Shown here piece after piece: positions 1 to 26,945 of a stretch of DNA of 26,945 nt; within the stretch, counting starts at the first letter, position 1, and each line of letters starts with the position of its first letter. This stretch comes from a virus. Location of the stretch: positions 1 through 26,945 of IMG/VR virus record IMGVR_UViG_3300037093_000174, one strand, 5' to 3'. The translations under genes were made by a program, and so were the position numbers. The notes below the pieces were generated by a model. That model was given only the letters and a program-made list of their open reading frames with translations, was not told the origin of the DNA and ran no database searches.

Positions 1-1412
1 TCGGTTGCCTGGTCGGTGATCGCCAGCATCCGGGCGAGGACCTCGCCGAGCAGATCGAGCACGTCGGCGTTGGACAGCTCGATCAGGTCGCCGGCGGGAT
101 CGACCAGCAGCGGAACCAGGTGGCCGAGTTCGGCGCTCTGGTATTTCGAGCCACGCACGTCAACGTTGTCGCCGGCGAGCGCGAGCAATAGGCAGCGCGT
201 GAGCAGCGAGAGGCCCTCGTATGCGCCGGGCGGATGGCGCAGATGGTCGCGGAGGGCTGCCGTCTTGGCCTCGGCGATGATCGTCTGTCCGCGCTTGGAA
301 AGGGCCTCGGGGTCGATCACCGGGTCAGGCCCCGTGGCGATGGCCCTGCCGGAGGTGGCTGCTTTGGCGGTGCCCGTGGTCAAGGCCTCGATCCCGCGCC
401 GTGCCTGGGGCGCGCTCTGTCGCGGAGGGTTGCCAGCGTGAGCTTGCGGAGCTTCCAGGGGGGTGCCGCGGGGAGGGTCGGCGAGCGCTTCCACGATCGC
501 GCCGAAATTGTGCGGCGCGTGGCTGATCGCCACCAGCAGCACCTGACCCGTGTCGCCCGTGGGCGGCGTCTTCGGCGGTTCGGTCCAGCGGCGCGTCCAA
601 CCGGACGGGACCTTGATGTCCTGCGCCTGCCAGCCGGCGAGCTGGATGCGATGGCCATCGGCGCGGCCGTCGGTCACCCGCTTTTGCAGCGCCGCGGTCT
701 GCGCTGCCAGGAAGCCTGCGGTGTCCCGGGTGACGAACTGATTGGGGGCGCCGGGCTCGGCGAACAGGTCCTCCTCGAAGGCGACGGCGGCTGTGTCCAC
801 GTCGAAGATCGCGAAGCCGCGCGGTATCGAGCTCCGGCGGCAGGCGTTGGCAATCACCACCCAATTCGGCTGCCCGTCCGGCGCGGCATAGGGGACTTTC
901 AGTGCCGCGGCCTGTTGCTCGGGCGAAGCGAGGGCGATCGCGCCGAGGGCGGACCGGTTCGGCATATCGGTCTGGATCAGCGCCTCGACGTCAGGGTGCA
1001 GCATGGCGAGCAATGCCATGCGCTGCGCGGCGCGGGCGTCCAGGCCGAAGGCCATCGCGGCGTCCTCGACGGTGCTGCCGGCATCGAGCAGCAGCTTGGC
1101 GGCTTTCCACTGGTCGACCGGGTGCATCGCCTCGCGCTGGATGGTTTCGATGATCTGCGCCTCGATCGCCTCGACCTCGGTCATGTCGCGGCATTCGGCC
1201 GGGATCTCGGGGAGGCCGAGCTCGATTGAGAAACGGGAGCGGCGGCGGCCGAGCACGACCTGGTACTTGTTGCCGAGCGGGCGCACGAGGATGGGCTGCA
1301 GCACGCCACGGGCGGCGATGGTGCGGCGGAGTGCCTGGTCGGCCTCGGGAGGCGGCGGGATGGTGCGGAGGTCCGGAAGGCTGAAATCCAGGGTGTCGAG
1401 CGGGATCAGCAT
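1..1412 (-). CDS. ParB-like DNA-binding protein (partial, runs off left edge)
   Basis: The frame is open from an ATG at 1412 to the window edge, about 470 codons, so the C-terminus is missing. The first 90 residues form a ParB/Spo0J N-terminal domain: the leader LIPLDTLDF, then GVLQPILVRP, then YQVVLGRRRSRF, which stands in for the usual GERR box. The segment MHPVDQWKAAKLLLDAG followed by VEDAAMAFGL resembles the ParB helix-turn-helix. The rest, rich in Pro and Ala, is not recognised. A GAGGTGG-like ribosome site precedes the ATG. No ParA lies beside it; the only ParA here is at 6703. Two operator-like palindromes (1453-1494) lie directly upstream, so the phage-type repressor may control it. 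Such ParB-like proteins are common on alphaproteobacterial plasmids and phages and may serve in partition or transcription; which applies is unknown. Confidence 0.85.
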   Translation of the reverse strand, partial: MLIPLDTLDFSLPDLRTIPPPPEADQALRRTIAARGVLQPILVRPLGNKYQVVLGRRRSRFSIELGLPEIPAECRDMTEVEAIEAQIIETIQREAMHPVDQWKAAKLLLDAGSTVEDAAMAFGLDARAAQRMALLAMLHPDVEALIQTDMPNRSALGAIALASPEQQAAALKVPYAAPDGQPNWVVIANACRRSSIPRGFAIFDVDTAAVAFEEDLFAEPGAPNQFVTRDTAGFLAAQTAALQKRVTDGRADGHRIQLAGWQAQDIKVPSGWTRRWTEPPKTPPTGDTGQVLLVAISHAPHNFGAIVEALADPPRGTPLEAPQAHAGNPPRQSAPQARRGIEALTTGTAKAATSGRAIATGPDPVIDPEALSKRGQTIIAEAKTAALRDHLRHPPGAYEGLSLLTRCLLLALAGDNVDVRGSKYQSAELGHLVPLLVDPAGDLIELSNADVLDLLGEVLARMLAITDQAT

Positions 1413-1452
1413 GGGCCACCTCGTCTCTGCCGGGTTGTTCCACGCCTGAATG

Positions 1453-1469
1453 GTTAGGTCTGCCCTAAC
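1453..1469. promoter_or_regulatory. Operator-like palindrome upstream of the ParB-like gene
   Basis: Perfect 6-bp arms GTTAGG and CCTAAC are separated by TCTGC. The site lies 41 bp upstream of the ATG at 1412. The same arm pattern recurs at 1478-1494 and in the repressor/Cro intergenic region. It is probably bound by the CI-like or Cro-like protein encoded nearby; that is inference from the shared pattern. Confidence 0.6.
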
Positions 1470-1477
1470 TGTCTGTC

Positions 1478-1494
1478 AATAGGCCATACCTAAT
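1478..1494. promoter_or_regulatory. Second operator-like palindrome upstream of the ParB-like gene
   Basis: Arms AATAGG and CCTAAT match at 5 of 6 positions around the spacer CCATA. The centre is 25 bp from the centre of the 1453-1469 site, close to the 26-bp spacing of the pair at 2683-2725. From here to 1677 no gene or further structure was recognised. Confidence 0.55.
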
Positions 1495-1677
1495 TATGCA
1501 GCAACTAAGGACGCGTGTCGCTCCGGGTGGCTCGGGTAACCGATTCGGTCGATCGCGTGAACGGGCGCTAATGGCCCGATTCGCGGTTGGTACGCCTGCC
1601 GGTGACAGCCAGGTCTGGCGGATCAGGTTTTCGGGTATGTCTCCCCTTGGGAGGAAGGGAGGACGGTCGTGGCGCCC

Positions 1678-2160
1678 CTAGCGCTGAGTGCAAAGAGCCG
1701 AATCTGCTACGTCCCGCATGGTGGTTTTCGCTGAGGCCCTGACAAGTTGGTCGCTGCTTACTTGGTGACCAAAAGAGTCTCGAATATCGGAGATTAGGGT
1801 CCAACTGCAAACGAACCCCGTTCTGTCTTGTTGCGGCGTGTGGATATCGCGCCATCGATCCCGCTCGCAGAAGAACACGAATTTATCGTCGGCGTGCATC
1901 ACGGTGATTCGATGGGAGTCCGGCAGGGGCACGCCGCATCCTGCTCGGTTGGCGAGCTTGTCGAATTCATCGGAGAATCGATCCGCTCCGCTACTGCTCT
2001 CCTGCTTAGCCAGGCGTTCAACGTCCTCGATCGCGCCGGGTGCGTTGCAGGTCCAAGCGCCCCGTGCGATGCAGAACGTTTCTGGCGTCTCCGCAATTGC
2101 GGCGACCGCAGGAAACACCAGTGCGGCCAAGGCATAACCTAAGATTCTAGCTTTGCGCAT
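1678..2160 (-). CDS. Secreted protein of unknown function, probably disulfide-bonded
   Basis: The product has 160 residues. Residues 1-23 look like a Sec signal peptide: a charged start MRKAR, a hydrophobic core LGYALAALVFPAV, and a likely cleavage after AIA. The mature part contains six cysteines (in FCIARG, TCNAPG, AGCGVP, FFCERD, FVCSW and ALCTQR), enough for three disulfides in the periplasm. No family was recognised. The ATG lies four bases after the stop of a 23-residue ORF, which itself overlaps the repressor stop. It is therefore probably the last gene of the repressor operon and expressed in the lysogenic or maintained state. That position suggests a lysogenic-conversion or exclusion factor, but this rests on context only. 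Confidence 0.7.
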   Translation of the reverse strand: MRKARILGYALAALVFPAVAAIAETPETFCIARGAWTCNAPGAIEDVERLAKQESSSGADRFSDEFDKLANRAGCGVPLPDSHRITVMHADDKFVFFCERDRWRDIHTPQQDRTGFVCSWTLISDIRDSFGHQVSSDQLVRASAKTTMRDVADSALCTQR

Positions 2161-2163
2161 AAG

Positions 2164-2235
2164 CTACTCCGCGCCGCGGGTTGCCACTCGATCGAGCACG
2201 CCGAGCATTGCCTTGGCCTGGGTTTCGTCGGTCAT
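2164..2235 (-). CDS. 23-residue ORF coupled to the repressor gene
   Basis: This is a very short frame, MTDETQAKAMLGVLDRVATR followed by GAE. Its ATG overlaps the repressor stop in an ATGA arrangement, and its TAG stop lies three bases before the ATG of the secreted-protein gene. The exact fit between two genes and the overlap typical of translational coupling favour a real peptide. It may instead be a relay that carries ribosomes to the next gene. No family was recognised and the sequence is too short to judge by composition. Confidence 0.4.
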   Translation of the reverse strand: MTDETQAKAMLGVLDRVATRGAE

Positions 2236-2660
2236 TTCCGCCGCTCCCGCTTGATGGGGAGCTGCGTAACGCAGGCGACGCGCTGATCCGGTTTCGTTGC
2301 CTGGCTGGGCGTAGGCGCCGGCTTCGAGGCGGTCCTATGCATCGAGCCAAGGAAGCGTAGCAGCGCCGCCTGATCGTCGTCGCTTAGGTCGCGATAGAGG
2401 CGAAGGAATGCGAGTTCGTCGCCGGTCTGCGCCATGCGCTTGGCCTCTTCGTCTGCGCCGAACATGATCCAGCTCGGTGGTACGCCAAGCACTGCTGCGG
2501 CCCGACGCACGTTGGCCCATGTGATGCCGTGCTTGGAGTTGATCCAGCTATGGACGGTCGGTTGCGAGACCTTCGCTCTGCGCGCCAGGTCGGCGGCGCG
2601 GATGTTGGCCGCCTTCAGTGCCTGTGCAATTCGATCGCCCGGTCCTTCCGTCTTGTCCAT
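2232..2660 (-). CDS. CI-like XRE-family transcriptional repressor
   Basis: The product has 142 residues when started at the ATG at 2660; a longer frame reaches 2723 but would run over the operator. The N-terminus carries an XRE helix-turn-helix: IAQALKAANIRAADLARRAK, then VSQPTVHSWINSKHGI and WANVRRAAAVLGV. The C-terminal half is short and lacks the Ser-Lys autoproteolysis domain of lambda CI. Induction would therefore not follow classical RecA-stimulated cleavage. The gene diverges from a Cro-like gene at 2735, the usual lysis-lysogeny layout, and its likely operators fill the gap. The same operator type upstream of the ParB-like gene suggests a wider regulon. The specific family is unknown, but the repressor role is well supported by the fold and the divergent arrangement. 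Confidence 0.85.
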   Translation of the reverse strand: MDKTEGPGDRIAQALKAANIRAADLARRAKVSQPTVHSWINSKHGITWANVRRAAAVLGVPPSWIMFGADEEAKRMAQTGDELAFLRLYRDLSDDDQAALLRFLGSMHRTASKPAPTPSQATKPDQRVACVTQLPIKRERRK

Positions 2661-2682
2661 ATCTAAGGATGACGGTCCCACA

Positions 2683-2699
2683 ATTAGGGGGCACCTATT
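2683..2699. promoter_or_regulatory. Operator-like palindrome between repressor and Cro-like genes
   Basis: Arms ATTAGG and CCTATT match at 5 of 6 positions around GGGCA. The site is 23 bp upstream of the repressor ATG and is the same architecture as the two sites at 1453-1494. It is a likely repressor and Cro binding site. Confidence 0.6.
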
Positions 2700-2708
2700 G
2701 ACTCCGGA

Positions 2709-2725
2709 ATTAGGTGCAACCAAAG
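2709..2725. promoter_or_regulatory. Degenerate operator-like site before the Cro-like gene
   Basis: The left arm ATTAGG is intact. The right arm, CCAAAG after TGCAA, is degenerate. Its centre is 26 bp from that of the 2683-2699 site. It overlaps the alternative GTG start at 2714, which argues for the ATG at 2735 as the Cro start. Confidence 0.35.
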
Positions 2726-2734
2726 TTCCGGGGC

Positions 2735-2962
2735 ATGAGCGACTCGGTCATAGGTCAGGCGATCACAATAGCCGGGGGGCCGATAGCCCTTGCCCGGGCG
2801 GTCGGCATCAAGCCCCCGTCGCTCTACTCGTGGAAAAAGGTGCCTGCGGCCAGGGTGCTCGCGGTCGAGGCTGCGACCGGGATCTCGCGAACCAGGCTGC
2901 GGCCTGACCTCTACCCGCCCGAGGAGAAGCCCGTCCCCGGGAAACGCCGGCGGGCGGCGTGA
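2735..2962 (+). CDS. Cro/YdaS-like helix-turn-helix regulator
   Basis: The product has 75 residues from the ATG at 2735. The reading QAITIAGGPIALARAVGIKP then PSLYSWKKVPAARVLAVEAATG is the YdaS/Cro pattern, in which a short helix-turn-helix is followed by a helix that selects an operator. The C-terminus, RLRPDLYPPEE, resembles the typical YdaS ending RPDLYP. It faces away from the CI-like repressor across a shared operator region, so it probably drives the switch toward the lytic or active state. Its TGA overlaps the ATG of a 32-residue ORF. The longer GTG start at 2714 is less likely because it lies in the operator. Confidence 0.8.
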   Translation: MSDSVIGQAITIAGGPIALARAVGIKPPSLYSWKKVPAARVLAVEAATGISRTRLRPDLYPPEEKPVPGKRRRAA

Positions 2963-3060
2963 TGACGCCCGAACCTCACCCTTCGCATGGAACGAACAAG
3001 CCGGCGGTGACGCGCGGCCCAACGAGGGAGCGGCGGCCGACTAACAAAATCCTGGAATGA
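2962..3060 (+). CDS. 32-residue ORF coupled to the Cro-like gene
   Basis: The ATG shares its A with the Cro stop (TGATG), an arrangement used repeatedly further down this strand. The peptide is polar and basic, with TRGPTRERRPTNKILE near its end. No family was recognised. A strong hairpin begins 11 bp after the stop. It could be a small partner of Cro or a chance frame. Confidence 0.35.
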   Translation: MTPEPHPSHGTNKPAVTRGPTRERRPTNKILE

Positions 3061-3070
3061 AATGTTAGGC

Positions 3071-3100
3071 GCTCCGAGCGGGTTGCAGCCCGCCCGGAGC
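3071..3100 (+). terminator. GC-rich hairpin after the Cro operon, possible terminator
   Basis: The left stem is GCTCCG-A-GCGGG (3071-3082) and the right stem CCCGC-C-CGGAGC (3089-3100). They pair over 11 bp with one A/C mismatch around the loop TTGCAG. No T-run follows, so it is not a canonical intrinsic terminator. It could stop transcription with Rho or protect the 3' end. Confidence 0.45.
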
Positions 3101-3592
3101 CGTAGGAGTAGAAAGTGGAAGCAACCGGAATATCGCCGAAAGTCGGCGGTTTATCAAGAGTCCTCGCGCGGACACTTGTACCGCACACCGCCAGTTGTTA
3201 TCCCCAGGCCGGGACCATTGGCGGGTTATTCTTGCCGCACCACAACCTCGGGTTGTTAGGACGTTTCACCGCAGCGACCTTCGGTGCAAGGCTCGCAGGT
3301 GATTCCCCCCGGTCATGGGCGGGCAGCCTCGCACGGGCCTCCCAGTCGCCCTCCCGCGATCCACCGCTTGCGCGGCGACGCATCAGCGTCGGCGCTGCTC
3401 GGTCGATCGGTGACACGAAAAGTCTGACCCCGGACGACGCCAACCGTCCGGGGCCACGGGGAGGCTTCACTTGTCTAGACCACCGATATCGCGGGCCTCG
3501 CTCGCGCAATCAAGTTCCCGCGTCGGAATTTTCCATGACGCCTGCGCGGGCAAGACGCTCCGGCTTCCATCGGTCCCGCAAGGCGAAAGCGC
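3101..3592. other. Gap of about 490 bp with an RNA-like hairpin and no convincing gene
   Basis: No gene with family features was found. A frame opening at GTG 3115 after TAGGAG reads past 3593 into the GcrA-like gene in another frame and becomes very Arg-rich, so it is doubtful beyond its first 50 codons. A perfect 8-bp stem, CCCCGGAC with GTCCGGGG (3428-3453, 10-base loop), lies about 140 bp before the GcrA-like start. It could belong to a structured leader. A short frame opening at TTG 3471 ends 7 bases inside the next gene. Confidence 0.4.
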
Positions 3593-4180
3593 ATGCTGAC
3601 CGCCGGCGCCGAGAGGCCGCCAAGCGGCGCGCCGGTCGCCGCGCCGTCGCAGCCTTCGGCCGCACCCCGCGCCGTCACCGAAACGGCAGCCGGTTCCGGC
3701 ACCGCCGCAGGGAGTGAGGGCAGCCCCTGGCCGGGGCGCACCGCCGAGCTGCTTGAACACTGGTACGGCCCGGGCGGGCCGACGCAGGTAGAGGTCGCCG
3801 CGAAGATGGGGCTGACCCCTGGCAGCGTCGCCGGGTGTCTGCATAGGCTCCGCAAGGCCAAGCAGCTCCTGCCCCGCGTGCCGCGCCCGCGCAAGCCGTG
3901 GCAGCCGTTGCTCGCCGAAGCCGAGGCAACCCGCGTCGCGCGGATGCGGGCGACGTTCGCGCAGAAGCGTCAGAGCCGGCAGGCGGCGCCGGCGTGGACC
4001 CCACCTACCCGACGCGGCCGGGTGGAAAGCTGCTGCTGGCCGATCGGTGAACCAGGGTCGCGGTCGTTCCGGTATTGCGGCGCGGACTCGCTGCCCGGGT
4101 ATCCCTGGTGCGCCGAGTGCGCCAGGCGGGCCTACGTTCCGACCCTGCACGCACCCCTCCGGCCGGCGGCAGCGCGGTGA
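3593..4180 (+). CDS. GcrA-family transcriptional regulator
   Basis: The product has 195 residues. GcrA proteins bind sigma70-RNA polymerase and act at promoters containing methylated GANTC sites, controlling the alphaproteobacterial cell cycle. Residues about 46-92 give the N-terminal helix-turn-helix: WPGRTAELLEHWY, TQVEVAAKMGLTPGSVAGCL, then HRL. Residues about 148-181 give the C-terminal signature: CWPIGEP, then RYCG, then CAEC and AY. A Pro/Ala-rich stretch of about 45 residues precedes the first domain, and a longer basic linker joins the two. Chromosomal GcrA is usually shorter and begins almost directly with the helix-turn-helix. The TGA overlaps the next ATG. As a mobile-element copy it may redirect host GcrA-dependent promoters or set phage genes to the cell cycle; this is inference. 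Confidence 0.85.
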   Translation: MLTAGAERPPSGAPVAAPSQPSAAPRAVTETAAGSGTAAGSEGSPWPGRTAELLEHWYGPGGPTQVEVAAKMGLTPGSVAGCLHRLRKAKQLLPRVPRPRKPWQPLLAEAEATRVARMRATFAQKRQSRQAAPAWTPPTRRGRVESCCWPIGEPGSRSFRYCGADSLPGYPWCAECARRAYVPTLHAPLRPAAAR

Positions 4181-4308
4181 TGCACCCCGTCGCGCGCCGG
4201 CTTCTCTGGGCCTCCGCGTCTCCCTTCCTCGCCCTGGCTGTCGAGCACTGGCTGGTGGGTCATGCGGCGGCGGCGCTGGCGGTGCTGTTGCGGCTTTCCT
4301 CGCAATGA
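4180..4308 (+). CDS. Small hydrophobic protein, 42 residues
   Basis: It starts at an ATG that shares its A with the GcrA-like stop and ends in a TGA overlapping the next ATG (ATGA). The sequence has a short basic N-terminus (MHPVARRLL) and hydrophobic segments around FLALAVEHWLVG and AAAALAVLLRL, which could form one membrane helix or an amphipathic hairpin. No family was recognised. Precise coupling on both sides is the main reason to believe it. Confidence 0.5.
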   Translation: MHPVARRLLWASASPFLALAVEHWLVGHAAAALAVLLRLSSQ

Positions 4309-4520
4309 GCCGGGTGTGCTTCGACTGCGGCGCTCACTCGACTGAGGTCCAGTTTCCGGGGCCGCGTAAGCCCAGCCGCACGCGCGATCGGTGCTGCGCC
4401 TGCACCGATGGACTGGCCGGGGCAGAACTCCCCCGGCCTCGGCGGGCCACGTTGGCGCTGTCGGCCATCCGCGCGGCGCGGCGTTCGGCGCAGTTGTCCG
4501 AAGGGCGCCCCGCGCCATGA
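4305..4520 (+). CDS. Zinc-ribbon-like small protein, first paralogue
   Basis: The product has 71 residues. Its first 36 contain CFDCG followed after about 24 residues by CCAC, two CxxC pairs suited to one zinc ion. The intervening QFPGPRKPSRTRDRC is nearly matched in the next gene (AFPVPRKPSKKPDRC). The C-terminal half is Arg/Ala-rich and differs from the paralogue. Overlaps with both neighbours (ATGA) place it in the GcrA-like operon. Function is unknown; a small nucleic-acid-binding or protein-binding role is plausible from the fold. Confidence 0.65.
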   Translation: MSRVCFDCGAHSTEVQFPGPRKPSRTRDRCCACTDGLAGAELPRPRRATLALSAIRAARRSAQLSEGRPAP

Positions 4521-4810
4521 GCCGGCGTATCCGCGCCTGCGTGGATTGCGGCGCCACGCCGGAAGAGGCGGCGTTTCCGGTACCGCGCAAGCCGTCGAAG
4601 AAGCCGGACCGTTGCACTGCCTGCGCGGCCGATCCGGGGGGCGCCGCGTTCGCGGGGCGGGTTGCGGCACGGCTGGCGGAGATCGCCACCGCGGGGGCGT
4701 CCGGGCGTCGCCTTGTGGCGAAGCCGGCCGGCACGTTGCCCCTGTTTCGCGAGCGGCCGGCCGATGCGGCTGATCTGCGCGCGCACCGCTCCCGAGAAGC
4801 TGCTGCTTGA
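4517..4810 (+). CDS. Zinc-ribbon-like small protein, second paralogue
   Basis: The product has 97 residues, starting at an ATG overlapping the preceding TGA. Residues 1-36 repeat the pattern of the upstream gene: MSRR, CVDCGA, FPVPRKPSKKPDRC, TAC. The rest differs, with GRVAARLAEIATAG predicted helical and PAGTLPLFRERP near the end. The two genes probably arose by tandem duplication of the zinc-binding part followed by divergence of the tails. Its TGA shares its A with the next ATG. Confidence 0.65.
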   Translation: MSRRIRACVDCGATPEEAAFPVPRKPSKKPDRCTACAADPGGAAFAGRVAARLAEIATAGASGRRLVAKPAGTLPLFRERPADAADLRAHRSREAAA

Positions 4811-5685
4811 TGGCGACGGGCCCCCCGGACCCGCCGAACGACGCGCCAAGCCTGGCGCCCGCGATCTCGGCCGCGCGGGCGAAGCTGGCTGAGCCGGAGC
4901 TGCCCGGCGTCGCGCTCACGCGGCAGCAGCTTATGGACGAGGCGAAGCGGCAGGCGCGGCGCGAACTCGCCGAGAGAGCCTCTCGGATGGGGGCCGCGGA
5001 GGTGCAGGCGCGGATCGAGGCCGCAGCCGCACAGCGCACCCTCGCCGCTGCTACGGTCACCAGCACGGCGGTTGCTGCTGCCCTGCCCTCCCACGCGGCG
5101 GCCGCGGCCGCGGGTCTGCCGGTCACCAAGCTGTCGCGCCCGAACGACAAGATCCAGCAGGCCGACCTTCGATCCGTGCGCAACGAGGTCGATATCGAAG
5201 GCTGGAAGCAACGCATGAAAGCAAAGGTCGAGGAACTGCGCGTGCTGGGCGACGTGCTTCCCAAGAACCTCAAGAGAGTGCTGAACCACATTGCGGAGTT
5301 GGTGGAGGCGAGCGGAAAAGGCGGCGCACAGCGGGCGCTCTCCACGATAGCGGACAGCATCGAGCTTGGCGTGAGGACGGTCCAAAAGGCGCTGGCCTTT
5401 GCTGTGGAACATGGTTTGCTGATCGTGATGAACGTGCCGAAGTGGGAAGACCGCGATCTCCGGCTCCAGGCCAACCTCTACCTGCTGAACGGCGCCTATA
5501 AGGACGTGGTCGTGCCGGAGCCTGCCGGCCCGTCCGACCGAACCACCTGGCGCCAACGCTACGTCGCGAAGCTGCTCGGCCTGTTCGCGCGGCCCGGTGA
5601 CGACAAGCGGCCCGGCGGCGTCAACACGTCGCCTCTGAGGGCAGCCGCCGGCGTCGTGGGCACCCTCCGCGCGGCCGAAACGTAA
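4810..5685 (+). CDS. Winged-helix DNA-binding protein, candidate replication initiator
   Basis: The product has 291 residues from the ATG overlapping the previous stop; a TTG one codon upstream is less likely. Residues about 35-100 are Ala/Arg/Glu-rich and probably helical or coiled-coil. The central part has LRVLGDVLPKNLKRVLNHIA, and a winged-helix pattern follows: ALSTIADSIELGVRTVQKAL then FAVEHGLLIV, which resembles the RTVQRAL motif of replication and GntR-like wings. It is the last gene of the GcrA-like operon, and a 416-bp gene-free stretch follows. Plasmid and phage initiators often precede their origin in this way. No specific Rep family was recognised, so a transcription factor role is equally possible. 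Confidence 0.6.
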   Translation: MATGPPDPPNDAPSLAPAISAARAKLAEPELPGVALTRQQLMDEAKRQARRELAERASRMGAAEVQARIEAAAAQRTLAAATVTSTAVAAALPSHAAAAAAGLPVTKLSRPNDKIQQADLRSVRNEVDIEGWKQRMKAKVEELRVLGDVLPKNLKRVLNHIAELVEASGKGGAQRALSTIADSIELGVRTVQKALAFAVEHGLLIVMNVPKWEDRDLRLQANLYLLNGAYKDVVVPEPAGPSDRTTWRQRYVAKLLGLFARPGDDKRPGGVNTSPLRAAAGVVGTLRAAET

Positions 5686-6101
5686 CTCCCCATCGCCGCT
5701 GTTTGACCGGAAACCCGAGCCGCCGGGCGCGGACGGATGTACGGGCCTCGCCAGTCATCAATTTGTACGATGACAAAACGCTTTCTCATGCGCGTAGCCG
5801 ATGGCCACGTGCGGTTTTCGGCTGCGCGGGCACGAGAACAGGAGTAGAACACGCCGTTAAGGGAGGGTGAACGGCCGTTGTGCAGGTGCGAAGGTATGGC
5901 AAAATTGCCGAGAATCAGTGTAAGAAAGTAAGTAAGAGAAAGCGGAGTGCCGCTGGCGCGTCACCGGTTCGGTCCGCTCGAAGGGGGGCTTCCGCCCCCC
6001 CTTCGCATCGCTTCGCTCGCTGACCCCCCTCTGCCCCGGCGGGCCTGACCGTGCCGTAGGCACGAAGGCAAGATGCTCACGGGACGGGGAGCGCAAGGTC
6101 C
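5686..6101. other. 416-bp gene-free stretch, possible origin region
   Basis: No convincing gene was seen on either strand. It contains arms GCCGTT and AACGGC (5853-5875), a purine-rich A-rich run around 5920-5943 with several TAAG repeats, and a strong G/C hairpin at 5979-6005. The A-rich run beside inverted repeats, directly after a winged-helix gene, is compatible with a replication origin or transfer origin. No recognised initiator box or nic consensus was found. Confidence 0.35.
5979..6005. repeat. Perfect 10-bp inverted repeat, G-run/C-run hairpin
   Basis: Arms CGAAGGGGGG (5979-5988) and CCCCCCTTCG (5996-6005) surround a 7-base loop. The following bases contain no T-run, so an intrinsic terminator is unlikely. 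Confidence 0.65.
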
Positions 6102-6365
6102 GTGCCAAGTCGGGCGGCAGCGGGGCGGCGGCCAGAGCCAGGGGGGGAACGCCGTGAGGGTGCGGCAGAAAAACGGTCGAAGAGGCGGGCGGTGTCGCTG
6201 GTGACCCTCTGGGCCTGGGCAGTGTCCTGGCACGACTGGATCGGCGGCGGGATGATTGGCCTGGCTGTCGGGGCAGGCCTGGATTCGATGCTTCGGCGCC
6301 GGACGGACGGCCTGATTTCGCCCCGGCGGCCGCGGCGCCGTCGCCGCGTCAGCGGCCTATCGTGA
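6102..6365 (+). CDS. Small membrane protein, unknown function
   Basis: The product has up to 87 residues from GTG 6102, which follows an AAGG-like ribosome site. A second GTG at 6192 would give 57 or so residues and keep the hydrophobic part. Residues about 31-62 (VSLVTLWAWAVSW, then GGGMIGLAVGAGL) form one or two membrane segments. The C-terminus is strongly basic (RRPRRRRRVS), as for a cytoplasmic tail. No family was recognised. It precedes another small ORF and the parA module on the same strand. Confidence 0.45.
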   Translation: MPSRAAAGRRPEPGGERREGAAEKRSKRRAVSLVTLWAWAVSWHDWIGGGMIGLAVGAGLDSMLRRRTDGLISPRRPRRRRRVSGLS

Positions 6366-6381
6366 AGGGCCGTCATAAGCC

Positions 6382-6639
6382 GTGAAAATCCGCTACCGCT
6401 GGAGCGGCAGGCCGGGCGAGGGTCCGATGCACGGGCACATCCTGGCTTCGGCCCGCGGCCGTGGCGGCTACCTTGTCCTCGCCGTGAACAACCGGGGGAT
6501 TCGCGAGGCCGGAACTCCGGCCGCGCATGAACTGCTGGTGCTGTCCGTCGAGCGCGTCAGCCGGGCGACGGTTCTCGCGACGCCGCCGGGCATGTTCTAT
6601 GGCATCGTCTGGGACCGGCGGCGGAGGGTGAGGGCCTGA
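6382..6639 (+). CDS. Hypothetical protein, 85 residues
   Basis: The start is GTG at 6382. The reading alternates beta-like segments (MKIRYRW, HILASARGRGGYLVLAVNN, HELLVLSVERV) and ends in a basic tail, suggesting a small beta-barrel or SH3-like fold; this is judged by eye. No family was recognised. The stop is two bases before the 8-bp repeat array in front of parA. Confidence 0.5.
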   Translation: MKIRYRWSGRPGEGPMHGHILASARGRGGYLVLAVNNRGIREAGTPAAHELLVLSVERVSRATVLATPPGMFYGIVWDRRRRVRA

Positions 6640-6641
6640 TT

Positions 6642-6697
6642 GCTATTGCGCTACCACGATAGCGTGGTATCAGGCTATCGTGATAGCAAAGTAGCAA
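6642..6697. repeat. Seven phased 8-bp GATAGC-type repeats before parA, likely parS/operator
   Basis: Consecutive 8-mers in strict register read GCTATTGC, GCTACCAC, GATAGCGT, GGTATCAG, GCTATCGT, GATAGCAA, AGTAGCAA. Units 1, 2 and 5 are in reverse orientation (GCTA), the others forward. The array ends five bases before the parA ATG. Ribbon-helix-helix partition proteins such as omega and ParG bind short repeats of this style in front of parA; assignment to the protein at 7338 is inference. Confidence 0.75.
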
Positions 6698-6702
6698 CCG
6701 AT

Positions 6703-7359
6703 ATGCGGACCGTCGCATTGCTCGCCCGGAAGGGCGGGACCGGGAAGACAACCCTCGCCGTGCATCTGGCTGTTCTCGCGGCCGAGGCCGGGCGGCGAGT
6801 GCTGCTGGTGGACACCGACCCGCAGCGCAGCGCCGGCGACTGGCGGCGCGCCCGCGAGTCGGACACCCCCCGCCTGGTCGAGTGCGTCGCGAAGCGCGTC
6901 CCGGAGGTCCTCGAGCTCGCCCGGCAGGAGGGCATCGACCTGGTCGTGGTGGACACGCGGCCGAGCGTCGAAGCCGAGACGGCGGAGATCGCGCGGCTCT
7001 CCGACCTGGTGCTGATCCCGACCGGCGCGGGGATCCTCGATCTTCGCGCGATCGCGGCGACGGCCGACATGGTGCGGTCGCTTCGGTCGGGTGCGCGCGC
7101 GACCATGATCGTGCTGAACGGGGTCCAGCCCTCCCCCGGCTTCGGTGAGAACGCCCTGACGGTCGAGGCGCGGCGCGCCCTGGCCGCCTATCGGATTCCG
7201 GTCGCGGACGTGGCGATCGGCCGGCGCGTCGCGTTCGCGCATGCGCTGATCGACGGCCGGTCGGTCACCGAGTTCGAACCGCGCGGCAAGGCCGCCCAGG
7301 AGCTTCGCAAGCTGTACACCCACATGGAGACGGTTCTATGGCCCGCCGCGCCCGCTTGA
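6703..7359 (+). CDS. parA: Type Ib ParA partition ATPase
   Basis: The product has 218 residues. The N-terminus holds the deviant Walker A motif KGGTGKTT with the signature lysine, followed by LLVDTDPQRSAGDW and the Walker A-prime segment LVVVDTRP. There is no N-terminal helix-turn-helix domain, which makes it a short, type Ib ParA. These ATPases coat the nucleoid and move plasmid complexes bound by the partner protein. Start choice: an upstream frame from 6640 would translate the repeat array, so the ATG at 6703 is preferred. The gene overlaps the partner gene at 7338 by 22 bp. Expression is probably repressed by the partner binding the upstream array. Confidence 0.92.
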   Translation: MRTVALLARKGGTGKTTLAVHLAVLAAEAGRRVLLVDTDPQRSAGDWRRARESDTPRLVECVAKRVPEVLELARQEGIDLVVVDTRPSVEAETAEIARLSDLVLIPTGAGILDLRAIAATADMVRSLRSGARATMIVLNGVQPSPGFGENALTVEARRALAAYRIPVADVAIGRRVAFAHALIDGRSVTEFEPRGKAAQELRKLYTHMETVLWPAAPA

Positions 7360-7610
7360 ATCTGGACGACCTGACCGTGACCCGAGCAGCGCCGGCCCAT
7401 GCTGCGCCGGCCGCCGCGGAGCCTGCCCCCGGGCGCTTGACCGGGGGACCGAAGGATGCGCGTCGCGGGCAGACGCTCCGGCTTGAACCCGAGGCGTGGC
7501 AGCAGCTCAAGATGCTTGCGATCGCGGAGGGGAAGACCTCGCATGATCTGCTGATCGAGGCGGTGAACCTGCTGTTCGACCACTACAACCGGCCGACGAT
7601 AGCAGGGTAG
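7338..7610 (+). CDS. Ribbon-helix-helix partition partner (ParG/omega-like)
   Basis: The product has 90 residues. Residues 1-40 are a flexible Ala/Pro-rich N-terminus with basic residues (MARRARLNLDDL), comparable to the mobile ParA-stimulating tail of ParG. Residues about 44-83 fit a ribbon-helix-helix fold: strand QTLRLEP, helix EAWQQLKMLAIAEGK, then TSHDLLIEAVNLLFDHY. Such proteins bind short repeats as dimers, repress the operon and load ParA. It overlaps parA by 22 bp, and GGAG precedes its ATG. Its last codons and stop lie inside the second 8-bp array (7598-7645), so coding and centromere-like sequence are shared. Confidence 0.8.
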   Translation: MARRARLNLDDLTVTRAAPAHAAPAAAEPAPGRLTGGPKDARRGQTLRLEPEAWQQLKMLAIAEGKTSHDLLIEAVNLLFDHYNRPTIAG

Positions 7611-7645
7611 CGTGATAGCTCGATAGCACGATAGCATGATAGCAA
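7598..7645 (+). repeat. Six phased direct 8-bp GATAGC repeats behind the partition genes
   Basis: The units are GATAGCAG, GGTAGCGT, GATAGCTC, GATAGCAC, GATAGCAT, GATAGCAA, all in forward orientation and exact 8-bp register. The core GATAGC is intact in five of six. The array covers the stop of the ribbon-helix-helix gene and the region before the HerA-like start. It matches the core of the 6642-6697 array, which suggests binding by the same protein. Confidence 0.8.
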
Positions 7646-7662
7646 TCGGGAGTTTGCCGGAA

Positions 7663-9495
7663 ATGGGTAATCTACCCATCTCAATGGACACTCTGCCCGT
7701 TCCGCCGGCCGTGCTGGAGAAGCACGTCGCCGTGCTGGGCAAGACCGGCAGCGGCAAGAGCAACACCGCGAAGGTGTTTGTCGAGCACCTGCTCGATCGC
7801 GGCGAGCGGGTCTGCATCATCGATCCGGCGAACGCCTGGTGGGGCATGCGGTTGAGCGCCTCGGGCCGCGAAGCCTCGCCCTATCCGATCGCGATATTCG
7901 GGGGCGACCGCGGCGACCTAGCGATCGCCGCGGCGCATGGCAGCGCGGTGGCCGAGGCGATCGGCACGTCGAACTCGTCGGCTATCATCTCCACCCGGCA
8001 AATGAGTGTGAAGGCGCGGACTGGCTTTTTCGCGGATTTCGCTGAGACACTCCTGCAGGTGAACCGCGGCCTGCTGCACCTGGTCATCGATGAGGCGCAC
8101 CTGTTCGCGCCGCAGGGCAAGGTACCCGACCCGCTGTCCGGCCGGATGCTGTCGGCGGCGAACGAACTCGTGAGCCAGGGCCGCGGGATCGGTCTGCGTA
8201 TCATCCTGATCTCGCAGCGGCCGGCCAAGCTGCACAAGGACTCGCTGACCCAGGTCGAGACGATGGTCGCGCTGCGGTTCATCGCGCCGCAGGACACGGA
8301 CGCGATCGAGGACTGGATCAAGAAATGGGTCCGCCGCCAGAAGGGTGCGGACTTTGGTGAGGACGTGATCGCCTCCCTGCCGTCGCTACAAACCGGCGAT
8401 GCTTGGGTCTGGGCCCCCGAGATCGGCTTGCTGGAGCGGGTGCATTTCCCGCTGGCGCGGACGTTCGACAGCGGCACGCCACAGGCAGCCGATCACGGTC
8501 CGGCGCTATCTGGAATCAACCTCGACGCGCTGCGCGGCCGGCTGGAGACGGTCGAGGCGGAGATCAAGGCGAACGACCCTGCGGCACTCCGGGCGGAGAT
8601 CGCGCGGTTGCGCGGGCAGGTGTCGGCCGGCGACCCCGCCGGGGATCGCGAGGCGGTGCGCGCCGCGGCCTTCGGGGCGGGCCTGGCTGCCGGCCTGGCC
8701 GAGAGGCAGGCGGAGGTGGACCGCTTGCGGCAGTATCTGGTTCGGGTGGCCGAGGTGACGGACCGGATCGTTGAAAACGGGTCCGTGCTGCTGCATGCGG
8801 TCCAGACGGTGCGGGACGGCTCGCTTGCGGCGTCGGTTGGCAATGTCGACCATGGCCTGACCCTGGCCAGCCCGGAGGAACGGAGCAGGGACGCGGATTC
8901 GGCGCGAATCGCTGACTCGGATCGAGTCGAGACGGGCATTGGTGCGTCGCCCCCGGAGCCCGGCCCGGTCGCCATCACCACGCGGCGGCCGGCGCCAGCG
9001 GGCCGTCCCGAGGCCACGCCCGACGCGCAGCGCGGCGAACTCACCACGGCCGCGCGGCGCCTGCTGGCAGTGCTGGTGGAGCGCGCACCGGCCCGGCTGA
9101 CCTGGGGCCAGGTCGCCACGCTGGCCGGCCTGAAAGCCAGCGGCGGGTACTTCAACACCGGGGTCCGCCTGCTGCGCGGCGCGGGCCTGGTGGCCGAGGC
9201 CGGCGCGCACGTCTGGGCGTCCGAGACAGCGATCCAGGAGAACGGGGGAAGGCCGCGGCGCCGGCAGACGCCGGCTGAGGTCCTGGCGATGTGGTGCGAG
9301 AAGCTTCCCGCGCCGGCACCGGCGATGCTGCGCGCGCTGGCGGAGCGAGAGGGCGTGGTGCCGGCCGACCTGGCGGAGCTGCTGCACCTGCAGCCGCGCG
9401 GCGGTTTCTGGAACCGAGGTGTGGCGCTGCTGCGCAACAACAACCTGGTCCAGATCCGCGGCGGCGTGATGCGTCTCGCGGCGGAACTCCGCTAG
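7663..9495 (+). CDS. HerA/DUF87-like ATPase with two C-terminal winged-helix repeats
   Basis: The product has 610 residues from ATG 7663, which has GGGAG upstream. An ATG at 7636 would add nine residues but sits in the repeat array and lacks a ribosome site. Walker A GKTGSGKS is at 26-33 and Walker B LVIDEAH at 140-146; ISQRP follows near 185, as in HerA/FtsK-type DNA motors. A helical segment of about 280-370 with a coiled-coil look precedes two similar C-terminal units: TWGQVATLAGLKASGGYFNT with LLRGAGLV, and VPADLAELLHLQPRGGFWNR with LLRNNNLV. These look like tandem winged helices that bind DNA. It lies downstream of the partition genes and probably shares their transcript. A role in DNA translocation, replication or transfer is likely; no nuclease partner (NurA) was seen. 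Confidence 0.85.
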   Translation: MGNLPISMDTLPVPPAVLEKHVAVLGKTGSGKSNTAKVFVEHLLDRGERVCIIDPANAWWGMRLSASGREASPYPIAIFGGDRGDLAIAAAHGSAVAEAIGTSNSSAIISTRQMSVKARTGFFADFAETLLQVNRGLLHLVIDEAHLFAPQGKVPDPLSGRMLSAANELVSQGRGIGLRIILISQRPAKLHKDSLTQVETMVALRFIAPQDTDAIEDWIKKWVRRQKGADFGEDVIASLPSLQTGDAWVWAPEIGLLERVHFPLARTFDSGTPQAADHGPALSGINLDALRGRLETVEAEIKANDPAALRAEIARLRGQVSAGDPAGDREAVRAAAFGAGLAAGLAERQAEVDRLRQYLVRVAEVTDRIVENGSVLLHAVQTVRDGSLAASVGNVDHGLTLASPEERSRDADSARIADSDRVETGIGASPPEPGPVAITTRRPAPAGRPEATPDAQRGELTTAARRLLAVLVERAPARLTWGQVATLAGLKASGGYFNTGVRLLRGAGLVAEAGAHVWASETAIQENGGRPRRRQTPAEVLAMWCEKLPAPAPAMLRALAEREGVVPADLAELLHLQPRGGFWNRGVALLRNNNLVQIRGGVMRLAAELR

Positions 9496-9526
9496 CCTTT
9501 TTCTACACCAACAGGTTGCATCCTTG

Positions 9527-9555
9527 TTGTTCCGCAACTTACGCGAGCATATATA
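9527..9555 (+). promoter_or_regulatory. Predicted promoter for the DUF6362-like gene
   Basis: TTGTTC (9527-9532) and TATATA (9550-9555) are separated by 17 bp, in the only AT-rich part of this 80-bp gap. GGAGG (9566-9570) follows as ribosome site. A small GCGG/CCGC stem with a T-run around 9481-9502 could end the upstream transcript. Confidence 0.45.
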
Positions 9556-9577
9556 GCCGGGCTTTGGAGGGCTGGTG

Positions 9578-10117
9578 ATGCGGGACGGGCCGATCGCCGG
9601 CCGTTTCAGCGCAGCGGAGGTTGAGGAACGTCTTACCGATGCGGGGCGGGTGTTGCTGGCGCTTCCGTGGTCCGGCTGTTTTCCCGCCGGTTTCCGGAAC
9701 CTCTGGCCCGACCAAGGCAGAGCATCCACGCGCCGCCGCGTGCCGACCGCGCAGCAGATCAGCGCGATGGATGCGGCCTACGGCTGGACAGCCTTCATCA
9801 TCGACCAGGACGAGCGCCGCTTTGTGCTGATGCGGTCGCTTGTGCTGTCGGAGGCAGGCGCGAAGCCGCGCCATGTGTGGACCTGGCGCCGCATGCAGAG
9901 GTTGACCGGCCTTCACCGCGACACGCTCAAGGTGCGGTGGGGCCGCGGCATCGACCGCATCGTGCGCGGGTTGAACAGGCCGGCCGTTGCTATCGGCGCG
10001 CACCGGCCACCTTTCGGGCCGTTCCGGAGCCTAAACCACGGGAAACCCGAGCTTGCGGGTGACATGCCCGGCCATAAGCCGTTGCGTTCGCCCATTCGGG
10101 TCGAGGGTGTGCTATAA
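9578..10117 (+). CDS. DUF6362-like phage protein
   Basis: The product has 179 residues from ATG 9578, seven bases after GGAGG; a GTG lies one codon upstream. The reading agrees with DUF6362 as I know it. FSAAEVEERLTDAGRVLLAL is followed by WP and a PTAQQISAMD segment. Then comes a C-terminal helix-turn-helix-like stretch: TWRRMQRLTGLHRDTLKVRW then IDRIVRGLN. The family occurs in alphaproteobacterial prophages; the C-terminal part resembles DNA-binding helices of sigma or small-terminase type. The function is not established. The last 45 residues are Pro/Gly-rich and probably disordered. It stands alone between the HerA-like gene and the recombination region. Confidence 0.65.
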   Translation: MRDGPIAGRFSAAEVEERLTDAGRVLLALPWSGCFPAGFRNLWPDQGRASTRRRVPTAQQISAMDAAYGWTAFIIDQDERRFVLMRSLVLSEAGAKPRHVWTWRRMQRLTGLHRDTLKVRWGRGIDRIVRGLNRPAVAIGAHRPPFGPFRSLNHGKPELAGDMPGHKPLRSPIRVEGVL

Positions 10118-10182
10118 AGCGGGCAGAATCGCGCCTGTTTGCGTCCAGCGCACCGCCTCGCCCGCCTTTCTGGCATTGCGAG

Positions 10183-10202
10183 GACATTGTCATGGCAATG
10201 TC
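10183..10202. repeat. Inverted repeat 7-6-7
   Basis: GACATTG and CAATGTC are perfect 7-bp arms around TCATGG. It lies 66 bp after the DUF6362-like stop. Without a T-run it is not a canonical terminator. The 6-bp spacer resembles that of recombinase sites, but the arms do not resemble Xer half-sites. Confidence 0.5.
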
Positions 10203-10226
10203 GGGGGCCGATACCGGCCTGATTCC

Positions 10227-10259
10227 GGGCCACTTCTAGGCCACTTTTAGGCCATTCCC
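10227..10259 (+). repeat. Three tandem 11-bp repeats
   Basis: The units are GGGCCACTTCT, AGGCCACTTTT and AGGCCATTCCC, sharing the core GGCCAYT. The 11-bp period is close to one helical turn, as in iterons or accessory protein sites. They lie 146 bp before the dif-like core at 10405. The DNA between (10260-10404) shows no gene. Confidence 0.55.
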
Positions 10260-10404
10260 AGGCGCCCGGCCTGTCGATTTCCAGCATCTAAATAGCGGCT
10301 GATTAGCGCATCGAAAACCCGGCCGAGGGCGATACATAAGCCGTCGCGCGGTGAGACAATAACCGGCCTCGCGAGCCGGCGAAGCGATAAATAATCCGCC
10401 CAGC

Positions 10405-10432
10405 GCGGGACATAATGACTGTTATGTAGCAG
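10405..10432 (+). other. dif-like XerC/XerD recombination site
   Basis: The left arm is GCGGGACATAA, the centre TGACTG and the right arm TTATGTAGCAG. The inner arms ACATAA and TTATGT are perfectly inverted around a 6-bp centre. E. coli dif has the same CATAA-N6-TTATG core; by eye each 11-bp arm matches it at 7 of 11 positions. The site ends four bases before the earliest start of the tyrosine recombinase gene. It is a likely multimer-resolution or integration site. Confidence 0.6.
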
Positions 10433-10436
10433 TCGA

Positions 10437-11309
10437 TTGGACAGCAAGACCGTGGAATCACAATCAGTTACGGCTCTTCCGGGCGGTGACGAGATGCTGA
10501 TTCGGGCGTGGCTTCATGGGCGGCCGAGGAACACGGTCACCGCCTATCGAAACGATACCTCCCGATTCCTGGCGCACGCCGGCAAGCCGCTGGCGGAGAT
10601 CGCGCTGGCCGACCTCCAGGCCTGGGACACTTCCCTGGTCAACGATCGGCCGGCCTCGCGGATGCGCCGGCTGTCAGCGGCCAAGTCGCTGCTGACCTTC
10701 GCGCACGGCCTGGGCGCCATCACCACGGACCCGGGCCGTGCGCTCCGCCTGACAAAGCCCACCGCCACCGCGGCCGAGCGGATTCTCTCGGAGGCTGACG
10801 TGGCGCGGATGATCGGAAGTGAGACGGATTCGAGTCGAAAGTGTCTCATCCGCCTGCTGTATCTCTGCGGCTTGCGGGCGTCGGAGGCCGCGGCGCTGTG
10901 CTGGCGTGACATGACGCCGGTCGGCAAGGCGGGCGCCGGCGAGGCGAAGATTCTCGGCAAGGGCGCCAAGCTGCGCACCGTCGGCATACCGGCGGCGCTG
11001 TGGCGCGACCTGGTTGCACTGAGCCCGGGGCGGCAGCCGAACGCTCCGGTGGTTCCAAGGTCGACCGGCCGCGCGTTCGACCGGCAAGCGGTGCACCGGG
11101 CAGTGAAGGCCGCGGCGCGGCGGGTCGGTTTGGGTAAATCCGTCTCGCCGCACTGGCTACGGCACAGCCATGCGAGCCACGCCCTCGATCGAGGGGCACC
11201 GCCGCAGGTGGTGCAAAAGGCGCTCGGCCATGCGTCGCTGGCGACGACGACTGGCTACCTGCATTCTCGCCGCGGCGATCACTCGGCGAGCTATCTGCCG
11301 GAGGTCTGA
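10437..11309 (+). CDS. XerC/XerD-like tyrosine recombinase
   Basis: The product has 290 residues from TTG 10437; GTG 10452 or ATG 10494 are alternative starts. Residues 1-110 resemble the SAM-like core-binding domain (AWLHGRPRNTVTAYRNDTSR). The catalytic set is complete: Arg147 in GLRASEAAALCW, Lys in GKGAKLR (about 175-178), His239 and Arg242 in PHWLRHSHAS, His265 in LGHASLATT and Tyr274 in TGYLH. Length and motifs fit XerC/D or a small phage integrase; the larger arm-binding domain of lambda-type integrases is absent. The dif-like site directly in front and the structured repeats behind it favour resolution or integration at a short site. Proximity to the site also suggests the protein could regulate its own expression. 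Confidence 0.9.
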   Translation: MDSKTVESQSVTALPGGDEMLIRAWLHGRPRNTVTAYRNDTSRFLAHAGKPLAEIALADLQAWDTSLVNDRPASRMRRLSAAKSLLTFAHGLGAITTDPGRALRLTKPTATAAERILSEADVARMIGSETDSSRKCLIRLLYLCGLRASEAAALCWRDMTPVGKAGAGEAKILGKGAKLRTVGIPAALWRDLVALSPGRQPNAPVVPRSTGRAFDRQAVHRAVKAAARRVGLGKSVSPHWLRHSHASHALDRGAPPQVVQKALGHASLATTTGYLHSRRGDHSASYLPEV

Positions 11310-11329
11310 CCGACCATTTCGAGCGTCTA

Positions 11330-11380
11330 AGCGGATTAATAGCCCTTAAATAGCCCTTAAATAGATGCCGATAATCCGCT
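11330..11380. repeat. 51-bp structured element behind the recombinase gene
   Basis: Perfect 9-bp arms AGCGGATTA (11330-11338) and TAATCCGCT (11372-11380) enclose 33 bp, which is exactly three 11-bp units: ATAGCCCTTAA, ATAGCCCTTAA and ATAGATGCCGA. It starts 20 bp after the recombinase stop. It could be a recombinase or accessory-protein site, or an operator. The 11-bp period recalls the repeats at 10227-10259, though the sequence differs. Confidence 0.65.
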
Positions 11381-11425
11381 GATTGTCGAGCCTGCCGAGA
11401 CCGCGAGGCCGCGGGCAGCTCGCAG

Positions 11426-11440
11426 GACTCAGGCTGAGTC
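11426..11440. repeat. GACTC/GAGTC palindrome, copy 1
   Basis: GACTCA-GGC-TGAGTC is a 15-bp palindrome followed by ATCGCGCGG. Each end is a GANTC site, the target of CcrM methylation. A close copy lies at 11634-11648. Confidence 0.5.
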
Positions 11441-11633
11441 ATCGCGCGGGGGAAACCTCGCACATAGCTCGCCTCGACTGCCGGCGGTGATGGCGAGCGC
11501 GATCGCGCGGGAGCCATGCGTCGATCGAGCCCGGATCGGGCGATATCGGCGCGCTGCGCGATAGCTCCAGGATCCGCACCTGGTCGGCGGCAGCAGCTCC
11601 AGGCCTGGGAGCTATGCGTCGCGGCACCAGGCT

Positions 11634-11648
11634 GACTCAGGTTGAGTC
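11634..11648. repeat. GACTC/GAGTC palindrome, copy 2
   Basis: GACTCA-GGT-TGAGTC is followed by CTCGCGCGG. Together with copy 1 it forms a 24-bp direct repeat with two mismatches, 208 bp apart. The gap from 11310 to 11800 contains these, the 51-bp element and imperfect inverted copies of a GAGCTATGCGTCG-like segment, but no convincing gene. Confidence 0.5.
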
Positions 11649-11800
11649 CTCGCGCGGCTGACGGCCGCGCGCATCGATGTTGATTCCGCGCCTGCCCTCC
11701 CCCCCACCCCCTCCATCGGGGGGAGGCCCACCCGGTCCGCCGTTCGGTGGCCCGAAACGCTGACGTCGACCACCCCCACCACTCTGTCGGGAGAACCCGT

Positions 11801-12529
11801 ATGAGCGCGGCAACGTCACCAGAGTCCCCACACCGCCAGGCCGAGCTTGCCTGGATTGCCACCTGCTGCCGGCATGAGCATCGCCGGCGCGAGCAGGACG
11901 GCCGCGCCGTCAACCGCATCGGTCGGCTCACGCTGGAGAGCATGGATCGGTGCATCGAAGCTGGCCGGGTCAATCCCTGGCAGATCGCCACGCTCGCGAA
12001 GCATGGTCGCTTCGGCTTGCCTGATGATGTTTCACCCCTTGAACGTGCCGAGTGGCACGCTGCGATCGACGCACTGGAATTCGAGATGGCTAAGCCCACC
12101 GCGCCGTTTTTCTATGGCACCGGCGGCACCCCGTTTGTGGATGCGGCTGAGGCGTGGTTCTGGGCGCTCGATTGCCGGGATGCGCTGGATAGCGGCGCGC
12201 GCTGCGGAAGCCTGCGCGCCGGCCGGCCGTGTGATCCTGATGACGTGGTGAACGCCATGTCGCGTCTGCAACTTCCTCCGGTTCACGCGCGGAACGTGGT
12301 GTCGTGGGGCAACAAGCGGACGGCGCCGCCGGAAGGGTCCGACGCTCGGCGGCTCTGGGATGAGGTGATGGGTCACCTGACCATCGTGCTGCGCGCGAAG
12401 GGGATAGTTCGAACGCCCGGCCCGACCGTCTTCGAACTGATGGATCTGCCCTTGGCCTACCTCGCCTCGATCTCCGGCGAGCCCGAACCGGAGAGCGCGG
12501 GCCCGGCCTTGGCGGCTGCCGCGGAGTGA
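11801..12529 (+). CDS. Hypothetical phage protein, 242 residues
   Basis: The ATG at 11801 has GGGAG nine bases upstream, so it is preferred over the longer frame from 11747. The reading is well-behaved and partly acidic: an N-terminal His/Arg-rich helix (WIATCCRHEHRRREQDGRAV), WQIATLAKHGRFGLPD, and a central helical part with AWFWALDCRDALDSG. The Ala/Glu-rich C-terminus looks disordered. No family was recognised. Its stop overlaps the next gene (GTGA), which in turn leads to HNH and portal, so it is probably part of the packaging operon or its regulation. Confidence 0.7.
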   Translation: MSAATSPESPHRQAELAWIATCCRHEHRRREQDGRAVNRIGRLTLESMDRCIEAGRVNPWQIATLAKHGRFGLPDDVSPLERAEWHAAIDALEFEMAKPTAPFFYGTGGTPFVDAAEAWFWALDCRDALDSGARCGSLRAGRPCDPDDVVNAMSRLQLPPVHARNVVSWGNKRTAPPEGSDARRLWDEVMGHLTIVLRAKGIVRTPGPTVFELMDLPLAYLASISGEPEPESAGPALAAAAE

Positions 12530-12744
12530 GGGAATCGGGGTTCCGCGTCGCAGGCCTGGGGCGGACGGCCGGACATGCCCTGACCTGGCGTGCGGCGTGG
12601 CGGATGTATGAGCCGTACGTTCCGGCAGCGGAACTCGCGCAGCGCGCGCCGGAGTTGGCGATCGACTACGATTTCACCTGCAGCGTGATCGAGGACCGCA
12701 TTGCGTTCCTCGCTCGCCACGCCGGCCGAGCGATGCCGGAGTGA
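12526..12744 (+). CDS. Hypothetical protein, 72 residues
   Basis: The GTG start overlaps the preceding TGA by four bases, and the stop lies one base before the TTG proposed for the HNH gene. The reading includes ALTWRAAWRMYEPYVPAAE and FTCSVIEDRIAFLARHAG, mostly helical. No family was recognised. The tight spacing on both sides supports it as a coupled cistron. Confidence 0.6.
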   Translation: MRESGFRVAGLGRTAGHALTWRAAWRMYEPYVPAAELAQRAPELAIDYDFTCSVIEDRIAFLARHAGRAMPE

Positions 12745-12745
12745 G

Positions 12746-13093
12746 TTGCCCTACCGTCCGCCTGTCCACCAGCCGGCGATCGGCAGCGTCGCACAGCGGC
12801 GTTTGCAGCTCGATCGGTGGCGTGGCTCGGCCGCGTCGCGCGGGTACGACGCGGCCTGGAGAGAGTTGCGCCTCTCGAAGCTCAAAGCCGATCCGCTCTG
12901 CTGGTGGTGTTTGCAGAAAGGCGTGCTGACCCCGGCGAACACGGTGGATCACATCGAGCCGATTACCGAGCGGCCGGACCTCCGGCTGGTCTGGAGCAAT
13001 CTGCGCTCCGGCTGCAAGCCGTGTCATGACGCGCACACCGCGCACCAGGTCGCGGCCGGCCATCGCGGGATGCGAGGCCGGACCAAGTCATAG
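12746..13093 (+). CDS. Phage HNH endonuclease
   Basis: The product has 115 residues if started at TTG 12746, just after GGAG; the frame is open back to a TTG at 12701, which would overlap the upstream gene. The fold is recognisable: SRGYDAAWRELR, CWWC as the first zinc pair, VDHIEPI as the HNH core, then NLRSGCKPCHDAHT with the Asn, the second Cys pair and the final His. In many siphophages an HNH endonuclease next to the terminase takes part in cos cleavage or packaging. Here its neighbour is the portal gene, while the terminase lies 12 kb away. The start codon is the main doubt. Confidence 0.85.
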   Translation: MPYRPPVHQPAIGSVAQRRLQLDRWRGSAASRGYDAAWRELRLSKLKADPLCWWCLQKGVLTPANTVDHIEPITERPDLRLVWSNLRSGCKPCHDAHTAHQVAAGHRGMRGRTKS

Positions 13094-13318
13094 CAGCCGC
13101 TGCTGCCGCGGATCGTGGACCTGTCTGCCCGCCGAGGATCTGACGGCTGCGGGCCACGTCCGCCCGGTCGCGCCATGCCAGGGTGCCGCCCACATGCGGC
13201 GGCGATCGGCGTAGGCCCGCTGCTTCGCGTCGGCCTCGGCGAGCGTGAGCACGGTCACCTCGACCCGCACCGGCTGCGGCTGATAGGCGCGCGGCGGATC
13301 GCCGGCGACGTCGGTCAT
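13088..13318 (-). CDS. Hypothetical protein on the opposite strand, 76 residues
   Basis: The ATG at 13318 is preceded by GAAGGA at ideal distance, which is the main support. The reading begins MTDVAGDPPRAYQPQPVRVE, continues VTVLTLAEADAKQRAYADRR and ends in a basic tail. No family was recognised. It faces the HNH gene tail to tail with a 6-bp overlap and diverges from the portal gene. A lone reversed gene here would be a small insertion into the packaging operon. Confidence 0.5.
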   Translation of the reverse strand: MTDVAGDPPRAYQPQPVRVEVTVLTLAEADAKQRAYADRRRMWAAPWHGATGRTWPAAVRSSAGRQVHDPRQQRLL

Positions 13319-13359
13319 GGCTGCTGTCCTTCAAGCCCGCATCGACCGGAGTTTAACAC

Positions 13360-14697
13360 ATGGCGGGCTTCTGGCGGCGCATTGCCGACTTCGCGAACCG
13401 ACGCGCGGCCGACGCCGGCGACGACAAGCTCTGGGGCGAGTGGGCCGGGGGAGGGCAGTCGAACTCCGGCGTGCCGGTGAACTCGATCACGGCGATGCGG
13501 CATGTGGCCTGCATGGCGTGCGTCTCGATCCTCGCCTGCGACGTGGCGAAAATCCCGTTCGACGTTTACCGGCGGCTGCCGGATGGCGGCAAGGAGGTCT
13601 TCAAGGATCATCCGCTGCATCGCCTGATGCGCAACCCGAACAACTGGCAGACAGCTTTCGAGTTCAAGGAAATGCTGCAAGCCTCGCTGGTGCTGCGCGG
13701 CAATGGCTATGCGCCGGTGGTGAGGAACGGCCGCGGCGATCCGCTCTACCTGGTGCCGGTCCATCCTGACCGGGTTGGGCTGTTTGAAGCGCCGAGCGGC
13801 GAGTACTTCTACGCGGTGACGCGGAACGGGCTGCACGAGATGGCAATGCTGCGGGAGCACCCGCTGCTGATCCCATCGGCCGATATGTTCCACCTGCGTT
13901 GGCTGCCGATGTACAACTCGCTGTTGGGTTCGTCTCGCCTGTCGCTGGTGAGAGAGAGCCTGGGCCTGGGGATCGGCCTCGAAGAACACCAGGCCCGCTT
14001 TGTCGGGCAGGGAGCGCGCACCGGCGGCGTGCTGTCCACCGACCAAAAGTTCGCCAGCAAGGAAGTCCGCGAGCAGCTCCGCGAGGAGTGGCAGCGCCTG
14101 CAAGCGGGTCCGCGCAACTCGGGTGCAACGGCGATCTTGGAGCAGGGCCTGAAATGGCAGGCACTCGGCCTCTCGATGGTCGATAGCCAGTTCATCGAGT
14201 CCCGCAACTTCCAGCTTCGTGACATCGCCCGCGCCTTCGACGTGCCGCCCTACAAGCTGGCGATCGAGGGCGAAACCGAAGGCCCGGCGATGGTGCAGAT
14301 GGGCCAGCAGTACCTCAATGGTCCGATCTCGGGGTATTGCGAACGGTGGAAAGCCAAGGGCGAGCAGTTCTACGAACTCGACGGCGACGACACGTTCCTT
14401 GATTGGGACTATGGGCACTTCCTCAAGGCAGACCTGCTTTCGCGCTTCACCGCGTATCGGCAGGCGGTCGGTGGGCCGTGGATGAAGGTCAACGAGGCAC
14501 GGCGGGCCGAGGGTCTGTCGAGCGTGCCGGACGGCGACACGGTGCAGCAGGCGGTGAACATGGCGCCGCTGGGCTGGGTGCCGTCTGCCAAGGACGGCAC
14601 GGGCGATCAGGGCAGCAACCAGACCGGCGTCCCGGGTGAGGGTGGCAACGGTGACCCGATGCGGGATCCTGCCAACGACGCGGCGCCGGGCACCTGA
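13360..14697 (+). CDS. HK97-type phage portal protein
   Basis: The product has 445 residues. Portals form the dodecameric ring at the head vertex through which DNA is packaged. Recognisable segments in order are MRHVACMACVSILACDVAKI near the start and PFDVYRR, then HPLHRLMRNPNNWQTAFEF and VLRGNGYAPV. Next come YLVPVHPDRV, FHLRWLPMYNSLLGSSRLS, and near 290 ARAFDVPPYKLA. The length is normal for Phage_portal proteins of HK97-like siphophages. The ATG at 13360 has CCGGAG upstream. The last 55 residues are Gly/Asp/Pro-rich and probably disordered. Unusually, no prohead protease or capsid gene follows; the next genes lie on the other strand. Confidence 0.93.
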   Translation: MAGFWRRIADFANRRAADAGDDKLWGEWAGGGQSNSGVPVNSITAMRHVACMACVSILACDVAKIPFDVYRRLPDGGKEVFKDHPLHRLMRNPNNWQTAFEFKEMLQASLVLRGNGYAPVVRNGRGDPLYLVPVHPDRVGLFEAPSGEYFYAVTRNGLHEMAMLREHPLLIPSADMFHLRWLPMYNSLLGSSRLSLVRESLGLGIGLEEHQARFVGQGARTGGVLSTDQKFASKEVREQLREEWQRLQAGPRNSGATAILEQGLKWQALGLSMVDSQFIESRNFQLRDIARAFDVPPYKLAIEGETEGPAMVQMGQQYLNGPISGYCERWKAKGEQFYELDGDDTFLDWDYGHFLKADLLSRFTAYRQAVGGPWMKVNEARRAEGLSSVPDGDTVQQAVNMAPLGWVPSAKDGTGDQGSNQTGVPGEGGNGDPMRDPANDAAPGT

Positions 14698-14700
14698 TGC

Positions 14701-14729
14701 GGCGTACGCCGGGCGGGACCGTGGTCCCG
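14701..14729. terminator. Palindromes between convergent genes, possible bidirectional terminator
   Basis: GGCGTACGCC (14701-14710) is a perfect palindrome. CGGGAC-CGTG-GTCCCG (14714-14729) can form a 6-bp stem with a tetraloop. They follow the portal stop directly and face a leftward small ORF ending at 14776. There is no T-run. Confidence 0.35.
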
Positions 14730-14775
14730 ACGTGTTATGTGATGCACTCCCGGCCGCCCCGCATGGTTGCCATTG

Positions 14776-14913
14776 TCAGCCCTCCAGCGCCAGCGCGGCA
14801 GCCGCGTAGGCGGCCTTGCGCGTCTTGCACGAGCGGATGAATTGACGGCCCTGGTCGAGATTCCAGTAGACCGGCGAGAACGGGATCGAGACCCGGAGGA
14901 CTTGCATACGCAT
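14776..14913 (-). CDS. Small ORF, 45 residues
   Basis: The ATG at 14913 has CGGAG upstream at a good distance. The reading MRMQVLRVSIPFSPVYWNLD is followed by a basic, then Ala-rich helix (TRKAAYAAAALALEG). No family was recognised. It shares the opening pattern L-RVS-P with the ORF at 14971-15129. The two may be a small pair of accessory peptides on the same strand. Confidence 0.5.
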   Translation of the reverse strand: MRMQVLRVSIPFSPVYWNLDQGRQFIRSCKTRKAAYAAAALALEG

Positions 14914-14970
14914 TGGGAAACTCCGAGGCGGGCGCCGGCGACGGGAAGGCCGAAGCGGCGCCGGTCGGTA

Positions 14971-15129
14971 TTACGGTTGCGGCTGGGGTGCGGGGTGATG
15001 GCGGGAAACGAAAGCCCAATTGTAGGGCTGGTACGATAGGGCGAAGCGGATGAGGCTGGCCAAGAGGTCCGATTTGGTGCTGAACCGGATGCGCCTGGTC
15101 GGGAGAGAAACGCGGAACAGGTGGGACAT
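14971..15129 (-). CDS. Small ORF, 52 residues
   Basis: It starts at ATG 15129 and opens MSHLFRVSLPTRRIRFSTKS, followed by LLASLIRFALSYQPYNWAF. The leader CCCCAACAAAGG before the ATG resembles those of other leftward genes of this region, which supports it. An upstream GTG at 15174 is in frame but would use AT-rich promoter-like sequence. No family was recognised. Confidence 0.5.
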   Translation of the reverse strand: MSHLFRVSLPTRRIRFSTKSDLLASLIRFALSYQPYNWAFVSRHHPAPQPQP

Positions 15130-15239
15130 TTTGAGGGCCTTTGTTGGGGTGGATCGGTAGTTATAGTTATACACCTGTTGCTATACCGATACAACATAAT
15201 AGCGCCATCGTAGCAACGAATTACGAAGGATCGATTTGA

Positions 15240-15578
15240 ATGGGCACGACGACAGACACCGGCGCGACGGGCGCCGGCGATGGGAAGGGCGCGGCTGAGA
15301 CGGCTGGAGTGACCGGGCACCCGGACGCGGCCGTGGGGTTAAGCGGCGCCGGCGAAGGTCCCGGGTTTTCCCCGCTGGCTGAGCCTTCTGGTGCTGACCT
15401 GGTGGCGGAGTATGAGACGCGGTTGCTGGCTCGGGTGCAGGCCCTGCAAGGCAAGTTCGCCAACATGCGGGCGCACCTGCAGCACGCCGTGAACGGCGAT
15501 GTGCGTGCCGTCGCGCATGCGGTGACAGCCCTGGTCGATCTGATCGAGGCGGAGATGACGGGCGCGCTGCGCCACTGA
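15240..15578 (+). CDS. Hypothetical protein with helical C-terminus, 112 residues
   Basis: AAGGA lies nine bases before the ATG at 15240. Residues 1-50 are Gly/Ala/Thr-rich and disordered. Residues 53-110 look like a helical hairpin: LVAEYETRLLARVQALQGKF, then AHLQHAVNGDV and AVTALVDLIEAEM. It diverges from the leftward ORF at 15129 across an AT-rich stretch of 110 bp with promoter-like sequence on both strands. No family was recognised. A scaffold-like or small regulatory role is possible but unsupported. Confidence 0.65.
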   Translation: MGTTTDTGATGAGDGKGAAETAGVTGHPDAAVGLSGAGEGPGFSPLAEPSGADLVAEYETRLLARVQALQGKFANMRAHLQHAVNGDVRAVAHAVTALVDLIEAEMTGALRH

Positions 15579-15587
15579 CCGGGGTGC

Positions 15588-15609
15588 GGTCGTTCGTTGT
15601 CGAACGGCC
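15588..15609. terminator. Hairpin between convergent genes
   Basis: CGTTCG-TTGT-CGAACG is a perfect stem with a tetraloop, extended by GGT/GCC to 9 bp with one G-U pair. It lies in the 64-bp gap between genes converging from 15578 and 15643 and may end both transcripts. No T-run is present. Confidence 0.45.
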
Positions 15610-15642
15610 TCAACCTGCCTCGGAAAACGGGACACCGTCGGC

Positions 15643-15873
15643 CTAGTGGCTGACCAGCTCGGCCTTCGCCGTGCCGTCTCGCTCGCAGGGCGGCAGCGTG
15701 TTGTATCGCAGCTCCAGCTCGACGGCGAGATCCTCGCGGAGTGGGGCGGCTTGGTCGACGCGGGGCGACCAGTCCCACTTGCCGTTGCCGGCCATCTGTC
15801 CGACCAGGAACCATGTCCGGCCGGCGCCGTCGGTGCGTGCGAGCCGGTGCGTCGGGGCAGCTTGCGTGCCCAT
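15643..15873 (-). CDS. Hypothetical protein, 76 residues
   Basis: The ATG at 15873 is preceded by AGAGAGG; a longer frame up to 15984 has a low-complexity start and is less likely. The reading contains AGRTWFLVGQMAGNGKWDW and AVELELRYNTLPP, with a beta-like pattern. No family was recognised. It is the last gene of the leftward cluster that begins near 18164, about 130 bp after the 94-residue ORF. Confidence 0.55.
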   Translation of the reverse strand: MGTQAAPTHRLARTDGAGRTWFLVGQMAGNGKWDWSPRVDQAAPLREDLAVELELRYNTLPPCERDGTAKAELVSH

Positions 15874-16007
15874 GCCGGGGAACCTCTCTGCCTCTGGCGT
15901 GGCCCTGGGCGGCGCGCGCGGGGCATCTTGCCCCGGCAGGCACGCCCAGGGGTAGGGGGTTTCAGCCTCCTCCGCCCGCCCCACCGGGACCGTGCATGGG
16001 TGTAGTT

Positions 16008-16292
16008 TTACCTGTCGCGAATTTGGCGGGGGGGGGTATGGGGCGCCCGGGGGTATTCCCCGGACGCTCCGGCAGGCTGGATCACGTCCCGCGGGTCTTC
16101 GGAGTTTTCGATGTCTGGAGTCTCCGCCCCCATGTCATCGATCTCATTGCGGACGTACTCGGCGCAGCCCTTCAATTCGGTGCCGAGGGCCTCCATGTCG
16201 CCGGCGCGGTAAGCGTCGAGCGCAGTGCTGACATAGGCGTTGATGTCGCACAGGAGCCAGTAAAGGCCCTCGCGCGTGGCCCGGATGCTCAT
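16008..16292 (-). CDS. Hypothetical protein, 94 residues
   Basis: It starts at ATG 16292, overlapping the stop of the 64-residue ORF (ATGA), with CAGGA upstream. Residues 1-55 look helical: LYWLLCDINAYVSTALDAYR, then MEALGTELKGCAEYVRNEID. The C-terminus is acidic and then Pro-rich. No family was recognised. Coupled translation with the gene above it is likely. Confidence 0.65.
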   Translation of the reverse strand: MSIRATREGLYWLLCDINAYVSTALDAYRAGDMEALGTELKGCAEYVRNEIDDMGAETPDIENSEDPRDVIQPAGASGEYPRAPHTPPRQIRDR

Positions 16293-16483
16293 TGGGATTG
16301 TCCTGGCGCGGTGAGGTAGTGCGCTGACCGATACCGTGCCTCGATCGGTCGGTGGTAGCGGATGGCAGCCTCCATCTCGCTCGGCAGGTGGCCGGAGGCC
16401 CGCTCGAAGCGGTGCCTGCGGTTGTCGGTGTCGGCCTGCTGGAGCAGGCCGTTGAAACCGAACTGGTCGGGTGACGTGTCCAC
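16289..16483 (-). CDS. Hypothetical protein, 64 residues
   Basis: The GTG start lies one base after the stop of the methyltransferase-ParB gene, and the stop overlaps the next ATG. The reading runs MDTSPDQFGFNGLLQQADTD, then RRHRFERASGHLPSEMEAAI and RYHRPIEARY. It is plausible for a small folded protein. No family was recognised. The exact fit between two genes supports it. Confidence 0.6.
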   Translation of the reverse strand: MDTSPDQFGFNGLLQQADTDNRRHRFERASGHLPSEMEAAIRYHRPIEARYRSAHYLTAPGQSQ

Positions 16484-16484
16484 G

Positions 16485-18164
16485 TCACGCGGCCACGTCG
16501 AGGAAGCTGGCCTGGATGGCAACCGATCGCAGCGCGACCTCGATCCGGCGAAGGTCGGTTTGCATGACGGCCAACAGGTCGGCCAGCGTTCCCGCCCGGT
16601 GCGGGCTGGTCTTGCGCACCGCGACGATCTGGTTTTCCTGAATGCCGGACCGCAGCAGCGCGGCGATCCGTTCAACGTGCGCCTCGAAGGCGTTGGCCGC
16701 GTCGCGGTCCGCCTTGGTCGGCGCCGGCGGTGCGTCGGGCATCAGCGTGAGCTGGGCCTCGGCATCGACCAGGGCGGCGGTGTTCACCCGCAGGTCGCTC
16801 CAGCTCTTGCAAGAGCCGGTGCGGATGGCGTTGAACAGCGTGTCTTGTCCGCGCGGCGACAGCTTGGTCATGTAGGCGGCTTCGGATGGTTTCAGGTTGC
16901 CGCTTGCGAGCAGCCCTTGGTACTCCTCGCGCAGTTTCAGCAGGTCGGTGCGTTCGATGATTCGGTACGTCGCCTTGCCGATCCGGGCGCCGAGTTGCTC
17001 GGGCGTCCAGCCGGTCGCTTCCATCAACGCCTGATAGGACTTCGCTTGTTCAAGTTGGGTGACGTCCTGCCGTTGATCGTTCTCGATGATCTGCATGACG
17101 CGGAGCGTCGCCATGTCCTGCGGCGCCCGCACGATCGCCCGGATGGTCCGGGCACCGTTGATCTGGTGGGCACGCCAGCGCCGCTCACCGACCGCGATCA
17201 TGTAAGGCGTGCTGCCGGTGGTCGAGGGACGGATGACGATCGGCTGTAGCAGACCGTCCGCCGTGATCGAGGCAGCAAGTTCGCGGAGCGCGTTCGGCTC
17301 GAATGTCTTGCGGGGCTGGTCGGGGTCGGGTTCGATCTGATCCATCGGAATGTCGTGGATCAGCGCGTCCGGTTCATCGACTTTGCCGGCGGGCGGGGCA
17401 GGCTGCTTGGCCGCAAAGATCAGCCGCGTGGCAACGCCGGTGCCGCTCTCGCGGAAGGTGTCGGGGGGCAGCTTCTCGGTGTCGGCGCCGATTTCATCGA
17501 TCCACTGGCGGAACTCGGTGGCGGCTCGATCCTGGCGAAAGAAAGGACCCTCGGAGCAAATCGCGATCAGGCGTCCGCCCGGCCGCACGAATTTCCATGC
17601 CGCGCGAATGTGCTTGATGTCGAGGCCGTTGGCGAACGGCGGGTTCATCACCACCGCCTCGTAGAGCGAGGCGTCCACCGCGCAGAACACGTCAAAGTCT
17701 TCCTGGCACACCGACAGGTCGCCGCCGATCGCGCGGAGGGCCGTGCAGTTCACCGGGTCGATCTCGACCGCGGTCACCATCGCACCGCGCGCGATCAGGT
17801 GGCGGACGATCCGGCCGGTGCCGGCGCTCGGCTCGAGCGCGCGCTCGTCAGAGCCGACGCCGGACAGCAGCACCATGCGGTGCGCAAGGTCATCCGGCGT
17901 CTCGAAGAAGCCGAGGGTCTTCTTGGCGTCCACGACAACGCCATCCTCGACTGCCTTGCCGATCAGTTCGCGCGGGTCGAAGGGAAAGACGTGGCCCTTG
18001 ACCTTGCGGTCCCACTTGCCGCGCGCGGCCGTCAGCACCTTGGCGACGCGGAGGTAGGTTTCGCGGTCGAGTTGTTCGGGGAGAGTGAGGACGTTCCCGG
18101 CGAACGTGCTGCGTTCAAGGATCGGGATCACGTCGGCTGGCACTCGCGTTTTGGTAGCGGACAT
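16485..18164 (-). CDS. N6-adenine DNA methyltransferase fused to a ParB domain
   Basis: The product has 559 residues. The N-terminal half is an N6-adenine methyltransferase: SAM motif EPSAGTG at 111-117, VEIDP after it, and catalytic NPPF at 174-177. From about 268 a full ParB/RepB/Spo0J unit follows: PDQPRKTFEP, LLQPIVIRP, GERRWRAHQ (326-334), and then ENDQRQDVTQLEQAKSYQAL with the ParB helix-turn-helix (LGARIGKATYRIIERT). The C-terminus to 559 is helical and unassigned. There is no specificity subunit or nuclease nearby, so it is probably an orphan enzyme that shields phage DNA, with ParB giving DNA binding or CTPase-type clamping. The gene leads a leftward operon; the shared leader element (18180-18190) lies before its ATG. 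Confidence 0.9.
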   Translation of the reverse strand: MSATKTRVPADVIPILERSTFAGNVLTLPEQLDRETYLRVAKVLTAARGKWDRKVKGHVFPFDPRELIGKAVEDGVVVDAKKTLGFFETPDDLAHRMVLLSGVGSDERALEPSAGTGRIVRHLIARGAMVTAVEIDPVNCTALRAIGGDLSVCQEDFDVFCAVDASLYEAVVMNPPFANGLDIKHIRAAWKFVRPGGRLIAICSEGPFFRQDRAATEFRQWIDEIGADTEKLPPDTFRESGTGVATRLIFAAKQPAPPAGKVDEPDALIHDIPMDQIEPDPDQPRKTFEPNALRELAASITADGLLQPIVIRPSTTGSTPYMIAVGERRWRAHQINGARTIRAIVRAPQDMATLRVMQIIENDQRQDVTQLEQAKSYQALMEATGWTPEQLGARIGKATYRIIERTDLLKLREEYQGLLASGNLKPSEAAYMTKLSPRGQDTLFNAIRTGSCKSWSDLRVNTAALVDAEAQLTLMPDAPPAPTKADRDAANAFEAHVERIAALLRSGIQENQIVAVRKTSPHRAGTLADLLAVMQTDLRRIEVALRSVAIQASFLDVAA

Positions 18165-18179
18165 CGGGGGGTTTCCTTT

Positions 18180-18190
18180 GTGGCAGGAAG
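18180..18190 (-). promoter_or_regulatory. Shared leader element, copy A
   Basis: On the transcribed strand it reads CTTCCTGCCAC and ends 15 bases before the methyltransferase-ParB ATG. The same element is found before three other leftward starts. Confidence 0.45.
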
Positions 18191-18206
18191 GGCAGGCACG
18201 GCTAGA

Positions 18207-18434
18207 TCATGCGGCGCGGCCCATCAGCAGCAGTTCCTCGGCGCCGTACACCTCGGACTTTCCGCAGTTGTCGCAGCGGTATTTCCGGGCGTCCGGCTCG
18301 CAGCACTCCTGCATGGCGCCACATGCGAGACAGAACCCGCTTTGCAGGCCGCTCGCTTCCTCAAGCTGTTCGATTGTGAAGGTCCGCGGTCGCATGGACC
18401 TGGGGGAACGGAGGCGGGTGACGACGTCGTTCAT
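18207..18434 (-). CDS. Zinc-ribbon protein, 75 residues
   Basis: CLACG and a CC pair near residue 45, followed by YRCDNCG, give two Cys pairs of a zinc ribbon. The N-terminus is basic (TRLRSPRSMRPRTF), with TIEQLEEASGL as a helix. Proteins of this type bind nucleic acid or act as small adaptors. The ATG at 18434 follows CGGAG at moderate distance. It stands 42 bp upstream of the methyltransferase-ParB gene on the same strand. Confidence 0.7.
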   Translation of the reverse strand: MNDVVTRLRSPRSMRPRTFTIEQLEEASGLQSGFCLACGAMQECCEPDARKYRCDNCGKSEVYGAEELLLMGRAA

Positions 18435-18486
18435 TTCGATTACTCCGTTGCGCCGTCGGCCGTGCCGCCGTGCGCGGGTAAGTTAC

Positions 18487-18762
18487 TCATAAACCGGCGA
18501 ACGGCCGGACAGCGGCAGCCTCACCGGCTTCGGTGACGTCGATGCAGACCTCGCAGACAACGGGGGCTGCGCCGTCGATCTGGTCGGTTTGGTAAGTCAC
18601 GGTCTGCACATCTTCGGTGTGCGGGTCCCCGAGGTCGCCGTCGCAGCGCATCGCTTCGACCATCGCCTCGGCGGTGTCGCGATCGGCGGCTTCGACGATC
18701 ATGGGGAGGTAGCGCGCTATAACCGTTTCGGTGGCGGTTACGGAAAACAGTAGCTTGGTCAT
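18487..18762 (-). CDS. Hypothetical protein, 91 residues
   Basis: A canonical AAGGAGG lies seven bases before the ATG at 18762, so the longer frame to 18969 is rejected. The reading MTKLLFSVTATETVIARYLP followed by DRDTAEAMVEAMRC alternates strands and helices as a small alpha/beta domain. The C-terminal CEVCIDVTEAG contains one Cys pair. No family was recognised. A strong predicted promoter with a palindrome lies directly upstream. Confidence 0.7.
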   Translation of the reverse strand: MTKLLFSVTATETVIARYLPMIVEAADRDTAEAMVEAMRCDGDLGDPHTEDVQTVTYQTDQIDGAAPVVCEVCIDVTEAGEAAAVRPFAGL

Positions 18763-18781
18763 TTGAGCCTCCTTGTCTGTC

Positions 18782-18815
18782 CGAGTATTATACTCGCAAA
18801 CGCGGCATAAGTCAC
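18782..18815 (-). promoter_or_regulatory. Leftward promoter with palindromic -10 region
   Basis: Reading leftward, GTGACT (18815-18810) and TATAAT (18792-18787) are 17 bp apart. The -10 box lies inside a perfect palindrome, CGAGTA-TAA-TACTCG (18782-18796), which could be an operator. It is followed by the ideal ribosome site of the gene at 18762. Confidence 0.6.
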
Positions 18816-18850
18816 TGTCTATTACGGAACGGGATCGACCCGCGCATCGC

Positions 18851-19042
18851 CTAATGCACCGTGGCGCTGTGCGCGGAGGGGTAGTTGTCCGGGTCCGCGG
18901 CGGCCGTGTCCGAACGCCTGACGCTCGGTTCCTCGCCGCCGTCATCGACGGTGATTTGAAACCCGGCATCGAGCGCGTCCTTCACAATGCGCTCGATGAT
19001 CTGGCGCTCGATCTGCTGCCGGAGTTGCAGGGTCATGGTCAT
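18851..19042 (-). CDS. Hypothetical protein, 63 residues
   Basis: The ATG at 19042 overlaps the stop of the upstream gene (ATGA), with AGGAG in front. The reading MTMTLQLRQQIERQIIERIV then KDALDAGFQITVDDG is a helix followed by strands. The C-terminus is polar. No family was recognised. Confidence 0.65.
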   Translation of the reverse strand: MTMTLQLRQQIERQIIERIVKDALDAGFQITVDDGGEEPSVRRSDTAAADPDNYPSAHSATVH

Positions 19043-19278
19043 GGTTGGCTCCTGTTGGGGGGATACAGTTCCCGCAGCGCCGCGATGCCGGCTGCGGTGG
19101 CGGCTTCCGGATCGCGGCCGAGGCCGCGGTAGAAACGGGGATGGACGCGGCACTCGTGCGCGAGACGGATCGTGTCGCGGTGAGGGCCGAGCCGGCGGAA
19201 GGTGTTGGCGAGGCTGAGCGCGCGGGGCCAGTCGCCCGCGCGCATCAGCTCGATCAGGCGTTGTGTCTTGGTCTGCAT
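19039..19278 (-). CDS. Hypothetical protein, 79 residues
   Basis: It starts at ATG 19278, sharing its A with the preceding stop (TGATG), and ends overlapping the next ATG. The reading MQTKTQRLIELMRAGDWPRA followed by LSLANTFRRLGPHRDTIRLA resembles a TPR-like helical repeat with a HECRVHPRFY segment. I have seen similar short proteins in alphaproteobacterial prophages, but no family name is certain. Confidence 0.7.
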   Translation of the reverse strand: MQTKTQRLIELMRAGDWPRALSLANTFRRLGPHRDTIRLAHECRVHPRFYRGLGRDPEAATAAGIAALRELYPPNRSQP

Positions 19279-19520
19279 CACACCGCGGCCCGCGCCGGCA
19301 CCGGGACGACGAAATACAGATCGCCGTCGCGGCGCAGGCGGTGCACCGAAACCAGGCCGCCCATGAGGGCTTGGTACTGGGAGAGGCTGCACCCCTGGCC
19401 CATCAGCGCGGCGTAGATCACGCCGCCTGGGGCGCCCATTGGGCCGGCCGCGGCGACCGCTTCGAGGATCGCGTCGAGGACCTGGCGGAGCGCCGCCGCC
19501 TGTGCGGAGGTCGGTTTCAT
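19278..19520 (-). CDS. Hypothetical winged-helix-like protein, 80 residues
   Basis: The ATG at 19520 overlaps the stop of the DUF6011-like gene (ATGA). The reading has a helix (AALRQVLDAILEAVAAAG), then GGVIYAALMGQGCSLSQYQA and LVSVHRLRRDGDLYFVV, fitting a small winged helix with a beta wing at the end. The role is unknown; DNA binding is plausible from the fold only. Confidence 0.7.
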   Translation of the reverse strand: MKPTSAQAAALRQVLDAILEAVAAAGPMGAPGGVIYAALMGQGCSLSQYQALMGGLVSVHRLRRDGDLYFVVPVPARAAV

Positions 19521-20152
19521 TTCGCACCGGCCCGCGGCTTGCCCCAGGGCAGGCCCCATTTCTTCGCGCAGGTCTGGCCGTAGCCGGCCGCGACGCTGCG
19601 CGCGTCGGTGAGTTCGGTTCCGCAGTAGCAGCACGCCCCGGCCGACTTGCCGTTGTCCGCGAGGAAGGCGGTCGGCGCGGCGATCAGTTCGGAGAGAAGG
19701 TCGGCAACGCTGTCGTATTCGATCGCGCTGCGGGTGTGCCCCGGCGTCCAGGTGCCGTCCTGCTGGACGCGGCCGAGCCACTCGCGGTTCGTCGCTGTCG
19801 TCACGACGGAAAGCGAGCCGGGCTGACTCGAGCGCGCGCCGGCGATCCAGAGCTTGAGCGTCTCGGCGTACTCGCCGCAGTCGTGGCGCAGCAGCAGGTG
19901 GGGGAATTTGATCTTCGCGCCGGCGGTGGCGAACATCGCCCGGAGCGCAGTCTGGTCGCCCAGGTTGCGGGCTTCGGTGACCGGCTGCGGGTGGTCGATG
20001 CGATCGACCAGCTTCGTGACCCACGGCCATTGCTTCGCGGAGAGTTTGCCGGTGCGCGACTGCTGCTGGAGCAGCGAGAGCGCGAACGTCTGATCCTTTG
20101 GAGGAAGACGCACATACTCGGTTTGCAGCCGAGCTAGGTCTGTTGCGGACAT
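19517..20152 (-). CDS. DUF6011-like protein with C-terminal zinc motif
   Basis: The product has 211 residues. The C-terminal part matches DUF6011 as I know it: CCYCGTELTDARSVAAGYGQ, then CAKKWGLPWG, with zinc-type Cys pairs. The N-terminal half begins MSATDLARLQTEYVRLPPKD followed by FALSLLQQQSRTGKLSAKQW, helical; the middle (EWLGRVQQDGTW) carries beta strands. Proteins with this tail occur in phages and plasmids of actinobacteria and alphaproteobacteria; no activity is established. A leader element (20169-20179) precedes its ATG. It heads a run of four coupled genes to 18851. Confidence 0.8.
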   Translation of the reverse strand: MSATDLARLQTEYVRLPPKDQTFALSLLQQQSRTGKLSAKQWPWVTKLVDRIDHPQPVTEARNLGDQTALRAMFATAGAKIKFPHLLLRHDCGEYAETLKLWIAGARSSQPGSLSVVTTATNREWLGRVQQDGTWTPGHTRSAIEYDSVADLLSELIAAPTAFLADNGKSAGACCYCGTELTDARSVAAGYGQTCAKKWGLPWGKPRAGAK

Positions 20153-20168
20153 TTGAAACGTTGCTTTC

Positions 20169-20179
20169 GTGGCAGGAAG
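20169..20179 (-). promoter_or_regulatory. Shared leader element, copy B
   Basis: Transcribed strand CTTCCTGCCAC, ending 16 bases before the ATG at 20152 and followed by GAAAG. It is identical to copy A over 11 bases. Confidence 0.45.
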
Positions 20180-20214
20180 GTTGGCCGCGAGCGGGGTTTT
20201 GCGGCCGGGCCGAT

Positions 20215-20640
20215 TTACTTGGCGGGCGCTGCTGCGAACCTGATTTTCCGACCGTTGAACTTGCCGCGGAAATAGAGCGGAAGGTTAAGGTCGATCGCGC
20301 CCTTGAGGGTGACAGAGAACAGGGTCCGGCTCGCGTTTGGCACCAGCCAGCCCTTCGTGGTGGCGTATTTGATGGCGCGCGGCGGGATGGTGCCGAGCAT
20401 TTCGTTTTCCTCGACCGCCACGCGGTTCGCGAGGCAGGAAGCGATGTCGGCGTGAGTGTAGGTTTCGGAGTTGTCCCAGATGCGGACCGTGTTGCCGTCC
20501 TCGTCCACGAAGGTTTCGGGCTTCGTGGTGTGGGCGGCTGCCAGGATGATCGCGGAGCGGCTGTCCATGCCGGTGCGCTTTGCGTAGGCGGCTTGGACCG
20601 CTGCTGCTTTCTTCGAGGTCCGGGCGGTGCGTGCGGTCAT
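20215..20640 (-). CDS. Hypothetical protein, 141 residues
   Basis: The ATG at 20640 is preceded by CCCCAACGAAAG. The basic N-terminus (MTARTARTSKKAAAVQAAYA) precedes a segment HTTKPETFVDEDGNTVRIWD and a helical SYTHADIASCL-like stretch. YATTKGWLVP then LFSVTLKGAIDLNLPLYFRG forms the C-terminal part. The ordering resembles a winged-helix or DNA-interacting accessory protein, but no family was recognised. A promoter-like region lies immediately upstream. Confidence 0.75.
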   Translation of the reverse strand: MTARTARTSKKAAAVQAAYAKRTGMDSRSAIILAAAHTTKPETFVDEDGNTVRIWDNSETYTHADIASCLANRVAVEENEMLGTIPPRAIKYATTKGWLVPNASRTLFSVTLKGAIDLNLPLYFRGKFNGRKIRFAAAPAK

Positions 20641-20801
20641 GGGACTGGCTTTCGTTGGGGAGCGGTTAGTGAGTATCTTATAGCATAATGGCCGTTACGA
20701 TACCAGTATAATACACCAAAACCCTAGTATATTACTGGGGCTTTGCGATGGCATATTTTGGCATACTTGAACGGTCGGGGGCCGCAGTTGGCGCGGCCTG
20801 G
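20641..20801. promoter_or_regulatory. AT-rich promoter/operator region
   Basis: This 161-bp gap is much richer in A and T than the genes. Reading leftward, TTATAC and TATGCT are 18 bp apart and could serve the gene at 20640. CCAGTATAATA and TATATTACTGG (20703-20737) form an imperfect inverted repeat whose AGTATAATAC part resembles the palindrome at 18782. It may be an operator, or a terminator for the gene ending at 20802. Confidence 0.4.
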
Positions 20802-21122
20802 CTAGGCTCCCGGCGTGGCGTCCTGCATCCAGCCGGCCGCGGCCGGGCTGGGGGAGAGGTCGGGCACGCCGCCGAGCCCGGTCAGCACCGCCTCGGCGTC
20901 CACGCCGTTGCGCGGCGCGAACTCGCGAAAGTGGGCGAGCCGCTGCTTGGCCCAGGTGATGTCGCCGGTGCGGTTGTTCAACACGTCGGCCTCGTACCGG
21001 CCGCCGCCGCCGAGCCGGCCGTCGAGTTCTGTCCTGGCGCGCGCGAGCTGGCCGGCGATCTCGCGCAGGGTGGTGATGGCAGCCTCGACGTTGGCGAGGA
21101 CGCGGGGCGGGAGTTGGTCCAT
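20802..21122 (-). CDS. Hypothetical protein, 106 residues
   Basis: The ATG at 21122 has GGGAGG upstream, embedded in the last codons of the preceding gene. The reading is MDQLPPRVLANVEAAITTLR, then IAGQLARARTELDGRL, a helical hairpin, and DITWAKQRLAHFREFAPRNG. The C-terminus is Pro/Ala-rich. No family was recognised. Confidence 0.65.
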   Translation of the reverse strand: MDQLPPRVLANVEAAITTLREIAGQLARARTELDGRLGGGGRYEADVLNNRTGDITWAKQRLAHFREFAPRNGVDAEAVLTGLGGVPDLSPSPAAAGWMQDATPGA

Positions 21123-21123
21123 G

Positions 21124-21321
21124 TCAGCCTCCCGTGGTCCAGAATCGGCTGACAACGCGGCGCAGGGCCACGGCGTCGTGGCCCCAGGCGGCCCCGCGCA
21201 GATGGTCAGGGGCTTGGTCGGAGCGTTTCGTCGCCTCGGTTGCCAGCGCGTCGATCAGGCCCTTGATGCCGTAGGCATCGACCATCGCGGCGAGTTGGTC
21301 GGTTTCGAGTTCGTTCAACAC
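21124..21321 (-). CDS. Hypothetical protein, 65 residues
   Basis: The start is a GTG at 21321 after GGGAGG, which is formed by the end of the DUF3560-like gene. The reading MLNELETDQLAAMVDAYGIK then GLIDALATEATKRSD is helical and acidic. No family was recognised. The same GGGAGGCTGAC junction occurs at its own end. Confidence 0.65.
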   Translation of the reverse strand: MLNELETDQLAAMVDAYGIKGLIDALATEATKRSDQAPDHLRGAAWGHDAVALRRVVSRFWTTGG

Positions 21322-21322
21322 G

Positions 21323-22123
21323 TCAGCCTCCCGCGTTTTCGATGGCGTGCAGCACGAGGTCGGTGTGCATGCGGCCGCTGCCGTTCAGTTGCCGCTGCCA
21401 CGCCCGCTCGGACGGCGCCCAGCGGAAGGCGTGGCCTTTCAGGAGGGCGATCACCGCCGGCGAAGGCTTGCCGGGGAAATGAAGCTGAATCCGCATCGTG
21501 TCCGGGTCCTCGACAACACGCACGTCGCCGACCATGCGCTCTTTGAATTGCAGTTCCGTCGCGCGTTCGAGTTCCGCCACCCGCAGCCGCATGCGGCGAA
21601 TGTTGGCGCTATTGTTGGACAGCAAGTAGGAGGGCAATCCGATCGGACCGCGCTCGCCCCATTGGGGCTTGAACAGTTCCACGATCGTTGCCGCGCCAAG
21701 CCCCATCGCCGCCAGGGCAGCGCGGTCGCCTTTGCGCACGAGGGCATTGATCGCCTTGTATTCGGCCTGCTTCGCCTCGGCCTTCGCGAGCCTGGCCTGC
21801 ATGATCTCGATGCCGTCTGAGTCGGTGGCCAGCACGGCGGTTGACGGTGTGACCGAGGCGATCTCGGCGGCGGCATCTTTCAACTCGATGCCCTTGCGCA
21901 TCGCGTTGTGCATCTTGGCCTGATCGCGCCGCGCGCCTTTCTCGCTGTGATGGCCGACCAGGATGGGCTGGCCCCCGTAGAACCGCTCCGAAATCTGGTC
22001 GGCGCGGCGGAATTGACTGGTGGCTTCGGCGGTGAGCCGATCGGACCGGCTGTCGATCCGGTCCTGGCGATCCGCTCGCCGGTCCGCTTGGGTGCGGCCG
22101 GCGCTCCGGGTGTTGGCAGACAT
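21323..22123 (-). CDS. DUF3560-like protein
   Basis: The product has 266 residues. The segment ERFYGGQPILVGHHSEKGAR followed by RDQAKMHNAMRKG is the signature of DUF3560, found on plasmids and phages. A helical and coiled-coil middle (MQARLAKAEAKQAEYKAINA) follows. The C-terminal part RMRLRVAELERATELQFKER leads to a small beta domain ending HAFRWAPSERAWQRQL. The start is ATG 22123; the longer frame to 22690 would read through another gene. A leader element (22137-22147) precedes it. The biochemical role of the family is unknown to me. Confidence 0.8.
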   Translation of the reverse strand: MSANTRSAGRTQADRRADRQDRIDSRSDRLTAEATSQFRRADQISERFYGGQPILVGHHSEKGARRDQAKMHNAMRKGIELKDAAAEIASVTPSTAVLATDSDGIEIMQARLAKAEAKQAEYKAINALVRKGDRAALAAMGLGAATIVELFKPQWGERGPIGLPSYLLSNNSANIRRMRLRVAELERATELQFKERMVGDVRVVEDPDTMRIQLHFPGKPSPAVIALLKGHAFRWAPSERAWQRQLNGSGRMHTDLVLHAIENAGG

Positions 22124-22136
22124 TTTCGTAATCTCC

Positions 22137-22147
22137 GTGGCAGGATG
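22137..22147 (-). promoter_or_regulatory. Shared leader element, copy C
   Basis: Transcribed strand CATCCTGCCAC, ending 13 bases before the ATG at 22123, with one change from copies A and B. GGAG follows directly and may act as the ribosome site. Confidence 0.4.
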
Positions 22148-22157
22148 GGGTTGGCAG

Positions 22158-22766
22158 TCAGGGCTTGGCGAACTGCCGGTGCAGCGTGTCGAGGCTGGTC
22201 GAGAAACGCCGATCGCCGGCGGCGATGATTGCCCGGCCTGGCTGGTCGGGGTCCGCTCCGACAACCCGGTGCAACTCGCCGTCGATCGTCGCTGTCCGAC
22301 CGGCAAACGCTTCGATCTCCGGGCTGGGGATGGCGGTTGGGAAGGCGAGGCGAGGATGGCCCGGTGGCAGGAGCGGATGCTCGTGCTGCGGCAACGCCTC
22401 GAAGCCGAACTCGGGGACCGGGCGGCCGGTGGCCTTGGCCAGCCACTCGGCCACCAGTGCCCGATGACACCACTTGCCGGTGTTGGGGCGCTCGAAGCAC
22501 AGCAGCACCGGCACGCGGCCGTCGCCGAGGCAGACCAGCGCGTCGGCCACCAGCCGCGGGTCGAGCGGCGCGAGGATCTCCTCGGCGTAGAGCCGGCAGT
22601 ATTCGTCCGTGCCGACCTTGTTGAACCAGGGTCCGGGCGCCAGCGCGCGATACACCCGGAAGCCGGCCGGCGTCCGGCGTGGCGTGCCACGCGAGATGCT
22701 GACCCGCAGATGATCCTCGGGCAGTTGGGTGCCCCAGGCCGAGGTTTTTATGAGAGTCGGTTGCAT
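22158..22766 (-). CDS. DUF488-like protein
   Basis: The product has 202 residues from ATG 22766; AAAAAGG lies upstream. An in-frame ATG at 22886 would add 40 residues but the added part is AT-rich, promoter-like and implausible. The reading HLRVSISRGTPRRTPAGFRV then ALAPGPWFNKV, AEEILAPLDPR, and VPVLLCFERPNTGKWCHRAL then VAEWLAKATG resembles phage and plasmid DUF488 relatives with the conserved C-[FE]-x-CHR segment. The C-terminal 60 residues (HRVVGADPDQPGRAIIAAGD) form a separate beta-rich piece. The family's function is not settled. It is the first gene of the leftward cluster and diverges from the methyltransferase at 23063. Confidence 0.75.
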   Translation of the reverse strand: MQPTLIKTSAWGTQLPEDHLRVSISRGTPRRTPAGFRVYRALAPGPWFNKVGTDEYCRLYAEEILAPLDPRLVADALVCLGDGRVPVLLCFERPNTGKWCHRALVAEWLAKATGRPVPEFGFEALPQHEHPLLPPGHPRLAFPTAIPSPEIEAFAGRTATIDGELHRVVGADPDQPGRAIIAAGDRRFSTSLDTLHRQFAKP

Positions 22767-22803
22767 TAGAAGGGCCTTTTTGTAAGTGGTCTTTAGCAAG
22801 AAC

Positions 22804-22833
22804 ATTGTAGCACAGAGCAACGACTGATGACAG
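22804..22833 (-). promoter_or_regulatory. Predicted leftward promoter for the DUF488-like gene
   Basis: Reading leftward, CTGTCA (22833-22828) and TACAAT (22809-22804) are 18 bp apart, 38 bp before the ATG at 22766. The surroundings are AT-rich. Confidence 0.4.
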
Positions 22834-22860
22834 GGAAATATGCAGTCATACACTGCGGCT

Positions 22861-22889
22861 TTGACATGGTCATAAGTGCGGAGCATCGT
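22861..22889 (+). promoter_or_regulatory. Candidate rightward promoter for the methyltransferase-terminase operon
   Basis: A perfect TTGACA (22861-22866) is followed after 17 bp by CATCGT, a weak -10 box. It is 174 bp before the TTG start at 23063, with no other gene between. The weak -10 suggests an activator or an alternative. Confidence 0.3.
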
Positions 22890-22901
22890 GCCGACGTTTC
22901 C

Positions 22902-22911
22902 GTGGCAGGAA
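22902..22911 (-). promoter_or_regulatory. Shared leader element, copy D, without an obvious gene
   Basis: Transcribed strand TTCCTGCCAC, ending 15 bases before an ATG at 22886. That ATG is in frame with the DUF488-like gene but 40 codons upstream of its likely start. It may be a remnant of a lost gene or mark an alternative start. Confidence 0.35.
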
Positions 22912-23062
22912 ACAATGTTGGTCGGGACGATGCCGGGCGGTCGAGTAAGAGCCGACCTGCCGGTGGCGTCCCGATCAGCTTATCCGCCCCTCGTCTAAGT
23001 CTAGGACCCGCGGCCACTCAGCCGCGTAATCGTGGTGTCAACTCCGCGGGGGCGGTCCAGTT

Positions 23063-24604
23063 TTGAAACTCGACACATTTACCGGCGTGCTGTTCAAGGG
23101 CGGACTGAAGGCGCCGGCTGCGAAGTTCCTCGTCGGTGCGCTCCGGCGATCCCGGGAGCTTGGCGTCACCCGGTTCATCAACCCGTGCGCCGGCGTGTTC
23201 GGACTCGCCCAGGCCGCGGTGTCCGCCGGCTTCGATCCCTCGAAGATCATCACCGGCGATACCGGCCTGGTCTCCGCGATCATCGGCACGTCGATCGCCG
23301 GACGGCCGCTTGCCGACCTCGGCATCCGCTACCTGGACGAACGGCTGGCGCCGGCGGCGGCGTTCGCCGGCACGAAGATCGAGGCGGGCGCGGCGCTCGC
23401 TGCGATCAAGGCGTGCCAATACAAAACCGAAAGCCAGTACACGCGGCTGCTGTTGGAGGACATCACCTCCGATTGGGAACGCGCGGCGTCTGCACTCCAG
23501 GAACAGATCGACGCGAGGGTGACCGCGTTGGACGGCTGCACCTTCGAGATCGAGGATATGTGGGCGCAGATCAAGCAGGGGATTGACGATCCGCACGCGG
23601 CGATCTGCCTTTTCCCACCGGCCTACCGCAAGGGCTATGACCGTATGTTCCCGGTCGAGGGTCGCATCGCCTGGAGCGAGCCGAAGGTCCCGCAGTTCGA
23701 TCCCGCCTTGCAGCCGAAGTTGTACGATATGCTGCGCGATGGCGCCGCGCTGGCGGTGTGGGCGTTCTATGGCGAGTTGCCGGAGGATGGCGCCGATCGC
23801 GCGATTTTCAGCGAGTGGGCGCCGAACCGGAAGGTCCCGCATTATTGGCTGGCGAACCGGCCGGAGGGCTTGCCCAAGGGCGTCCACACGCGCCGGGAAA
23901 CCAAGCTCGGGCCTTCGGAGTTTCCCCTCTGGCCGAATGACCGGGCGGTGACCGCGGATACCGTGGTGCGGTTCGTTGAAACGAGCAAGTCGTGCGCGCT
24001 GTACTATCGCGACCTGTTCGCGCACAAGCTCGGCGTGACGCGGGCCGAGCGGTATTTCCTCGTGCTGCTCGACGGTCACCTGATGAGCGTGTTCGGCGTG
24101 TTCTTCGATCAGGTCGAGCGCGGCGTGTCCGAGATCGTGCATGAAACCTTCGGCTTCACCGTGCCGAACGCGGTTCATGCGAGACTGAGCCGCTTGTTTA
24201 TGATGTTGCTGGTGAGTGGTGACGCGCGGGCCTATTTCCGGTCGATGGTCAGGAACCCGCTGCGATCCGTGAGCAGTCTGCAAACAACCTGCATCGCGCC
24301 GCACCCGGAGGTCAAAACCGACCGGGGCATCCTGAAACTGCGCGAGCGAACGAAGATGCCGGATGGCCGGTTCAAGCTGGTCTATGCGGCGCCGTTCCCT
24401 GACCGCAGCTTTGCCGACCGGGTTGCCGAGTGGCTCAACAAAGACGGCAAGGTGGCGCCACGCGCCCGAGAGGAATTTGATGGCGGAGTTCATAGCGGCG
24501 GTCGGGCCGAACCTGGAGATTTGGAAGGTTCATCCCGAGGAACTCCGCGAGCAGGACGTGAACGCGCGCGTCATGCCGCCGGAAATGCTGGAGCGGCTGG
24601 CTGA
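23063..24604 (+). CDS. Putative antirestriction adenine methyltransferase
   Basis: The product has 513 residues from TTG 23063. The opening GVLFKGGLKAPAAKFLVGAL followed by TRFINPCAGVFGLA (residues 38-49) matches the N-terminus of phage proteins annotated as putative antirestriction adenine methyltransferases, as I know them; NPCAG is the SAM-binding loop. LFPPAYRKGYDRMF (FPPAY at 184-188) stands for the catalytic NPPY motif. Asn is replaced by Phe, which is unusual and may alter activity. Modification of phage DNA against host restriction is the likely role. The last 42 residues overlap the next gene by 125 bp and look like out-of-frame, low-complexity sequence. The natural end is probably near residue 471, so the overlap may follow from loss of a stop. 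It heads the terminase operon. Confidence 0.75.
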   Translation: MKLDTFTGVLFKGGLKAPAAKFLVGALRRSRELGVTRFINPCAGVFGLAQAAVSAGFDPSKIITGDTGLVSAIIGTSIAGRPLADLGIRYLDERLAPAAAFAGTKIEAGAALAAIKACQYKTESQYTRLLLEDITSDWERAASALQEQIDARVTALDGCTFEIEDMWAQIKQGIDDPHAAICLFPPAYRKGYDRMFPVEGRIAWSEPKVPQFDPALQPKLYDMLRDGAALAVWAFYGELPEDGADRAIFSEWAPNRKVPHYWLANRPEGLPKGVHTRRETKLGPSEFPLWPNDRAVTADTVVRFVETSKSCALYYRDLFAHKLGVTRAERYFLVLLDGHLMSVFGVFFDQVERGVSEIVHETFGFTVPNAVHARLSRLFMMLLVSGDARAYFRSMVRNPLRSVSSLQTTCIAPHPEVKTDRGILKLRERTKMPDGRFKLVYAAPFPDRSFADRVAEWLNKDGKVAPRAREEFDGGVHSGGRAEPGDLEGSSRGTPRAGRERARHAAGNAGAAG

Positions 24605-25271
24605 CACCATCCGCAAGGAACAACGCCTCGAAAGCCTGCCTCTCACTGTTAAACGCAAGAACTTCTTTGAGGTCATGTCGGGCCACCATCGCACCCGGGC
24701 GGTGCGCATGGCCGGGCTTACCGAACTGTACGTGCTGGCCGACACGCGGAACCTGACCCGCTCCCAGGTGGTTGCGAAGCAGATCGCGCACAACCGCATC
24801 GCCGGCAGCGACGATCGGGAGACGCTCGCGACGCTGTTCAAGGAGATCAGCCGGATTGACGACATCCTAGAGTCCTACGTGACCGCGGCGGACTTCGGTG
24901 ACATCGCCTCGGCTGACAGCATTTCGATCCCGCCGATCGCGGCCATCCTGCCGTGGTATCTCGTACACTTCGCGTTCCTACCGGCAGCGATCGAGAAATT
25001 TGAACTGCTGGAAGCGCAGATCAAGAAGATACCGAAGGACACCGACCTGGTGGGCGTCGCGTCGGCCGACATCTATCCGCGCTTTGCCGAGGCGGTCGGA
25101 ACCATCACGAAGATCGAGAACGTGCGGGCGATCGGAGCGGTTTTGACTCGGATGATCGACATCGCGCTGGCGCATTTTGCCGCTTTGGAAGGGCCACATG
25201 AAGGGCCGCAAGCCAACGCCGACACACTTGAAGCTGGTAACCGGGAATCCGGGGCGCCGGCCGCTCAATGA
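24480..25271 (+). CDS. ParB-like protein preceding the terminase
   Basis: The product has 263 residues from ATG 24480, preceded by AGAGGA. Residues about 15-90 form a ParB/sulfiredoxin-type domain: VHPEELREQDVNARVMPPEM, LERLADTIRKEQRLESLPL and EVMSGHHRTRAVRMAGL, in which GHHRTRA replaces GERR. LTRSQVVAKQIAHNRIAG resembles the downstream helix pair. The remainder is helical and not recognised. ParB-like proteins beside methyltransferase and terminase genes occur in many phages, with unproven roles; nuclease activity has been proposed for some. It overlaps its upstream neighbour by 125 bp and the small terminase by 74 bp, so translation of the three is probably linked. Confidence 0.8.
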   Translation: MAEFIAAVGPNLEIWKVHPEELREQDVNARVMPPEMLERLADTIRKEQRLESLPLTVKRKNFFEVMSGHHRTRAVRMAGLTELYVLADTRNLTRSQVVAKQIAHNRIAGSDDRETLATLFKEISRIDDILESYVTAADFGDIASADSISIPPIAAILPWYLVHFAFLPAAIEKFELLEAQIKKIPKDTDLVGVASADIYPRFAEAVGTITKIENVRAIGAVLTRMIDIALAHFAALEGPHEGPQANADTLEAGNRESGAPAAQ

Positions 25272-25662
25272 CCGGGAGGCGAAGGTTGCCCCGGCGGTGC
25301 CGCCGCCGCCGGCGCATCTGAACGGCGACGCACTCAAGGAATGGCGGCGCATCACGCGCCTGCTGGCCGAGGCCGGGCTGATGACAAAGCTCGACCTGGC
25401 AATCGTCGCCAGCTACTGCGTTGCGTGGGCGAGGTGGATCGAGTGCGAGCGCGAGGTCACGAGCAAGGGGATGATCCTGCGCTCGCCAAACGGTTTGCCG
25501 ATCTACTCGCCTTACCTGACGATCGCGAACCGGGCGATGGAGCAGTTGCGCCAGTGCGCCGAGCAGATCGGGCTGTCCGGCTCGGCGCGATCGCGAATCA
25601 AGGCTGCGGAGGTGGCGCCGCCATCCGACCCGGCCGAAGACTTCTTGCGTGGCAGGGCGTAG
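25198..25662 (+). CDS. terS: Phage terminase small subunit
   Basis: The product has 154 residues from ATG 25198. MKGRKPTPTHLKLVTGNPGR followed by RPLNDREAKV is the classical N-terminus of P27-type (Terminase_4) small subunits. EWRRITRLLAEAGLMTKLDL and IVASYCVAWARWIECEREV continue it, and PIYSPYLTIANRAMEQLRQC is the usual centre. The small subunit recognises the packaging site on phage DNA and regulates the large subunit. The length is normal. It overlaps the ParB-like gene by 74 bp and the large subunit by 14 bp. Confidence 0.93.
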   Translation: MKGRKPTPTHLKLVTGNPGRRPLNDREAKVAPAVPPPPAHLNGDALKEWRRITRLLAEAGLMTKLDLAIVASYCVAWARWIECEREVTSKGMILRSPNGLPIYSPYLTIANRAMEQLRQCAEQIGLSGSARSRIKAAEVAPPSDPAEDFLRGRA

Positions 25663-26945
25663 GCGGCGGGCGAAGCCGCAAGACACTGTCGAGGCGTACG
25701 CCCGGGCGGTGGTCGAGAACAAGGTGGTCACCGGCCGCCTGGTTCGCCTCGCTTGCGAGCGCCACCTGCGCGACCTGGTTGACGGGCCGGCGCGGGGCCT
25801 GCGCTGGGACCGGGAGACGGCCCAGCGGGCGATTGATTTCTTTCCGGCCGTGCTGCGTCACAGCAAGGGGCAATACGCGGGCCAGCCGTTCAACCTGCTC
25901 GAATGGGAACAATTCGTCGTTGGCTCGATCTTCGGCTGGAAGCTGCTGCTGCCGGACAAGAAGATCGAGGTCAGGCGCTTCCGCACGGCGTTCGTGTCCA
26001 CCGCGCGGAAAAACGGCAAATCGACCATTGAGGCAGGCATCGGCCTCAAGGCGCTGATAGACGAAGGCGAGCCTGGCGCGGAAATCTACTCGGCCGCGAC
26101 GACGCGCGATCAGGCCCGGATCGTGTTCACCGAAGCGGAGCGCATGCGGGCGGGCTCGCCGGCGCTGCGCCGGCGGATCGTCAAGACGACGAACAACCTG
26201 GCGGTCCTGCCGACCGCATCGTGGTTCCGGCCGCTCTCGGCCGACACGTCGACCATGGACGGCTTGAACGTGTTCGTCGCGCTGGTGGACGAACTGCACG
26301 AGCATCCCGACGCCGGCGTGATCGAGAAACTCGACACCGGGATGGGCGCGCGGCTCCAGCCGCTGATGTACGAAACCACGACGGCGGGCGTGAGCCGGAC
26401 TTCGGTCTGCTACCTGCATTGGGATTTCTCGGCAAAGGTCCTGGAGGGCGTGATCCCTCTGGTGACCGCGGATCGGTGGTTCGCCTACGTCGCGACCGTT
26501 GACGAAGGCGACGACTGGCAAGACGAACTGGCCTGGCGCAAGGCCAACCCCTCGCTCGGCGTTGTCCTCCAGATCGAGGACCTGCGCGCGGAGGTCGCGC
26601 TCGCGCTGGAGATGCCGACGCGGCAGAACTCCATCCGGCGCCTGCGGCTCAATCAGTGGACCCAGCAGCTTGTGCGCTGGATCCCGATGGAGGTCTGGGC
26701 GGACGGGGCCGCGCCGATCGACGCGGAGGCGCTGCGGGGCCGGAGGTGCCTCGCGGGCCTCGACCTGGCGCGGATCAACGACCTGTCGTCGCTGGCGCTG
26801 CTGTTTCCCCCGGTGAGTGACGGGGAGAAGTGGAAACTGCTGTGGCGGCACTGGTGCCCGGCCGACAACATCGAAGAACGGTCGCGGCGCGACCGCGCGC
26901 CCTACCAGGTCTGGCGCGACCAGGGCCATTTGATCGCGACCGAAG
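25649..26945 (+). CDS. terL: Phage terminase large subunit (partial, right edge)
   Basis: The frame is open from GTG 25649 to the window edge, 432 codons. The ATPase domain shows Walker A ARKNGKST (119-126) and Walker B ALVDELHE (211-218). YETTTAG is the coupling motif. LAGLDLARINDLSSLALL starts the RNase H-like nuclease domain with its first Asp; the remaining catalytic residues lie outside the window. This is the HK97-like Terminase_1 type that packages DNA into the prohead and cuts it. Upstream GAAGA is weak, so translation probably depends on coupling with the small subunit, which it overlaps by 14 bp. Confidence 0.93.
   Translation, partial: MAGRRRRAKPQDTVEAYARAVVENKVVTGRLVRLACERHLRDLVDGPARGLRWDRETAQRAIDFFPAVLRHSKGQYAGQPFNLLEWEQFVVGSIFGWKLLLPDKKIEVRRFRTAFVSTARKNGKSTIEAGIGLKALIDEGEPGAEIYSAATTRDQARIVFTEAERMRAGSPALRRRIVKTTNNLAVLPTASWFRPLSADTSTMDGLNVFVALVDELHEHPDAGVIEKLDTGMGARLQPLMYETTTAGVSRTSVCYLHWDFSAKVLEGVIPLVTADRWFAYVATVDEGDDWQDELAWRKANPSLGVVLQIEDLRAEVALALEMPTRQNSIRRLRLNQWTQQLVRWIPMEVWADGAAPIDAEALRGRRCLAGLDLARINDLSSLALLFPPVSDGEKWKLLWRHWCPADNIEERSRRDRAPYQVWRDQGHLIATE

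Follow-up and report, generated by a model that had tools for sequence, protein, structure and literature searches.

A probable lambda-style immunity region with Rac-type operators and a ParB-like gene at the head of its leftward operon

Results

The window analysed here is the whole of a viral DNA record of 26,945 bases. Near its left end, a repressor gene (positions 2232-2660, minus strand) encodes a 142-aa protein with an HTH_3 domain and no S24 peptidase domain. It is followed on the plus strand by a divergent gene (2735-2962) for a Cro of the YdaS family (PF15943, E=8.5e-14, above the cut-off). On the other side of the repressor gene, a minus-strand ORF (1678-2160) encodes a 160-aa protein without a family match which, judged by eye from its sequence, is probably exported. 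This ORF occupies the place of rex in lambda, and the equivalent place is empty in the closest relative found (L011, whose repressor is 77% identical to that of the window). Further left lies a minus-strand ParB-like gene (3-1412; PF02195, ParB_N), of which 470 of 567 codons fall within the window. Downstream of Cro, a plus-strand gene at 3593-4180 encodes a GcrA cell-cycle regulator domain (PF07750), which suggests an alphaproteobacterial host.

A preliminary description had reported palindromes of the type TTAGG-N5-CCTAA in pairs, 25 and 26 bp apart, at two places, and this proved exact. The left pair consists of a perfect palindrome at 1454-1468 (TTAGGTCTGCCCTAA; OL1) and a site at 1479-1493 (ATAGGCCATACCTAA; OL2), which start 25 bp apart. 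The right pair is formed by 2684-2698 (TTAGGGGGCACCTAT; OR2) and 2710-2724 (TTAGGTGCAACCAAA; OR1), with starts 26 bp apart, and all sites other than OL1 carry one arm mismatch. The record-wide search that had been suggested returned these four sites only at no more than one mismatch, with no random copies elsewhere at that threshold, and a reversed control pattern had no match in the 26,945 bases at the same stringency. In first-order Markov shuffles, a mean of 0.085 sites with at least 9 of the 10 arm bases was expected, compared to four observed, and 0.003 site pairs at a spacing of 22-30 bp, compared to two observed. A weaker third left site (OL3; 1494-1508, TTATGCAGCAACTAA on the plus strand, 8 of 10 arm bases) abuts OL2. 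Because this site holds the same offset in L011 (-29 from TTGAC, with an equal score), OL is predicted to comprise three sites.

Both pairs frame a TTGAC sequence alike (TTAGG-N5-CCTATTGAC-N6/7-TTAGG) and, read along the direction of transcription, the left and right regions are the same module. The minus-strand copy, TTAGGTATGGCCTATTGACAGACAGTTAGGGCAGACCTAACCA, leads to the ParB-like gene (ATG at 1412), and the plus-strand copy, TTAGGGGGCACCTATTGACTCCGGAATTAGGTGCAACCAAAGT, to Cro (ATG at 2735). Because each pair frames a TTGAC -35 box, we assign the left pair as the predicted OL/PL, directed leftward to the ParB-like gene, and the right pair as the predicted OR/PR, directed rightward to Cro. 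Putative PL (1451-1479, minus strand) has the -35 box TTGACA (1479-1474), a 17-nt spacer and a weak -10 box, TAACCA (1456-1451); putative PR (2698-2726, plus strand) has TTGACT (2698-2703), a 17-nt spacer and a weak CAAAGT (2721-2726). At each promoter one operator abuts the -35 box (OL2, which is kept in L011, or OR2), and the other (OL1 or OR1) fills the spacer and extends into the -10 box. The -10 hexamers are poor, and it is here that the promoter assignment is weakest; a simple promoter scan of the PL strand gave only another weak promoter, GCGACA-17-CATAAT, at 1521-1493.

Since the repressor gene sits between the OL/PL and OR/PR modules and Cro diverges from it, the geometry is that of lambda (OL/PL - cargo gene - repressor - OR/PR - cro). 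As in lambdoid phages, the same operators lie on both sides of the repressor gene, the divergent early promoters are predicted to overlap them, and a divergent Cro adjoins the repressor. Because the operators are the same on both sides, and their geometry is kept in relatives, the repressor/Cro regulon very probably includes the leftward ParB-like gene, as had been proposed.

The window ends inside the ParB-like gene. A complete copy was found at positions 86-1789 of a second contig (IMGVR_UViG_3300037349_000205, L005), whose overlap with the window is identical. In this contig the ParB-like gene (567 aa) is followed by ORFs of 73, 77 and 196 aa, a 104-aa excisionase-like ORF and a tyrosine integrase gene. 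The excisionase-like gene has no Pfam match, and its name rests on position and sequence. Both here and in L011 the leftward operon ends, in lambdoid fashion, with the excisionase-like gene and then integrase. Because these two genes lie beyond the ParB-like gene, the operators are predicted to govern an int-xis operon like that of lambda, headed by the ParB-like gene; judging from gene order, PL would transcribe the entire operon through integrase. The integrase that closes the PL operon is not the only tyrosine recombinase, as the window encodes a second one (10437-11309, plus strand).

L011 provided a natural test of what the left operators serve. The arms of both pairs, the 25 and 26 bp spacings and the third site are kept in this relative and the N5 centres are changed, as in the OL1 equivalent (TTAGGATGAACCTAA), which has the same offset and a different centre. 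Sites with at most one mismatch are confined to the two pairs in the L011 record. The ParB-like gene of L011 (L011:5679-5891) has suffered an in-frame internal deletion, which joins its first 35 codons to about 34 from the end. L011 retains the PL operators, homologues of the 77- and 196-aa ORFs, the excisionase-like gene and integrase, and a tRNA-Lys gene lies directly beyond the integrase, as expected for an integrated prophage. The ParB-like gene is thus mostly deleted with the PL operators kept, and the operators are therefore not kept for ParB alone.

We next consider the ParB-like protein itself. Sequence and model both assign the ParB CTPase fold to its N-terminal part. The structure model (mean pLDDT 63) supports the N-terminal ParB fold only, its C-terminal half being unreliable, and its fold matches include ParB structures, those of KorB among them. 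Distant relatives of the protein are found on alphaproteobacterial plasmids. Of a ParABS system, the N-terminal CTPase-fold domain of ParB (PF02195, ParB structures) is present. No Pfam match was obtained for a ParB HTH domain, and a query for canonical chromosomal parS with up to three mismatches, outside which more different sequences would fall, found none. No parA adjoins the gene: the sole parA in the window (6640-7359) is separated from it by about 5 kb, is on the opposite strand and is paired with an RHH gene. This ParA-like ATPase gene overlaps the RHH gene (PF20605; 6640-7610, plus strand), the DNA being 75% identical in L011, and the two may be a separate partition-like pair in an integrating phage. 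Another minus-strand gene (16485-18164) encodes a 559-aa protein with ParB_N and HTH_ParB domains and a long N-terminal part that looks methyltransferase-like by eye.

These properties bear on whether the ParB-like gene could be a phage-plasmid partition or maintenance gene, its coupling to the repressor serving stable prophage inheritance. The CTPase-clamp fold of the N-domain, the plasmid-borne relatives and the ParA and RHH pair in the window would suit such a role. However, a gene serving maintenance would need to be expressed in the lysogen, whereas the ParB-like gene sits behind a PL that would be repressed there. The lack of a canonical parS (at up to three mismatches), of a Pfam ParB HTH match and of an adjoining ParA, the integrase at the operon end, and the tRNA-Lys directly beyond the integrase of L011, in which the ParB-like gene is mostly deleted, also speak against it, and we consider partition improbable. 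The "maintenance or late function" of the preliminary description is not supported: the gene is predicted to be an early leftward PL gene, in an operon ending in the excisionase-like gene and integrase. No paper on a ParB in a leftward operon was found in the literature.

ParB relatives such as KorB function as repressors. The presence of KorB structures among the fold matches, and the location of the left sites directly upstream of the ParB-like gene, could indicate that the ParB-like protein regulates its own gene through the left pair, which would then merely resemble the OR sites. This is very unlikely, since the arms, spacing and promoter framing of the left sites equal those of OR, L011 retains the left sites despite the loss of most of ParB, and in RacR prophages other genes follow this PL module.

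The last point comes from a scan of viral contigs for TTAGG-N5-CCTATTGAC-N5..9-TTAGG, which found the module in at least 119 viral DNA stretches. Among the matches listed, many modules form divergent pairs, approximately 625 bp apart, around a 158-aa repressor that is RacR by NCBIfam and is annotated together with ydaS in E. coli genomes. In the Rac prophage, RacR represses ydaS, and thermal shift assays, EMSA and ChIP-qPCR have shown, both in vitro and in vivo, that it binds GCCTAA/TTAGGC repeats located between racR and ydaS (PMC5700373); a letter has argued that YdaS is the Cro of Rac and YdaT its CII (PMC5917428). We assigned modules to RacR-type repressors by position. The PL spacing CCTATTGAC-N6-TTAGG was found in 84/84 modules behind 158-aa repressors and in 7/7 behind a form joined to an S24 domain (91/91), and the PR spacing was CCTATTGAC-N7-TTAGG in 57, N6 in 6 and N5 in 9 (the S24-joined form). 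Many of these loci are near-identical, so that the counts are not independent and correspond to 107 distinct modules. Every assigned module points in the expected direction, and none the wrong way. The window and L011 have the same spacings, N6 at PL and N7 at PR, and carry operators of the RacR type. That the palindromes arose by chance, as short sites of which three in four carry a mismatch, can be dismissed, since the excess over the shuffled expectation, the conservation in L011 and the occurrence of the same design in other phages, in about 100 distinct modules, already contradict it.

The repressors served by these operators are diverse. At some loci the repressor is of another S24 type ("RRGAGYL", about 232 aa). 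In L043, L049, L071, L073, L075 and L093, an RacR-like HTH and an S24 peptidase are present in one protein of about 350-366 aa with the same operators, the peptidase domain having been tested in L049 only. This fusion is possibly a cleavable form of a repressor that has no peptidase in Rac. A recognition-helix motif, [HN][DSQ]W[ILM][KN], was present at 101/125 operator-bearing loci compared to 2/81 controls, a difference that relatedness inflates and that gives only a hint that the motif is tied to the operators. Most cro-family relatives (L132-L210) lack these operators. The window repressor had no match to the RacR model NF049929, with which RacR of other loci scores 242-266 bits, and its similarity to RacR is restricted to the HTH region. 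Searches for close repressor relatives gave weak HTH matches only in genome_contigs and the L011 record only in viral_contigs. No solved structures were found for the window repressor or RacR, and a repressor structure predicted from two sequences (mean pLDDT 47) was discarded.

ParB-family genes were also found near other phage integrases. In E. coli NZ_CP145662.1 (L216), the cargo (rex) place next to racR is taken by a type I restriction endonuclease gene (L216:4312-5466); PL comes next, and beyond it lie a small ORF, a gene for a "ParB/RepB/Spo0J family partition protein", integrase and a tRNA-Ser gene. The OL pair of this prophage is at 5537 and 5562 (25 bp apart) and its OR pair at 2337 and 2362; its 261-aa ParB-family protein is about 26% identical, over 123 aa, to a relative in L006 (E ~1e-4). 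Synechococcus phage MinM1 has an S24 gene, a ParB-family gene (41% identity to that of the window) and integrase, and L009 has the order HTH regulator, ParB-like gene, integrase. As far as gene order and predicted operators indicate, some E. coli prophages, of which NZ_CP145662.1 is an example, too have a ParB-family gene downstream of a RacR-type PL, and the arrangement is not peculiar to the phage studied here.

Elsewhere in the record, the portal gene precedes the terminase genes by about 10 kb (13360-14697, 25177-26944), with a leftward gene block between them. This unusual order possibly reflects a circular permutation, a mosaic or an assembly join. A plus-strand gene at 23063-24604 encodes a fusion of phage DNA adenine methylase-like and phage GNAT-like domains (PF22555, PF22559).

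Discussion

We propose, with a probability of about 0.9, that the locus is a lambda-style immunity region of a temperate, integrating phage with operators of the E. coli Rac-prophage (RacR/YdaS) type. The sites, their pairing and geometry, the operon content and the conservation are shown by the sequence, and repressor binding, repression, promoter activity and the role of the ParB-like protein are inferred. In the lysogen, repressor dimers would occupy OL1 and OL2 (and perhaps OL3) as well as OR1 and OR2, covering the -35 box, spacer and -10 box of PL and PR. The bound repressor would silence the leftward operon (ParB-like gene, small ORFs, excisionase-like gene and integrase) and the rightward operon (Cro and beyond). 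On loss of repressor PL and PR would fire, with Cro presumably returning to the same sites.

The ParB-like protein would then be an early gene product that is repressed in the lysogen. Because the gene would be off in the lysogen, behind repressed PL, an early DNA-related function fits better than prophage maintenance, and we consider the protein most likely to be a factor with the CTPase fold that binds or processes early phage DNA, and not a plasmid-partition ParB. The tie to the lysogeny decision that had been suggested is present, but is nothing special, being normal for any gene of a PL operon. We predict that the protein acts early after infection or induction, which moves the search for its function away from partition.

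What is modestly new is the apparent use of Rac-type operators by a very divergent repressor, and the recurrence of a ParB gene between repressor and integrase. Four repressor forms can be listed: RacR of about 158 aa, RacR-S24 of about 365 aa, the "RRGAGYL" S24 form of about 232 aa and the 142-aa type of the window. We suggest tentatively, and at somewhat less than even odds, that one operator code and layout (PL pair 25 bp apart, PR pair mostly 26 bp) has been kept across at least these four, along with a recurrent early ParB-family function. If so, phages with hardly alignable repressors might share or cross-regulate immunity, and immunity across very different repressors could be tested by repressor swaps on one reporter. 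A puzzling operator link thereby becomes a readable lambda-type switch, and an uncultivated phage is tied to the experimentally studied Rac prophage.

The closest known system is RacR-YdaS-YdaT of E. coli Rac and Rac-like prophages. The window shares with it the TTAGG/CCTAA arms, operators framing a TTGAC -35 box, a PL pair 25 bp and a PR pair 26 bp apart, a divergent YdaS-family Cro, a short repressor without peptidase, and a PL directed towards integrase. It differs in its 142-aa repressor, which falls outside the RacR model and is similar in the HTH only, in the 63-72% GC of its record, in other operator centres and in weak -10 boxes. With lambda (OL/PL - rex - cI - OR/PR - cro) it has in common the logic and gene order, a cargo gene between repressor and PL, a leftward operon ending in excisionase and integrase, and a rightward cro. 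Unlike in lambda, however, OL consists of two strong sites and one weak site, a ParB-like gene comes first on the left, the repressor has no SOS-cleavable domain, and operators and repressor are themselves different. The E. coli RacR prophage of NZ_CP145662.1 likewise combines a RacR-type PL with an early ParB-family gene and an integrase at the operon end beside a tRNA gene, but its ParB-family protein is only 261 aa long, is very distant from that of the window, and is encoded by the second gene of the operon.
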